In this document: positions 1-64,000 of the stretch, in pieces
Layout of the letters: each line of letters begins with the position of its first letter
Numbering within the stretch: position 1 is the first letter of the stretch
NCBI GenBank assembly: GCA_003712125.1
Contig: RHLF01000001.1
Location: 1,240,001 to 1,304,000, forward strand
DNA from: Allomuricauda sp.
GTDB taxonomy: Bacteria > Bacteroidota > Bacteroidia > Flavobacteriales > Flavobacteriaceae
Direction: 5' to 3'
DNA: 64,000 nt
Program-made: the position numbers and the translations under genes
The notes under the pieces: generated by a model
Seen by the model: the letters and a program-made list of their open reading frames with translations, nothing else
The model's database searches: none
What the model was told of the DNA's origin: nothing

Positions 1-183
1 ATTGCCACTATCTTCAATGGTCCATACATGGTTGGCATCATAAGTGGCCAGTCCTGAACTTTCGGTAATTGACTTTGGCAATTTTGTGATAACGGTCATA
101 ATGCCCGGTCCTACTTGTTTTTGACAGCTAAGGCAGCTACAACTGAACAAGACCAACAAAAATAAACGACTAGAGCTCCTCAT
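1..183 (-). CDS. N-terminus of a lipoprotein, truncated at the left window edge (possibly an SdiA-regulated/beta-propeller type family)
   Basis: Minus-strand reading from ATG at 183: MRSSSRLFLLVLFSCSCLSCQKQVGPGIMTVITKLPKSITESSGLATYDANHVWTIEDSGN... Signal peptide with a Cys lipobox; overlaps the upstream gene's stop by 14 nt. Absent from the ORF track because it runs off the edge. Confidence 0.7.
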   Translation of the reverse strand, partial: MRSSSRLFLLVLFSCSCLSCQKQVGPGIMTVITKLPKSITESSGLATYDANHVWTIEDSGN

Positions 184-1078
184 CTTCCTTTAACGGTAGG
201 TAAATCTCGGCTTTCCAACTTAATTCATCTCCACCCGTGTGTGGGTTGTTATAAAAAACTTCTATGGGTAAAGGTTCAACGGGAATATTATTGTTTTCTG
301 CATAGTCAAGAAGGGCATACCAAGCACGATCTGAGGTAATATAATTACCATTGTATTCGGCCTTTAGGGTCCTCTTTCCAAACAGTCTTTTATATTGGAT
401 GTCAGTGCCCATGGGTAATCTGTCGGAGCGGATTATTGGTTGGGCAAAATTGTAATAAATACTGTCATTTTCCCTATCCCATTTCGTTACCACCACCATG
501 GGAGGTCCATCCAGTTCCACGCCACTTTCATATAAAGTTTGGGTCAAGTACGTAAAGTTCTTCATCATGCCCCCTGCTTTTTGAAATTGGGTAACTTTTA
601 AAGGGACATAAGCAAGGTATTTTGTCGGAAGATCTTCCTCACCAACCACAGTGACCTTGAATTTATCAATATGATCCTTTAGGTTTTCCATAAGATCAAG
701 TACGGTTTTCCTAGATCTTTTCTCAAAATCGGTGTCGGAAAAAGGAATCTTTACTTTATTGGCGAAGCTATGTTCCATATCCTTTATTCCAACAATAACC
801 TTCGAAGTGGAATCGGTGAGCGGTTTTATTTTCCATCGGTACCGGTGAATTGAATCACCAAAACGAATGGTTTGGTATAAGGTGTTTAGTTCAGCTCCAT
901 TTTGTTCTACTTGGCCGATAGTATCATGGGTCTGATGCCAAAGTTTTATGGTTTGGTTAATGGCGCCAGGAAAGGTTTGGGTTTCAAATCGAATAATATA
1001 ATCTGATGGCTTAATAAAAAAATACCATACGATAACCAACCCAACAAAAAGCAATATTCCCTTTAAAATTTTTTTCAT
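170..1078 (-). CDS. SRPBCC / GyrI-like effector-binding domain protein with N-terminal membrane anchor
   Basis: 302-aa ORF; N-terminal TM helix, SRPBCC-like N-terminal half, C-terminal segment (EYNGNYITSDRAWYALLDYAENNNIPVEPLPIEVFYNNP) typical of GyrI-like/AraC effector-binding domains. Confidence 0.65.
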   Translation of the reverse strand: MKKILKGILLFVGLVIVWYFFIKPSDYIIRFETQTFPGAINQTIKLWHQTHDTIGQVEQNGAELNTLYQTIRFGDSIHRYRWKIKPLTDSTSKVIVGIKDMEHSFANKVKIPFSDTDFEKRSRKTVLDLMENLKDHIDKFKVTVVGEEDLPTKYLAYVPLKVTQFQKAGGMMKNFTYLTQTLYESGVELDGPPMVVVTKWDRENDSIYYNFAQPIIRSDRLPMGTDIQYKRLFGKRTLKAEYNGNYITSDRAWYALLDYAENNNIPVEPLPIEVFYNNPHTGGDELSWKAEIYLPLKEDEEL

Positions 1079-1084
1079 TTCCCT

Positions 1085-2434
1085 TTAATTTGATTGAGCT
1101 ACCTTATCGGTTTTCATTTTTAAGTTGCTAACAACAAACTTCCCAAGCTCTCTTCCTTGCTTTACTCCAATTTCCACTGCTGCCCTATAGTGAATGCCCC
1201 CATACATTCGGCTAATGGCTGCTTCATCTGCTGCTTCATTGAACGAATTGAACGATCGAACAGGTAGTCCATACGCCACTTCGGTATCATCATCAAATGA
1301 AAATCCATCGCCAAATACACTGGTCAGCGCAATTGCAGCAGCACCTGATACCACACTATGCCCACTGGTGTATTCAGGAAAGGGCGGTGTTTGCAGTACA
1401 GGTTCCCAACTATCATCAATATGTTGATTGATCAGGGTTTCAGGTCTGATGAGGTTGCTTCTGTATTTTTCATCCCAACAACTGATAAAGGCATCCGCAA
1501 TAGCTAATGATGTTTTGGTATATGCATGTACGGTTTCAATGAAATTGGAATTGGTCTTCCGCGACGCAATTTTTGTAATCCCGATCCAATGGGCTCCCGG
1601 TGTTATTTTTTTGGTAGCAAACATTAAATGCCCTCTAGTAACAGATACATAGGGATTGCAATCCCAAAATTTGGCAATGGCCACTTCTTCGGAGGCATCA
1701 CCTTTTGCTGTAATCTCATTACTTATATCATAGACCTCTTTTACTTCTTTAAAAAAGGCTGAACCCTCTTCCATCGAGAAAGGAGGCGGAGGTGTAGGCT
1801 TAAACTGTCCGGCAGAGTCAATCACAAAGGGTCTGATTTTGTTCCAATGTGGTTCTATGCCATTCATATAAGCCGGAGGCGTGGGCTGCCATCTGGAAGG
1901 CTGGTCTGAATCGACGGTAAACTTGGGCATGGTGCGTGTTTGCTTGTAGTTGTCCTTGTCCATCCAATTTCCAATATGGTCGGCTACAAGAAGCCCATAC
2001 GCTTTTGAACTTTCTAAAAGATCTGCATTTGCACTTCCCCACTCATTGTACAAACTATCGCGAAAAGAAATGATTTTGTCTTCAGAGAAAATAAGTCTTT
2101 TGCTTACATCCATATGGGCAATTAGCGCAGCCAGTTCATAGTTTATTTCCCCTTCAGGTTTTGGAATAGGACTTAATTCGCTTAGTTGACCGGATAGGGA
2201 AACATAATTGGGGTTGTTCAAAGCCAAAATTTCAAAGGCTGCAACATTGGGATAGGCGTAAATTCTACTTGCCACCGGTGGCGAAAAAATATCGTGGATC
2301 ATAACCTCAGTTACCTTGTCAACAGATGCATGGTAATCCTCAGGAGAAATCGTTATTGGGCCATTTTTCTTGCATGAAAAGCACAATGCAATTAAAAGTA
2401 GCGGTAAAATCATTCTTTCTTTCATCTTCATCAC
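1085..2434 (-). CDS. Vanadium-dependent haloperoxidase / PAP2-superfamily lipoprotein
   Basis: 449 aa, lipobox (LCFSC); PAP2/haloperoxidase motifs EYTSGHSVVSGAA and RMYGGIHYRAAVEIGVKQGRELG. Confidence 0.8.
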   Translation of the reverse strand: MMKMKERMILPLLLIALCFSCKKNGPITISPEDYHASVDKVTEVMIHDIFSPPVASRIYAYPNVAAFEILALNNPNYVSLSGQLSELSPIPKPEGEINYELAALIAHMDVSKRLIFSEDKIISFRDSLYNEWGSANADLLESSKAYGLLVADHIGNWMDKDNYKQTRTMPKFTVDSDQPSRWQPTPPAYMNGIEPHWNKIRPFVIDSAGQFKPTPPPPFSMEEGSAFFKEVKEVYDISNEITAKGDASEEVAIAKFWDCNPYVSVTRGHLMFATKKITPGAHWIGITKIASRKTNSNFIETVHAYTKTSLAIADAFISCWDEKYRSNLIRPETLINQHIDDSWEPVLQTPPFPEYTSGHSVVSGAAAIALTSVFGDGFSFDDDTEVAYGLPVRSFNSFNEAADEAAISRMYGGIHYRAAVEIGVKQGRELGKFVVSNLKMKTDKVAQSN

Positions 2435-2435
2435 T

Positions 2436-5400
2436 TTACGGGTTAAGCTGGTATACCTCTGCTTTGTCGTTATTATAGGTTACCAAAATGTATGTTTTAT
2501 CACCAATAGGTAGGGCGTTTATATGCCGAACGGATTTTTGCGTAAAATCAAGACCTAATTGGTTGCCCAAAATTACTTCAATTTCGCTTTTTATCAAGGC
2601 ACCTGGAAAACTATCTAATCTCCCTTGGTAAGGTTTGACCCCAAAATAGTTGCCACCAACCAAGGCCTCCGTTTTGCCATCCTTGTCAAAATCATAAATC
2701 AAAAAATCGGTGAGAGGCGAAACTTGAAGCGCAACGGGAAAAGGAACGAAGATGAATTGTCCATTTTCATTTTTTAGGTATCCCGATTCGAGCGTATTAA
2801 CTTGTAAGACTGTGGATTCATCCAAAGTTTCTTGATTGAAGATCTCTTCTATCGTTTTTCCTGCAAAGGATTTGTAGGTTGTAAACTTTTTGCGAAGTGA
2901 GACCATTTGCGAAGCCAGGCCGTCTAAAGATTCTAATGGATAATACTTCCCTTCCTTGAAAATTGCAGTAACGGTTTCTGTTTGCCCATTGGAATCAAAA
3001 TCGTTGCATATGAGTTTTAACGGGTGTTCCTTCGTTGTTTTAAATTTTGAATTCGTACCCCAATTCCCTAGAAGGTAATCAATATCCCCATCCCCATCAA
3101 TATCAAAGGGACTAATGGTCTGCCAAAGCCCAGTAATATCAGGCGAATTGGTCTGTTCCAATCGACCTTTATTGTTTTTAAAAAATACCGGGGCCATCCA
3201 TTCCCCGACCACAATAAGATCCTTCCACCCATCATTATCAAAATCGCTCCAAATGGCATCGGTAACCATTCCAAGGGTTGCATCAAACTCCCCAACAGAT
3301 TCAAAACTACCCAAAGTATTCTTGAGGAGAAACGACTGCGAAGATTGCCCAAACTTTCCGGTTACAGTATGATTCCCGATAAAAACATCCAAATCCCCAT
3401 CTCGATCAACATCATGGGGTGAAAGCACAGAAGCATTTTCAAAATTTTGGGGAAACTGCTTTTTCATAAAGATTGCAGTATCCTGTTGAACGAAGTAGCT
3501 GTCTAGCAATTGTTCAGAATTTCCAAAGAAATCCGCACCGCCTGAACCTACTAAAAGATCATTTCTACCATCACTGTTAAAGTCGGCTATGACTGCGGCA
3601 ACATCTTCTTTTATAGAGTCCTTCTGAATGTCAGAAATCGGATTTTCTATAAATAAAGAATCTTTGAAAAAATAACTTTTTGAGGGATAGCGTTTGGAGC
3701 CACCAAAGAAAATATCCTCTGAACCATCACCATTCAAATCACCAATGGCCAAGGCAGGTCCACGATCCGAAACTTTATACGGAATTAACTTCTCCCGGTT
3801 AAAATCAACATAAGGGTCTTCCACATGCTGGAAACTAATACCTAGGTTTCCCTCAACCTTTGAAAATAGCTGCGGTATTTTTTGACCGAACCCGTTGAAT
3901 TCAAATGGAATTTCATTTTCCTTTTTTATGGTTAGACTTTGATTTACACTAATGTTTCGGATGGTCTGATAGGTTTGGTTGGGCCAAATAATTTGAAGGG
4001 AGTCAATTTTTTGAGCGGTTCCATAGCCGAAATGGACGGTAGGCTCAGATGAAGACTGAAAACCTCTGCACGGGAACAGCTCTTTGTATTGCACAATTCC
4101 GTTGTGATATGACAAAACCTTTGTGCCTATTGCCTCCGGGTTTTTTCCTTCAAATGCCAATTTTACTTTTAGATAGGAGGATTTTTTATTGGTACGGTTG
4201 ACATATAGTGTAGCAGTTGCGTTTAGATTATTGGTCACCAAATCAATATCCCCATCATTGTCGAAATCTGCCATCGCCGTTGCCCCTGAAATTAAAGGGT
4301 TAGGTATGATCCATTCCTCTGATTTATTCTCAAACGAAAATTTATCGCCACCCTTGAACACATAATTGTGTATGGCCCCTGAAGGCATTAATTCAAATGC
4401 TTTTTGATCAACCAATTTTGTGTTGTTTATTTTATTCTGGATTTGATCACTTGACAAAAACTTAATGTAGTCCAAATCATTGGGGCGTTTAGGTATACCA
4501 TTGGACACAAATAGATCTTGAAACCCATCTTGATCATAATCGGCAAAAAGGGCACTCCAGCTCCAATCAGTTGCCGAGACACCGCTGAGCATTGCGGTTT
4601 CCATAAAATCACCACCAGGTTGATTTATATAAAGCATATTACGCGTAAACTGGTAGTGGTAACCGAATTGCTCTATACGCATTTTTTGGGTCTGAAAATT
4701 ATCATCACCTTCCGAAGATTTAAGGGCAACCTCATCTTCGGGTAGCATATCCAAAGAAATCAGATCAGGAAGGCCATCTCTATTAATATCGGCAACATCA
4801 TTGCCCATCGAAAACCTGCTGGTGTGGCCGAAATGCTCCTTCAAACTTTCGGTAAAAGTGCCATCGCCATTATTCAAATAATAGTAATCATCTTCATGAA
4901 AGTCGTTCCCTACGTAGATATCAGGAAACCCATTTTGGTCAAAATCGGAAACGGCAACCCCCAAACCGTAACCATTTATGCCACCAAATATGCCCGCTTC
5001 TTCACTTATATCAACGAATTTACCTGCATCATTGCGCAATAGCTTATCACCAGTTTCGTAATTGCGCTGGTATCGTAAATCAACCTTTCCATACGATTCG
5101 GAAGTATGAACGGCATGGTTGAGCAAATACAGGTCCAGGTCACCATCCAAATCAAAGTCTAAAACAGCCGCTCCAGAACTATAGGTATCGAAGTCTAGAC
5201 CGTATTCAGCAGATTTTTCCGTAAAGGAATTGTCACCATTATTTATAAAAAGTTCATTATGGCCTCTAAATCCATTAATGCCCACAACAGCACATACATA
5301 AATATCCAGCAAACCATCGGCATTAAAATCAGCCATGATGGTACCGGTATTCCAACTACTATTACCAGCTACTCCGGCTTGGTCGGTGATATCTTCAAAC

Positions 5401-5675
5401 TCAAGATTTCCTTTGTTCAGGTATAATTTGTTCTTAACCTGATTGCCAGAAAAGTAAATATCTACAAGACCATCATTGTTGATATCCCCCGCGGCAACCC
5501 CTCCTCCATTGTAGAAATAGAGATAATCCAAAATATTCAAGGCATCTGATTCTTGGATTACATTGGAAAATGTAATGCCCGTTTCCTCAGGCGAAGGATT
5601 TATAAAGAGGTCACCTTTTTTTTGGCAGCCGACTACCAGTACCACCATAATAAAAAGTACTGAAAACCTATTCAT
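2436..5675 (-). CDS. VCBS/FG-GAP repeat lipoprotein with ASPIC/UnbV-like region (copy 1)
   Basis: Repeated DxNxDG-type motifs (DINNDGLVDIYFSGN, DFDQNGFPDIYVGND...), UnbV-like HFGYGTAQKIDSLQIIWPN. Likely start is MNRFSVLFIMVVLVVGC at 5675 (lipobox), not the 5717 start in the ORF track; its ATG overlaps the preceding gene's stop (ATGAATAG). Confidence 0.85.
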   Translation of the reverse strand: MNRFSVLFIMVVLVVGCQKKGDLFINPSPEETGITFSNVIQESDALNILDYLYFYNGGGVAAGDINNDGLVDIYFSGNQVKNKLYLNKGNLEFEDITDQAGVAGNSSWNTGTIMADFNADGLLDIYVCAVVGINGFRGHNELFINNGDNSFTEKSAEYGLDFDTYSSGAAVLDFDLDGDLDLYLLNHAVHTSESYGKVDLRYQRNYETGDKLLRNDAGKFVDISEEAGIFGGINGYGLGVAVSDFDQNGFPDIYVGNDFHEDDYYYLNNGDGTFTESLKEHFGHTSRFSMGNDVADINRDGLPDLISLDMLPEDEVALKSSEGDDNFQTQKMRIEQFGYHYQFTRNMLYINQPGGDFMETAMLSGVSATDWSWSALFADYDQDGFQDLFVSNGIPKRPNDLDYIKFLSSDQIQNKINNTKLVDQKAFELMPSGAIHNYVFKGGDKFSFENKSEEWIIPNPLISGATAMADFDNDGDIDLVTNNLNATATLYVNRTNKKSSYLKVKLAFEGKNPEAIGTKVLSYHNGIVQYKELFPCRGFQSSSEPTVHFGYGTAQKIDSLQIIWPNQTYQTIRNISVNQSLTIKKENEIPFEFNGFGQKIPQLFSKVEGNLGISFQHVEDPYVDFNREKLIPYKVSDRGPALAIGDLNGDGSEDIFFGGSKRYPSKSYFFKDSLFIENPISDIQKDSIKEDVAAVIADFNSDGRNDLLVGSGGADFFGNSEQLLDSYFVQQDTAIFMKKQFPQNFENASVLSPHDVDRDGDLDVFIGNHTVTGKFGQSSQSFLLKNTLGSFESVGEFDATLGMVTDAIWSDFDNDGWKDLIVVGEWMAPVFFKNNKGRLEQTNSPDITGLWQTISPFDIDGDGDIDYLLGNWGTNSKFKTTKEHPLKLICNDFDSNGQTETVTAIFKEGKYYPLESLDGLASQMVSLRKKFTTYKSFAGKTIEEIFNQETLDESTVLQVNTLESGYLKNENGQFIFVPFPVALQVSPLTDFLIYDFDKDGKTEALVGGNYFGVKPYQGRLDSFPGALIKSEIEVILGNQLGLDFTQKSVRHINALPIGDKTYILVTYNNDKAEVYQLNP

Positions 5676-8600
5676 TGATCGCAAAAATCTTGGGTTTGTC
5701 ATTGTTGATTGCAGCAATCATATAGCGGTTACCTGCTTTATCCTTGAGTTCTTTGAGGTGCTTGACTTCATTACGAATGAAAAAACCACTTTTGTCGTAA
5801 TGTTGCCATTCAAAGTCTAACTTGCCATTACCAAGTAGAACATTGCCATAATTGGCATCAAGCCTAGAAAATTGTGGCTTGTATTCAAAATCGTTACCGG
5901 CCATCACCAAATCAAGATGCCCATCTCCGTTTACATCGGTACAACTGATATCGCATACACACGACAACTGGGTCATGGGTGGAAGTTTTTTGATGGTAAA
6001 ATTCCCATTACCTTCATTAATGGCCAACACAGAAGATGAGACTACACTTTCCTTAACCACCGATTTATCAAGAACCTCCTTAGGAAACAGTTCATGAATA
6101 GTTCTGCGCGCATAGTCTGATGCTTTTAAATTTTGTTTTTTCAAGGAGACCAATTGTTCTGTCAACTCCTTTTTTTGATGTATGGGATAATCGCCGCCAT
6201 TTTCGTGCAAGGTTACAATTTGTTCGATGGTGCCGTTATTATCAAAATCATTGATCCACATGCGCATTGGGGCATCATAACGAGGGCCGTAATGCAAGTT
6301 TTCTCCGTGGTTTCCTAAGACTAGGTCAAGATCACCATCGTTATCCAAGTCCGCTGCTTCAACCGTATTCCACCATCCTGATAAACTGTCCAGCGAACTT
6401 TCAACTTTCAAAATTCTCCTACCTGTTTTTTCATAAATTTTTGGGGTACCCCACTCGGAAATAGTAATGAGGTCTTCTTTGGAATCCCCATTGATATCGG
6501 CCCAAATGGCATCGGAAACCATTCCCGCATCTTTTAGATCATATCCTGAGCGCTCAGTAGCATCAACAAATTCTAGGTCACCCCTATTTTCCAAAAGCAA
6601 ATGATCAGGATTTATACCATAAATTCCCACGGTGCTTCTAGAACCAATAAAAATATCGGTGTCACCATCGCCATCGTAATCATTCGGGGCAATGACCGAA
6701 ATGTTCTTGAAGGTAGAAGGCAATACTTTTCCTGAATCCGTAAAGGTGCCCTTGCCATCATTTAGCAATAATTCGGTTCGGTATTTTTGTTGTTGTCCAA
6801 CCTCATTACCACTGATCCCAATGGCCAAATCCAAATCACCATCGTTATCGGCATCAAAAAAGGCTGCTGCCGTATCGTCTCCCCAATTCGATTTAGCGCT
6901 TATTTTGGTGCCATTATCAAACTTTCCATTTCCAAGATGGAAATAGACCCACCTTTCACCACTTTTTGCGCCGCCTACAAATACATCTTCATGGCCATCA
7001 CCATTAACATCACCAATGGCCATTGCAGGGCCCTCTTGCGAGATTTTTTTATAAATTAGGCCTTCATAATCAAAATCACTATAATAATTCTCTTTATGGG
7101 CGAGGAGATTAGAATTGTCAAGTTCGCTTAGTAAGGTCTCATTGCCATTTTGATCAGGAGCCTGATACACTGCATCGGCTTCAGATTGATTGAAAGCAAT
7201 TTCTTGATTGACGGGAATTTCGGTAAGAAGTTGAGTTTGATTATCCGGCCAGACGACTCTAATGGAATCAAGCTTTTGGGTTTTCCCCAAACCTATGGTC
7301 ATGGTATAGTCCATAGACGATTGGAAGCCTCTCGACGGAATCAATTCTTGGTTAAGAATATTGTCCTCATAATAGAGTTTCGCCAATGAACCAACCCCAA
7401 ATGGATTTTTGCCCATACCATTGAATTTAATCTTGATGAAATTATTCTCAGCAAGCTGTGAATTGGTTTGGTTCTCATAAATAAAGGCAGGTGTATTCAC
7501 ATTGTTTATCACCAGATCGAGATCCCCATCATTGTCCAAATCACCATAGGCGGCGCCATTTGACATGGTAGGAAGTTCGAAACCCCAATCTGCATTGGCA
7601 TTGTCAAATGTTATATCTCCATTGTTCCGATATGCGTAGTTCGGCTGAGGTTTGATGGGCATTTTGGCGATAATGGAATCTATTGATTCCTTTCGTCCGG
7701 TCAACGCCATTTTCTGAATGATTTCATTGGCAAAAAAGTCCACAAAATCCAAATCGGTCAAATCGTGATTGATACCGTTCGTCACAAAAATATCTTTAAG
7801 GCCATCATTGTCCATATCAAACATAAGTCCTGCCCAGCTCCAATCTGTGGCATCAACACCACTGTAGTAGGCAATCTCGGAGAATGACCCGTTACCGTTG
7901 TTGAGTTGTAGGGTATTTTGGATGTACTGCTGATAAAAATCCTTGCTTTGCTTTAAGTTGAAAACATTGTAGCCTTCAAACTCCATGACTGATTTTACCC
8001 GTTGTTCGGGTTCAGGTAACATATCGGTGATAAAAATATCATTGTGACCATCGTTGTTGATATCGGCAATATCGATACCCATAGCAGACAGACTTAAATG
8101 TGAAACCCAATCTTTTATACGTTCACTAAAAGTACCATCTTGATTGTTGATGTACAGATAATCCCTTTCATAAAAATCGTTAGAAACATAGATATCGGGG
8201 TACAGATCATTGTTGATATCTGTAACCAATACACCAAGTCCAAACCCGATTAGACTACCATAAATACCGGCATCCTCGCTGACATCCACAAATTTCCCAT
8301 CATCATTTCTTAAGAGCATATCACCAACACCCCTAAAAATATGGGGTACTCCTTCCCAATCTTGTGCCCGAACCTCACGCTGTTCGGCATACCCCAAACT
8401 GCTCACAGGTATATTACTGTTATTCAAGATATAGGCATCCAAATCACCATCCTTATCATAGTCAAAAAATGAGGCATGGGTTGAAAATCCGGTTTTTGCT
8501 AGATTAAAATCATGTGCTTTTTCAGTGAAAGTCAAGTCACCATTATTGATGTACAGATCATTGTCGTGGTTGTTCCCTTCTAGATTTCCAGCATTGCTTA

Positions 8601-9012
8601 CATATATATCAAGGTAGCCATCTGCATTTACATCAGCCATGGTGACACCCGTGGACCAAGGTTTATTACCAGCAACCCCGGCCTTAATTGTGATATCTTC
8701 AAATTTGAAGTTGCCCTTGTTCAAATACAATTTGTTGGCTTCCATATTACCTGTGAGATAAATATCTGGCAAGCCATCATTGTTGATGTCACCAATAGCA
8801 ACTCCGCCTCCATTGTAAAAGTTGCGGTATTTGAAAATGTTGAAATTCTTTTGGTTTTCAATTGCGTTCACAAAACTCACTCCGGTCTGGGAGGAATCCA
8901 AAAGCTTAAAAAGGGTGTGTCCCACCTCTTTTGATTTCATTTCATCCTTACCTGAATTGCAGGCAAAGAGTGTGAAGCAAATAACAAATACAATTAAAAT
9001 TTTCTCTTTCAT
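5668..9012 (-). CDS. VCBS/FG-GAP repeat lipoprotein with ASPIC/UnbV-like region (copy 2)
   Basis: 1114 aa; lipobox LFAC; same FYNGGGVAIGDINNDGLPDIYLTGN opening and TIGLGKTQKLDSIRVVWPD segment as copies 1 and 3. Confidence 0.85.
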   Translation of the reverse strand: MKEKILIVFVICFTLFACNSGKDEMKSKEVGHTLFKLLDSSQTGVSFVNAIENQKNFNIFKYRNFYNGGGVAIGDINNDGLPDIYLTGNMEANKLYLNKGNFKFEDITIKAGVAGNKPWSTGVTMADVNADGYLDIYVSNAGNLEGNNHDNDLYINNGDLTFTEKAHDFNLAKTGFSTHASFFDYDKDGDLDAYILNNSNIPVSSLGYAEQREVRAQDWEGVPHIFRGVGDMLLRNDDGKFVDVSEDAGIYGSLIGFGLGVLVTDINNDLYPDIYVSNDFYERDYLYINNQDGTFSERIKDWVSHLSLSAMGIDIADINNDGHNDIFITDMLPEPEQRVKSVMEFEGYNVFNLKQSKDFYQQYIQNTLQLNNGNGSFSEIAYYSGVDATDWSWAGLMFDMDNDGLKDIFVTNGINHDLTDLDFVDFFANEIIQKMALTGRKESIDSIIAKMPIKPQPNYAYRNNGDITFDNANADWGFELPTMSNGAAYGDLDNDGDLDLVINNVNTPAFIYENQTNSQLAENNFIKIKFNGMGKNPFGVGSLAKLYYEDNILNQELIPSRGFQSSMDYTMTIGLGKTQKLDSIRVVWPDNQTQLLTEIPVNQEIAFNQSEADAVYQAPDQNGNETLLSELDNSNLLAHKENYYSDFDYEGLIYKKISQEGPAMAIGDVNGDGHEDVFVGGAKSGERWVYFHLGNGKFDNGTKISAKSNWGDDTAAAFFDADNDGDLDLAIGISGNEVGQQQKYRTELLLNDGKGTFTDSGKVLPSTFKNISVIAPNDYDGDGDTDIFIGSRSTVGIYGINPDHLLLENRGDLEFVDATERSGYDLKDAGMVSDAIWADINGDSKEDLITISEWGTPKIYEKTGRRILKVESSLDSLSGWWNTVEAADLDNDGDLDLVLGNHGENLHYGPRYDAPMRMWINDFDNNGTIEQIVTLHENGGDYPIHQKKELTEQLVSLKKQNLKASDYARRTIHELFPKEVLDKSVVKESVVSSSVLAINEGNGNFTIKKLPPMTQLSCVCDISCTDVNGDGHLDLVMAGNDFEYKPQFSRLDANYGNVLLGNGKLDFEWQHYDKSGFFIRNEVKHLKELKDKAGNRYMIAAINNDKPKIFAINE

Positions 9013-9022
9013 ACAGCTACAG

Positions 9023-12000
9023 CTAATTTTTTCTCAAAATAATAGGGGTGTCATTATTGCGACCGATAATAAATGAATTCTGACCACTTATCTGAATTTG
9101 CCCAATGGTTCGGGCAGCACCGGTTACATTGATTTGCTTATCATTTTTCCAAACAAAACCTCCTTCTGTGTCATTTTGCAAAATTACCCCATGAAAGGCG
9201 TCCAATCTACCGAGTTGGGTGCTAATTTCAAAATTATTACCTACAATTAATACATCTTTGAATTCATCTTCATTACTATCAATAAAGGCTAAATCATGAA
9301 TAGATGAAAATTGGGCAACATGAGGAAGCTTCTTTTTTGTAAAACTACCATTGCCATTATTTACAAAATAGCAACTGTTCAATTCATAGACGTTTTTTTT
9401 GGATGCCTTTTCAAGCAAGCTTCTACCAAATAGTTCGTCGATTGAAGCATCGGCGAAATTCGCATAAGACAGAAACTTCTTGTTTAAGAAGGGCATCTGT
9501 TTTACCAGCTCGTCTTTAGATGCGAAAGGGGTTTCAGCATTCTTATGATAATAGGTAACCACCGGGTCGATAGATCCATTCTCATCAAAATCTTTGCGGT
9601 ATAGTGTAATGGGTTGCGCATAGGAAGCCCTAAACTTACTGTTAAGTCCCCAATTGCCACATATCAAGTCAGTATCTCCGTCATTGTCGATATCCGCCGC
9701 CTTTATTGCATTCCACCATCCATGGGTATATTCAAGGCCCTTATATTTGGTGAGTTGTAAATGTTTCCCATCATTCAGAAAAATAGAAACGGGCATCCAA
9801 TGCCCAACAACAATCAAATCCTTAAAGCCATTACCATCAATATCAACCCAAATAAAATCTTTGATATTGCCATAATCCAGTAATGTTGAAGACCATGCTT
9901 CGGTAACATCCTTAAAATTGCCCTGACCATCATTTTGCAAAAGGTATTGTCTGGGTGTTTGACCAAATTGTGAAGTGACTTGGTCTGATGTCAAAAGCAG
10001 GTCTAAATCTCCATCGTTTTCAAGATCTACGGATGAAATCTTTGAAATGTTGGCTTCAAGATCAAAAAAGGTGTTGGTCGGGGCGACCAATGTTCCTTTT
10101 TGGTTAAGATACAGTCGAGGTTGCAACGGCTTTCCTTTGGCAAATTCATTGCCACCACTTCCGACAATCAAATCTAAACTTCCATCACCATTTGCATCAA
10201 AAAAGCAGCTGGCAACGTCTTCATGTAGGCTGTGCTTCGCGAACAATTCAGATTGAATCGAATTAAAAGCCCCCTCATGATCTTGAATAAAAAGACCCGA
10301 GGCTTGATTTTTTGCACCGGTAATAAAGAAATCATCTAGGCCATCTAAATTTACATCCCCAATTGCAATTGAAGGGCCTTGGTTTGAATTGGCAAAGGGG
10401 ATAAGTGGTTCACGATCAAAATCAAGTGAAACTGTTTCCCTATGTTTAAATTCAATTAAGGAGTCGGTTTGAATAAAATGGGAGGGTGCCCAGTTCTTTT
10501 CGTATGTAATGGAGTCTTTGGCATCTTTTTCAAAAAGTTTGATTCTTTGATTGGCCGCCAAACCCTTTATGACTTGAATTGCACCACTGGGCCAAATGAC
10601 ATGCAAAGAGTCAACAATACTATCATGGCCTATACCTAAATGAATGGTTTTATCAATAGCGGATAAATAGCCTCGGGTTGGAAAGTTTTCGGCGCTTCTG
10701 ACACCATCCTTTACAAAGGCCTTTATCTTACTGCCGATTCCATTGAGATTAAGGCCTTCCCCTTGCAGATCTATTTGCAAATAATTTCCTGACGAGGAGG
10801 TATTTTCAAAAATATAGGCCTCCTCATCGATATTGTTGACTACGATATCCAAATCTCCGTCGTTGTCCAAATCTGCATAGGCGCTACCATTGCTAAAAGA
10901 TGGTTTTGAATTGAACCAAGTATCGGTTTTGTCGGAAAAGGTCAAATCGCCATTATTTCTGTAGATATAATTAGTTACCTTTTTTTCAGGAATTTCATTA
11001 ACCAAGGGCATATCGGTTTGTTGCATTCCAGCATCAATCCTTTTCTGAATATCTTCATTTGCAATGAAATTCATGTAATCCATGTCGTTGGTGGCTCCCT
11101 TAATTCCATTCGAAATAAAAATGTCTCTAAAACCATCATTGTCAAAATCTGCCATCAACGCACTCCATGACCATTCGGTAGCATCTAGACCAACCAAATT
11201 GGCGATTTCAGAAAAATTGGTGTTACCAAGATTAAGGTGTAGCGTATTTTGCATGTACTGCGGTGCATATCCATTTTTGAGATATTGCCTGTAAATCGGA
11301 TAGGCGTATTCCAATCCTGAAGTTTTATACGTTTTCAAGTCTTCTGGCAACATATCCAAAGAAACAAGGTCGATAAGACCATCATTGTTAATATCGGCAA
11401 GGTCGTTACCCATAGAATAATGTGTGGTATGCCCAAGTTTTTTGTCATCCTGAGAGATGATTTCCTTGAAGGTGCCATCGCCTTGGTTGATGTACAGGTA
11501 GTCGTTTTCAAAAAAATCATTACCTATATAGATATCAGGAAAGCCGTCATCATTAATATCACTAACTCCCAATCCAAGACCATAGCCTATTCGCCCTTGA
11601 AATATGCCGGCTTGCGTCGAAACATCTTGAAATATTCCCTCTACATTTTCAAGTAATTGGTCACCTGAGAGATCATTGGTGATTTCTCGAAGTTTTCCTC
11701 TTCCGTAATTTCTGTTGGGATGAACACTATGGTTGAGCAAGAACATATCAAGGTCACCGTCAAGATCGTAATCGAAAAAAGCGGCTTGGGTACTTAGTCC
11801 TGAGAAATCGAGACCAAATTGTTCGGCTTGTTCCTCAAAGTGGGGTATCCCATCTGCATCGATGCCTTTGTTTATATAAAGCTTGTTGTGGCCTTTCAAA
11901 TTGCGATAACCGGAAGCTTTGCAAACATAGATGTCCAATAACCCATCTGCATTAATATCGGCATGGGTTACTCCCGTGGTCCAACCGTCTTTGTTATCCA

Positions 12001-12310
12001 AACCAGCCTGCTGGGTGATTTTTTTAAATTTCATGCCGCCTAAGTTCAAGTAGAGTTCATCACCTACCTGATTGCCAGTGAAGTAAATATCGACCAAATT
12101 ATCATTGTTGAAGTCTGCCGTAACAACACCGCCCCCATTATAATAGTAGAGGTAGTTAAGTATATTGAGTTCTGGGGTTTCTGTGAGCCTATTGTTAAAA
12201 TCAATTCCGGTTTCAGTTGCATGCCGTTCAAGAAACAATTTATCGGACTCTGTTTCACAGGAGACCACCCATAAAACCAAAATGCATAGCAGTAAGTAAC
12301 CTCTATCCAT
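9023..12310 (-). CDS. VCBS/FG-GAP repeat lipoprotein with ASPIC/UnbV-like region (copy 3)
   Basis: 1095 aa; lipobox VVSC; YYNGGGVVTADFNNDNLVDIYFTGN; HLGIGHDSIVDSLHVIWPSG. Confidence 0.85.
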   Translation of the reverse strand: MDRGYLLLCILVLWVVSCETESDKLFLERHATETGIDFNNRLTETPELNILNYLYYYNGGGVVTADFNNDNLVDIYFTGNQVGDELYLNLGGMKFKKITQQAGLDNKDGWTTGVTHADINADGLLDIYVCKASGYRNLKGHNKLYINKGIDADGIPHFEEQAEQFGLDFSGLSTQAAFFDYDLDGDLDMFLLNHSVHPNRNYGRGKLREITNDLSGDQLLENVEGIFQDVSTQAGIFQGRIGYGLGLGVSDINDDGFPDIYIGNDFFENDYLYINQGDGTFKEIISQDDKKLGHTTHYSMGNDLADINNDGLIDLVSLDMLPEDLKTYKTSGLEYAYPIYRQYLKNGYAPQYMQNTLHLNLGNTNFSEIANLVGLDATEWSWSALMADFDNDGFRDIFISNGIKGATNDMDYMNFIANEDIQKRIDAGMQQTDMPLVNEIPEKKVTNYIYRNNGDLTFSDKTDTWFNSKPSFSNGSAYADLDNDGDLDIVVNNIDEEAYIFENTSSSGNYLQIDLQGEGLNLNGIGSKIKAFVKDGVRSAENFPTRGYLSAIDKTIHLGIGHDSIVDSLHVIWPSGAIQVIKGLAANQRIKLFEKDAKDSITYEKNWAPSHFIQTDSLIEFKHRETVSLDFDREPLIPFANSNQGPSIAIGDVNLDGLDDFFITGAKNQASGLFIQDHEGAFNSIQSELFAKHSLHEDVASCFFDANGDGSLDLIVGSGGNEFAKGKPLQPRLYLNQKGTLVAPTNTFFDLEANISKISSVDLENDGDLDLLLTSDQVTSQFGQTPRQYLLQNDGQGNFKDVTEAWSSTLLDYGNIKDFIWVDIDGNGFKDLIVVGHWMPVSIFLNDGKHLQLTKYKGLEYTHGWWNAIKAADIDNDGDTDLICGNWGLNSKFRASYAQPITLYRKDFDENGSIDPVVTYYHKNAETPFASKDELVKQMPFLNKKFLSYANFADASIDELFGRSLLEKASKKNVYELNSCYFVNNGNGSFTKKKLPHVAQFSSIHDLAFIDSNEDEFKDVLIVGNNFEISTQLGRLDAFHGVILQNDTEGGFVWKNDKQINVTGAARTIGQIQISGQNSFIIGRNNDTPIILRKN

Positions 12311-12461
12311 AACCTTTCTTCGGACAAGACCGCAAGATAATTAAACTAAAAAAAGATAATACTGCTTTTAAGATGTATTTAGCGCGATACGTTGCTTTTA
12401 ACAGCGCAAAAAATGATGAATATCAGTTATATTTAATGAATTAACCAAACTTATTCAAATT

Positions 12462-14051
12462 ATGATTGGAATCATTTCGTTCGTTGGATTCACTTCTTTG
12501 GTAGCTATAGTTGCTTATTTGGCTACACGAAAAACCAATGAAAAAACTTCAGACGGATATTTTTTGGCAGGACGAAGTCTGACTGCAGGAGTTATTGCAG
12601 GTTCTTTATTACTTACCAACTTATCTACCGAACAAATCGTTGGACTTAACGGAAGCGCTTACAAGGATGGTCTTTCTGTGATGGCTTGGGAAACCTTGGC
12701 AGCGATTGCGATGGTCGTCACCGCCATTTTCCTATTGCCCAGATATCTCAAGGGCGGCTTAACAACCGTACCGCAATTTTTGGCGAGCAGATTCGACACA
12801 TCAACAAAAACAATTGCCTCTGGATTGTTTTTGACAGGTTATGTTGTGGTACTGCTACCCGTAATCTTGTATTCTGGTTCTGTGGCCATAAGCGGAATGT
12901 TCAATGTACCGGAACTTCTTAATGTATCCGAATCGACAGCCTTGGTCATCTGTATATGGGGAATCGGAATTATAGGATCTATATATGCCGTCTTCGGGGG
13001 GTTGAAAGCGGTTGCAGTTTCAGATAGTATAAATGCGATTGGCCTTATTATAGGAGGTATTATGATTCCTGTATTTGGATTGATGGCCATTGGCGATGGC
13101 AATGTGTTCGATGGTTTAGACACCTTAATGAGTGCGAATCCGGAACGATTTGATTCTACAGGTTCGGCCGATCAAGAAGTGCCCTTTTGGACCATTTTTA
13201 CGGGTATGATGTTGGTTCAACTATTTTACTGGGGTACCAATCAACAAATTATTCAGCGCGCCTTAGGTGCCAAAAATTTGCAAGAAGGACAAAAGGGACT
13301 TTTGCTTGCTGCATTTTTTAAGATTTTAGGACCACTTATTTTAGTCTTACCAGGGATGATTGCCTACTATTATTTTGAAGGAGGGTTGTCTTCAAGTGAC
13401 CTAGCGTATCCTGAATTGGTCCGTGCCGTTTTGCCGAATTATCTGGTAGGATTTTTTGCCGCCGTTCTTTTTGGTGCAATTCTGAGTTCCTTCAATAGCG
13501 TTTTGAATAGTTCTGTAACCCTATTCGGAATCGATATCTACAAGCAGCATATCAACAAGGATGCAACGGAAAAAACAACCGTAAAATATGGTAAAATATT
13601 TGGGGTTTGTTTAGCGCTTGCCGCTATGTTTATTGCTCCCGCCATTGCTAATGCAGGCAGTTTGTTCGCCTATTTGCAGGAAATTAACGGTATTTACAGT
13701 ATACCAATATTGACCATTATTGTTGTGGGATACTTGACCAAACGCGTTCCTGCCATCGCAGCTAAGATTGGGATTATCGGTGGATCGCTGCTTTATATAA
13801 CCAGTCAATTCATATTAAAACCCTATGTCTTCGGAGATGACAATTACCTTCACTATCTCGACGTAATGGCAATCTTATTTTTGTTGAACGCCGGTATCAT
13901 GTTACTCATAGGTAAGTTCTATCCAAGGGAAACGCCTTATGAGATACAATATACGGAACAGGTATCCATTGAACCTTATAAGTATGTAAAACAAGCGGGC
14001 TTGATAATCTGTTTGATTGTTATAGGGATTTATATCTATTTTGCGAAGTAA
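12462..14051 (+). CDS. Sodium:solute symporter (SSS family, SglT-like)
   Basis: 529 aa, polytopic; GYFLAGRSLTAGVIAGSLLLTNLSTEQIVGLNGSAYKDG is characteristic of SSS sugar symporters. Confidence 0.85.
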   Translation: MIGIISFVGFTSLVAIVAYLATRKTNEKTSDGYFLAGRSLTAGVIAGSLLLTNLSTEQIVGLNGSAYKDGLSVMAWETLAAIAMVVTAIFLLPRYLKGGLTTVPQFLASRFDTSTKTIASGLFLTGYVVVLLPVILYSGSVAISGMFNVPELLNVSESTALVICIWGIGIIGSIYAVFGGLKAVAVSDSINAIGLIIGGIMIPVFGLMAIGDGNVFDGLDTLMSANPERFDSTGSADQEVPFWTIFTGMMLVQLFYWGTNQQIIQRALGAKNLQEGQKGLLLAAFFKILGPLILVLPGMIAYYYFEGGLSSSDLAYPELVRAVLPNYLVGFFAAVLFGAILSSFNSVLNSSVTLFGIDIYKQHINKDATEKTTVKYGKIFGVCLALAAMFIAPAIANAGSLFAYLQEINGIYSIPILTIIVVGYLTKRVPAIAAKIGIIGGSLLYITSQFILKPYVFGDDNYLHYLDVMAILFLLNAGIMLLIGKFYPRETPYEIQYTEQVSIEPYKYVKQAGLIICLIVIGIYIYFAK

Positions 14052-14073
14052 GCTTCTGAGCTATAAGCATAAA

Positions 14074-14100
14074 AAAAAGGCCGTCAATGACGGCCTTTTT
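14074..14100. terminator. Bidirectional intrinsic terminator between convergent symporter and susD
   Basis: aaaaaGGCCGTCAATGACGGCCttttt; GC-rich inverted repeat flanked by A- and T-runs. Confidence 0.85.
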
Positions 14101-14120
14101 AGTTTTATGAATATTCTGAA

Positions 14121-15752
14121 TTAGTATCCAGGATTTTGTTGCAAATTAGGATTTGCCAATAATTGAGGTAATGGTATTGGGAAAAGCGCCCTTGTTTGGC
14201 TGCCAACCTCATTAGCTCCTTTAAATTCCCAATCACGCAAATACTGACCAAATCGAATCAAATCTTGTCTTCTCACTTGTTCAGCGAATAACTCTCGACC
14301 TCTTTCTTCCAATAAATCAGATTCAGAAACAGATCCTAGAGGAGTTGCTCCCCGCACAGTTCGCAAGGCGTTAACCATGGCAGTTGGGTCACCACCACTA
14401 CGCATCATGGCCTCAGCTTTCATTAGGTAAGCATCGGCATACCTAAACAAGATCTGTGTATTGCCAAATCCACCATCAAATCGAGGACTATACTTCATTA
14501 CACGGATACCCGTACGTTCGCTGTTGTTGATTAGACTAGTAGCACCATTTCCATCAACGAATTCCCTAGAAAATTCTAATGGAGCCCCTTGTCTGTCAGT
14601 TAGAGGTGTGCCGTCTAATGCATATTGTTGACCAATCAAGAAACCGTCACCAACATTGGAACCATTCTCAAATCCACCTTCATCTCCGGTACCAGGTGCA
14701 CCAGTAAATGGAAGGCCTCCTGGAGGTACACCACCTCTACGTGGTTCTTGACCATCCAAACGCGTCATACGATCTGCATCATATCTGTTGCTATTCGGGT
14801 CTCCTTCAAACATATCATAGTACTCAGCCAATGTACTGAAACCATTCCATCCGCCGCCACCTAGGCCTGTTGAGCTATAATGAAGACCATTGAAAATACG
14901 ATTACAAACACATGTTTGAAGCCACCATATGGTTTCACTATCTGCGTCTGCTTTGAAAATATCAAAATAAGGTATGGTTTCTAAATCAAATCCATCAGCT
15001 GTAATTTGATCTACCAATGCAATTACTTCTGCCATGTCTGAAGAAGCTGCAGAACCACCGCCTCCAGTTAGCTGATTTTCATAAACATGCTTGTTCAATA
15101 AAACTCTAGCTTTAAGAAATCTAGCTGCTGCTTTCGAGGCATTTCTAAGGTTTTCTTGATCTCCAGCTCCAGTAGTCGGTAATCCGGCAATTGCAGCATC
15201 CAAATCGGCGATGATAAAATCTACTGCCGCAGTACCTGACAGAACAGTAGGCAGGTCACTATCGGGAGCCTGAGTATCCCTATATGGTACTTGTCCATAT
15301 AAATCAAGAATCATCCACATTGAAAATGCTCTCAAGAAATGTGCTCCTGCAGCAGTAGCTGCATCAGCATTACTTCTTGAGTCTAAAATCTGTGAAGCCA
15401 ATAATTGAGATGAAGTCCATTGTTGAAAAGGAGTTAAAATGTCCGATTCTTCCAATCCCCACTCATGCGTATGGAGCTTTCTCCATCGTCCGTTATCACC
15501 CCAGTCAGCACCTCGTGTTGGAATAAGGAATGCATCAGTTGTCACTTCATTTAAGGCAAAGGTGTTTGCTTGATCACCAAGAGCCCCAAAAGAGCCATAA
15601 AGGGCATTTAAACTAGCTACTGGATCCTGCAATCCTTGGAAACCCGCACTGATAAATGAATCGGTTTCCTCTATTTCCAAATCGGTACAAGAAGCAAGGC
15701 CTATAACCGTAAGGAAAGTCAATAAATAAATTTTTAAAGAATTTCTTTTCAT
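14121..15752 (-). CDS. susD: SusD/RagB family nutrient-binding outer membrane lipoprotein
   Basis: MKRNSLKIYLLTFLTVIGLASC lipobox (start at 15752 preferred over 15764); SusD C-terminus ALFPIPLPQLLANPNLQQNPGY; directly downstream of susC. Confidence 0.9.
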   Translation of the reverse strand: MKRNSLKIYLLTFLTVIGLASCTDLEIEETDSFISAGFQGLQDPVASLNALYGSFGALGDQANTFALNEVTTDAFLIPTRGADWGDNGRWRKLHTHEWGLEESDILTPFQQWTSSQLLASQILDSRSNADAATAAGAHFLRAFSMWMILDLYGQVPYRDTQAPDSDLPTVLSGTAAVDFIIADLDAAIAGLPTTGAGDQENLRNASKAAARFLKARVLLNKHVYENQLTGGGGSAASSDMAEVIALVDQITADGFDLETIPYFDIFKADADSETIWWLQTCVCNRIFNGLHYSSTGLGGGGWNGFSTLAEYYDMFEGDPNSNRYDADRMTRLDGQEPRRGGVPPGGLPFTGAPGTGDEGGFENGSNVGDGFLIGQQYALDGTPLTDRQGAPLEFSREFVDGNGATSLINNSERTGIRVMKYSPRFDGGFGNTQILFRYADAYLMKAEAMMRSGGDPTAMVNALRTVRGATPLGSVSESDLLEERGRELFAEQVRRQDLIRFGQYLRDWEFKGANEVGSQTRALFPIPLPQLLANPNLQQNPGY

Positions 15753-15772
15753 GATATCTAACAATTTTTTAA

Positions 15773-18700
15773 TTAAAAAGTTGCATTTACGCCAATGTTC
15801 ACTGTAAGTGGTCTTGGGAATGCAGACCAGTCAACACCTCTTGTTGGTACACCAGAGCCTAAAGTTGCCGTTGGAACGTTAACTTCAGGGTCGATACCGC
15901 TGTAATCTGTAATCAAGAATAGGTTCGTTCCTGTAACAGATAGGCGTAGACTTTTCAAAGCACTATCATCACTTAGAGGCACATTATAGCCAACGGTTGC
16001 GTTCTGGAATCGAACAAAATCACCTTTTTCCAAAAATCTAGTTGAAACCGCTGTAGATGCGCCTGGGTTTTCACCGCTTGTAACAACATCTTGAGTAATA
16101 TTTCTCGCTGTACCAATCTGACCAGCATTGAATAATGCATTGGCTGTGTTGTTATAAACTGAGAAACCAAACTGACCTGCGAAATAAGCTGCAAAATCCC
16201 AGTTTTTGATACTAGCGTTCAAGGATAGACCCGTTGTAATGTCAGGCAAACCATCTTCATCTACAAAAGTCTTGTCAGAATCAGGGTCACCAACACCGTT
16301 ACCATCAACATCTTGATAAACGGGATTGCCATCACCGTCGAAACCTTCAAATATTGCCATGTAATAGGAGAACAATGATCTTCCTTGCTCAAAACGTTGG
16401 GCAAATGCACCAGTAAGTCCAGGACCGTTGATTGCCCCTGTATTAATAGAACCAGTGAAATCTTGAATTTCGTTCTCATTATAAGCAATATTGAAATTGG
16501 CTGAGAAAGTAGCGTCTTCAGACTGAACAAAATCATATCCCAATGCGAATTCAATACCTTGGTTCACCACACTGGCATCAACGTTACCAAATTGGAACGC
16601 ACTTGCCGATGGGAATGCAGGAGGCAATTGAAGTAAAAGATCATTGGTCGTATTCTGATAGACATCAATGCTACCATTTAATCTGTCATTGTTGAATCCG
16701 AAATCAAGACCAACGTTAAGGTTTAATGTTTCTTCCCATTTAAGGTCAGTTCTTTCGAAGGCTACTGGAGCAGTACCAAAGGTGTCAGGGAATACTTCAA
16801 GGCTTTGCTGAGTTCCAATTCCTCTAAAACGCTCACGAGTCACGAAGTTACCGTAACCCAATCCATCTTGGTTACCAACCAAACCACCACTTAATCGAAG
16901 CTTAAGGGTTGATACATTGTCACCAACGAAGTCTTCTTCACCAATTTGCCATGCGAAAGCTCCTGAAGGGAAGTATCCGTATTGGTTATCAGGTCCAAAA
17001 CGTGAAGAACCATCCGCTCTGAAAGTACCTGTAAACAAGTATTTTCCAGCAATGCTATAATTCACACGTCCGAAGAACGATTGAAGCTCATCTGTATTGT
17101 CAAAATTATCAAAGGTCGCTGATTGCACTCCTCTTGTAAATTGATACGCTATTGTCTCAGTTACTGGTGAAGGGAACAATCTGTTCACTGCCAAACCTGA
17201 AGTGTTCACACCGTACGCAAATTGTTGGAAACTTCCATCTATTGTAGCGCGGGCATTATTTATGGTAGATTTCAATTCGTCGCCCATTTCATTCAGGTCA
17301 ACTGTACCAAAACCTCTACCTTGAGAGCTAAATCCAAAAGTTCTAAAGTCTTGGAAAGCATAACCTACAACCACATCAAGGTTGGAATTATCAAATTCTT
17401 TCACATAGTTTAAGGTAGCTTCCAAAGTCTGGTTTTCTCTTTCCAAAGAGTTAAACGTACCGAAACCAACACCTTCAATACCGTTGAAGTTTTGGAGGTT
17501 AGCATTCAATGTTGAAATATTTTCACTATCGGAAACGTCATAACCCACATTCACTTTACCTGAAAGTTCAGGAGTGAATTTGTACTCCAAGGATCCATTT
17601 AAAAGGTACCTGTTTGTGTTTGTCAAGTTTTGAGTACTTGCCAAATAGTTAGCAGGCTGTGTCAATCCACCTCCATCATCAAATGTCGCGCTTGCCGGCC
17701 AAGTTGGGTTGGCAGAATAGGCCGCGCCAAGGATATCTCCTCTAAACCCAGCACCAGCAGCAACTGGAGGTTGCTCACGATTTACACGGGAAATAGATGT
17801 TTGAAGACCCAAAATTAATTTATCATCCAAAAAGCGTTGATTTAGGTTCAAACGACCTGTAATACGCTCGAATTCTGATTTTTCGATAACACCAAATTGC
17901 TTCTGGTAACCAAAAGTGGCACGAACATTACCAGAACCGTAGTTGTGGGAATATGCAATATTTTGGTTGGTTGAAGCCGTAGTTCTTAATACCTCTTCTT
18001 GCCAATCCGTATTTGCTCCAAAATCATTGGCAGCCGCGTTACCTCCAAACTGGGTAACTGCTGACAAATATTCGTCACGATTTAAAAGATCAAATTTTCT
18101 TACCGGAGTGGCAATGGTCAAATTAGAGCTAAATTCAAAAACACCTCCAGAACCGGCTTTACCGCTTTTGGTAGTAATAATGATAACACCGTTTGCACCT
18201 CGTGAACCGTAAATTGCCGTTGCCGACGCATCTTTAAGGATACTGATGCTCTCAATATCACTCGGGTTCAAGAAGTTAAGCGGGTTACCCACATCGTTTC
18301 CTCCGTTTCCGGTATCACCTTGTGCGTCTGTGTTTTGCCCAAAAAGTGGCACACCATCAACAACAAATAAAGGGTTGTTGTTACCGCGAACGGAATTCGA
18401 ACCCCGAATGTTGACTTGTACACCGGCACCAGGTTCACCACTGGTTTGCTGAATGTTAACACCAGCAGTCTTACCTTGAATCAATTGTTCAGGTGAGGCG
18501 ATGATACCACCATTAAAGTCCTCAGCAGTAACTGCTGCCACCGAACCCGTTGCATCTTTGACCGTGGTTTGGCCATAACCAATGATTACAACTTCATCCA
18601 ATGCTTGTGCATCTTCCTGCAAGGTTACATTAATTGTGCTTTGCCCGTTAACCGCAATTTCTTGGGTGGCAAAACCGATGTAGCTAAAAACCAAAGTAGC

Positions 18701-18901
18701 AGCTGCATCAACATCATTTAAGGTATAATTACCATCAAAATCTGTTTGCGTACCGTTTGTAGTGCCTTTCACCAAAACGCTCGCTCCTGGCAAAGGACCG
18801 TTGGCATCAGACACGGTACCTGATACTGTTTGGGCTTGAGCTATTCCAAAGCACAAAAAGGCTCCCAACAGCACAAAGCTTCTAAGTAGCGTAATCTTCA
18901 T
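15773..18901 (-). CDS. susC: SusC/RagA family TonB-dependent outer membrane transporter
   Basis: 1042 aa; carboxypeptidase-like domain, plug motif VNIRGSNSVRGNNNPLFVVDGVP and SILKDASATAIYGSRGANGVIIITTKSG. Confidence 0.95.
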   Translation of the reverse strand: MKITLLRSFVLLGAFLCFGIAQAQTVSGTVSDANGPLPGASVLVKGTTNGTQTDFDGNYTLNDVDAAATLVFSYIGFATQEIAVNGQSTINVTLQEDAQALDEVVIIGYGQTTVKDATGSVAAVTAEDFNGGIIASPEQLIQGKTAGVNIQQTSGEPGAGVQVNIRGSNSVRGNNNPLFVVDGVPLFGQNTDAQGDTGNGGNDVGNPLNFLNPSDIESISILKDASATAIYGSRGANGVIIITTKSGKAGSGGVFEFSSNLTIATPVRKFDLLNRDEYLSAVTQFGGNAAANDFGANTDWQEEVLRTTASTNQNIAYSHNYGSGNVRATFGYQKQFGVIEKSEFERITGRLNLNQRFLDDKLILGLQTSISRVNREQPPVAAGAGFRGDILGAAYSANPTWPASATFDDGGGLTQPANYLASTQNLTNTNRYLLNGSLEYKFTPELSGKVNVGYDVSDSENISTLNANLQNFNGIEGVGFGTFNSLERENQTLEATLNYVKEFDNSNLDVVVGYAFQDFRTFGFSSQGRGFGTVDLNEMGDELKSTINNARATIDGSFQQFAYGVNTSGLAVNRLFPSPVTETIAYQFTRGVQSATFDNFDNTDELQSFFGRVNYSIAGKYLFTGTFRADGSSRFGPDNQYGYFPSGAFAWQIGEEDFVGDNVSTLKLRLSGGLVGNQDGLGYGNFVTRERFRGIGTQQSLEVFPDTFGTAPVAFERTDLKWEETLNLNVGLDFGFNNDRLNGSIDVYQNTTNDLLLQLPPAFPSASAFQFGNVDASVVNQGIEFALGYDFVQSEDATFSANFNIAYNENEIQDFTGSINTGAINGPGLTGAFAQRFEQGRSLFSYYMAIFEGFDGDGNPVYQDVDGNGVGDPDSDKTFVDEDGLPDITTGLSLNASIKNWDFAAYFAGQFGFSVYNNTANALFNAGQIGTARNITQDVVTSGENPGASTAVSTRFLEKGDFVRFQNATVGYNVPLSDDSALKSLRLSVTGTNLFLITDYSGIDPEVNVPTATLGSGVPTRGVDWSAFPRPLTVNIGVNATF

Positions 18902-18936
18902 AAGTAATCAATTTTAAGTTTAGTTAATTTTTATTC

Positions 18937-18968
18937 AAGCGTTAAACATAATGTAAAAAAAGCGTTAA
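18937..18968. repeat. Direct repeat AAGCGTTAA x2 upstream of susC
   Basis: aagcgttaa at 18937..18945 and 18960..18968, start-to-start spacing 23 bp. Confidence 0.6.
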
Positions 18969-18995
18969 GTCGTGTAATCATGCACCTTCCAAGTT

Positions 18996-19013
18996 CACGA
19001 AAACGGTTTCGTG
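18996..19013. promoter_or_regulatory. Putative LacI-family operator between divergent susC and lacI-type regulator
   Basis: CACGAAAACGGTTTCGTG: perfect 7-bp arms CACGAAA/TTTCGTG around ACGG, typical of a LacI-family operator, in the susC/regulator intergenic region. Confidence 0.75.
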
Positions 19014-19268
19014 TTAATAACTTTGTTAAAATGCGGGTTACACAATCCAACCTTGCCCAATTTATACATTCCGCAATAAATACAATTGGAATATAAAAAT
19101 TTTAACAAAAATCGCTCAAATATAGCGTTTTTTATTTTTGAGCCCTTTTTCTACAAGAACTTCGCAATTTTCCAATATTTCGTAATATGTTAAAAAATGC
19201 GTGGATTAATTTCTAGATAAAGGTTTATTGATTACCTTCATTTTTACGCCAAAAACATACAAAACCAA

Positions 19269-20291
19269 TTGAAAAAAAAGATTACACTCAAACATATCGC
19301 TAGGGAGCTTGATGTATCCATATCCACAGTAAGTAAGGCCTTAAAGAATAGCGAGGAGATTGGCAGAGATACCAAAGAAAAAATACAGGCCTTTGCAAAA
19401 CTCTACAACTATAAGCCCAATAATATTGCCATTAGCCTCAAGAACAAAAGAACCAAAAATATAGGGGTTATCGTTCCCGATATTGTGCACTACTTTTTTA
19501 CAACAGTGGTAAGGGGTATAGAAAAGTACGCAAATGCCAAAGGGTACAATGTAATAGTCTGTTTGTCTGATGAATCCTTTGATAAGGAAGTGATCAATAT
19601 GGAAATGTTAGCCAACGGGAGTATTGATGGTTTTATCATGTCCCTCTCCGCCGGAACCGAGAAGAACAACGATTTCAATCATTTACGGGAAGTTACCGAA
19701 CAGGGCATACCCTTAGTACTATTTGATCGGGTGACTGATGAAATTGCCTGTGATAAGGTGGTGATCGATGATGTCTTAGGGGCGTACCAAGCCACCAAAA
19801 AACTGATTGATGAGGGCAGGAAAAAAATAGCCCTGCTAACTACTGAAGATTTTTTCAGCGTGAGCCGTAGCAGAAATAAGGGGTATATGAAGGCTTTGAC
19901 CGATTCTGGAATGGAAATCAAAGAAGAGCACATTCTTCGCCTGCCTTTTATGGATATTGACGAAGACCTTATTTCAGACTTTTTGTCTGCAGTACGACCC
20001 GATGCCGTATTGAGTGTCAATGAGATTTTTGGTATTTATGGAATGCGTGTTTTACAGCGCTGTGGCATGCGTGTTCCTGAAGATGTTTCAATAATTGGAT
20101 TTACAGATGGTCTTTTGGCAAAACATGCCAACCCCAGTCTTACTTCGGTAGCCCAGCATGGTGAGAAAATGGGAGAGACTGCTGCAAAAATGCTTATAGA
20201 TCGTGTTGAGAGTGAAGATGATGATGATGCATCGTACCGCACTACAATTTTAGAACCAACTTTGATTGAAAGGGATTCCACAATTGGTTAA
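19269..20291 (+). CDS. LacI-family transcriptional regulator (TTG start)
   Basis: ITLKHIARELDVSISTVSKALKNSEEIG HTH followed by periplasmic-binding-like domain. Confidence 0.9.
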   Translation: MKKKITLKHIARELDVSISTVSKALKNSEEIGRDTKEKIQAFAKLYNYKPNNIAISLKNKRTKNIGVIVPDIVHYFFTTVVRGIEKYANAKGYNVIVCLSDESFDKEVINMEMLANGSIDGFIMSLSAGTEKNNDFNHLREVTEQGIPLVLFDRVTDEIACDKVVIDDVLGAYQATKKLIDEGRKKIALLTTEDFFSVSRSRNKGYMKALTDSGMEIKEEHILRLPFMDIDEDLISDFLSAVRPDAVLSVNEIFGIYGMRVLQRCGMRVPEDVSIIGFTDGLLAKHANPSLTSVAQHGEKMGETAAKMLIDRVESEDDDDASYRTTILEPTLIERDSTIG

Positions 20292-20324
20292 GTTTGTTCC
20301 GCTAATTTTCCTACCTATATATTC

Positions 20325-22628
20325 ATGAATCAAGATTATATTTCTCCACAACCGTGGTCGCTAGTTGAAACGGGTTTTGACCCCGAACGCATACAATCTT
20401 CAGAAAGTCTATTCAGTCTGGGGAATGGTGCTATGGGCCAACGTGCCAATTTTGAGGAGGACTATTCCGGAGAATCGTTCCAAGGAAGTTATATTGCCGG
20501 TGTCTACTATCCAGATAAGACCCGAGTAGGCTGGTGGAAAAATGGGTATCCCGAGTATTTTGCTAAAGTTTTAAATGCTCCGAACTGGATTGGGATACAT
20601 GTATTTGCAAATGGGGAAGCACTCGATTTGAATACCTGCCAGAGTGTGAAGAACTATAGGCGGGAATTGAATATGAAAGAGGGTTGGCACCTGAGAAGCT
20701 TTGATGCAACGCTTCCCAATGGGATAGCGATTCATGTAGAAGCTATGCGTTTTTTGAGCCTTGATTTGGATGAGTTGGGGGCCATCAAATATGAAGTGAC
20801 CGCCTTAAACGGTGATGTTGCCATAAAAATGGTGCCTTACCTTGACGCTGGTATAACAAACCGCGATAGCAATTGGGACGATAAGTTTTGGAATATTACG
20901 AATGTTGTACACAAAAAGAATACAGGCTTTATAGAAGCCCATACCATGAAAACCAATTTTGCAACCTGCACGTTCATGCAGGCTCATGCAGAATCGGCAG
21001 GTAAATCCATAGCATGTTCCAAATCAGATCAGACGGCAACCAAGGTTATTCTCGAATTCGAGCATGAGATAAAGAAGGGCGAAAAAATAACCTTAACCAA
21101 ATATGGGGGATATACCACTTCTAGATATCACGAGGCATCTGAATTGGTATCCGCGGCCAACACTACTATGGGGCGGGCAAGCGAAATTGGTTTTGATGGT
21201 TTGCTGCTAAGACAGAAAAAAGCCTGGATGGACATATGGGAAATGAGTGATATAACAATCGAAGGCGATGTCAAGGCACAACAAGGGATTCGATTTAATA
21301 TTTTTCAACTCAATCAAACCTATTTGGGTAAAGATTCTCGATTGAATATTGGTCCGAAAGGATTCACTGGTGAAAAATATGGTGGTAGCACCTATTGGGA
21401 TACAGAAGCCTACTGTTTGCCTTTTTATATGGCTACCAAAAATCAAACTGTGGCCTGGAGCCTTTTGGAGTACCGCTACAATCATCTGGGAAAAGCTATT
21501 GACAATGCCAAAATGCTAGGCTTTAAAAATGGAGCTGCACTATACCCTATGGTTACCATGAATGGCGAAGAATGCCATAATGAATGGGAAATAACTTTTG
21601 AGGAAATTCATAGAAATGGTGCCATTGCTTTTGCCATTTTCAATTATTACCGATTCACGGGCGACTACAGTTATATTCCTGAAATGGGTCTTGAAGTCTT
21701 GATTGGCATTGCCCGGTTCTGGCAGCAACGCGCCAATTGGTCCGAAGCAAAAGGGAAATACGTTATACTAGGCGTAACCGGACCCAACGAATATGAAAAT
21801 AACATCAACAACAATTGGTATACCAATTACCTAGCCGCATGGTGCATTCAATATGCTCTTGAACAGATTGAGAAAGTCAAAGAAGGTTATCCCTCAGATT
21901 ATGATAGAATTGTCGCCCATACCAAGATAAGCTCAGATGAGCTTGAAGGTTGGGCAGAAGTTGCGAGGCAAATGTTCTTTCCAAAATCTGAAGCGCACGG
22001 GGTGTACTTGCAGCAAGATGGATTTTTGGATAAGGAATTGGTCAAGGTAGACGATTTGGAAAAATCTGAGCGACCGATTAACCAAAAATGGAGTTGGGAT
22101 CGAATTTTACGTTCACCCTATATCAAGCAAGCCGACGTGCTCCAAGGATTTTACTTTTTCGAAGATCATTTCACAAAAGATGAGCTGGAGCGCCATTTCG
22201 ATTTCTATGAACCCTTTACCGTGCATGAATCCTCACTATCACCCTGTGTGCATAGCATTCAGGCGGCTAAATTGGGCAGGATGGAACAAGCTTACAGGTT
22301 TTACTTGAGAACTTCCCGATTGGATTTGGATGACTATAACAAAGAGGTGGAAGAAGGGTTGCATATAACTTCAATGGCAGGAACTTGGATGAGCATTGTT
22401 GAAGGTTTCGGGGGCATGCGGGTATTGGAGGATAAGTTGAATTTCTTTCCTCAAATTCCCGACCAATGGAATTCCTATTCGTTTAAAATTAATTTTAGGA
22501 ACAGGATTGTGACCGTAACTGTGTCTAAAGAGGGTTCTACCTATCATCTTTCTGGAAACGAAGAAATGTCAATTCGCGTAAATGGCAAAAGGTTGGTTTT
22601 GGTTCCCGGAGAAACAGTAAGGGCATGA
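20325..22628 (+). CDS. Glycoside hydrolase family 65 (maltose/kojibiose/trehalose phosphorylase-type)
   Basis: 767 aa; SLGNGAMGQRANFEE, KYGGSTYWDTEAYCLPFY and GVTGPNEYENNINNNWYTNYLAAW motifs of GH65. Confidence 0.88.
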   Translation: MNQDYISPQPWSLVETGFDPERIQSSESLFSLGNGAMGQRANFEEDYSGESFQGSYIAGVYYPDKTRVGWWKNGYPEYFAKVLNAPNWIGIHVFANGEALDLNTCQSVKNYRRELNMKEGWHLRSFDATLPNGIAIHVEAMRFLSLDLDELGAIKYEVTALNGDVAIKMVPYLDAGITNRDSNWDDKFWNITNVVHKKNTGFIEAHTMKTNFATCTFMQAHAESAGKSIACSKSDQTATKVILEFEHEIKKGEKITLTKYGGYTTSRYHEASELVSAANTTMGRASEIGFDGLLLRQKKAWMDIWEMSDITIEGDVKAQQGIRFNIFQLNQTYLGKDSRLNIGPKGFTGEKYGGSTYWDTEAYCLPFYMATKNQTVAWSLLEYRYNHLGKAIDNAKMLGFKNGAALYPMVTMNGEECHNEWEITFEEIHRNGAIAFAIFNYYRFTGDYSYIPEMGLEVLIGIARFWQQRANWSEAKGKYVILGVTGPNEYENNINNNWYTNYLAAWCIQYALEQIEKVKEGYPSDYDRIVAHTKISSDELEGWAEVARQMFFPKSEAHGVYLQQDGFLDKELVKVDDLEKSERPINQKWSWDRILRSPYIKQADVLQGFYFFEDHFTKDELERHFDFYEPFTVHESSLSPCVHSIQAAKLGRMEQAYRFYLRTSRLDLDDYNKEVEEGLHITSMAGTWMSIVEGFGGMRVLEDKLNFFPQIPDQWNSYSFKINFRNRIVTVTVSKEGSTYHLSGNEEMSIRVNGKRLVLVPGETVRA

Positions 22629-24496
22629 GAAAACTGATGCTATATTTTATGGTGTTGGGGTTATTTGTCACATCATGCCAAAAAAAGGAAACGCGTTCAT
22701 CTGAAGAAAAAACGGTTATGAAAAAAAGGAAGGCTGTAGTATATCAAGTTTTTACGCGACTTTTCGGCAATACCAATACCACCAACAAACCATGGGGTAC
22801 CCTAGAAGAAAATGGTGTCGGAAAATTTGCGGATTTTGATGATAATGCCTTAAAAGAGATTAAAAAATTGGGAGTCACCCATATATGGTATACTGGGGTA
22901 CCGCATCATGCGGTAATAACTGATTACCAAGAATATGGTATTTCATTGGATGACCCTGATGTGGTCAAAGGTCGCGCCGGTTCACCATATGCAGTAAAAG
23001 ATTATTACAATGTGAATCCGGATTTAGCGATTGACCCAGATAAGCGGTTGGCAGAATTTAAGGCATTGATTGAGCGTACCCATGCCCATGGAATGCGGGT
23101 TTTGATCGATATTGTACCCAACCATGTTGCACGGAACTATGAAGGAAGAACGAACCCTGAAGGAATTGAAGATTTTGGCGCTCAGGATGACACATCCTTA
23201 GCCTACGCCCGCAACAACAATTTTTATTACATCACGGATGCCGAGTTTGAGGTTCCCGAATGGCAAGATGGCTATTTGCCATTGGGGGGTGCTGAAAATG
23301 CGCTTTCTGATTCTAAATTTTCCGAGGTTCCAGCGAAATGGACCGGTAATGGATCTCGATTGCCGCAACCCAATTTTCATGATTGGTACGAAACAGTCAA
23401 AATAAACTATGGAATTAGCCCAGAAGGTGTCGAAGACTTTGAAGAGTTGCCAGAATTATATGGGCAACGTGATTATAAAGCGCATTTTGAGTTTTGGAAA
23501 GGAAAAGATGTGCCCGATTCTTGGTATAAATTTCGAGATGTTGCGCTTTATTGGTTAGACTTTGGGGTAGACGGTTTCCGTTTTGACATGGCCGAAATGG
23601 TTCCCGTCGAATTTTGGAGCTTTATGAACTCGTCTATAAAAATGAGAAACCCCGATGCATTCTTGTTGGCTGAGGTATATAATCCTGCACTTTATCGTGA
23701 CTACATCCATAAAGGTAAAATGGATTACCTCTATGATAAGGTTGAATTGTATGATAGTTTGAAGCACATTATGAAGGGGTATGGTTGGACCGATCATATT
23801 CATACCGTACAATCTGGCTTGCAGGATATTGAGCATCATATGTTGCATTTCTTAGAAAATCATGACGAGCAACGCATCGCAAGCCCTGAATTTGTCGGCA
23901 AAGCTGAAATCGCTAAACCTGCTATGGTCGTTTCAGCAACATTAAGTTCATCGCCAACTATGATTTACTTTGGTCAGGAAGTTGGTGAAGACGGTTCCGA
24001 AGATGCGGGTTTTGGCAAACCATCGAGAACCTCCATTTTTGATTATATCGGTGTACCAGCCCATCAAAGATGGATGAACAACAAACAATTTGATGGCGGA
24101 GGTTTGACCCAAGATGAAAAGAAATTGAGGGACTTTTATCAACGTCTCTTGAGTTTCACCACCAAAAGTGCCGCCCTTATGGGTCAGTATCGCGAGGTAC
24201 ATTATTACAACAAAGAACATACACCAAACTACGACCATCGCATATTTTCATTCGTGCGATGGGATGAAAGCGAAAAGCTGGTTATCATCTCAAATTTTGA
24301 TACCGAGATGAGTTATGATTTAGACTTTAAGCTACCACCAGATCTCGTCAAAGAGTGGCGGTTGGAAGATAAGGTTGTATTGAAAGAGCAACTATATAGA
24401 GATACAAAAACCCTTTTAGTCAATGAAAAAGGGGAGGGAAATGTTTCGCTAAGGCTAGAACCTTTGCAATCCTACATCTTCAAATTGGGCAAATAA
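22625..24496 (+). CDS. GH13 alpha-amylase family lipoprotein
   Basis: GH13 regions: VLIDIVPNHV, GVDGFRFDMAEMVP, LLAEVYNP, FLENHDEQR; lipobox FVTSC; ATGA overlap with GH65. Confidence 0.9.
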   Translation: MRKLMLYFMVLGLFVTSCQKKETRSSEEKTVMKKRKAVVYQVFTRLFGNTNTTNKPWGTLEENGVGKFADFDDNALKEIKKLGVTHIWYTGVPHHAVITDYQEYGISLDDPDVVKGRAGSPYAVKDYYNVNPDLAIDPDKRLAEFKALIERTHAHGMRVLIDIVPNHVARNYEGRTNPEGIEDFGAQDDTSLAYARNNNFYYITDAEFEVPEWQDGYLPLGGAENALSDSKFSEVPAKWTGNGSRLPQPNFHDWYETVKINYGISPEGVEDFEELPELYGQRDYKAHFEFWKGKDVPDSWYKFRDVALYWLDFGVDGFRFDMAEMVPVEFWSFMNSSIKMRNPDAFLLAEVYNPALYRDYIHKGKMDYLYDKVELYDSLKHIMKGYGWTDHIHTVQSGLQDIEHHMLHFLENHDEQRIASPEFVGKAEIAKPAMVVSATLSSSPTMIYFGQEVGEDGSEDAGFGKPSRTSIFDYIGVPAHQRWMNNKQFDGGGLTQDEKKLRDFYQRLLSFTTKSAALMGQYREVHYYNKEHTPNYDHRIFSFVRWDESEKLVIISNFDTEMSYDLDFKLPPDLVKEWRLEDKVVLKEQLYRDTKTLLVNEKGEGNVSLRLEPLQSYIFKLGK

Positions 24497-24500
24497 AAAA

Positions 24501-24522
24501 AGCCAACCATTTCAGGTTGGCT
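24501..24522. terminator. Bidirectional terminator hairpin
   Basis: AGCCAACCATTTCAGGTTGGCT flanked by A-run (left) and tctttattt (right), between convergent genes. Confidence 0.8.
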
Positions 24523-24542
24523 CTTTATTTGGTAAAGGTTGG

Positions 24543-24965
24543 TTAGCTAGCTTTTTCGCCCGTGGCCTTGTAAACCAATGAGATTACAACCCCGGCAACT
24601 ATAAAGAATACCATATAAAGTACAAAATCCATCAGGTGACCTGTCAAATCCATCAGGGTGGAGGTGGCATACCAAACCAAGCCAGAACCCAGTCCGACAA
24701 AAACGCCTACCCAAGCTCCAAATTCTGCACCTTCTTTGGCACTGTGGTGCCCTCTGGCCCATTTGCGGTACAGATTACATAAAGCAAATGCTGAAATCAG
24801 ATTTCCAAGGGCAATAAAGACAAAATCTGGTGGGTCTTTCATAATGTTAGTGAGTACGTGGCCATCCATCATACTCTCAGCGAGCATGCCCCATAAGACA
24901 TATCCCAAGACAAACATTACAACGGTAGTAGCCAAAGTGGCTAATAAGTTGGATTTAGAAAACAT
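24543..24965 (-). CDS. Four-TM membrane protein of unknown function
   Basis: 140-aa hydrophobic ORF; outcompetes shadow ORFs on both strands. Confidence 0.7.
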   Translation of the reverse strand: MFSKSNLLATLATTVVMFVLGYVLWGMLAESMMDGHVLTNIMKDPPDFVFIALGNLISAFALCNLYRKWARGHHSAKEGAEFGAWVGVFVGLGSGLVWYATSTLMDLTGHLMDFVLYMVFFIVAGVVISLVYKATGEKAS

Positions 24966-25151
24966 GTTGGTTATTTTAATTGGTTAATAATCCGATAAAT
25001 ATATCAAATATATTTTACGTATATGATAATAAAATAACATAATTAATGTATAATCGATAATCTATATACAATAGCAGCTTACGCTTTCCTGAATAGAATA
25101 TTACTTTTTTTAATTCGAAATCGTATTTTAGCCCCAACAAAAAAAGAGCAC

Positions 25152-25904
25152 ATGAAAAGCATAAATTTTTCTCTTATTCTTGTATTTTTTCTAATGTTGG
25201 GCTGTACCTCAAATAAAGAATTTATGGTTATTGGACATCGTGGTGCCATGGGCCATGAAACTGAAAATACCTTGGCTTCCATTCAAAAGGCCATGGATTT
25301 GGGTGTCGATATGATCGAAATCGACGTCTTCAAAATTAGAAGTGGAGAAATTGCCGTGTTCCATGATGAACGCCTGGAACGGATTAGCAACGCGGGTGGA
25401 AACATTGAAGAATACTATATTACCGAACTAAGACAGGTCATTCTTGATGGCAATCATCGCATTCCTATATTACAAGATGTATTAAAACTCGTGAATAACC
25501 AGGTACCCCTGAATATTGAGCTAAAGGGAGCCCAAACAGCCGATCGTGTCAATTTCATTACCAATTACTACATAAAGCAGCGCGGTTGGTCTGCTGAAAA
25601 TATTTTGATTTCAAGTTTTAATTGGGATGAACTTCGCGAGATGCGAAAACTTAATCCTGATGTAGCAATCGCAGTACTCACCGAAGATGAGGACCCGACC
25701 AAAGCCTTACCGGTGGCCAAGGAATTGAACGCCGTTGCAGTGAACCCCTGGTATAAGACGCTGACTGCTGAGAATGTTCAGAAAATTCAGGATGAAGGGT
25801 TTAAAGTCTACACCTATACAGTGAACGAACCAGAGGATATTGCACTTATGAAAGAATATGGCGTTGATGGCATCTTCATCAACTATCCTGAAAGGGCCAT
25901 GTAA
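25152..25904 (+). CDS. Glycerophosphodiester phosphodiesterase, lipoprotein
   Basis: VIGHRGAMGHETENTLASIQKAMDLGVDMIEIDVF is the GDPD active-site signature; C-terminal YTVNEPEDIALMKEYGVDGIFINYPE. Confidence 0.93.
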   Translation: MKSINFSLILVFFLMLGCTSNKEFMVIGHRGAMGHETENTLASIQKAMDLGVDMIEIDVFKIRSGEIAVFHDERLERISNAGGNIEEYYITELRQVILDGNHRIPILQDVLKLVNNQVPLNIELKGAQTADRVNFITNYYIKQRGWSAENILISSFNWDELREMRKLNPDVAIAVLTEDEDPTKALPVAKELNAVAVNPWYKTLTAENVQKIQDEGFKVYTYTVNEPEDIALMKEYGVDGIFINYPERAM

Positions 25905-27175
25905 TGTTCGATGTCATAATTGTGGGTGGCGGAGCCGCAGGTTATTATGCTGCCATTCACATTGCCACTAAAAGTCCCCTTCTGAAAATTGCCATTTTCG
26001 AGCGCGGTAAGAATGTGCTCGGAAAAGTCAAAGTGTCTGGCGGTGGTCGTTGCAATGTCACTCATGCAGCGTATGATCCAAGGTTATTGGTGCAGAATTA
26101 TCCAAGGGGTGAGAAAGAGCTGTTAGGTCCCTTCCATACCTATGCAGTTCCTGAGGTGATGTCTTTTTTTCAAGATCATGGCATTCAATTGAAAATTGAA
26201 GATGATGGCCGTGTATTTCCAGTGAGTGATTCTTCGCAAACCATTATCGATTGTTTTGAACGTGAGGTAGAAAAACGCCACATTAAAGTTCTTAAAAATA
26301 GTGCGGTAAAGGGATTTGTATATAGGGAGGATCAAGAAGATTGGCAGGTTACCACAATGAATAAGCACTATTATTCAAAAAAACTATTGTTGGCTACTGG
26401 AAGCAACAATAAGATATGGGCAATGCTTGAAGGTATGGGTCATACCATAGTTCCACCAGTCCCTTCATTATTTACCTTCAACATAAACGATCCAAGGCTA
26501 ACTGGGTTGCAGGGACTTAGTACAGATGTGACCATTGAGGTACCTCCCAAGAGGCAATACGAATCAAAAATCACTATTGAACTTAAGAGTGCCGTTAATA
26601 AAGAACCTGTATTGACTTCTGAAGGCCCATTATTGATTACCCATTGGGGCCTAAGCGGACCAGCAATTTTAAAACTTTCTGCTTGGGGGGCCAACATTTT
26701 GAACGCCTATCACTACAATTTTAGAATCACCATAAACTGGGTGCCCGAATTTAGTTCAGGGACGATGCCCCAATATTTGATGCAAATCAAAGCTGCCGAG
26801 GCCAAAAAAACAATTTTACGAACCAAGGCTTTGGATATTCCCAGAAGGCTATGGGTTAGTTTAGTAAAAGCAGCCGGCATCCCAAAGGAGATGAAATGGG
26901 GTGAGGTAAGCAAGGATCAGATTCATGAACTTGCCAAGGAACTCACCGCTTGTTCGTTTAGTGTGAGGGGTAAAAGTACGTTTAAGGAAGAATTTGTTAC
27001 TGCCGGCGGTGTTGATCTCAAGGAAATCAACTTTAAGACATTTGAAAGCAAGTTGTTCCCCAATCTTTATTTTGCGGGTGAAATTATAAATGTAGATGCC
27101 ATCACCGGTGGTTTCAATTTTCAAAATGCTTGGACCGGTGCCTATATAGCCGCGCAGTCCATTGCCTCCAATTAA
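25904..27175 (+). CDS. HI0933-type NAD(P)/FAD-dependent oxidoreductase (BaiN/RdsA-like)
   Basis: FDVIIVGGGAAGYYAAIHIA, VKVSGGGRCNVTHA, GGFNFQNAWTGAYIAA. Stop overlaps the convergent glpF stop (TTAA). Confidence 0.9.
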   Translation: MFDVIIVGGGAAGYYAAIHIATKSPLLKIAIFERGKNVLGKVKVSGGGRCNVTHAAYDPRLLVQNYPRGEKELLGPFHTYAVPEVMSFFQDHGIQLKIEDDGRVFPVSDSSQTIIDCFEREVEKRHIKVLKNSAVKGFVYREDQEDWQVTTMNKHYYSKKLLLATGSNNKIWAMLEGMGHTIVPPVPSLFTFNINDPRLTGLQGLSTDVTIEVPPKRQYESKITIELKSAVNKEPVLTSEGPLLITHWGLSGPAILKLSAWGANILNAYHYNFRITINWVPEFSSGTMPQYLMQIKAAEAKKTILRTKALDIPRRLWVSLVKAAGIPKEMKWGEVSKDQIHELAKELTACSFSVRGKSTFKEEFVTAGGVDLKEINFKTFESKLFPNLYFAGEIINVDAITGGFNFQNAWTGAYIAAQSIASN

Positions 27176-27903
27176 CTAAGGAACAGCATTAATAATGCGG
27201 CCAAGCAACCTCCAATAATTGGCCCGATCACAGGAATCCATGCATAAGACCATTCATTCGACCCTTTATCCTTGATAGGAGCTAGGGCATGAACAATTCT
27301 CGGCCCCAAATCTCGCGCAGGATTAATGGCGTAACCAGTTGTGCCTCCCAAACTAAGTCCGATGGCCCAGACCAAAAGAGCTACTGGCAAAGCACCGAGC
27401 GATCCCAATCCGATAACTACGGCTTCGGACGAATTCAAAGTCGCATCTGTAAAATAGAGCACAGTAAAGACCAGAACAAAGGTGCCCAGAACCTCACTGA
27501 ATAAATTTAATATCGTATTTGGGATGGCCGGTCCCGTGCAGAATACACCGCGTTTTGTTGCACCATCTTCGGTGGCGTCAAAATGTTTTTTGTTGACAAG
27601 CCAGACCATTGATGCGGCCATCATAGCACCAATAAACTGTGCACAGATGTATAGCGGAACTTGTTCCCAAGGAAACTTTCCTGCAACAGCCAACCCAATA
27701 CTGACTGCTGGATTAATATGGGCACCGCTATGCGGGCCTGCGATTACTACGCCAACATAAACGGCTAAAGCCCATCCGGTCGTGATAACGATCCATCCGC
27801 TGTTTTGTCCATAGGTTTTAGCAAGGGAAACGTTGGCGTTTACCCCACAACCTAAGAGCATCAAGAAAAAAGTTCCAATAATCTCTGCAATAAAAGGTGT
27901 CAT
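27172..27903 (-). CDS. glpF: MIP family channel, glycerol uptake facilitator/aquaporin
   Basis: HINPAVSIGLA and TTGYAINPARDLGPR (two NPA boxes). Confidence 0.92.
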   Translation of the reverse strand: MTPFIAEIIGTFFLMLLGCGVNANVSLAKTYGQNSGWIVITTGWALAVYVGVVIAGPHSGAHINPAVSIGLAVAGKFPWEQVPLYICAQFIGAMMAASMVWLVNKKHFDATEDGATKRGVFCTGPAIPNTILNLFSEVLGTFVLVFTVLYFTDATLNSSEAVVIGLGSLGALPVALLVWAIGLSLGGTTGYAINPARDLGPRIVHALAPIKDKGSNEWSYAWIPVIGPIIGGCLAALLMLFLS

Positions 27904-27913
27904 ATTTTAACGA

Positions 27914-29410
27914 TTAGTTGTTTTTTGTCCAGTGTTCCAATGCATCGATTGCTCGGTACCATCCTTGGATAGATTGTTCAATGGCCGCCCTGTCTTTTGT
28001 AGGATTGAAATGTTTATCGACATCCCATATTTTCTGTATTTCCTCAAGATTTTCCCAGAATCCAACGGCCAATCCTGCCAAATATGCAGCGCCCATTACC
28101 GTGGTTTCTACAACCTGAGGTCGTATGGTCATGGTATTCAGAACATCAGCTTGAAATTGCATCAGCATATTGTTAACTGTTGCTCCACCATCAACCCGAA
28201 GTTCTTTGATGCTAATTTCCGAATCCGCTTCCATAGCTTTTAAAATATCCATGGTTTGGTAAGCGATCGATTCTAAGGCTGCCCTAGCGATGTGCGCGTC
28301 GGTACTTCCGCGGGTGAGACCAAATATGGTACCCATTGCTTTTTGGTTCCAATGAGGTGCTCCCAGGCCTGCAAAGGCAGGAACAAAATAAACGCCTTCG
28401 GTAGATGCAACCGATGATGCCAAAGCTTCAACGTCCGATGATCTTTTGATGACTTTGAGGCTATCTCTAAGCCACTGAACCACTGCACCGGCAATAAATA
28501 TGCTGCCTTCGAAAGCGTAGGTAGTCTTACCATTTATCTTCCATGCTACGGTAGTGAGCAAATTATTCTTTGATTGTATAGGTTCTTCACCAATATTCAT
28601 CAGCATAAAACAGCCTGTACCATAGGTATTTTTCACCATACCTTTTTTGGTGCACATTTGGCCAAAGAGAGCGGCTTGTTGGTCTCCGGCAATACCAGCA
28701 ATAGGGATTTTATTCGCGAAAAAGTTTGGACTGGTATGCCCATAAACTTCACTGGACTGTCTTACTTCGGGCATCATGCTTCTAGGGATATCAAAAAGCG
28801 CAAGCAACTCATCGTCCCATTCAAGGGTGTTGATATTGAAAATCAAGGAACGGGATGCATTCGTGACATCGGTAACGTGCAGCTCGCCTTGAGTCATTTT
28901 CCAAATCAACCACGAATCAATGGTGCCCCAAGCCAATTCTCCGCGTTCTGCTTTTTCTCGAGCTCCCTCAACGTTGTCCAAAATCCATTTGACCTTGGTC
29001 GCTGAAAAATAGGAATCGATGACCAAGCCCGTTTTTTGTCTAATAAGATCCGTTTTTCCAGCAGCCTTTAGTTCGTCACAGTAGTCAGAAGTTCGTTTGT
29101 CTTGCCACACAATGGCATTGTAGATGGGTTCGCTAGTGTTTCGATCCCAAACTACGGCCGTCTCTCGCTGGTTTGTGATGCCGATCGCAGCGATTTGTGT
29201 TCCCTTGAGCCCTTTCTTGGTAACGGCTTCAGCAGCCATTCCTGCCTGGGTGGACCATATTTCGGTGGCATCGTGCTCAACCCATCCCGGTTTCGGAAAA
29301 ATCTGTGTAAATTCTTTTTGTGCAACAGAAACGATAGCTCCGCTTTTGTCGACCACGACTGCCCGAGAACTCGTTGTGCCTTGATCTAGTGCAAGTATGT
29401 ATTGACTCAT
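27914..29410 (-). CDS. glpK: Glycerol kinase
   Basis: [58 protein letters not shown]. Confidence 0.96.
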
Positions 29411-29493
29411 TCTTGATTAAAAAATTTCATGGAATTTACTAAAATAAATTATAGTAGATTTATTTGGAGAATAGCTAAAATCGTAATCTTCCC

Positions 29494-30021
29494 ATGACCC
29501 ATATCGTGTTTCTTAGAGGCATAAATGTAGGCGGCCATAAAAAAATAAAAATGGCCGATTTAAGAGAACGCCTTCTCGCCATTGGGTTTGTGAATGTGCA
29601 AACCTATATCCAAAGTGGTAATATTGTATTGAACACTACCAAAACCAAGAATGAAATAGCTGCACTCATAAAAAAAGATCTTCATGAAGGTTTTGGTTTT
29701 GATGTACCTGTGCTGGTCATGGCCGCTGAAGAAATTGAAGCGATTCTTAAACATAACCCTTTTGCATCCGAAGCAATTTCAAAAAATCTGTATTTCGCGC
29801 TTTTGCACAATGCTCCGGAACCAGAAAATAATGGTCGACTCAAGGCTGCCGATTATCCGAACGAAGCTTTTGAAATCACGGATAATTGCGTTTATCTAAA
29901 TTGTAAAATTGGCGCAGGAAAAGCGAAATTGAGCAATAATGTCATAGAGCAGAAATTGATGGTTACAGCGACGACAAGGAATCTAAGGACCTTGCAAAAA
30001 ATGGTTGAACTTGCACGATGA
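29494..30021 (+). CDS. DUF1697 family protein
   Basis: MTHIVFLRGINVGGHKKIKMADLRERL...NVQTYIQSGNIVL is the DUF1697 signature. Confidence 0.9.
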   Translation: MTHIVFLRGINVGGHKKIKMADLRERLLAIGFVNVQTYIQSGNIVLNTTKTKNEIAALIKKDLHEGFGFDVPVLVMAAEEIEAILKHNPFASEAISKNLYFALLHNAPEPENNGRLKAADYPNEAFEITDNCVYLNCKIGAGKAKLSNNVIEQKLMVTATTRNLRTLQKMVELAR

Positions 30022-30041
30022 ATTGAGATTATCAATTCATC
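30017..30041. terminator. Perfect 10-bp inverted repeat containing both stop codons of the convergent gene pair
   Basis: GATGAATTGA gatta TCAATTCATC; TGA stop of DUF1697 at 30019..30021 and TGA (minus) of tspO at 30032..30034 both lie within the arms. Confidence 0.55.
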
Positions 30042-30505
30042 TCCCATATCTTATAATTCAGCAGGGTTGCAAAACACACCCAAAGTAGATATGGAATCAT
30101 CAATATAGCGGCCAAGTTACTTACCACTTTAAACCATCTAATGGTCAAAATAATGAGTATCAGCAGGGTTAAAATGACCAATAAGGCCCAAAAAGGACTT
30201 TGAAAGCCAAAAAAGACAATGCTCCACAAGGCGTTTAACAGCAATTGAAAACCGAAGTGATATAAGGCAGTCTTTACCCAGAGATGATAAACTCCCTTGG
30301 ACCAAACTATGCCCGCTGCTACACCCATCAGAACATAAAGCAGGCCCCAAACCGGACCAAAAAGCCAATTAGGGGGATTAAAGTCTGGCTTGTTCAAACC
30401 TACATACCAATCATTAACAGAGCTCTGAGTTGCAAAACTGGCCAATATGCCTATAAGCAAGCAAATGGTTGTGGCAATAGAAATGTAAACAAGCTTTTTT
30501 CTCAT
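30032..30505 (-). CDS. tspO: TspO/MBR family protein
   Basis: WYVGLNKPDFNPPNWLFGPVWGLLYVLMGVAAGIVW; five hydrophobic segments. Confidence 0.92.
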   Translation of the reverse strand: MRKKLVYISIATTICLLIGILASFATQSSVNDWYVGLNKPDFNPPNWLFGPVWGLLYVLMGVAAGIVWSKGVYHLWVKTALYHFGFQLLLNALWSIVFFGFQSPFWALLVILTLLILIILTIRWFKVVSNLAAILMIPYLLWVCFATLLNYKIWEMN

Positions 30506-30569
30506 GGCAGTGCGATACCTACTAAAATAGCAATTTATTTGAATCGGTTTTTCTGTTCATGTACATCAC

Positions 30570-30577
30570 TATCTTTG
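30570..30577 (+). promoter_or_regulatory. Bacteroidota -7 element (TAnnTTTG) upstream of mvaD
   Basis: TATCTTTG, exact match to TAnnTTTG, 16 nt before ATG at 30594; no good -33 TTG at optimal spacing. Confidence 0.6.
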
Positions 30578-30593
30578 CGGCAAATTGCCTTGG

Positions 30594-31682
30594 ATGACGA
30601 CAAATGATTTCATTCCCAAAAAGAAGTTGGACCTTCCTGAAAAAGGAAGTTTCAAATGGAAAGCTCCCAGTAATATTGCATTGGTCAAATACTGGGGCAA
30701 ACTTGAACATCAAATTCCGGCCAACCCATCAATTAGTTTCACCCTTGATGCCTGTGCGACCACAACCAAGGTCACCTTTGAAAAGTTGACAAAGCCATCG
30801 GAAGGTTTTTCTTTTGATTTAATTTTTGAAGGCAGTAAAAAAGAATCGTTCAAACCTAAAATAAACACCTTTTTTGAGCGTGTTCAAGAGTATCTGCCCT
30901 TTTTAAGGGCATATCATTTTACGATTGAAACCTCAAATTCGTTTCCGCACAGCTCGGGCATTGCCTCTTCAGCAAGTGGTATGGCCGCTCTTTCGCTATG
31001 CCTACTTTCGATAGAACGTTCGGCAAACAGAGAAATGAGTGATGCCCAGTTCGATAAAAAAGCTTCGTTTTTGGCCCGGTTGGGATCAGGGAGTGCCTGC
31101 AGAAGTATCAAAGGTGATTTGATTCAATGGGGCAACCATCAAGGCATACCCGAAAGCTCTGACTTGTTTGGTATCAACTATCCCTTTGAAGTTCATCCGA
31201 TTTTCAAAAATTACCACGATACAATATTGTTGGTTCACAAAGGAGAAAAGGTGGTAAGTAGTACAGTTGGACACGGCTTAATGCAAGGTCATCCCTTTGC
31301 CAAAAATCGTTTTCAACAAGCACATGACAATTTGCAGAAACTTAAGGATGTCTTTTCAAAAGGCGATTTAGATCAATTTATGGCCTTGGTGGAAAGTGAG
31401 GCATTGACCCTTCACGCCATGATGATGTCAAGTTCTCCCTATTTTATATTAATGCACCCCAACACCCTAAGGATCATCAATAAAATTTGGGAGTTCCGAA
31501 AAACGACCCAAACCCCAATATGTTTCACCTTGGATGCAGGAGCGAATGTACATGTGCTTTATCCAGAGACAGTAAAAGAAAAAGCCATCCAATTTATTCA
31601 AGATCAACTCGTTGTATACTGCGAAAATGGACACTATATTTGTGATCGAATTGGAAATGGTGCGAAAGAATTGAAAGTTTGA
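30594..31682 (+). CDS. mvaD: Diphosphomevalonate decarboxylase
   Basis: WKAPSNIALVKYWGK, SNSFPHSSGIASSASGMAAL, ARLGSGSACRS. ATG at 30594 preferred over TTG at 30585. Confidence 0.93.
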   Translation: MTTNDFIPKKKLDLPEKGSFKWKAPSNIALVKYWGKLEHQIPANPSISFTLDACATTTKVTFEKLTKPSEGFSFDLIFEGSKKESFKPKINTFFERVQEYLPFLRAYHFTIETSNSFPHSSGIASSASGMAALSLCLLSIERSANREMSDAQFDKKASFLARLGSGSACRSIKGDLIQWGNHQGIPESSDLFGINYPFEVHPIFKNYHDTILLVHKGEKVVSSTVGHGLMQGHPFAKNRFQQAHDNLQKLKDVFSKGDLDQFMALVESEALTLHAMMMSSSPYFILMHPNTLRIINKIWEFRKTTQTPICFTLDAGANVHVLYPETVKEKAIQFIQDQLVVYCENGHYICDRIGNGAKELKV

Positions 31683-31772
31683 CGCCAATAGATTGATCAG
31701 GTTCGACCGCTGTTTTTCGATTTCATTTGAAGGGTTTGTTTATATTTATACTGCATTGTTGCAACAAAAGCT

Positions 31773-32705
31773 ATGAAAGGACCACTGTTTTACTCCAAAA
31801 TTCTGCTTTTCGGCGAGTATGGCATCATTAAAGATTCCAAAGGATTGTCCATACCCTATAATTTCTTTAAGGGTGCACTGAAATCTTCTTCAGAGTTAAA
31901 CGACGATGCCAAAAAATCTAATGAAGGCCTTAAAGATTTTGCAGCATATCTAGAGCAGATTCAAGAAGAAAAGATTGTCAGTTTTGATTTGGGCGCTTTA
32001 AAAAGCGATATCGAAAACGGAATGTATTTTGACAGTTCCATTCCCCAAGGATATGGTATTGGCAGTAGTGGTGCATTGGTAGCGGCGATTTATGATAAAT
32101 ACGCCTATAATAAGATAACCGTGTTGGAAAATCTCACCCGTGAAAAGCTCTTAACCCTCAAGACCATTTTTGGAAAGATGGAATCGTTTTTTCATGGCAA
32201 GTCTTCGGGTCTTGACCCTTTGAACAGCTATTTAAGCCTGCCCATTTTAATTAATTCAACAGATAATATCGAATCAACGAGCCTTCCTTCCCAAAACAAG
32301 GAAGGTAAAGGGGCGGTATTTTTGTTGGATAGCGGAATGACAGGTGAGACTGCACCCATGGTTCAGATTTTTATGGAAAAGATGAAGCAGGAAGGTTTTC
32401 GAAAGGTGGTCAAAGACAAGTTTATTAAGCATACCGACGCCTGCGTTGAACATTTTCTAAATGGCGATGTAAAAAGCCTGTTTGGTCATGTGAAACAATT
32501 ATCCAATGTGGTTCTCGATCATTTTAAACCCATGATTCCGAAACAGTTTCACGCTCTATGGCAAAAAGGAATTGATACGGGTGACTACTATCTGAAACTT
32601 TGTGGCTCTGGTGGAGGCGGTTATATTTTAGGTTTTACTGAAGATATTGACAGGGCGAGAACTGCTCTAAACGAACACAAATTGGAGGTGGTTTACCACT
32701 TCTAG
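31773..32705 (+). CDS. Mevalonate kinase (GHMP kinase)
   Basis: SKILLFGEYGIIKDSKGLSIPY, SSIPQGYGIGSSGALVAAIYDKY, KLCGSGGGGYILGF; adjacent to mvaD. Confidence 0.85.
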   Translation: MKGPLFYSKILLFGEYGIIKDSKGLSIPYNFFKGALKSSSELNDDAKKSNEGLKDFAAYLEQIQEEKIVSFDLGALKSDIENGMYFDSSIPQGYGIGSSGALVAAIYDKYAYNKITVLENLTREKLLTLKTIFGKMESFFHGKSSGLDPLNSYLSLPILINSTDNIESTSLPSQNKEGKGAVFLLDSGMTGETAPMVQIFMEKMKQEGFRKVVKDKFIKHTDACVEHFLNGDVKSLFGHVKQLSNVVLDHFKPMIPKQFHALWQKGIDTGDYYLKLCGSGGGGYILGFTEDIDRARTALNEHKLEVVYHF

Positions 32706-32710
32706 CCGCA

Positions 32711-33616
32711 ATGTTAAGCAGGAGGCAGCGTTTTTACCTATTTAAATTATTGAGTCTTTTTTCTGTTGTACGAGGATACAACATATTGGTCATTACCTTG
32801 GCCCAATATTTGGCGTCCATATATATTCTTGCCCCAAACTGGCCCTTACATAAGGTGGTTTTTGATATTAATCTATTTCTTATTGTGACGGCTTCTGCCC
32901 TGGTTATTGCAGCTGGCTACATCATCAATAACTTCTATGACGCAGAAAAAGACCTCATTAACAAGCCTACCAAAAGTATGCTTGACCGGATCGTGAGCCA
33001 ACGTTTTAAATTGACGACTTATTTTATTTTGAACCTAATGGCAGTATTTGCCGCCAGCTATATTTCTTTTAAGGCGGTTCTCTTCTATTCAGCTTATGTT
33101 TTTGCGATATGGTTGTATTCTCACAAACTAAAGCGTATTCCGTTTTTGGGCAATCTGGTCTCGGCAATTTTGGCCATTACGCCTTTTTTTGCAGTGTTCG
33201 TTTATTACAAAAATTTTGAGCTGGTCATTTTTGTACATGCCATCTTTCTTTTCTTGTTGATTCTGGCGCGCGAGTTGGTCAAGGATCTTGAGAATATGGC
33301 TGGTGATATGGCCCTTAACTATCAGACCGTACCCATACTTTACGGTCAAAAAGTATCCAAAATTTTGATTAGTTGTTTGGCGGTATTAACCTTGATACCC
33401 GCTTTGTTATTGATCACTGAATTTGAAATAGGTTACATGTATCTTTATTTTGGGGCCTGTATCTTATTGTTGGTCTTATTCATTTTATTATTGGTGAAGG
33501 CCAATAACAAAAGGCATTATGTATGGCTTCATAATATTCTTAAGTTTATTATTGTAGCAGGTGTATTCAGTATTTTGCTAATTGATGTGGATCTGGTTTT
33601 AAATCGAATTTTATGA
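32711..33616 (+). CDS. UbiA-family prenyltransferase (geranylgeranylglycerol-phosphate geranylgeranyltransferase-like)
   Basis: NNFYDAEKDLINKPTKSMLDRIVS and LARELVKDLENMAGDMALNYQTVPILYG are UbiA Asp motifs. Confidence 0.85.
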   Translation: MLSRRQRFYLFKLLSLFSVVRGYNILVITLAQYLASIYILAPNWPLHKVVFDINLFLIVTASALVIAAGYIINNFYDAEKDLINKPTKSMLDRIVSQRFKLTTYFILNLMAVFAASYISFKAVLFYSAYVFAIWLYSHKLKRIPFLGNLVSAILAITPFFAVFVYYKNFELVIFVHAIFLFLLILARELVKDLENMAGDMALNYQTVPILYGQKVSKILISCLAVLTLIPALLLITEFEIGYMYLYFGACILLLVLFILLLVKANNKRHYVWLHNILKFIIVAGVFSILLIDVDLVLNRIL

Positions 33617-34566
33617 ATCGTAACGAACTTAAGGTGGCCTTGGCCCAAATTGCTCCGGTTTGGTTAAATAAAACGGAAACAATTCAAAAAATTTGTGAAA
33701 CACTTCAAGAGGCGGCTAAAGAGCAAGCAGAGTTGGTCGTTTTTGGGGAGGCAGTATTGCCAGGATATCCTTTTTGGCTGGCCTACACTGATGGCGCGTC
33801 TTGGGATCTGAAAGTGAACAAAGAGCTTCATGCACACTATGTGCAAAACGCCATACAGATAGAAGCTGGTGATTTAGATGCCATTTGTGAATTGGCCAAA
33901 ACCAATGCGATGGCCATTTACTTGGGCATTATGGAAAGGGCTCAAGACAGGGGGGGTCACAGCATCTACGCCTCCTTGGTATATATCAATGAAGAAGGTA
34001 AGGTAAAATCAGTACATCGAAAGTTACAACCCACCTATGATGAGCGCTTGACATGGGCTCCAGGCGATGGTCATGGCTTGCAGGTACATCCGTTAAAACA
34101 ATTTACGGTAGGTGGCCTCAATTGCTGGGAAAACTGGATGCCTTTACCTCGAGCCGCCCTTTACGGACAGGGAGAAAATCTTCATATTGCAGTATGGCCC
34201 GGTAACTTGAACAATACCCAAGATATAACTCGATTTATTGCCCGTGAATCACGCAGCTATGTGATTTCTGTATCTTCTCTGATGACGCATGATGACTTTC
34301 CGAAAGACACTCCGCATTTGGATAAAATTCTTGCCAAGGCACCTCCAATTCTGGCCAATGGTGGATCGTGCATTGCTAGCCCTGATGGCGAATGGCTGGT
34401 GCAACCCGTAGTTGATCAACAAGGATTAATTTATGCCACCCTGAATTTTGAACGCGTGCTGCAAGAGCGTCAAAACTTTGACCCAGTGGGTCATTATTCG
34501 CGCCCGGATGTTACCAAATTGATGGTCAATCGTGAACGACAATCGACCATTGAATTGAAAGATTAG
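33613..34566 (+). CDS. Carbon-nitrogen hydrolase, nitrilase branch
   Basis: VFGEAVLPGYPFWL (Glu), HRKLQPTYDERLTWAPGDG (Lys), VGGLNCWENWMPLPR (catalytic Cys); ATGA overlap with the upstream prenyltransferase. Confidence 0.9.
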   Translation: MNRNELKVALAQIAPVWLNKTETIQKICETLQEAAKEQAELVVFGEAVLPGYPFWLAYTDGASWDLKVNKELHAHYVQNAIQIEAGDLDAICELAKTNAMAIYLGIMERAQDRGGHSIYASLVYINEEGKVKSVHRKLQPTYDERLTWAPGDGHGLQVHPLKQFTVGGLNCWENWMPLPRAALYGQGENLHIAVWPGNLNNTQDITRFIARESRSYVISVSSLMTHDDFPKDTPHLDKILAKAPPILANGGSCIASPDGEWLVQPVVDQQGLIYATLNFERVLQERQNFDPVGHYSRPDVTKLMVNRERQSTIELKD

Positions 34567-34571
34567 TATCC

Positions 34572-37361
34572 TCACTTTTCTTCCAAGAGTTCGTAACCTT
34601 GCGCTATTCCCTTTGCGATGGGAGGAACGCCGTGTTTCATCCAATACGGTTGGGCATCACCTTTAAGATAATGATCAAAAAATTGCGCCATACGAATATT
34701 GAAATCCTTTCTATTTTGAAGTTTCAATGGCCAATGGGGCTCTCCATTGTAATTCAAGAACCACGAGGGTTTTCCCAATCGGCGCAAACTTACAAAGAAC
34801 TCAATGCCTTGGTACCAAGGCACGTGACCATCAGCATCGTTGTGCATAATCAACAAAGGGGTATTGATTTTGTCAATATTGAAAATAGGGGAGTTTTCGA
34901 TATACCTTGCGGGGTATTCCCAGGGGGTGCCTCCAATTCTACTCTGGGTATGCTCATATTGAAATTGACGACTGAGCCCTGTCCACCAGCGAATTCCACC
35001 ATAAGCGCTGATCATATTGGGTACTGGAGCACCTGACTCAGCAGCTTTGAAGATATCTGTTTTGGTGACCAAATAAGCGATTTGATAGCCCCCCCAACTA
35101 TGACCTTGTACCCCAATATTGTCTTTGTCGATGAAGCCCTTTTCAATCAAAGAGGTTACTCCGGGTATCACACAATTATAGGCACTTTCTCCAGGGTATC
35201 CTACACGGTATTCAACATCTGGATTAAAGATGACGTATCCCCTGCTCGTATAAAAACTATAATTTATGGTTGAGCGTTCTGCTCTGGGGTGCCGATGGCG
35301 ATGCATACCATCAGAGCTCTTTTCATAAAAATTGACCAGTAGGGGGTATTTTTTTGAAGGATTGAAATCTTCAGGTTTAACCAACATCCCTTGAAGTTTT
35401 TTACCATCCAGGGAAATCCACTCTACCAACTCCATTGTTCCCCAGTTGTAAGCGTCCTGTTGCGGGTTGGCAAGGCTCAATTTTTTCGGGTTTTTAAAAC
35501 CAAGATCGGCACCCCATAGGTCAGGAAACTCTTCAAAAGACTGCCGGGTATAGATCAAATTGTCGTTGAGAAGTGCTTTTTTAGGTCTTGAATAGCGATA
35601 GGGTCCTGAAATAAGGGGGGTGATTTTGCTATTTTTTACATCGAACGTCACATAGCCTGCATCCTTGGTGGTTTCCTCAAAAGTGCTCAATAGTAACGGC
35701 TCGTCCAAATCAATGGCCTCTTCTTCCTCATCCAAATCCAAATAGCGGTAAACCGTTTTTGAGGCTCTTCCATCAGTTAATTTTGTTTTTTTACCGGTTT
35801 CAGGATTTATTTTCCAAATATCGTATCGGTCATAGATTAAAATATCCTTGTCGTTCTTGGTCCAACCTGCCAGGCCGTATGGGAAAGGGAAGTTGGGATA
35901 GTCATTTTCCTCGCTGTAAAAATGTTCGCCCTTGGTTAGTCCGGTATATTTTCCCGTTCGGGTATTATAGGCGAACCAGGTACTATCAACGCGACTATAC
36001 CCATAAGCATAATTGGCTTTTGGGCTCAGTCTCAAATTGGGTGTTTTTTTGAATTCACGCAGCGTTGTACCAGTTTTGACATCAATCACCTTATAGTCGT
36101 AATAGCGCCTTGCAGTCCATTGGCTTGCCAATTCATAAGGTTTTCCAGTTCGAGCGAGGGCAATCTCAGCATTGCCTTTATCCCCAAGATCCGCATCGGT
36201 AAAAGTCATGTCTCCGATGGGCACCACTTTTTTGTCCTGTAAGTGGATCGCAGTGGTAAAGGATTGGATGGAATCGTTTTTTAATTGAAGTTCCTGAACC
36301 GTGTAAAGACGTGGTTCGTCATACGTCCAAACCTCAACATTTACAATTTCTTCATCTAAAAGCGAAGTATCTTTGACAATGGGAGGTTTCGCCAACCCGA
36401 AATACAGTTTTGATTCGTCTTCCGAAAAATGCACCTTGCCGTACTTGGAAACAACGTAACCCTTAGGTGCTGTTTTATTGTCAATAAGGCGTTCAGCATC
36501 GGATTTGCCACTGCTCCAAAAGTATAGTTCATTGGGTCTTAGCTGAACTTTTGTGGTATCGGTATCTGCAATAAAACCAAATTGCTTTCCAGATTCGCTA
36601 AAGGCAAGCTGAAAATATTTTGCCTTTGGTGCCTGATGTAGATTGATGGTCTGACCAGAACTCAAGTTTCTGACATAGATTCCAATTTCGTCATCTTTGG
36701 TTTCACCCGTTGAAACATAGGCGAGCCACTTCCCTTTTTTTGCAAATACGTATTCGGTAACAAATTTTATGGTGTCTTGTTGTTGGTTTTCAAGATTATG
36801 AACAACTAGGTGATATCCGTTCTTTTTGTTTGCCTTTTTGGGTTTGTCTTTTTTCTTTTCCTGTTCGGCTGTCGAGTCCTTTTTTGAGCTCGTTTCCTTT
36901 TTAAGTTCCTCCAGTTGGTAGGCCAAATATCCAGACCACTTTTCAGGCACTTTAAACGACTTAATATTTCCGATTTTTTTTAGTTCCTTGGTTTGTACAC
37001 TAAAAATGCCAATTGAATCTTTGGGGAGCTTGTCCTTTTTTACCTTCCGTTTTTGAAGGGCCATAATGCTATCTTTCCAGGGTTTTATGGTAAAAATGGC
37101 ATGTTTGGAATCATGGGTAAAAATTCCTTTTTGACCCCTGTCATAGGTCAATAGAAAGTTGCCTTGGATATCTTGAATTTTTAAAAAATGGTCTTTTTCC
37201 CCTTTTTCCAGGCTGTACAGCAGATAGGAGCCATTGGGCGCAATGGCCTCATCTTCGATAGTGCTCCAAAGGGCAAGATCATCATGGTCCAATACTTTTT
37301 TCTGGGCAAATGATAGGGTTTGGAAAAGAATCAAGAGCAGTAGCAGCAATTTTTTTGGCAT
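34572..37361 (-). CDS. S9 family (prolyl oligopeptidase) serine peptidase, secreted
   Basis: Signal peptide; IGVQGHSWGGYQIAYLVT nucleophile elbow, HNDADGHVPWYQG, NGEPHWP. Confidence 0.92.
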   Translation of the reverse strand: MPKKLLLLLLILFQTLSFAQKKVLDHDDLALWSTIEDEAIAPNGSYLLYSLEKGEKDHFLKIQDIQGNFLLTYDRGQKGIFTHDSKHAIFTIKPWKDSIMALQKRKVKKDKLPKDSIGIFSVQTKELKKIGNIKSFKVPEKWSGYLAYQLEELKKETSSKKDSTAEQEKKKDKPKKANKKNGYHLVVHNLENQQQDTIKFVTEYVFAKKGKWLAYVSTGETKDDEIGIYVRNLSSGQTINLHQAPKAKYFQLAFSESGKQFGFIADTDTTKVQLRPNELYFWSSGKSDAERLIDNKTAPKGYVVSKYGKVHFSEDESKLYFGLAKPPIVKDTSLLDEEIVNVEVWTYDEPRLYTVQELQLKNDSIQSFTTAIHLQDKKVVPIGDMTFTDADLGDKGNAEIALARTGKPYELASQWTARRYYDYKVIDVKTGTTLREFKKTPNLRLSPKANYAYGYSRVDSTWFAYNTRTGKYTGLTKGEHFYSEENDYPNFPFPYGLAGWTKNDKDILIYDRYDIWKINPETGKKTKLTDGRASKTVYRYLDLDEEEEAIDLDEPLLLSTFEETTKDAGYVTFDVKNSKITPLISGPYRYSRPKKALLNDNLIYTRQSFEEFPDLWGADLGFKNPKKLSLANPQQDAYNWGTMELVEWISLDGKKLQGMLVKPEDFNPSKKYPLLVNFYEKSSDGMHRHRHPRAERSTINYSFYTSRGYVIFNPDVEYRVGYPGESAYNCVIPGVTSLIEKGFIDKDNIGVQGHSWGGYQIAYLVTKTDIFKAAESGAPVPNMISAYGGIRWWTGLSRQFQYEHTQSRIGGTPWEYPARYIENSPIFNIDKINTPLLIMHNDADGHVPWYQGIEFFVSLRRLGKPSWFLNYNGEPHWPLKLQNRKDFNIRMAQFFDHYLKGDAQPYWMKHGVPPIAKGIAQGYELLEEK

Positions 37362-37399
37362 AATGTTATGTATTGGTTTTTATAAAGATAGGCATTGTG

Positions 37400-37407
37400 T
37401 ACCTTTG
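37400..37407 (+). promoter_or_regulatory. Bacteroidota -7 element upstream of the pseudouridine synthase gene
   Basis: TACCTTTG, exact TAnnTTTG; 16 nt upstream of ATG 37424, i.e. inside the ORF-track version of the gene. Confidence 0.65.
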
Positions 37408-37423
37408 CAAAAATTTTAGACTG

Positions 37424-38299
37424 ATGGCGAAATCAGACAACGAACGCAATCGTAAACCGAACAATCGAAAGGGTAACTTCAAGGGTGGCACCCCGCCCAA
37501 GGGTAGTTTTGCCGAAAAAGCGAACCGTTATGCTGCAGAACGGAAAAAACCCAAATCCAAACCCAAAACAAAAAGCAATTCAGATCCCGATTTAATTCGA
37601 CTGAACAAGTACATTGCCAATGCAGGTATTTGTTCCCGAAGGGAGGCAGACACCTTTATCGCTGCTGGGCAGGTTACGGTAAATGGTAAAGTGGTCACTG
37701 AAATGGGGCACAAGGTCAAGCGAACCGATGATGTTCGGTTTGATGGTAAACGATTGAACCCTGAGAAGAAAGAATATGTGCTGTTGAACAAACCCAAAAA
37801 CTTTATTACCACAACCCGAGATGAAAGAGGTAGGAGAACGGTAATGGAATTGGTGAGCAGTGCTTCCAACAACCGCCTTTACCCAGTAGGACGATTGGAC
37901 CGTAATACTACCGGATTATTACTTTTTACCAATGATGGTGATTTGGCCAAAAAACTGACCCATCCCAAACATGGGGTACGCAAAATATACCATGTGCATT
38001 TGGATAAAAACGTGACCATTGCGGATATACGTAAGATTCGTGAAGGCCTAGAGTTGGAAGATGGAACTATTGAAGTCGATGAGGTTGATTACGTTACCGG
38101 AACTACAAAAAAGGAGGTGGGTATCGAAATTCATTCGGGTCGTAACCGTATCGTCCGCCGCATTTTTGAACATTTGGGGTATGAGGTCTCGAAACTGGAC
38201 CGGGTAGTTTTTGCAGGGCTAACCAAAAAAGACCTGCCACGCGGTCACTGGCGTTTTCTGACGGAACAGGAGGTCATTAATTTGGGAATGATCAAATAA
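37424..38299 (+). CDS. RsuA/RluB/E/F family pseudouridine synthase with S4 domain and basic N-terminal extension
   Basis: IRLNKYIANAGICSRREADTFIAAGQVTVNG (S4), LYPVGRLDRNTTGLLLFTNDGDLAKKLTHP. Start moved from 37373 to 37424 (MAKSDNERN...). Confidence 0.92.
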   Translation: MAKSDNERNRKPNNRKGNFKGGTPPKGSFAEKANRYAAERKKPKSKPKTKSNSDPDLIRLNKYIANAGICSRREADTFIAAGQVTVNGKVVTEMGHKVKRTDDVRFDGKRLNPEKKEYVLLNKPKNFITTTRDERGRRTVMELVSSASNNRLYPVGRLDRNTTGLLLFTNDGDLAKKLTHPKHGVRKIYHVHLDKNVTIADIRKIREGLELEDGTIEVDEVDYVTGTTKKEVGIEIHSGRNRIVRRIFEHLGYEVSKLDRVVFAGLTKKDLPRGHWRFLTEQEVINLGMIK

Positions 38300-38330
38300 T
38301 AGCACTTCTAGAAAAGTTCCAAGTAATGCG

Positions 38331-39620
38331 TTAATTGGACTTTAAAACTTTGTCCATTTTAGATTGAATCTCATCTAAGCATAGATTACCAATACTGCCC
38401 TCGTGGGTATGTTTGCCATCTCTCTTTGGTTGGAAATTGCCATTTTCGATGGCCTTGCCCATGGTTTTGTAGGCATCTCGAAAAGGCATTCCGCTCTTCA
38501 CCATTTCGTTCAATGTATCCACACTAAAGAGATAGTCATACTTTGGGTCTTCTAAAATGGTTGTATTTACCTTGATTTTTTTGAGACTAAAAATCATCAA
38601 TTCCAGGCAGGCCTTCATATCCTGTAAGGCAGGCACAATGATTTCCTTGACCAATTGCAGGTCACGGTGATACCCGCTGGGCAGGTTGTTGGTGATTAGA
38701 GCCAATTCGTTGGGAACAGCCTGTATCTTATTGCATTTTGCCCGAATGAGTTCAAAAACATCAGGGTTTTTTTTATGGGGCATAATACTGCTGCCCGTAG
38801 TCAATTCATTGGGGAATGTTATGAAATCAAAATTCTGGCTCATATAGAGCGTGATATCCATAGCAAATTTGGACAGTGTTGCAGCAATACTAGAAATCCC
38901 ATAAGCCGTAGCTTTTTCAACCTTTCCACGACCCATTTGTGCCGCCACTACATTGTATTTTAGGGTTTCGAAACCCATTTCTTTGGTTGTAAAGTTCCTG
39001 TCTATAGGGAAGGAGCTACCATATCCTGCTGCGCTGCCCAATGGATTTTGATCGGCAGTTTTATAGGCGGCCTGAACAAAGTAGAGATCGTCTATGAGGC
39101 TTTCGGCATAGGCGGAAAACCACAAACCAAAAGAAGAAGGCATGGCAATTTGCAAGTGTGTATAGCCGGGCAGCAATACCTTCTGATGCTTTTCGGCCAA
39201 CTTTAACAATTGGTCAAACAAGTTTTTTACTTGATTTTTAATTTCTGCCAATTCATCTTTTAGGTAAAGCTGCATAGCCACCAATACTTGATCGTTTCGA
39301 GATCTTGCGGTATGAATCTTTTTACCAATATCCCCCAATTTTTTGGTGAGCAAGAACTCGATTTTCGAGTGCATGTCCTCAAAATCCTCTTCAATTGTGA
39401 ATTTGCCTTTTTCGATTTGTTTAGCAATGACATTCAATTCTTTGATCAATGCTTGACCTTCTTCTTCGGAAATCAACCCAACTTGTGCCAGCATTTTGGC
39501 GTGGGCCTTAGAAGCAATCACGTCATATTTCGCTAGGACCAAGTCAAGTTCACGGTCATTGCCGACAGTAAATTGGTCTATTTTTTTATCAGTGCTAAAA
39601 CCTTTATCCCAGAGTTTCAT
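38331..39620 (-). CDS. argH: Argininosuccinate lyase
   Basis: MKLWDKGFSTDKKIDQFTVGNDRELD...HTARSRNDQVLVAMQLYLKDE; TTGSSIMPHKKNPDVFELIR. Confidence 0.96.
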   Translation of the reverse strand: MKLWDKGFSTDKKIDQFTVGNDRELDLVLAKYDVIASKAHAKMLAQVGLISEEEGQALIKELNVIAKQIEKGKFTIEEDFEDMHSKIEFLLTKKLGDIGKKIHTARSRNDQVLVAMQLYLKDELAEIKNQVKNLFDQLLKLAEKHQKVLLPGYTHLQIAMPSSFGLWFSAYAESLIDDLYFVQAAYKTADQNPLGSAAGYGSSFPIDRNFTTKEMGFETLKYNVVAAQMGRGKVEKATAYGISSIAATLSKFAMDITLYMSQNFDFITFPNELTTGSSIMPHKKNPDVFELIRAKCNKIQAVPNELALITNNLPSGYHRDLQLVKEIIVPALQDMKACLELMIFSLKKIKVNTTILEDPKYDYLFSVDTLNEMVKSGMPFRDAYKTMGKAIENGNFQPKRDGKHTHEGSIGNLCLDEIQSKMDKVLKSN

Positions 39621-40687
39621 TTTAAAAATCCTTCTAAAATATCAATGTAGAGCCCAACGGCTTCTTTTACTTCGTGTACATAAATAAATTCATCGGCCGA
39701 ATGCGACCGTGGGCTATGGCCCGGACCAAGTTTGAGCGACATGCAACTTAATTCAGCTTGATCTGAAAGCGTTGGCGAGCCATAGGTTTCACGTCCCAAT
39801 GCAATACCAGATTGTACCAGGGGATGTTCAATGGGTATGGAAGAGCTGCTCAGGTTAAGTGACCTCGGGGTCAATTGACAAGGGGCTTCCTTTTGTAAGA
39901 TCTCATTTATTTCTTCGTTGGTATAGCAATCATTAACCCGGGTGTCAATGACCAACTCCACATCAGCGGGTACCACATTGTGTTGACTGCCCGCCTTTAT
40001 TTGTGTAACGGTCATTTTTACGGGTCCCAAGACATCAGAAACCTTTTCAAATCGATAATTTTTGAACCAATCCAATACCTTAATGGTGTTGTAAATAGCA
40101 TTATTATCGTTTGGGTGTGCAGCATGCGAGGGCGTGCCCGATACTTTTCCCTCGAACACAACCAGACCTTTTTCGGCAATGGCCAACTGCATTTCAGTGG
40201 GTTCACCAACAATGGCCACATCAATGGGCGGTAAAATGGGTAATAAGGCTGAAATACTTTTATCTCCGGCATCTTCTTCTTCGGCTGTGGCACTCATAAT
40301 AATATTGTAGCTGAGGTCTTCGCGATCATAGAAATGTACGAAAGTGGCCAAGAGCGAGCACAGGGCTCCACCGGCGTCATTGCTTCCCAACCCGTACAGT
40401 TTGCCATCTTCAATATGGGGGTTAAAGGGGTCTTTGGTATATCCAGAATTTGGCTTTACCGTATCATGATGCGAGTTCAACAAAAGATTTGGTTTGCTTT
40501 CATCATAATGCTTGTTGAAGGCATAGATATTGTTGTACTGACGCTTGGTTTCAACACCAAATTTCTCGAGCCACGTAGCAATGGCTTCTGCCGTTTCATC
40601 TTCCTCTTCCGAAAAAGATGGAATAGAAATTAATTGTTGCAATAGGGCCAAGGTCTCTTCGGCCAATGTTTTTTTATCAATTTTCAT
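39617..40687 (-). CDS. argE: M20 family deacylase, N-acetyl/N-succinyl-ornithine deacylase type
   Basis: LLLNSHHDTVKPNSGYTKDPF, GLGSNDAGGALCSLLA, SATAEEEDAGDKS; 4-nt overlaps with both neighbouring arg genes. Confidence 0.9.
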   Translation of the reverse strand: MKIDKKTLAEETLALLQQLISIPSFSEEEDETAEAIATWLEKFGVETKRQYNNIYAFNKHYDESKPNLLLNSHHDTVKPNSGYTKDPFNPHIEDGKLYGLGSNDAGGALCSLLATFVHFYDREDLSYNIIMSATAEEEDAGDKSISALLPILPPIDVAIVGEPTEMQLAIAEKGLVVFEGKVSGTPSHAAHPNDNNAIYNTIKVLDWFKNYRFEKVSDVLGPVKMTVTQIKAGSQHNVVPADVELVIDTRVNDCYTNEEINEILQKEAPCQLTPRSLNLSSSSIPIEHPLVQSGIALGRETYGSPTLSDQAELSCMSLKLGPGHSPRSHSADEFIYVHEVKEAVGLYIDILEGFLK

Positions 40688-41463
40688 AACACCAGTTGTG
40701 TATAATTGGATGTCGATTTTTCGAACAAGCCTAAATTGCCAATCCGAACTTCTTTGACCCCATGTTCCAGGGCTTCAAAACAGTTATGCAATTTAGGAAG
40801 CATTCCGTCAGCAATTTTTCCATGCTCGATTAATTTTTGATAGGTGATGGAATCAATTTTAGGAATTACCGAATTTTTATCCGCTATGTTTTCCAAAACC
40901 CCATTCAATTCAAAACAATAATTAAGAGTTATGTCAAATTGATTGCTTAATCCTGTTGCCACCGTTGAAGCAATAGTATCGGCATTGGTATTTAATAATT
41001 GACCTTTCGTGTCATGGGTCAAAGCACAAAAAATAGGGGTAAGCCCCAGGTTTAATAGAGCAGCTATTGATGGGCCGTTTATAGTGTGCACATCTCCCGC
41101 AAAACCATAATCAATTTCCTTAATGGGACGCTTGTGCGCTTCAATAACATTGGCGTCTGCGCCACTCATTCCAATCGCATTGGTACCCAGTGCCTGAAGC
41201 TTTGCCACAATATTTTTATTGACCAAGCCCCCGTACACCATGGTCACTACCTCAAGGGTTTCGACATCGGTAATTCGCCGCCCATGTATCATTTTCGGTT
41301 GAATACCCAATCTGTGCAACAGTTCGGTAGCTTTCTTTCCGCCGCCGTGAACCAAAATCTTTTTCCCATCTACCTGAGAAAACAAACGGAGGAACTGTTG
41401 AAGTGCATCCTTTTCTTCAATGATGGCGCCCCCTATTTTAAATATGTTGAGTTTACTCACCAT
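40684..41463 (-). CDS. argB: N-acyl-glutamate kinase
   Basis: LNIFKIGGAIIEEKDALQQF, ILVHGGGKKATELLHRLGIQPKMIHGRRITD, GEL-type amino acid kinase fold. Confidence 0.93.
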   Translation of the reverse strand: MVSKLNIFKIGGAIIEEKDALQQFLRLFSQVDGKKILVHGGGKKATELLHRLGIQPKMIHGRRITDVETLEVVTMVYGGLVNKNIVAKLQALGTNAIGMSGADANVIEAHKRPIKEIDYGFAGDVHTINGPSIAALLNLGLTPIFCALTHDTKGQLLNTNADTIASTVATGLSNQFDITLNYCFELNGVLENIADKNSVIPKIDSITYQKLIEHGKIADGMLPKLHNCFEALEHGVKEVRIGNLGLFEKSTSNYTQLVL

Positions 41464-41638
41464 CTTTATTGGATTGGTTAAGCGATAGTATCATCGACAG
41501 GATCAGAAAAAACATGGATACCGGCAATAGCAGGTCTTTCCAATTGAAATTCTCATAATCGATTTCCATTAGATGAACAATGATTAAGATTACGGCCAAG
41601 CCAATTAAACCATATCTGAACTTATTGCTGTTAAACAT
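41453..41638 (-). CDS. Small (61-aa) two-TM protein of unknown function inside the arginine operon
   Basis: MFNSNKFRYGLIGLAVILIIVHLMEIDYENFNWKDLLLPVSMFFLILSMILSLNQSNKDGE; overlaps argB start by 11 nt. Confidence 0.7.
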   Translation of the reverse strand: MFNSNKFRYGLIGLAVILIIVHLMEIDYENFNWKDLLLPVSMFFLILSMILSLNQSNKDGE

Positions 41639-41656
41639 TTTGGTTTCTCAGTTTAT

Positions 41657-42595
41657 TTATAATGCTGTTAATAGTTCTTTCAACACCAATTGTGCTGCCC
41701 ATGTTCTGTTATTGGCTTGGTCAATAACCAAGCTTTGTGCGCTGTCTAAAACTGCATCTTCAACAACAATATTTCTACGAACCGGCAGGCAATGCATGAA
41801 TTTTGCCTTGCCCAGTTTCTTTTTTGTCATCATCCAGGTGGGGTCATGCTGTAAAACCTTACCATATTCCGTATAGCTACTCCAGTTTTTCACATAGACA
41901 AAGTTCGCATTTTCAAGTGCCTTTTCTTGATCATTCACAATCTTACATCCATTTGTGATTTCAGGATTCAACTCATAACCAGGAGGATGTGTAATAACAA
42001 AATCCGCATCTTGCTTTTTCATCATGGCAATGAACGAATTGGCGACCGCATGGGGCAATGCCTTGGGATGCGGTGCCCATGACAACACTACTTTGGGTTT
42101 GCCATTAATTCTGTTTTCTTCAAGCGTAATGGCATCTGCCAGGGCTTGTAAGGGGTGTGCTACAGAACTTTCCATATTCACCACAGGAATTGTTGCGTAT
42201 TTTTTGAAACCATTTAAGACCACTTCTGCTTCATCTTGCTCTTTATTGACAAGTCCTGCAAAAGCACGGATGGCAACAATATCTGCATATTGCGAAACCA
42301 CCTGCGCCGCCTCCCGAATATGTTCGGATTTGCCTTGGTTCATTATAGCACCCTCTTCAAATTCAAGTTGCCATCCTTCAGCACCAAAATTCATGACTAT
42401 GACATTCAATCCTAAGTTTGTAGCTGCTTTTTGAGTGCTCAACCGTGTGCGTAGACTATTATTGAAAAATAGCAGACAAATGGTTTTTCTTTTGCCCAAT
42501 TCTTGTAATGCATAGGGGTCTTTTTTAAGTTTAATAGCTTGCTTCACTGCCATATGAAGGTCCCCCAAATCGCTTATGTTCAAATAGTGCTTCAT
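41657..42595 (-). CDS. argF': N-acetyl/N-succinyl-ornithine carbamoyltransferase
   Basis: FNNSLRTRLSTQKAATNLG carbamoyl-phosphate motif, WAPHPKALPHAVANSF, MHCLPVRRNIVVEDAVLD; resembles AOTC/SOTC rather than OTC. Confidence 0.92.
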   Translation of the reverse strand: MKHYLNISDLGDLHMAVKQAIKLKKDPYALQELGKRKTICLLFFNNSLRTRLSTQKAATNLGLNVIVMNFGAEGWQLEFEEGAIMNQGKSEHIREAAQVVSQYADIVAIRAFAGLVNKEQDEAEVVLNGFKKYATIPVVNMESSVAHPLQALADAITLEENRINGKPKVVLSWAPHPKALPHAVANSFIAMMKKQDADFVITHPPGYELNPEITNGCKIVNDQEKALENANFVYVKNWSSYTEYGKVLQHDPTWMMTKKKLGKAKFMHCLPVRRNIVVEDAVLDSAQSLVIDQANNRTWAAQLVLKELLTAL

Positions 42596-43719
42596 GATAA
42601 TTCTTGAATCAATTTATCGAAGAACAAATCGATATGTTCTTTAGTTATGGTTAATGCAGGTAAAAAGCGCAGTAATTTTTTGTTGGCCGAACCGCCCGTG
42701 AATAGGCGTTGGTTGTGAATTAAATTTTTTCGCAACGCTCCAACCTCAGCGTCAAACTCCAATCCCAACATCAATCCTCGCCCTTTAACCTTCTTCAACG
42801 CTGAAATATGAGCGGCCCTATTTTTGAAATACGTCTCCAATTGAGCTGCGTTTTCGATCAATTCCTCTTTTTCCAAAACTTCCAAAACGGCTAAGGTGGC
42901 GACACAGGCTAAATGGTTGCCACCAAAGGTTGTTCCCAGTTGACCATACCAGGGTTTGAATTTCTCATGGATTAAGATACCACCAACAGGAAAGCCGTTT
43001 CCCATGCCTTTTGCCATGGAAATGATATCCGGTTCAATGCCGTGATGTTGAAAAGCAAAAAACTTTCCACTTCTTCCAAAACCAGATTGTACTTCATCTG
43101 CAATTAGGACCACTCCATGTTCTTTGCACTTTTGGGCGATGAACACATAAAATTCCGTGGTCGGTTCATCAAGACCGCCCACCCCTTGTATCGATTCTAT
43201 GATTACCGCACAATGGTCCCCACCGGCGATTACTTTTTCGAAGGTTTCAAAATCATTTAAGGGTACGAAGTCAACCTGTTGTTGCCTGTTGAGGGGCGCA
43301 TTGATTTTTGGATTATCGGTGGCCGCAACCGCAGCTGAAGTCCGTCCGTGAAAACTGTTTTTAAAGGCAATTACTTTTGATTTGCCTGTATGAAAAGAAG
43401 CCATTTTTAAGGCATTTTCATTGGCTTCGGCCCCAGAACTGCACAAAAACAGTTGGTAATCGCGGCATCCGGAAACAGCACCCAGTTTTTCAGCCAACTC
43501 GAGTTGCAAAGGATTTTTAATCGAATTGCTGTAAAAGGCCATTTGGTTTAATTGCTCGGTCAGCCTTGTCACATAATGGGGATGTGAATGTCCGATGGAT
43601 ATTACTGCGTGACCCCCATAAAAATCCAGATAGGTTTGACCCCGCTCATCGGTTAGCTCGATTCCTTGTGCAGAAACAGGGGTAATGTCATAAAGTGGAT
43701 ATACATCAAATAGTCTCAT
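42592..43719 (-). CDS. argD: Acetylornithine aminotransferase family (class III PLP)
   Basis: DFYGGHAVISIGHSHPHYV, LIADEVQSGFGRSGKFFAFQHHGIEPDIISMAKGMGNGFPVGG. Confidence 0.94.
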   Translation of the reverse strand: MRLFDVYPLYDITPVSAQGIELTDERGQTYLDFYGGHAVISIGHSHPHYVTRLTEQLNQMAFYSNSIKNPLQLELAEKLGAVSGCRDYQLFLCSSGAEANENALKMASFHTGKSKVIAFKNSFHGRTSAAVAATDNPKINAPLNRQQQVDFVPLNDFETFEKVIAGGDHCAVIIESIQGVGGLDEPTTEFYVFIAQKCKEHGVVLIADEVQSGFGRSGKFFAFQHHGIEPDIISMAKGMGNGFPVGGILIHEKFKPWYGQLGTTFGGNHLACVATLAVLEVLEKEELIENAAQLETYFKNRAAHISALKKVKGRGLMLGLEFDAEVGALRKNLIHNQRLFTGGSANKKLLRFLPALTITKEHIDLFFDKLIQELS

Positions 43720-44510
43720 GCTTCCCTGATTTCGCTGATTTTCTTGTATGAAGTAACAATTCCTTGAATAAGCGAAGAGCTTAAGCCTTGATGCTCCATT
43801 TCGTTCAAGCCCTCAATGGTACATCCTTTTGGGGTGGTTACCCGATCAATTTCTTGTTCGGGGTGACTACCGGATTCCACCAAAAGATTTGCAGCTCCGT
43901 TGCAAGTATGCATGGCCAATTCCTGTGCCTCTTTAGCATCAAAACCCAATTGTATGGCCCCTTGGGTAGTAGCACGTATCAATCGCATCCAAAATGCAAT
44001 TCCACTGGCACAAATAACCGTTGCGGCTTGCATCTGCTCCTCTGGTATTTCCATAGAATGCCCCATACGGTTAAAAATTGCCTTGGCCAATTCGATTCGT
44101 TTTTTGCCCAGCTCATTGCTGCAAATGCAGGTCATGCTCTTACCTACCGATATGGCGGTATTGGGCATGCTTCGAATGATGTTTTTGTCCGCTCCAATAA
44201 TGGATTCCATTCGGGCAATACCAAACCCGGTAATGGTGCTGATGACCACATGATTTTCGGTGAGCAAATCCTTGATGTCATGGAGAATGGCTTCGAAATG
44301 TCCTGGTTGTACGGCGAAAATCAATATGTCTGAGTTTTTAACGGCTACCGCATTATCGGTGGTCAAGGTTACATTGCCATACTTTTCGAACTCCTTGATT
44401 TCGGTTATATTCCTTTTGGTCAGATACATCGTGGTGGCACCGTTGCTGTGCAAAATTCCTTTTGCGATCGACAACCCTAAATTACCAGCTCCTATTATTG
44501 CTATTTTCAT
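43716..44510 (-). CDS. proC: Pyrroline-5-carboxylate reductase
   Basis: MKIAIIGAGNLGLSIAKGIL, IIRSMPNTAISVGKSMT, VTTPKGCTIEGLNEME. Confidence 0.94.
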   Translation of the reverse strand: MKIAIIGAGNLGLSIAKGILHSNGATTMYLTKRNITEIKEFEKYGNVTLTTDNAVAVKNSDILIFAVQPGHFEAILHDIKDLLTENHVVISTITGFGIARMESIIGADKNIIRSMPNTAISVGKSMTCICSNELGKKRIELAKAIFNRMGHSMEIPEEQMQAATVICASGIAFWMRLIRATTQGAIQLGFDAKEAQELAMHTCNGAANLLVESGSHPEQEIDRVTTPKGCTIEGLNEMEHQGLSSSLIQGIVTSYKKISEIREA

Positions 44511-44519
44511 ACTGTTTTT

Positions 44520-45494
44520 TTAAAATGCTATTGATTTCAACCTTAACCCTAATTCTTCCTCTAAACCAAAACTCAAGTTCATGTTTTGTACAGCTTGCCC
44601 CGACGCACCTTTCAATAGATTGTCAATTGCTGAAGTGATCAATAGAACGCCGTCATGTTTGTGCAAATGGAGATGACAATTGTTGGTATTTACCACCTGC
44701 TTTAGGTGAATCGGTTCTTCAGCGATATGGGTGAATGGTGCATGTTGGTAAAACGAGGTATAAATCTTTTTTGCCTGCTCTAAACTACCTTCGAATTTGG
44801 TGTAGGCTGTGGCGAGTATACCCCTTGCAAAGTTGCCCCGGTTTGGTAAAAAATGAATTTTCCCGAGACTATTTCCAAAAGTGAGTAAGCTTTCATTTAT
44901 TTCACCCAGATGTTGGTGCGTAAATGGTTTGTACCAACTCACGTTGTTGTTCCGCCAACTGAAGTGCGTTGTAGCTGATGGTTTGATTCCCGCTCCCGTA
45001 CTGCCAGTGACAGCGTTGACATGAATGTCATGCTGCAATAAATTACTATGTGCCATGGGTAACAATGCCAACTGAATGGCTGTTGCAAAGCAACCTGGGT
45101 TGGCAATGGCCCTTGCCTTTTCAATGTTGCTTTTGTTCAATTCGGGCAGTCCGTATATAAATTGACTGGTTCCAAAATTGGAATTTTCCAGTAATCTAAA
45201 ATCATTGCTCAGGTCAATAACCAAGGTCTCTGAGGAAAATGGATTTTCTTTTAAAAATTGGGTTGAATTGCCATGGCCAAGACATAGAAAGACCACATCC
45301 ACCTCTTGGTTAATGGCTCCCGAAAAAATCAATTCCGATTGCCCAATTAAATCGGGGTGGGCCAAGGCCACTGATTTTCCGGCACGTGTGGTGCTGTAAA
45401 TAAAATCGATTTCTACGGCGGGGTGGTTAATCAACAATCGAATCAACTCACCTCCTGTATAACCTGAGCCACCTATTATTCCTGCTTTAATCAT
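44520..45494 (-). CDS. argC: N-acetyl-gamma-glutamyl-phosphate reductase
   Basis: MIKAGIIGGSGYTGGELIRLLINHP, IANPGCFATAIQLALLP. Confidence 0.95.
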   Translation of the reverse strand: MIKAGIIGGSGYTGGELIRLLINHPAVEIDFIYSTTRAGKSVALAHPDLIGQSELIFSGAINQEVDVVFLCLGHGNSTQFLKENPFSSETLVIDLSNDFRLLENSNFGTSQFIYGLPELNKSNIEKARAIANPGCFATAIQLALLPMAHSNLLQHDIHVNAVTGSTGAGIKPSATTHFSWRNNNVSWYKPFTHQHLGEINESLLTFGNSLGKIHFLPNRGNFARGILATAYTKFEGSLEQAKKIYTSFYQHAPFTHIAEEPIHLKQVVNTNNCHLHLHKHDGVLLITSAIDNLLKGASGQAVQNMNLSFGLEEELGLRLKSIAF

Positions 45495-46677
45495 GATCTT
45501 GATTTACATGGTTTGCAATTTTCCCAGGATTGGAAAGAATTTTTATGAAGCCTTTGGCGTCATCTGCCGTCCAGCCCTTATTTAATTCACCATAGCTACC
45601 AAATGAGGCATTCATGAGGTCATGAGGTGAAGAAATGCCATCCAATCTAAACTGAAAGGGATATAGACTTACAAAAACAGCTCCGGAAACATTTTTTTGC
45701 GTGTCGATTAAGAAAGCCTCAATATTTCGCATAACCTCATCCAGATAGTTTCCTTCGTGTAATAACATTCCATAAAAATTACCCAGTTGTTCCTTTTGGT
45801 ACTGTTGCCATTTACTGAGCGTGTGCTTTTCCAACAAATGATGCGCCTTAATTATGATCAATGGCGCTGCCGCTTCAAAACCTACACGACCTTTGATGCC
45901 AATGATGGTATCGCCCACATGAATATCCCGGCCAATGGCATATGATGAGGCCAATGATTCCAATTTTTCAATATTTAGAACAGGATCATTTTTTTCATCG
46001 TTTAACGCCACAAGCTCCCCTTTTTCAAAAGTTAACTTTAGCTTTTTTGGTTCTTTTTGTTGCAATTGGCTAGGATAGGCCGAATCAGGCAGCGGCAAAT
46101 GGGAGGTTAAGGTCTCAGCACCTCCTACCGAAGTACCCCATAGTCCCCGATTGATAGAGTATTTTGCTTTCTCCCATGAATAATCCACTCCATTTTCCTG
46201 TAGGTACTTGATTTCTTCCTCACGAGCCAGTTTATTGTCCCTAATCGGTGTGATGATTTCGATGTCAGGTGCCAAGGTTTGAAAAATCATATCGAATCGT
46301 ACTTGGTCATTGCCAGCACCGGTACTTCCATGCGCAATGTGGCTCGCTCCCATTTTCTTTGCATGGTTGACAATTTCCACAGCTTGAACAATTCGCTCTG
46401 CACTTACCGATAGTGGGTAGGTGTTGTTCCGCAGTACATTCCCGAAGATTAGGTACTTGACCACTTTTGAATAAAAATTCTGGACAGCGTCAATCGAAGT
46501 ATATGTGCTGGCCCCAAGCGCCAACGCCTTTTCTTCTATCGCTTTGATTTCTGCCTTGGAAAACCCGCCTGTATTTACGCTAACTGCGTGTACCTCATAA
46601 CCTTCTTCTTTAGAAAGATATTTGGCGCAGTATGAGGTATCCAAACCGCCACTATAGGCTAGAACTAATTTTTTCAT
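45487..46677 (-). CDS. argG: Argininosuccinate synthase
   Basis: KKLVLAYSGGLDTSYCAKYLS, AHGSTGAGNDQVRFD, GRVGFEAAAPLIIIKAHHLLEKHTLS. Confidence 0.96.
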   Translation of the reverse strand: MKKLVLAYSGGLDTSYCAKYLSKEEGYEVHAVSVNTGGFSKAEIKAIEEKALALGASTYTSIDAVQNFYSKVVKYLIFGNVLRNNTYPLSVSAERIVQAVEIVNHAKKMGASHIAHGSTGAGNDQVRFDMIFQTLAPDIEIITPIRDNKLAREEEIKYLQENGVDYSWEKAKYSINRGLWGTSVGGAETLTSHLPLPDSAYPSQLQQKEPKKLKLTFEKGELVALNDEKNDPVLNIEKLESLASSYAIGRDIHVGDTIIGIKGRVGFEAAAPLIIIKAHHLLEKHTLSKWQQYQKEQLGNFYGMLLHEGNYLDEVMRNIEAFLIDTQKNVSGAVFVSLYPFQFRLDGISSPHDLMNASFGSYGELNKGWTADDAKGFIKILSNPGKIANHVNQDHD

Positions 46678-46678
46678 T

Positions 46679-47290
46679 TTATTTTTTCTTGAGGAATAAA
46701 TTTTCTTTGATGCTTTTTAAGCGTTTGAAAGCTTTTTTATTCAATTTTTGGTTTTCTATTTTTTCTTTCGCATTGGGGTCGTAGAGCATACCGGTACATA
46801 GGCACATCTTGCGTTCGGTTCGGGTTAGAATATCAAAATTCTTGCAGGTTTGGCATCCTTTCCAAAACTCGGGGTCATCGGTCAATTCTGAAAAAGTAAC
46901 AGGTTTATAACCCAAATCATAGTTCATCTTCATTACGGGTAAGCCGGTGGTGATCCCAAAGATTTTTGCATCTGGAAATTTCTCTTTGGACAACTCAAAA
47001 ACGCGTTTTTTGATTCTTTTTGCCAATCCTTGCCCTCGATAGTCAGGATGTACAATGAGTCCTGAATTTGCTACAAAGCCTTTGTTGCCCCAAACTTCGA
47101 TATAGCAAAAGCCAGCAAAAATATCTTGGTCCAACGCAATAATGGCGTTACCATTTTGCAACCTCTTGATGATATATTCAGGCGTGCGCTGCGCAATACC
47201 GGTACCACGAACTTTTGCTGATTCGGTGATGGTATCGCTTATTATTTGCGCGTATTTAAAATGTGATTCGTTAGCAACTACAATTTTCAT
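46679..47290 (-). CDS. GNAT-family acyltransferase, first structural gene of the arginine operon; candidate N-acylglutamate synthase
   Basis: GNAT A-motif NSGLIVHPDYRGQGLAKRIKKRVFEL; C-terminal Cys motif CQTCKNFDILTRTERKMCLC; 1-nt gap to argG. Confidence 0.85.
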   Translation of the reverse strand: MKIVVANESHFKYAQIISDTITESAKVRGTGIAQRTPEYIIKRLQNGNAIIALDQDIFAGFCYIEVWGNKGFVANSGLIVHPDYRGQGLAKRIKKRVFELSKEKFPDAKIFGITTGLPVMKMNYDLGYKPVTFSELTDDPEFWKGCQTCKNFDILTRTERKMCLCTGMLYDPNAKEKIENQKLNKKAFKRLKSIKENLFLKKK

Positions 47291-47337
47291 TGCTGACTTT
47301 TTAACTGAAACAAAAAAATGAAAAACTTTATTTGAAG

Positions 47338-47359
47338 GGGAATGGACTCACCTAATCCC
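47338..47359 (-). promoter_or_regulatory. Candidate hairpin in the arginine leader RNA, possible attenuator element
   Basis: RNA GGGAUUAGGUGAGUCCAUUCCC folds by hand as GGGA/UCCC plus GG/CC with a mismatch and a bulge; T-runs at 47321..47325 and 47312..47318 follow downstream. Not computed. Confidence 0.3.
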
Positions 47360-47376
47360 AAAATCGATGTGCACCC

Positions 47377-47457
47377 TTACGGGCGGCGACGGGGCGCGAA
47401 CGGACGGACTGGAGCGCTGTGGCTCAACGTAGTGAATATGTAAAGTTGTTCGTTCAT
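47377..47457 (-). CDS. Arginine-rich leader peptide (26 aa) preceding the arginine operon
   Basis: ATG AAC GAA CAA CTT TAC ATA TTC ACT ACG TTG AGC CAC AGC GCT CCA GTC CGT CCG TTC GCG CCC CGT CGC CGC CCG TAA = MNEQLYIFTTLSHSAPVRPFAPRRRP*. Lies in the intergenic gap upstream of the GNAT-argG-argC... operon, same strand, directly behind a promoter-like sequence. Confidence 0.8.
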   Translation of the reverse strand: MNEQLYIFTTLSHSAPVRPFAPRRRP

Positions 47458-47464
47458 TATGGGG

Positions 47465-47493
47465 TAAATGTACAAATTCCCTGAAACCCCCAA
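47465..47493 (-). promoter_or_regulatory. Bacteroidota-type promoter for the arginine leader/operon
   Basis: Minus strand TTG-N18-TACATTTA (consensus TTG-N~19-TAnnTTTG, one mismatch), 7 nt before the leader-peptide ATG. Confidence 0.6.
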
Positions 47494-47503
47494 TATTTTG
47501 GTA

Positions 47504-48856
47504 TCACTTTTTACGAATCGTTGCAATTATGTTATGATTTTTCACGATTTCGTAGCCGAGATACATAAAAACAAAAAGATATTCAACGGCAATGACGCCC
47601 AAACTTTCTTTAAAATCGGGTTGCGAGTACGCATAATAACTTAAAATGACCAGGGCTGACCATAAAATGGTGTAGCGATAATTGGTAAAAAGACTCAAGC
47701 CCAAAAGGAATATAAGATACCATGGGTGTACCGTAGCCGACAATACATAATAGCCCGTTAACAAGATAAGCATCGATGTAAAGAGCGATTGCATTTTGTT
47801 ATAATCGCGGAATATCATCAAAAGAAAGGCCAATAAAAGAGTAAAGAGCGGCACTAAATCGCCATAATCCTTAACTATAATCCATGGCTTTTGGTCATAA
47901 TAAGCCACTGCAATAACCTTGACCAAATTATATACGCCCGCATTGAATTCGAAATTGGAGAACCAAAGGCCGATGGTGTCTGCATAATTATCCAAAAATT
48001 GTGGTGAATAAAAGGGGAGTAAGATTGCCATGCAAAACACGGCAACAACCCCATAGAACAGGAAACTTTTTTTAATCCCTAAAAAGGGCAGGAGAAGTGG
48101 TAAAAACAACAAGGGCACCAGTTTTAACATGATAGAAGCGGCATAAATGGGAGCCGCCCAGATTGTTTTGCCAATTGAAACCAAATACATCGCCCAAACA
48201 AACAAGAAAAACATGACACCTTCGAAATGCAGATTTCCGGTCAATTCAATAATGACCAATGGATTTAAGAAATACCAAAAAATGAGGTGTGGACTTTGGT
48301 TTAGGTGTTGCAGCAATTTTCTCCCAAAGTAAACAACACCGATATCGGCAAGGATAATAACAATTCTCATCCAAATAACACTCCGTAAAAGGCTACCCAT
48401 GCCGAGATAGGAACTCACCGAAAAAATCAATTGATTAATCGGGGGATAGTTGCTGTAATGCTTAGCGCTTAAGCTGCCCATACCTTTATGCAGGGCAAGT
48501 TTATTTGGTATATCGAAAGAAGGATTGTCAAGTAAGGCGTTTGGTGTAAACAGATAGGGATTGAGCCCGTTCTTGATCAATTCTCCATCCCAGATAAAGC
48601 GGTAAAAATCCTGTGATAGATTGGGCTCGGCAATCAGGAAAATTAACCGAAATAGGATGCCGACAACTAGCAGAAATTTAAAGTTCCATTTTTCAAATTG
48701 TAACAATTTGATCAGCAACAAGAAAAGTGCGGCGTAGAGTCCTGCTAGTTTTAGAAAATCTGCCCGATCCAAGTCATATGCAAAAACGGCATAAAAGACA
48801 AGACTCGCCAACGCCAGAAGAATTGGGATTTTATGCAGGTTCCAGTAAGAAGACAT
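47504..48856 (-). CDS. Polytopic glycosyltransferase (mannosyltransferase/GT-C-like)
   Basis: 450 aa, many TM segments; AEPNLSQDFYRFIWDGELIKNGLNPYLFTP loop typical of GT-C enzymes. Confidence 0.7.
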   Translation of the reverse strand: MSSYWNLHKIPILLALASLVFYAVFAYDLDRADFLKLAGLYAALFLLLIKLLQFEKWNFKFLLVVGILFRLIFLIAEPNLSQDFYRFIWDGELIKNGLNPYLFTPNALLDNPSFDIPNKLALHKGMGSLSAKHYSNYPPINQLIFSVSSYLGMGSLLRSVIWMRIVIILADIGVVYFGRKLLQHLNQSPHLIFWYFLNPLVIIELTGNLHFEGVMFFLFVWAMYLVSIGKTIWAAPIYAASIMLKLVPLLFLPLLLPFLGIKKSFLFYGVVAVFCMAILLPFYSPQFLDNYADTIGLWFSNFEFNAGVYNLVKVIAVAYYDQKPWIIVKDYGDLVPLFTLLLAFLLMIFRDYNKMQSLFTSMLILLTGYYVLSATVHPWYLIFLLGLSLFTNYRYTILWSALVILSYYAYSQPDFKESLGVIAVEYLFVFMYLGYEIVKNHNIIATIRKK

Positions 48857-48858
48857 GA

Positions 48859-50349
48859 TTACGCCTTAGCTACCAACGATTTGAAAAATACAAAACCGAA
48901 TCCTAAGAATAACATCAAATGGAAGGGAAACAAACCGTAGTCATTTAAGGGTATGGCACTGTACATTCCGAAAAGGAAATAAATCATCAACACAAACTCC
49001 AAAATCATGTTCGGTGATAATTTTTTAGCAATGTATTTATTCCCTTTCCAGCTATCGGTCAAGCTATTAATATTGAATTTTGGCGTGCGCACAAACTCAC
49101 TTCGTTTGCCCAAATGACCTTCTAAAACGGCGATGGAATTATGAAGTGACAACCCCAGGGCCACTGAAAAGAAGGTAAAGAACAACTTCACATAGTCGAG
49201 GAATTTATCAAGTCCACCTCCCTGCATGCTTTTGTAGGTAAACCAATAGCAGAAAAACAAAATAATCGTGCTAATGATAAAGAAGCTGGTCACTTGAAAC
49301 ACCCAATCTAAATGACCGTAAGTGTTTTTTATATAAAGCATAGGGATGCTTAATAGCGAGACAAGAAAAACGCATAGGAACATCGAACTGTTCAACAAAT
49401 GCATTACCCCATGGAACTTTGTTTTAAAATCAATATTCTTTGCTGAAATCACGCTCAAAACGCTCTTTCTGAAGTTCTCTGCACCGCCTTTATTCCATCG
49501 AAATTGTTGGGAACGTGCCGCACTCATAACAACGGGTAGTTCAGCCGGTGTTTCGACATCTTCCAAATATTTAAACTTCCAATTTTTTAATTGTGCGCGG
49601 TAGCTCAAATCAAGATCTTCGGTAAGCGTATCACCTTCCCAATTACCCGCATCGATAATACATTCTTTTCTCCAGATTCCAGCCGTACCGTTGAAGTTGA
49701 TAAAATGTCCTTTTGAGTTTCTTCCCACCTGTTCTAAGGTAAAGTGGGCATCCAAAGCAAATGCCTGTATTCTCGTAAGTGTTGAATAATCGCGATTGAT
49801 GTGACCCCAACGTGTTTGGACCACACCAATTTCTGGGTCTTTGAAATAAGGAACAGTCTTTTTCAACCAATCGCTTTCAGGCATGAAATCTGCATCAAAT
49901 ATGGCCACAAATTCTCCCTTGGCAACTTCAAGACCTTCCTTAAGGGCACCGGCCTTAAAACCAACCCTATTCACCCTTGTTATGTGCTGAATATCCAATC
50001 CGGTATCTTGTAGCTCTTGCACCCTTTTTGCCGTGTCGACAACAGTGTCATCGGTGGAATCGTCCAAAACTTGAATTTCGAGCTTGCTTTTCGGATATTC
50101 AATTTTAGCAATATTATCAAGCAGGCGTTCCATAACGTACTCCTCGTTGTATACAGGAAGTTGGATGGTTACATGAGGAATTTCCCTGGGATCAAGGAGG
50201 TTGAATTTTGGCGCCTCAGCATTACGTTTTTTATACGTCAGGTAATTGACCAATAAATTCAGCTGCGCCAAACTATAGAAGAATATCAACATAAGAGCAA
50301 TACTGTAGATTGCAATGATGATGTAAGCAACGGTTAAACCTATGATCAT
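48859..50349 (-). CDS. Membrane GT2 family glycosyltransferase (cellulose-synthase-like)
   Basis: VTIQLPVYNEEYVMERLLDNIAKIEYPKSKLEIQVLDDSTDDT, IFDADFMPES, QQFRWNKGGAENF (QxxRW). Confidence 0.9.
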   Translation of the reverse strand: MIIGLTVAYIIIAIYSIALMLIFFYSLAQLNLLVNYLTYKKRNAEAPKFNLLDPREIPHVTIQLPVYNEEYVMERLLDNIAKIEYPKSKLEIQVLDDSTDDTVVDTAKRVQELQDTGLDIQHITRVNRVGFKAGALKEGLEVAKGEFVAIFDADFMPESDWLKKTVPYFKDPEIGVVQTRWGHINRDYSTLTRIQAFALDAHFTLEQVGRNSKGHFINFNGTAGIWRKECIIDAGNWEGDTLTEDLDLSYRAQLKNWKFKYLEDVETPAELPVVMSAARSQQFRWNKGGAENFRKSVLSVISAKNIDFKTKFHGVMHLLNSSMFLCVFLVSLLSIPMLYIKNTYGHLDWVFQVTSFFIISTIILFFCYWFTYKSMQGGGLDKFLDYVKLFFTFFSVALGLSLHNSIAVLEGHLGKRSEFVRTPKFNINSLTDSWKGNKYIAKKLSPNMILEFVLMIYFLFGMYSAIPLNDYGLFPFHLMLFLGFGFVFFKSLVAKA

Positions 50350-51035
50350 TTTACACTGTATTTAAAAATCCAACCTAAAATTTTTATGCCTGCAAATATA
50401 GCACCTTTTATGGTTCCTGAAACTTTTGAGACACCTATTCGACGTTTGTAACGCACTGGTACCTCTTTGTAAGCCAGTTTTTTACGAATTGCCTTAAGCT
50501 GCATCTCTACCGTCCACCCATAGGTCTTGTCTTGCATTCCCAATTCCTTGAGTTTTTCGTATTTAATCGCACGAAACGGACCTAAATCAGTAAAATTCGC
50601 CCCAAAAAATAGACGCATCAATAAAGTGGCCAACCAGTTCCCAAAAATTTGGGGCAAAGTCATCGAACCGGCTTCCCTAAGTTCTTTTTTTCTAGCTCCA
50701 ATCACCAAATCGATGTCTTCCTTTATAATAGGGGCAACGATTTTATCCAATTCTTCAGGATAATCACTGTAGTCCCCATCAAGAAATACGATAATATCGG
50801 GTAGTTTGGATTGTTTATCAACGTAATCCATACCGGCCAAACAGGCATAACCGTATCCCGGCTTCGATTCATCAACCACTGTAGCACCTGCGGCCAAAGC
50901 ATTTTTGGCCGTATTGTCAGATGAATTGTTGTTGACCACAATAATTTCAGAAACTGATCTTGGAATGTCAGCAATAACTTTGGGAATTGATTCCTCTTCG
51001 TTGAAGGCGGGAATAATAACTTTAATATTCGTCAT
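50346..51035 (-). CDS. GT2 family glycosyltransferase (dolichol-phosphate mannosyltransferase-like)
   Basis: KVIIPAFNEEESIPKVIADIP, VVNNNSSDNTAKNA, FLDGDYSDYPEELDKIV. Confidence 0.9.
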   Translation of the reverse strand: MTNIKVIIPAFNEEESIPKVIADIPRSVSEIIVVNNNSSDNTAKNALAAGATVVDESKPGYGYACLAGMDYVDKQSKLPDIIVFLDGDYSDYPEELDKIVAPIIKEDIDLVIGARKKELREAGSMTLPQIFGNWLATLLMRLFFGANFTDLGPFRAIKYEKLKELGMQDKTYGWTVEMQLKAIRKKLAYKEVPVRYKRRIGVSKVSGTIKGAIFAGIKILGWIFKYSVK

Positions 51036-51505
51036 TATTTGAGGTCAGATAGTTTGTTCTCTTTTTTAAAGCTGGTAAAACTAAACCATTCCTTAATTTT
51101 TTTGCCGTTTTTGAATTTTTCTGCTGACTTTAATTCTTCATCAATGTATTTAAGGCAATAGCCATTTTTGATACCGTCTTTAAGTTGGCATTTGTGGTTT
51201 ATGTGTCCATTTTCGTCATAAAATAGCCACCATGCTACCTTTTGCCCCTGTTCCATATGTCCTTCCATCTCCAACCGTCCGCTTTCGGTATAAAAATACC
51301 AGTAACCCTCTTTATGGTTCATGGAATAATGGCCCTGTTCCCTAAGATTGCCGTTGGCATAGAAATATTTCCAGTATTTCTCCTTTGATTCCCCTTTTTT
51401 CCAGCCCTGCGATTTAATGGAGCCGTTCTCATGGTAATCACGGTGGTATATTTCACGAGCGGGCAAGACTAAGAGCGCTACAAAGATGAGGTATGTACGG
51501 AGCAT
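51035..51505 (-). CDS. MORN/YwqK-like repeat protein, secreted
   Basis: Signal peptide then repeats YHENGSIKSQGWKKG, YANGNLREQGHYSMNHKEGYWYFYTESGRLEMEGHMEQGQKVAWWLFYDENGHI. Confidence 0.8.
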   Translation of the reverse strand: MLRTYLIFVALLVLPAREIYHRDYHENGSIKSQGWKKGESKEKYWKYFYANGNLREQGHYSMNHKEGYWYFYTESGRLEMEGHMEQGQKVAWWLFYDENGHINHKCQLKDGIKNGYCLKYIDEELKSAEKFKNGKKIKEWFSFTSFKKENKLSDLK

Positions 51506-51506
51506 T

Positions 51507-53111
51507 TTATTTTTGGTTCACCAAGTTCATTAAATCAACATCATTGCCCAATAATACCTGGTTGCTGTCGATACGACCCTTCAAAGGTCCGTTTTCGAGC
51601 TTTAAGACCCCGCGAGGACATACGGCAGAACATATACCACAACCCACACAACTCGAGCGAACAATGTTTTCACCTTTTTGCGCATAGGCCCGAACGTCAA
51701 TACCCATTTCACAGTAGGTAGAACAATTTCCGCATGAAATGCATTGCCCTCCGTTAGTGGTAATTCGAAATCGGGAAAACAACCTTTGTTGGAAACCTAA
51801 AATGGCAGCCATGGGACATCCAAAACGGCACCAGACGCGATTGCCAAATATGGGATAAAACCCGGTTCCAATGACACCTGAGAAAATACTTCCAATTAAA
51901 AAGGAATATGACTTTCTTAGGGTTTCAGACTTAAAAAGGAACACATTGCCTTCCCCGCTGAAATAATGAAAGCCGATTAAGGCCATAATGATGACAAAAT
52001 ACCCTATCGCGCCATATTTGGCATCTTTCTGGAATTGCTCACGTTTGAAAACCATGACCAACACAAATATTGTGGTCAACAAGCCACCAACGCCCAATAA
52101 GAAAGTACTTTTGGTCAACCAGTACTTGCTTGTGTCCGTTCCCAAATAGGAGTAGATTACTGCAGTAGTCATCAAGGTCACAAATACCACAACGCTATGT
52201 ACGACCCAACGCTCGATCTTCCAAGCTTTTACAGATTTATCACTTAATTGACGAAAAGAATCTCCTGCAGTTTCGGCGAGACCCCCACAACCACAAACCC
52301 ATGAACAATACCAACGTTTTCCAAAACGATAGGTCAAAATGGGGCTAATCACGAAAATGGTAACAATACCAAAAATGAGCATTGCAAACCCTATGTCACC
52401 TGAGCTTAAAAATCCTTTAATCCGATACCCTTCAAAATTGTAATAATTTAAGGGCCACATATTTTTTAAATCGTAATAAGGAAGGCTACCACCATTAAGA
52501 ACCGAGCTTCCATTGAGCCTTGCCATAAACTCTGGGATGAGAAAGGCAAATCCGAGCTGAAAAAACATCACGCTAAAGGTTCTTATTTTTTCATATCTAT
52601 TATGACGGTACTTCCAAATGAACTTGATGCCAAAAGCCAAAATAGCTACGGTGTACAGGGTGCCATAAACGAACCATTGACTTGCAGGATTGCCACTTAA
52701 GGCTTTGCTCAAGGGGTCAAAAAGGCCAATAACGCCTTTGTTATCACCACCGCTGACCAATCCCAAATACTCCGGATAGAAATACAGGATAATATAAAAT
52801 CCTGTCAAGGCTATACCTGCTATCCATCCCCAGAAACCTTTGCTTGAAATGGATTTAAACCAAACCCCATCATTTTTGATGCCGGGCTCTTTTTTTGAAT
52901 AGGCGTCCCATGAAAACCAAATGGTTCCCACTGAGATGGCCATCAAAGAAATGCTGAGCCATGTCGCTTTGCCAGGAAAGTTTACGTTAAATGCCGCCAA
53001 TAATAAAATTGCCAAACCAAACATTCCCAGCAAAGTGGCCAATTTCTGATTTCGGCTTAAGGTTACTGGAGGTTGACCTGTTAAGGCCATACTTCTATCG
53101 TAATTGCTCAT
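51507..53111 (-). CDS. Membrane 4Fe-4S polyferredoxin-type protein (NapH/NosR-like)
   Basis: CSWVCGCGG, CRFGCPMAA, CISCGNCSTYCEMGIDV, CVGCGICSAVCPRGVL; multiple TM segments. Confidence 0.85.
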   Translation of the reverse strand: MSNYDRSMALTGQPPVTLSRNQKLATLLGMFGLAILLLAAFNVNFPGKATWLSISLMAISVGTIWFSWDAYSKKEPGIKNDGVWFKSISSKGFWGWIAGIALTGFYIILYFYPEYLGLVSGGDNKGVIGLFDPLSKALSGNPASQWFVYGTLYTVAILAFGIKFIWKYRHNRYEKIRTFSVMFFQLGFAFLIPEFMARLNGSSVLNGGSLPYYDLKNMWPLNYYNFEGYRIKGFLSSGDIGFAMLIFGIVTIFVISPILTYRFGKRWYCSWVCGCGGLAETAGDSFRQLSDKSVKAWKIERWVVHSVVVFVTLMTTAVIYSYLGTDTSKYWLTKSTFLLGVGGLLTTIFVLVMVFKREQFQKDAKYGAIGYFVIIMALIGFHYFSGEGNVFLFKSETLRKSYSFLIGSIFSGVIGTGFYPIFGNRVWCRFGCPMAAILGFQQRLFSRFRITTNGGQCISCGNCSTYCEMGIDVRAYAQKGENIVRSSCVGCGICSAVCPRGVLKLENGPLKGRIDSNQVLLGNDVDLMNLVNQK

Positions 53112-53117
53112 TTTGAA

Positions 53118-54467
53118 TTAGTTGAGTTGAAATATTCGTTTGATACTTTTCTTTTTTGTCTTGACAGATTTGCCATAATTGGCATTGTACTGGGCAACAA
53201 TTTCTCCCTCATATTGCTTGTAGAATTCGGGATCAAAATTTGCATCAGCAAGGTGCTCCATGATATAATCTGCATCGCGTTCTTCTGTTAGCCATCGGTC
53301 AAAAACTTCATGCCGCATGCGTATACCAAAGGTGTTAATGCCCAAAAATTTGTTTGTTTCCTTATCAAAGGCCATGGTTATACAAACCTTGTCCGATTCA
53401 TGACGCCAATGAAATTGTACTTCGTAATCCTTTTTGCCACGTGCCCCAAAAACCCAACCATAGGTTTGGTACTCGATATCCAAGAACTTGGCTGAGTTGA
53501 ACCAGTGACCAGGTCGGTACTCCATTCGATTACCACATATGGTCTGGGCCACAGTTTCGCCCATCATTCGTCCTGTATACCAGACGGCCTCGATGGGTCT
53601 GCGATTTCCAATGGCCTCATGTTGCTCGGCACAATCACCAATCGCATAGATGTCTTTGATATTGGTTTCAAGAAATCGATTCACCTTAACCCCACGGCCC
53701 AATTCGATGCCGGAGTCTTTAAGAAAGTCAATGTTTGGAGAAACACCTGCAGTAAGTCCTACCAGGTCACAGGGAAGTTCCTCTCCTGTTTCTTGGATGA
53801 TTATAGATTTTACCCTTCCGTTTTCATCAGCAATAATTTCTTTCAGATTGGTACCCAACCGTAAATCAATATGATGCTCTTTGATGTGCTCATTGATCAT
53901 TTGGGATTCCCCTTCAGGTAGTACACCATTCCAGAAACTACTTTCGCGAACCAAAAAGGTAACGGGGATGTCACGACTTCTCAACATTTCAGCCAATTCT
54001 ATTCCGATGAGTCCACCACCAACTATTACCGCCCGTTTGCATACATCTTTATTCGGTGCATTTGTTTCCAATAAATCAAGGTCTTGTTTTGAATAGAGAC
54101 CTTGTACCCCATGTAAATCTTGTCCCGGCCAGCCAAACTTATTGGGCTTGGATCCCGTGGCTATAATTAATTTGTCATAGTGCAAAGCCCTAGAACCATC
54201 AATGGAAAGCTTTTTGGTTTTGGTATCTATGCCACTGACGAAACCTCGAACCAATTCGATGCGGTTCTTTTTCCAAAACCAGTTTTCGTAGGGCTGTATG
54301 TGTTCAAACTTCATATGGCCCATGTAAACATACATCAAGGCCGTTCTCGAGAAGAAGTAATCCGTTTCTGCGGATACAATTATGATTCTTTTGTCTGATA
54401 GTTTGCGGATATGTCTGGCGGCACTAACGCCGGCTATCCCGTTTCCAATTATGACAATGTTCTCCAT
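53118..54467 (-). CDS. NAD(P)/FAD-dependent pyridine nucleotide-disulfide-type oxidoreductase
   Basis: NIVIIGNGIAGVSAARHIRK, AVIVGGGLIGIELAEMLRSR, IYAIGDCAEQ. Confidence 0.9.
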   Translation of the reverse strand: MENIVIIGNGIAGVSAARHIRKLSDKRIIIVSAETDYFFSRTALMYVYMGHMKFEHIQPYENWFWKKNRIELVRGFVSGIDTKTKKLSIDGSRALHYDKLIIATGSKPNKFGWPGQDLHGVQGLYSKQDLDLLETNAPNKDVCKRAVIVGGGLIGIELAEMLRSRDIPVTFLVRESSFWNGVLPEGESQMINEHIKEHHIDLRLGTNLKEIIADENGRVKSIIIQETGEELPCDLVGLTAGVSPNIDFLKDSGIELGRGVKVNRFLETNIKDIYAIGDCAEQHEAIGNRRPIEAVWYTGRMMGETVAQTICGNRMEYRPGHWFNSAKFLDIEYQTYGWVFGARGKKDYEVQFHWRHESDKVCITMAFDKETNKFLGINTFGIRMRHEVFDRWLTEERDADYIMEHLADANFDPEFYKQYEGEIVAQYNANYGKSVKTKKKSIKRIFQLN

Positions 54468-54700
54468 TGATTTATTGTTGGTTGAAAATTGTGTCGCTAC
54501 TAAAGATAGAAACTTAACAGGGGACTTTAATTTAGAAAGAGTTTAAATTTTTCGTCTACTGTAAGGATATGATGTCATTCTCGTACCCGCATCTCATTGA
54601 TACTTAAATCATTAAATATTTCTTAAAACTTCAATTTTTTGTATGTCTGGGTCATTTGCTACGACTCATGGTCTAAATTTTGATCAACTAGCAATTCATT

Positions 54701-55423
54701 ATGAAATCAAGAATACTTTTTACGGCTTTGCTCTCAATATTCATATTTCAAAAGGGTATGGCCCAAAGCACTTCAGATTTTTTCGATTCGGCCAATACAT
54801 TTTATAACACCTATATAAAAGATGGTTTGGTTGATTATAAGGCAATCCAAACCAATCCGGATGATTTAAATAATCTGTTACAGCTTGCCAAAGAATTAAA
54901 CATTTCCAAAGACGATGAGAAGGTGTACCAGGCTTTTTGGATCAATGCCTATAACCTTCAAGTAATTCAGGGAATCGTAGCACACTACCCGGTAAATTCA
55001 CCGTTGGATATTAATGGCTTTTTCGATAAAACAGCGCGAGCGATAGGAGGAAAACAGATTACCCTGAATGATATCGAGAACAAATTGCTTCGGGGTAATT
55101 TTCCAAATGAGGCCCGATTTCATTTTGTTCTGGTCTGTGCTGGCTTAGGTTGTCCACCGATAATCAATACTGCATATACACCGGGCAATCTCGAAATGCT
55201 CTTGCAAAAACAAACTGAGGCAGCACTGAATAACCCTAGTTTCATTCGAGTAAAGGGAAAAAGAGTACAGCTTTCGCAAATATTTGAATGGTACAAGGAA
55301 GATTTTATCCGTGATGGAAAATCTGAAATCGACTTTGTGAACCAATTCAGACAGTCACCTCTAGATACGTCGGCAAAGGTTGGCTATTATACTTACGATT
55401 GGACCTTGAACGACATCAAATAA
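54701..55423 (+). CDS. DUF547 domain protein, secreted
   Basis: Signal peptide; VYQAFWINAYNLQVIQGIVAHYPVNSPLDINGFF and RFHFVLVCAGLGCPPI match DUF547. Confidence 0.9.
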   Translation: MKSRILFTALLSIFIFQKGMAQSTSDFFDSANTFYNTYIKDGLVDYKAIQTNPDDLNNLLQLAKELNISKDDEKVYQAFWINAYNLQVIQGIVAHYPVNSPLDINGFFDKTARAIGGKQITLNDIENKLLRGNFPNEARFHFVLVCAGLGCPPIINTAYTPGNLEMLLQKQTEAALNNPSFIRVKGKRVQLSQIFEWYKEDFIRDGKSEIDFVNQFRQSPLDTSAKVGYYTYDWTLNDIK

Positions 55424-55447
55424 AAACAACTTTCTAAAAACAAAATC

Positions 55448-56323
55448 ATGAAATTTATTAAGTACCAACTACTCTTATTGGGACTCTTACTGTCATCTTT
55501 TAATGTAATTGCCCAAGACGATAACCAAAATGCTGCGGCGCAAGGCAGTAACATTCAAAACCTAACTCCCTCGAAATTGATTGGGAAAGGGCAATGGGAC
55601 ATTAAACTCTTTAACAATTTATATACCCAAAATGAAAGTACGTTTGTTGAAGATGACGGTTTGCGTCAGAACTTTTTCACTTCAACCCTGGAAGTTTTTA
55701 CAGGAGTTTCGGATTCGAGAAGGGTTAATTTGGGTGTAATTGCCGAATACCGAGCAAACGGAAGGGATTTTATTTTGGGTGATGGTTCAACCGAGCGTCG
55801 ATCTACAAGCGGACTAACTTCCATTGCACCTTCGATAAAGGTGGTGCCCTTTAAAAATGTGGGCAATTTTTCAATTTTAAGTTCCCTTTCCATTCCCTTA
55901 ATCGATAGTGAGGTTGATGATAATGGTGTGTTTTTAGATCAAAAGGGCTTTACGTGGCAGAACCGTTTTTTTTATGATTACACTTTTCCCGGAAAAAAAT
56001 GGCAATTATTCAGCGAAATAAATTCGGAATACAATTTTGGTGATCAAGATGAAAGTTTTGCAAATAATAGCCTTCGCCTTACCCCAGGGGTATTCTTAAG
56101 TTACTTTCCGAGTAGTAAGTTCACGGTTTTGGTTTTAGGCCAGCACACCGAATTGATCGATTTGGGCAATAACTTTAGCCAAAACTTTACAGCTCTGGGA
56201 GGAGGTGCCAAATATCAACTTACAGACGAGTTAAACGTTGAAGTGCTGTATACCAATTTTGTTCGCGGTAGGGACACCGGTTTGGGTGAAACTTTTAACA
56301 TAGGTTTACGGGCCGTATTCTAA
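55448..56323 (+). CDS. Outer-membrane beta-barrel-like protein of unknown function
   Basis: Signal peptide; alternating beta pattern; terminal aromatic-type strand TFNIGLRAVF. Confidence 0.65.
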   Translation: MKFIKYQLLLLGLLLSSFNVIAQDDNQNAAAQGSNIQNLTPSKLIGKGQWDIKLFNNLYTQNESTFVEDDGLRQNFFTSTLEVFTGVSDSRRVNLGVIAEYRANGRDFILGDGSTERRSTSGLTSIAPSIKVVPFKNVGNFSILSSLSIPLIDSEVDDNGVFLDQKGFTWQNRFFYDYTFPGKKWQLFSEINSEYNFGDQDESFANNSLRLTPGVFLSYFPSSKFTVLVLGQHTELIDLGNNFSQNFTALGGGAKYQLTDELNVEVLYTNFVRGRDTGLGETFNIGLRAVF

Positions 56324-56367
56324 GCAGTATTTGCAAAAAAGGTATTTTAGTCCTAATCTAATTTCAA

Positions 56368-57378
56368 ATGAAACGATTAGGACTTCTTTTTTTATGCCTG
56401 CTCCAGTTTTCATGCAATAGCCAATTACAAGAAAAAATAAACGGGATAAGTTTTGTGGGATCTCGTGATAAGGCATTACAAAAACATGTTGACCCAGTAC
56501 TGCATATAAATGCCAATTACGCAGCGATAATGCCCTTCGGATTTATTCGCAATTTGCAAGACCCAAACGTGGTTTTTAATACGGAAAGGCAATGGTTTGG
56601 CGAAACCGTGGCTGGAGGCAAACAGTATATCGAATTGCTTCAGAAAAACAAGGTCAAAATCATGCTGAAACCACAAATATGGGTCTGGAGAGGGGAGTTT
56701 ACGGGCGATATGATCATGAATAGCGAGGAAGACTGGAAAACACTTGAAGCTACCTACACTGATTTTGCATTGACCTATGCAAAACTCGCTGAAGAGATGC
56801 ATGTAGATATTTATTGTATTGGTACCGAGTTGGAAGAGTTTGTAAAAGCCAGACCCGACTTTTGGTCAGGTCTAATTCAAAAAATACGCACCGTTTACAA
56901 CGGAAAATTGACCTACGCTGCCAACTGGGATGAATATACACGTACCCCATTTTGGGAAGCATTGGACTATATAGGTGTCGATGCTTATTTTCCCCTTTCG
57001 GACCAGCGTGACCCGTCAAAAGAAGAAATGAGAAAGGGGTGGCAAAAGTGGAAAAAAGCACTGGCCACAAAATCTTCAGAAACTAAAAAGCCTATTCTTT
57101 TTACAGAATTTGGGTATCGTAGTATGGACTATACAGCAAAAAAACCTTGGTTGGTCGATCACAACGAAATGCAGGTAAATCTACAAGCTCAAGCGGATGC
57201 CACAAGAGCCACTTTTGAAGAGTTTTGGAAGGAAGATTGGTTTGCAGGTGGGTTCGTTTGGAAATGGTTTTTGCATTACGAGGATGTTGGCGGCTCTGAA
57301 GACAACCGCTTTACACCACAAAATAAACCGGCAGAAAATGTAATTCGGGCGCATTTTAGTGGACTAAGTCAATACTAA
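56368..57378 (+). CDS. Glycoside hydrolase TIM-barrel protein (GH113-like), lipoprotein
   Basis: Lipobox LLQFSC; IYCIGTELEEF (acid/base-like Glu) and KPILFTEFGYRSMDYTAKKPW (nucleophile-like Glu). Confidence 0.75.
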   Translation: MKRLGLLFLCLLQFSCNSQLQEKINGISFVGSRDKALQKHVDPVLHINANYAAIMPFGFIRNLQDPNVVFNTERQWFGETVAGGKQYIELLQKNKVKIMLKPQIWVWRGEFTGDMIMNSEEDWKTLEATYTDFALTYAKLAEEMHVDIYCIGTELEEFVKARPDFWSGLIQKIRTVYNGKLTYAANWDEYTRTPFWEALDYIGVDAYFPLSDQRDPSKEEMRKGWQKWKKALATKSSETKKPILFTEFGYRSMDYTAKKPWLVDHNEMQVNLQAQADATRATFEEFWKEDWFAGGFVWKWFLHYEDVGGSEDNRFTPQNKPAENVIRAHFSGLSQY

Positions 57379-57386
57379 ATCCGGCC

Positions 57387-58646
57387 ATGTGTAAATTCAC
57401 AGCCTTACTTTTTCTTTCTATTTCCGCCTTGTCCTTTGGTCAGGGGACTGTTGTTGACCTCAAAGTTCAGGGCAACAAACGCACACGCACCTCCTTTATA
57501 AAAAATTTTTCCAACCTTAAACCTGGGCAACCCCTTGACTCTACAATTATTGAACAGGATATCGCTCGATTGCTAAGACTGCCCTCAGTTGCACATGCAT
57601 ACTATCAAGTCTTTGAGGCAGAAGGCGAGAATACCTATGACGTGTATTATGGTATCGAAGAGAATTTCACCTTGATTCCCTTTGCCAATATATTTACTTC
57701 AAACAACGATGAGTTTGCTTTTCGTGTAGGGCTCCAAGAGTTCAACTTCCTCGGACAGAATATGACGCTGGGAGCATTTTACCAATATGATATATTTAAC
57801 TCTTATGGGCTGAACATACGGGCGCCGTTTTTGTTTTCAAAGCATTTTGGACTTGCCGTTAATTATCAAGACCTGACTACCCAAGAGCCAGTATTTCTTG
57901 AAAACGGAACTGCTGATTACCAGTATAACAATGAGTCGGTAGAAGTATTGGGCCTGTATCAGGTAAATTACCAACACCGTTTTGAGCTGGGCATAAATTT
58001 GTTTACCGAAGATTACGAATACCTTTTTGGAAGTACTGACCCCGATGTGCCCCAAGAGTTGGTTGTAGACAAGTTGCTGTACAAGTTTATTTATAACTAT
58101 GACGGCATTCAATATTACTATCAATACTTGGATGGTTTTAAAAGTTCGCTGAACCTTCAGTATGTAACAAGTACCAGTGACCAGCTGCCAGATTTTTGGA
58201 TTGGTTTCAATGATTTTGCCTATTTCAAACGGATAGGGCAAAAGGGTAACTGGGCCACAAGATTACGGTTGGGACTAGCCAGTAACATCGACACGCCCTT
58301 CGCACCCTTTGCAGTGGACAACAACCTTAATATACGTGGGGTTGGCAACACCATTGATCGAGGTACTGGTGCCATAGTACTTAATACTGAATACAGGCAT
58401 TCATTGATCGAAAAGGATTGGTTCGTACTTCAGGGGAACGTTTTTGTTGATGGCGGAAGCTGGCGAAATCCAGGGGGTGATTTTGGTGACTTTGCCGATA
58501 GTCAAAACTTACGAATTTATCCGGGTGTGGGGCTCAGGTTTATTCATAAGAGAATCTTCAATGCCATTTTTAGAATAGACTATGGCCATGGTATTACAAA
58601 AGATGCGGCCAAGGGAATTGTATTTGGTATTGGTCAATATTTTTGA
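57387..58646 (+). CDS. POTRA/BamA-like outer membrane barrel protein
   Basis: Signal peptide; VVDLKVQGNKRTRTSFIKNFSNLKPGQPLDSTIIEQDIARLLRLPSVAHAYY is POTRA-like; C-terminal barrel ending GIVFGIGQYF. Confidence 0.75.
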   Translation: MCKFTALLFLSISALSFGQGTVVDLKVQGNKRTRTSFIKNFSNLKPGQPLDSTIIEQDIARLLRLPSVAHAYYQVFEAEGENTYDVYYGIEENFTLIPFANIFTSNNDEFAFRVGLQEFNFLGQNMTLGAFYQYDIFNSYGLNIRAPFLFSKHFGLAVNYQDLTTQEPVFLENGTADYQYNNESVEVLGLYQVNYQHRFELGINLFTEDYEYLFGSTDPDVPQELVVDKLLYKFIYNYDGIQYYYQYLDGFKSSLNLQYVTSTSDQLPDFWIGFNDFAYFKRIGQKGNWATRLRLGLASNIDTPFAPFAVDNNLNIRGVGNTIDRGTGAIVLNTEYRHSLIEKDWFVLQGNVFVDGGSWRNPGGDFGDFADSQNLRIYPGVGLRFIHKRIFNAIFRIDYGHGITKDAAKGIVFGIGQYF

Positions 58647-58681
58647 TAACCTTTGTAGTGCATCCCGCGCAAAAATCCTGT

Positions 58682-59614
58682 ATGAAATATTTTTTTGCTC
58701 CCCTCTTGGGCATGCTCTTGTTACATGTGTCGGTTGTATCACAATCGAATGGTGAGACGGTTGTCGCCAAACCTGGCGATGGAATCTTTTCCATTTTAAG
58801 GAATGAGGGAATTAATCCGTCTGCCTATTATGCAGCCTTTGTTGAGTTGAACAAAAAGGACCTGATCGATGGTAGTGAACTTCGCGTAGGTAAAGCTTAT
58901 AAAATACCCAATGCCCCTGATTCTTTTAAAAAAATGGGAAGGCTTGTGACGATGCCTGGGAATGATGAAAAACCATTATTTGGGGCAGACTTGTCTCAAA
59001 TGGTATGGAAAAGTGATAAGTTAAAAGATGCAGTCTATTATTTGATTTCTGAAGATCTGGCATCTAATGAAAAAGCTAAAACATTTACTGATGATATTAC
59101 AAAAGACCTTGCTAAGCGACTAATGCAAAATGGCGCCAAGGTTTATGTGATAACAAAGTTATCTGATGAGCTTCCATCGGATAAAATGGAGACAGCCCAG
59201 GGCTATGTTGATATCATCAATAAACGATTTTTAAAGAATAGGGGTAAATACCAACGACTCTTAATGGTTAGAATGAATGGCCTTACCACACAGAAGCGGC
59301 TTGATGTATCAATTTACCATCACAATTCGAGCGAGGATGGGGAACGGCTAGCAGCAAATATCCAAAGTGTTTTGAAAACATATCATCAGAACCAAGTTGT
59401 ACTGCAGAACAATACTGAGACCTTTGACGATAGGGAAAGTTTGTTTCTAGCTAAAAATATGTTACCCGCCCTAACCCTCGTTGAAATCGGTAATCAAAAT
59501 GAAAAAACGGCGCGTAAGAAAGGATTTTCTGTTCGACCTGATAGAAAAGCATTGGCTGCTTGGTTGACCAATGGTATTTTTAAGGATTATGCCGATTTAG
59601 AAATTGAAGATTGA
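58682..59614 (+). CDS. Amidase_3-like paralog lacking the canonical Zn ligands (pseudo-amidase) with LysM-like N-terminal region
   Basis: Start MKYFFAPLLGMLLLHVSVVSQ at 58682 preferred over 58643. Aligns with the next gene across its length, but the GHGGPDPGA and THVDS positions read SEDLASNEKA and VRMNGLT. Confidence 0.65.
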   Translation: MKYFFAPLLGMLLLHVSVVSQSNGETVVAKPGDGIFSILRNEGINPSAYYAAFVELNKKDLIDGSELRVGKAYKIPNAPDSFKKMGRLVTMPGNDEKPLFGADLSQMVWKSDKLKDAVYYLISEDLASNEKAKTFTDDITKDLAKRLMQNGAKVYVITKLSDELPSDKMETAQGYVDIINKRFLKNRGKYQRLLMVRMNGLTTQKRLDVSIYHHNSSEDGERLAANIQSVLKTYHQNQVVLQNNTETFDDRESLFLAKNMLPALTLVEIGNQNEKTARKKGFSVRPDRKALAAWLTNGIFKDYADLEIED

Positions 59615-60639
59615 AACCCCATTCATTAAGATTTAGGCTCCTTTGCTATTTTTTTTGCACCTCATGTTTTGTTGGGGCCCAAGATTCCCTTGGTGTGGCC
59701 GTAGCTAAACCCGGTGATGGTATTTATTCGCTTTTGAGAAGAAACGGATATAGCCCGACCAAACACTACAACGCATTTGTGAGAATAAATGCCGATGACC
59801 TAGGCGAAGATGAAGCCCTTTACATTGGGCAATCTTACAAATTGCCAGACACCCTGCAGCAAAATTCAAGCAAAGGAGATCAGTCCAACGTACGCCAATA
59901 TCCCATTTTTGGAGAAAGTTTTGCAAAGGTTGATTCTTTAAGTAATTCATTGAATGGTACTATCTATTATTTGGTTTCAGGTCACGGGGGTCCGGATCCC
60001 GGTGCTGTAGTTCGGCACAGCGGACAATTGATTGGTGAAGATGAGTACGCTTACGATGTTACATTACGGTTGGCCAGGGAATTGCTCGGCCATGGTGCGG
60101 AGGTCTATTTGATAGTTAAGGATGACAACGATGGCATACGCGATGATCGAATCTTGAAATTGGATACCGACGAAGAGGTTGAAGGTGAGAAAATACCCAT
60201 AGGCCAATTGGCACGGTTGAAACAACGGACCGAAGCCGTTAACAAATTATACAAGCAAAATCGAGGAAAATATCAGCGCTTGTTGGTTACCCATGTTGAT
60301 AGTAGGAGCCAGGGAACCGCTATTGACGTGTTTTTTTACCATCATGAAAAAAGTAAGAACGGCAAACGTTTGGCCGAAAGTATTCACAATACTTTTTTAC
60401 GCAAATACAAAAAATTTCAACCCAATAGAAGTTATAGGGGAACCTTCACGGCTCGAAGCTCGCTATATGTTGTAAAAAATACGTTACCGGCGATGGCGTA
60501 CATAGAAATTGGCAATATTCGAAGCAAAAAAGATCAACGACGTATACTTGACCCTGATAATAGACAGGCACTGGCAAAATGGATTTCTGAAGGGCTCATT
60601 CTAGATTACCAGTTGTCTAAAGACAAATCATCAAAGTAA
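59611..60639 (+). CDS. N-acetylmuramoyl-L-alanine amidase (Amidase_3) with LysM-like N-terminal region
   Basis: YYLVSGHGGPDPGAVVRHSGQLIGEDEYAYDVTLRLARELLGHGAEVYLIVKD, LLVTHVDSRSQ, MAYIEIGNIRSKKDQ. Confidence 0.8.
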   Translation: MKPHSLRFRLLCYFFCTSCFVGAQDSLGVAVAKPGDGIYSLLRRNGYSPTKHYNAFVRINADDLGEDEALYIGQSYKLPDTLQQNSSKGDQSNVRQYPIFGESFAKVDSLSNSLNGTIYYLVSGHGGPDPGAVVRHSGQLIGEDEYAYDVTLRLARELLGHGAEVYLIVKDDNDGIRDDRILKLDTDEEVEGEKIPIGQLARLKQRTEAVNKLYKQNRGKYQRLLVTHVDSRSQGTAIDVFFYHHEKSKNGKRLAESIHNTFLRKYKKFQPNRSYRGTFTARSSLYVVKNTLPAMAYIEIGNIRSKKDQRRILDPDNRQALAKWISEGLILDYQLSKDKSSK

Positions 60640-61326
60640 ATTATCTGAGTAATACCGATAGAGACTATCTGGCCCTTGACCCAAATAATTTTTAAAGTGA
60701 ATTACGGCAAAATGATATTGCACTTTCAACCATCCTTTTTGGCGGTACTTTCGGGCTGAGGTAATGACTTTTTCGGGGAGTATTTTGAAATTCGTTGTAC
60801 GGTACAATCGTCTTATGAACTCACTATCTTCATAAATAAGATAGCTTTCATTAAAACATCCATTTTCAAAAAACACTTTTTTGGTAACAAATAAAGATTG
60901 ATCACCTCCTCGACAAAGCGAATGGTTTATACGTGATAACCAAGCAAAGAATCGAAGAAACAAATTTTGGGTATCGAATTGCATGCGAAAGCAACCCGTT
61001 TTGTTTCCAGCTTCAACCGTTTTGAGAATGAGTGCATCGAAATCTTGCGGAGGTAGCGTATCGGCATGCAAAAAATAAAGGATATCGGCCTGGGCATGTT
61101 TGGCGCCTACATTCATTTGAACGGCCCTTCCTTTTTTTGATTTTACAACTTTGACACCGAATTTTTTGGCAACTGAAATGGTATCATCCATGCTGCCCCC
61201 ATCAACCACCACGATTTCAGTTCTTTCAGGATAGTGCCCAACATGTTGTAGCTGTTTTAATAGAATGGCAAGGGCAGACTCCTCATTAAGGACAGGAATA
61301 ACAATACTGAGCAAAGGTTTGGCCAT
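60631..61326 (-). CDS. GT2 glycosyltransferase, TIGR04283-like (arsenosugar-associated family)
   Basis: LSIVIPVLNEESALAILLKQLQ, VVDGGSMDDT, ILYFLHADTLPP, CFRMQFD...RGGDQSLFVTK. Confidence 0.85.
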   Translation of the reverse strand: MAKPLLSIVIPVLNEESALAILLKQLQHVGHYPERTEIVVVDGGSMDDTISVAKKFGVKVVKSKKGRAVQMNVGAKHAQADILYFLHADTLPPQDFDALILKTVEAGNKTGCFRMQFDTQNLFLRFFAWLSRINHSLCRGGDQSLFVTKKVFFENGCFNESYLIYEDSEFIRRLYRTTNFKILPEKVITSARKYRQKGWLKVQYHFAVIHFKNYLGQGPDSLYRYYSDNLL

Positions 61327-61398
61327 AAGCGATTAGCTGCGGATTATGGATAAGACGGGGGAAACAACCTTACCTTACCCCTTTTTTGAGATGTACGG

Positions 61399-62214
61399 TC
61401 AAATCTGTTTGATGAGCGCTTTAAATATCCTAATCATCTTAGGTTCAGTCTTGCCTGCAATTTCAATGATTTCCTGGATGTTTATGGGCTTTAAATTATC
61501 AGGGTCACATTCATCGGTTAATACCGATACGGCGACAACCGGCAACCTCAAATGATTCGCCACGATAACTTCGGGCACCGTACTCATGCCAACAGCATCG
61601 GCACCTAATATTTTTAACATGCGATATTCAGCCTTTGTTTCAAGCTGTGGCCCAACTACGGAAGCATAAGTTCCCTTTCGCAGCGAAATACCTTCTTCCT
61701 TGGCAATGGTTTCAATGGCTTGGCACATCTTCTCATCATAGGGGGCGCTCATATCTACAAATCGGTCACCAAACTCGGCTACATTTTTGAAGGCCAAGGG
61801 AGAACCTCCTTGTAGGTTAATGTGATCTTCAATAAGCATCATATCTCCCTTTTTATAATCAAGATTAATGGCACCGGCGGCATTGGAAATAAAGAGCTTT
61901 TTGATTCCCAATTGGCGCATAACGCGAATGGGGTAGGTCACATCAGAAAAATCATAACCCTCATATAAATGGAAACGCCCTTGCATGACCACCACCTTTT
62001 TTCCTTCAATGGAACCATAAATCAATTTTCCGGAGTGAAACTCAACTGTGGCCAATGGGAAATAGGGGATGTGGTTGTAGTGTGCCTCAATTGGATTTTC
62101 AATCTCGTCCACCATTTGTCCCAATCCGGTACCTAAAACAATCCCTATTTCAGGTGTGTCGAAACCTTTATTTTGCAGATGGGCTACCGATTCATCAAGT
62201 TGTTCCTGTGTCAT
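61399..62214 (-). CDS. Purine nucleoside phosphorylase
   Basis: GIVLGTGLGQMVDEIENP, VVMQGRFHLYEGYDFSDVTYPIRVMRQLGIKKLFISNAAGAIN, ADAVGMSTVPEVIVA. Confidence 0.95.
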   Translation of the reverse strand: MTQEQLDESVAHLQNKGFDTPEIGIVLGTGLGQMVDEIENPIEAHYNHIPYFPLATVEFHSGKLIYGSIEGKKVVVMQGRFHLYEGYDFSDVTYPIRVMRQLGIKKLFISNAAGAINLDYKKGDMMLIEDHINLQGGSPLAFKNVAEFGDRFVDMSAPYDEKMCQAIETIAKEEGISLRKGTYASVVGPQLETKAEYRMLKILGADAVGMSTVPEVIVANHLRLPVVAVSVLTDECDPDNLKPINIQEIIEIAGKTEPKMIRIFKALIKQI

Positions 62215-62833
62215 TTTTTATATGTTCAATAAAGGGTTCAAATGCATCTATTTCTCTAATATCTTCGTACAAATCAATATCATTTTTGACTGATAACAAA
62301 GTGAAGTTCTCATTTTCAATACTTGTTAAGGTATCACTTAAAACCGATGCGGTACCCCAAGCTTTGTTTTCAAAAAGTGTTGATCGTAATTTTTTCATTC
62401 CCAACAAATAGTAGCCACCATCTTTTGCCGGACCAACTACAAAATCATGCTGTTCTAAAGTTGAAAAGGCAGTTTCCAAATCTTCTTTTGACAAATCGTA
62501 CATATCGCTGCCGATAACAATTATCTTCTTGTAACCTGCTTCAAAACCTTCCTGAAATGCATGGTGCATTCTTGCACCCAAGTCCGCTCCCTGTTGTAAT
62601 TTTTTGGAAAAAACTGTGTTCGGCCATACATCCTCCTGCCAAATTTTCTCCGAATAATAAACCTGCTTGTTTACATCTAGTTCCGAAGTGATAGTGGCCG
62701 TATGTGCCAATAAAAATTTATACACCTCAAGAGCTGCTTCGTTCCCAATAGTGGCTGCCAAACGCGTTTTGCATTTACCCAATTCAGGATTTCGAGTAAA
62801 AATCAATAATAGACTATCGGAGGTTTTTTCCAA
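62195..62833 (-). CDS. TIGR04282-like (DUF2064) glycosyltransferase; TTG start
   Basis: LLLIFTRNPELGKCKTRLAATIGNEAALEVYKFLL, VIGSDMYDLSKEDLETAF, GPAKDGGYYLLGMK. In-frame TGA upstream with no intervening ATG, so TTG at 62833 is the best start. Confidence 0.88.
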   Translation of the reverse strand: MEKTSDSLLLIFTRNPELGKCKTRLAATIGNEAALEVYKFLLAHTATITSELDVNKQVYYSEKIWQEDVWPNTVFSKKLQQGADLGARMHHAFQEGFEAGYKKIIVIGSDMYDLSKEDLETAFSTLEQHDFVVGPAKDGGYYLLGMKKLRSTLFENKAWGTASVLSDTLTSIENENFTLLSVKNDIDLYEDIREIDAFEPFIEHIKNDTGTT

Positions 62834-62974
62834 GTTTCCCAGTTTTAATCGATGCGTTTTTTGGTATTGGTCAAAGGTTCATGCCAAAGCTTTCAAAACA
62901 GATTCAAAGATACTGTTTTAAGCTGCAGTACTTTTTTATGGTTATCTTGTTTCCATATGCCATAGTCTATTAAA

Positions 62975-64000
62975 ATGAAACACTTCGTAACCCTTGCATT
63001 ACTTATCGCAATAGCCCTTGTTGGGTGTAGAACTGAGCAGTCTGATCAAAGCATAAAAGACGCGCCTGACATGACATCGTATAAAGAGCCATTTAGGCCC
63101 CAGTACCACTTTACTCCGGAAAGCGGTTGGATGAATGACCCGAATGGGTTAGTGTATCATGATGGGGTATATCATCTTTTTTATCAATTCTACCCCCATG
63201 CTACGGTTTGGGGTCCTATGCACTGGGGGCACGCTACCAGTACTGATATGATACATTGGGAGCATCGCCCCATTGCGCTATTTCCCGATCAAAGTGGGCT
63301 TATTTTTTCAGGAAGTGCCGTTGTTGATACCCATAATACCTCTGGTTTTGGAAAGGATGGAATTGCCCCCTTGGTGGCTGTCTTTACGTACCATAATATG
63401 GAAGGCGAGAAAACGGGTAGCAATGATTTTCAAACCCAAGGTATAGCTTATAGCCTAGACAATGGAATAAGTTGGACCAAATATGAAGGAAATCCGGTAC
63501 TCCCCAACAACGGTATACGGGATTTGCGAGACCCGAAAGTTTTTTGGCATGAGGAGTCGAAGAGTTGGATTATGGCTTTGGTGGCAGGCGACCACGCAAA
63601 ATTTTATCGCTCAATCAATTTAAAGCAATGGGATAACATTAGCGACTTTGGATTTGAACAAGGGGCTCATGGTGGTGTTTGGGAATGTCCCGATCTGTTC
63701 CCTTTGAAGGTCAAGGGGACCGATGAAGAAAAATGGGTGTTGATCATAAGTATTGGAGGTGGGGGTCCGAATGGGGGCAGCGGAACTCAATACTTTGTAG
63801 GTGATTTTGATGGCACAACCTTTACTTCCGACCAGCAAACATTTAAATGGCTCGATTGGGGTACAGATAATTATGCTGGGGTCACTTATAATCAGGTTCC
63901 CAATGGAGACCGAATTTTTATTGGTTGGATGAACAATTGGCAATATGCATTGGCTACTCCTGCCTCGACATGGAGGAGTGCCATGACCTTACCTCGTAAA
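62975..64000 (+). CDS. GH32 family (levanase/invertase type) lipoprotein, truncated at right window edge
   Basis: Own translation from ATG 62975: MKHFVTLALLIAIALVGCRTEQSD...PQYHFTPESGWMNDPNGLVYHDG...FSGSAVVDT...RDLRDPKVFWHEES...VWECPDLFPL...; open to 64000. Contains WMNDPNG, RDPK and ECPD motifs. Missing from the ORF track because it is not closed. Confidence 0.93.
   Translation, partial: MKHFVTLALLIAIALVGCRTEQSDQSIKDAPDMTSYKEPFRPQYHFTPESGWMNDPNGLVYHDGVYHLFYQFYPHATVWGPMHWGHATSTDMIHWEHRPIALFPDQSGLIFSGSAVVDTHNTSGFGKDGIAPLVAVFTYHNMEGEKTGSNDFQTQGIAYSLDNGISWTKYEGNPVLPNNGIRDLRDPKVFWHEESKSWIMALVAGDHAKFYRSINLKQWDNISDFGFEQGAHGGVWECPDLFPLKVKGTDEEKWVLIISIGGGGPNGGSGTQYFVGDFDGTTFTSDQQTFKWLDWGTDNYAGVTYNQVPNGDRIFIGWMNNWQYALATPASTWRSAMTLPRK

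Follow-up and report, generated by a model that had tools for sequence, protein, structure and literature searches.

In textbook bacteria, arginine control rests on ArgR/AhrC, and the locus described here raises the question of what controls the arginine operon in a bacterial family where that repressor is missing. The operon lies on the minus strand of a 64,000-nt stretch of Allomuricauda sp. (Flavobacteriaceae; assembly GCA_003712125.1, contig RHLF01000001.1, positions 1,240,001-1,304,000 of the forward strand), hereafter the window. Its first gene encodes a 203-aa GNAT acetyltransferase (46679..47290, minus strand; a weak NCBIfam match to N-acetyltransferase) and is followed, at 38331..46677 on the same strand, by argG, argC, proC, argD, an N-acetylornithine carbamoyltransferase-like gene, a 61-aa ORF, argB, an ArgE/DapE-type gene and argH. 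All of these were identified by NCBIfam matches apart from the 61-aa ORF (41453-41638, between the carbamoyltransferase gene and argB), which matched no NCBIfam family.

Upstream of GNAT, 213 nt separate its start at 47290 from the end of the preceding gene at 47504. A sequence-only reading had placed in this gap a promoter-like element and a 26-codon arginine-rich leader ORF, on which stalled ribosomes were proposed to attenuate the operon. The gap, the promoter-like element and the ORF are all as described there. The ORF (47377..47457, minus strand) runs from an ATG at 47457 to a TAA at 47379-47377 and encodes MNEQLYIFTTLSHSAPVRPFAPRRRP; three consecutive Arg codons, CGT CGC CGC (47383..47391), precede the final CCG TAA, and a fourth Arg lies within PVRPF. 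The promoter is of the Bacteroidota type (47465..47493, minus strand), with TTG at 47493-47491, an 18-nt spacer and TACATTTA at 47472-47465, 7 nt before the leader ATG. From the leader stop to GNAT the distance is 86 nt, close to the approximately 87 nt given earlier.

Homologous sites were located through the GNAT gene, for which 199 of the 301 Flavobacteriaceae genomes gave a match; loci from the separate searches derive partly from the same genomes, and the set used for RNA motifs comprises 141 distinct sequences. All 30 best-matching GNAT loci carry an upstream ORF with terminal Arg codons, nearly always ending (R)RRRP-stop, at 84-98 nt from GNAT. The leader is also present in nearly all of 80 named loci, from Muricauda/Flagellimonas, Zobellia, Maribacter, Croceitalea, Pricia, Kriegella and others, and among 60 more divergent loci the RNA motif in which the Arg codons lie is kept in 58, being absent from one and degenerate in another. 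When the upstream ORF richest in Arg close to its end was taken at each of these 60 loci, it had 4.8 Arg on average, compared with 1.6 in dinucleotide shuffles. The expectation that a short Arg-ended ORF would recur in relatives' arg leaders was thus borne out in 30 of 30 of the closest loci and, at the codon that enters hairpin H1 (see below), in 107 of 107 dereplicated Flavobacteriaceae leaders. The codon preceding it falls outside the hairpin and encodes Arg in 101 of the 107, and the next one upstream does so in 63. Judged by this comparison, the Arg-ended leader ORF is not a chance occurrence and is one of a conserved set, in which selection keeps a run of two to four Arg codons at the end.

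The leader ORF also bears marks of translation. Across 18 independent pairs of leaders, with the last five codons left out, substitutions at codon positions 1, 2 and 3 numbered 30, 17 and 47, and 38 of the 77 codons with a single change were synonymous; this third-position bias is a coding sign and argues for translation of the ORF. Its length is narrowly kept (26-27 codons in 84 of 99 loci) and its start lies 5-9 nt 3′ of the TAnnTTTR (-7) box (n = 99). In Flavobacterium psychrophilum the TAnnTTTG box sits at -12 to -5 (PMC9723704), so the spacing would leave a 5′ UTR of 1-5 nt and a near-leaderless mRNA; for the window, transcription is predicted to start near 47460, with a 5′ UTR of about 3 nt. 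Loci of other lineages that have no ATG show, by eye, a TTG or GTG at the equivalent position just past the promoter box. Upstream of the terminal codons there is no in-frame enrichment in Arg (6.2% in frame versus 5.4% and 8.9% out of frame), and the sensor would therefore comprise only 2-4 codons. Leader Arg codons of the window and its relatives are CGY in 94% of cases (344/366), versus 24/79 across the genes of the window's arg operon, a preference that may come from pairing in H1 or from the sensing of one tRNA.

Three hairpins, H0, H1 and H2, were found along this leader and, with the predicted near-leaderless start, go beyond what the sequence-only reading had described. H1 (CGCCC-GTAA-GGGTG, 47372..47385, minus strand) is supported by covariation. 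It joins the last Arg codon and the following CC to GGGYG, with the stop codon in its loop, and all five pairs can form in 125 of the 141 distinct sequences. In three sequences the stem is replaced by the compensatory CGCAC/GTGCG, and the peptide follows, RRP becoming RRT in one. The left arm of H1 holds the last Arg codon, and a ribosome stalled there must therefore prevent H1.

The same codons might be sensed in a different manner, through the nascent peptide: arrest at RRRP-stop would be induced by free arginine (or ornithine), as in TnaC, and not by empty Arg-tRNA. The near-invariance of the RRR(R)P-stop end in the window's clade and the Pro codon before the stop, which recalls TnaC, speak for such an arrest, but the peptide end is not fixed, since the stop shifts in some loci (RRPLGR-stop, RRPVGV-stop, RRRRPIWA-stop, RRRPSGRV-stop), and Pro gives way to Thr (RRT-stop) alongside the compensatory change in H1. 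The remainder of the peptide is variable, and the CCG codon is accounted for by H1. We consider peptide sensing unlikely.

H2 (GGGATT-A-GG-TGAGT-CC-ATTCCC, 47338..47359, minus strand) also shows covariation. Its tip, GGTGNGTCC in the window, is near-invariant as GGUGNGUCC and starts about 33 nt 3′ of the H1 start; it has the form U-R-N-G-Y closed by two G-C pairs, and the GG/CC closure covaries to GA/TC in three sequences. The outer stem has 5.89 of 6 pairs on average versus 5.04 with shuffled arms (maximum 5.20), with one T-T mismatch in the window's own copy, and TAGGTGAGTCCA is found once in the window's genome. H0 (GAGC-CACAGC-GCTC, 47412..47425, minus strand) lies inside the ORF, some 20-30 nt before the Arg run. 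Hairpins at this site exceed shuffles in both clades (11.4 versus 8.1, sd 0.49, in one; 12.8 versus 9.6, sd 0.35, in the other), and it is the position that is kept and not the sequence, which is rich in G+C in one clade and in A+T in the other. Folded alone, the window leader is unremarkable (z = 0.84); single-sequence energy misses the signal that covariation reveals. No Rfam family matched the window region at E values up to 1, or 16 relatives at up to 0.5.

Two further candidate structures were discarded. A hairpin at the GNAT start codon (AGCAA/TTGCT) had seemed conserved by eye but did not outdo shuffled or swapped sequences, and the idea that the H2 tip pairs with the 3′ end of 16S (AGGTGA) fails on the variants GGTGTGTCC, GGTGCGTCC and GATGCGTTC.

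Since ATGGAAATAGGTGAGTCCATTTCC translates to MEIGESIS in many loci and an ORF (MEIGESIS...) is present there in several relatives, H2 might instead mark a second short gene. The window has TTG at its start, though, and other loci have no start at all; the stems change pairwise as the peptide changes (MELGESSS, LGLGESNP), and the bulge varies in length out of frame. Covariation speaks against H2 as a second peptide, and we give the second gene next to no weight. The converse idea, that the leader ORF is incidental and that H1 and H2 form a structured RNA, either an arginine riboswitch or a protein-binding site with no need of translation, draws on the covariation of both hairpins, the near-invariant H2 tip and the almost exclusive use of CGY among the Arg codons. 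It does not account for Arg at the codon just outside H1 in 101 of 107 leaders, for the third-position bias in the ORF, or for the retention of Arg with different codons in other families, and we rate it as unlikely, slightly less probable than arrest by the nascent peptide.

The next question is what a stalled ribosome would act upon. No conserved intrinsic terminator was detected before GNAT: a terminator-like stem with a T run occurs in 4 of 60 loci of the family and 2 of 40 further loci. Average pairing probabilities likewise gave no conserved antiterminator or competing pairing, with the footprint of a stalled ribosome masked or unmasked, whereas H1 and H2 do show. His and ilv leaders of Flavobacteriaceae served as a positive control: a his example reads MTFIQLHHHHFHTCTQAS and is followed by the terminator AAACCCGTTTGAG..CAAACGGGTTTTTT. 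A his leader peptide with a clear intrinsic terminator precedes hisG in most Flavobacteriaceae examined; by the same criterion the window's own genome has no his leader or terminator. Leaders rich in Ile/Val/Leu, such as MKKQILNIVSIMVIVIISQG, with intrinsic terminators, are found upstream of ilvD in four loci, before some ilv operons, and make up a second attenuator of the classical type in the family. With plain terminators behind the his and ilv leaders and none behind the arg leader, the latter is unlike the attenuators of its own family.

These data bear directly on transcription attenuation of the classical his/trp type, in which stalling at the Arg codons would favour an antiterminator over an intrinsic terminator. 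An Arg-codon leader that is correctly placed and enriched in the cognate codon, directly upstream of a biosynthetic operon, is what such a system would have, and in 4 of 60 loci a T run follows H1 or a stem next to it, so that H1 could terminate weakly in some species. Against it, the terminator is not conserved and the competing pairing is absent, in a family where the his and ilv terminators are obvious, so that we hold this form of attenuation to be improbable, on a par with nascent-peptide sensing.

None of 101 Flavobacteriaceae genomes, the window's included, matched ArgR (PF02863), and the controls E. coli, B. subtilis and Bacteroides did. Across the class, PF02863 was found in 9 of 198 genomes, one match being marginal. 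In five ArgR-positive genomes argR immediately precedes the GNAT gene, and these five are the class genomes that combine a strong ArgR match with this GNAT gene. The presence of argR in the leader's place looks as if one regulator had taken over from the other, on a leader search that did not extend to the regions upstream of argR and with two lineages, genus g130 and family f7, that appear to have neither regulator. In three loci of g130 and two of f7 the Arg leader is absent despite the GNAT gene; the -7 box lies close to GNAT in four of these five, and no ArgR was present in those genomes tested.

Beyond the Flavobacteriaceae, the same Arg count was made upstream of the same GNAT gene at 37 loci of other families. 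Its mean was 2.62, versus 1.71 for shuffled sequences (highest of 100 shuffles, 2.14) and 1.86 for the opposite strand; at least three Arg occur in 23 of the 37, a figure that includes chance ORFs. Examples are MKIYQTYHLSLFPLRRFRRPSGV, MKSTSLHIIALSILNRIRNRRPSRA and ...VPFFPRR-stop. The Arg codons of these leaders include AGG, CGA and CGG, and this variety speaks for selection on the amino acid. A covariance model found one true site outside the family, in a locus of family f71 with the leader MLQAMRHIVTLPVCAAQHMQRRFRRRPSGRV, a CGCCC-TTCG-GGGCG hairpin and GNAT directly downstream; the remaining weak matches were not before GNAT, and the model as built therefore fails to carry across families. 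Hairpins with a URNGY pentaloop and at least 7 pairs occur in 8 of the 37 regions versus 1.3 expected (maximum 4 of 60 shuffles), which is suggestive only; the H2 tip may be older than the Flavobacteriaceae. In nine other-family loci a GC-closed hairpin stands between the Arg leader and GNAT, with loops UACGU/UACGC/UAUGY/UGCGC that resemble the H2 tip with the closing pairs flipped.

If the leader is an arginine sensor that is operated by the ribosome and acts in cis on the arg operon, a reading to which we assign a probability of about 0.75 on comparative grounds, it would work as follows. When charged Arg-tRNA is scarce, the ribosome would stall on the Arg run and keep H1 from forming. When arginine is plentiful it would finish and leave, H1 would form beside H2 and expression of the operon would be lowered. 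The output is most probably something other than intrinsic termination; candidates are RNA polymerase pausing, Rho-dependent termination, mRNA decay and a factor recognising H2, and H0 and H1 could serve as pause hairpins that keep polymerase and ribosome in step. No conserved structure links H1 to a switch in expression, which counts against the sensor model, as do the lineages that have the GNAT gene but neither leader nor ArgR. Of the original proposal, control of the operon by ribosome stalling on Arg codons appears well supported, because the Arg run before the operon and H1 are conserved, ArgR is absent and argR, where present, lies directly upstream of GNAT; its attenuation part, with something terminator-like in 4 of 60 loci and no conserved alternative pairing, is not supported in the classical form.

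The wider proposal is of a sensor widespread in the Bacteroidia that replaces ArgR and consists of a near-leaderless Arg-codon ORF and a stalled ribosome, with no intrinsic terminator and with output through the new element H2 acting on polymerase, RNA decay or an RNA-binding factor; we put it forward tentatively, at a little under even odds. Over much of a major phylum, an Arg-codon leader seems to stand in for ArgR/AhrC. That it has no terminator, in a family with classical his and ilv attenuators, suggests an output of another kind, and H2 adds a new conserved RNA element whose tip is defined. No published description of an arginine leader in Bacteroidota was found in the literature covered, mostly papers outside subscription; for F. 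psychrophilum, one report mentions suspected leader-peptide attenuation before amino-acid operons, and its supplement might list an arg case (PMC9723704).

Among known systems, ArgR has the same operon and the same physiological job, but it is a protein repressor and is absent from the Flavobacteriaceae genomes examined. The his and ilv attenuators of the same family share with the arg leader a peptide rich in the amino acid of its own pathway and a position before the operon, and differ from it in carrying strong intrinsic terminators. Mycobacterial leaderless polycysteine ORFs, reportedly described by Canestrari et al. in 2020 as amino-acid-responsive attenuators, are likewise leaderless short ORFs with a run of cognate codons, although they concern cysteine and Actinobacteria, and the likeness is one of ORF features and not of RNA structures. 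Arg-codon leaders that work with no plain terminator have two precedents. In one, S. aureus rbfL, Arg codons of an upstream ORF sense arginine limitation, but the stalled ribosome there covers the ribosome binding site and so represses, the codons are rare and the gene is a biofilm regulator (PMC13009471). The other, the Salmonella speF leader orf34, differs in having two Arg codons, an ornithine decarboxylase operon, a gammaproteobacterial host and a sequestered ribosome-binding site, with no H2-like hairpin in the portion compared. When arginine is low, the ribosome pauses at these two consecutive Arg codons, which alters mRNA folding and decay by RNase G, while Rho is countered by translation (PMC6386406); the output is thus not a simple terminator, and in this it resembles what is proposed for our leader.
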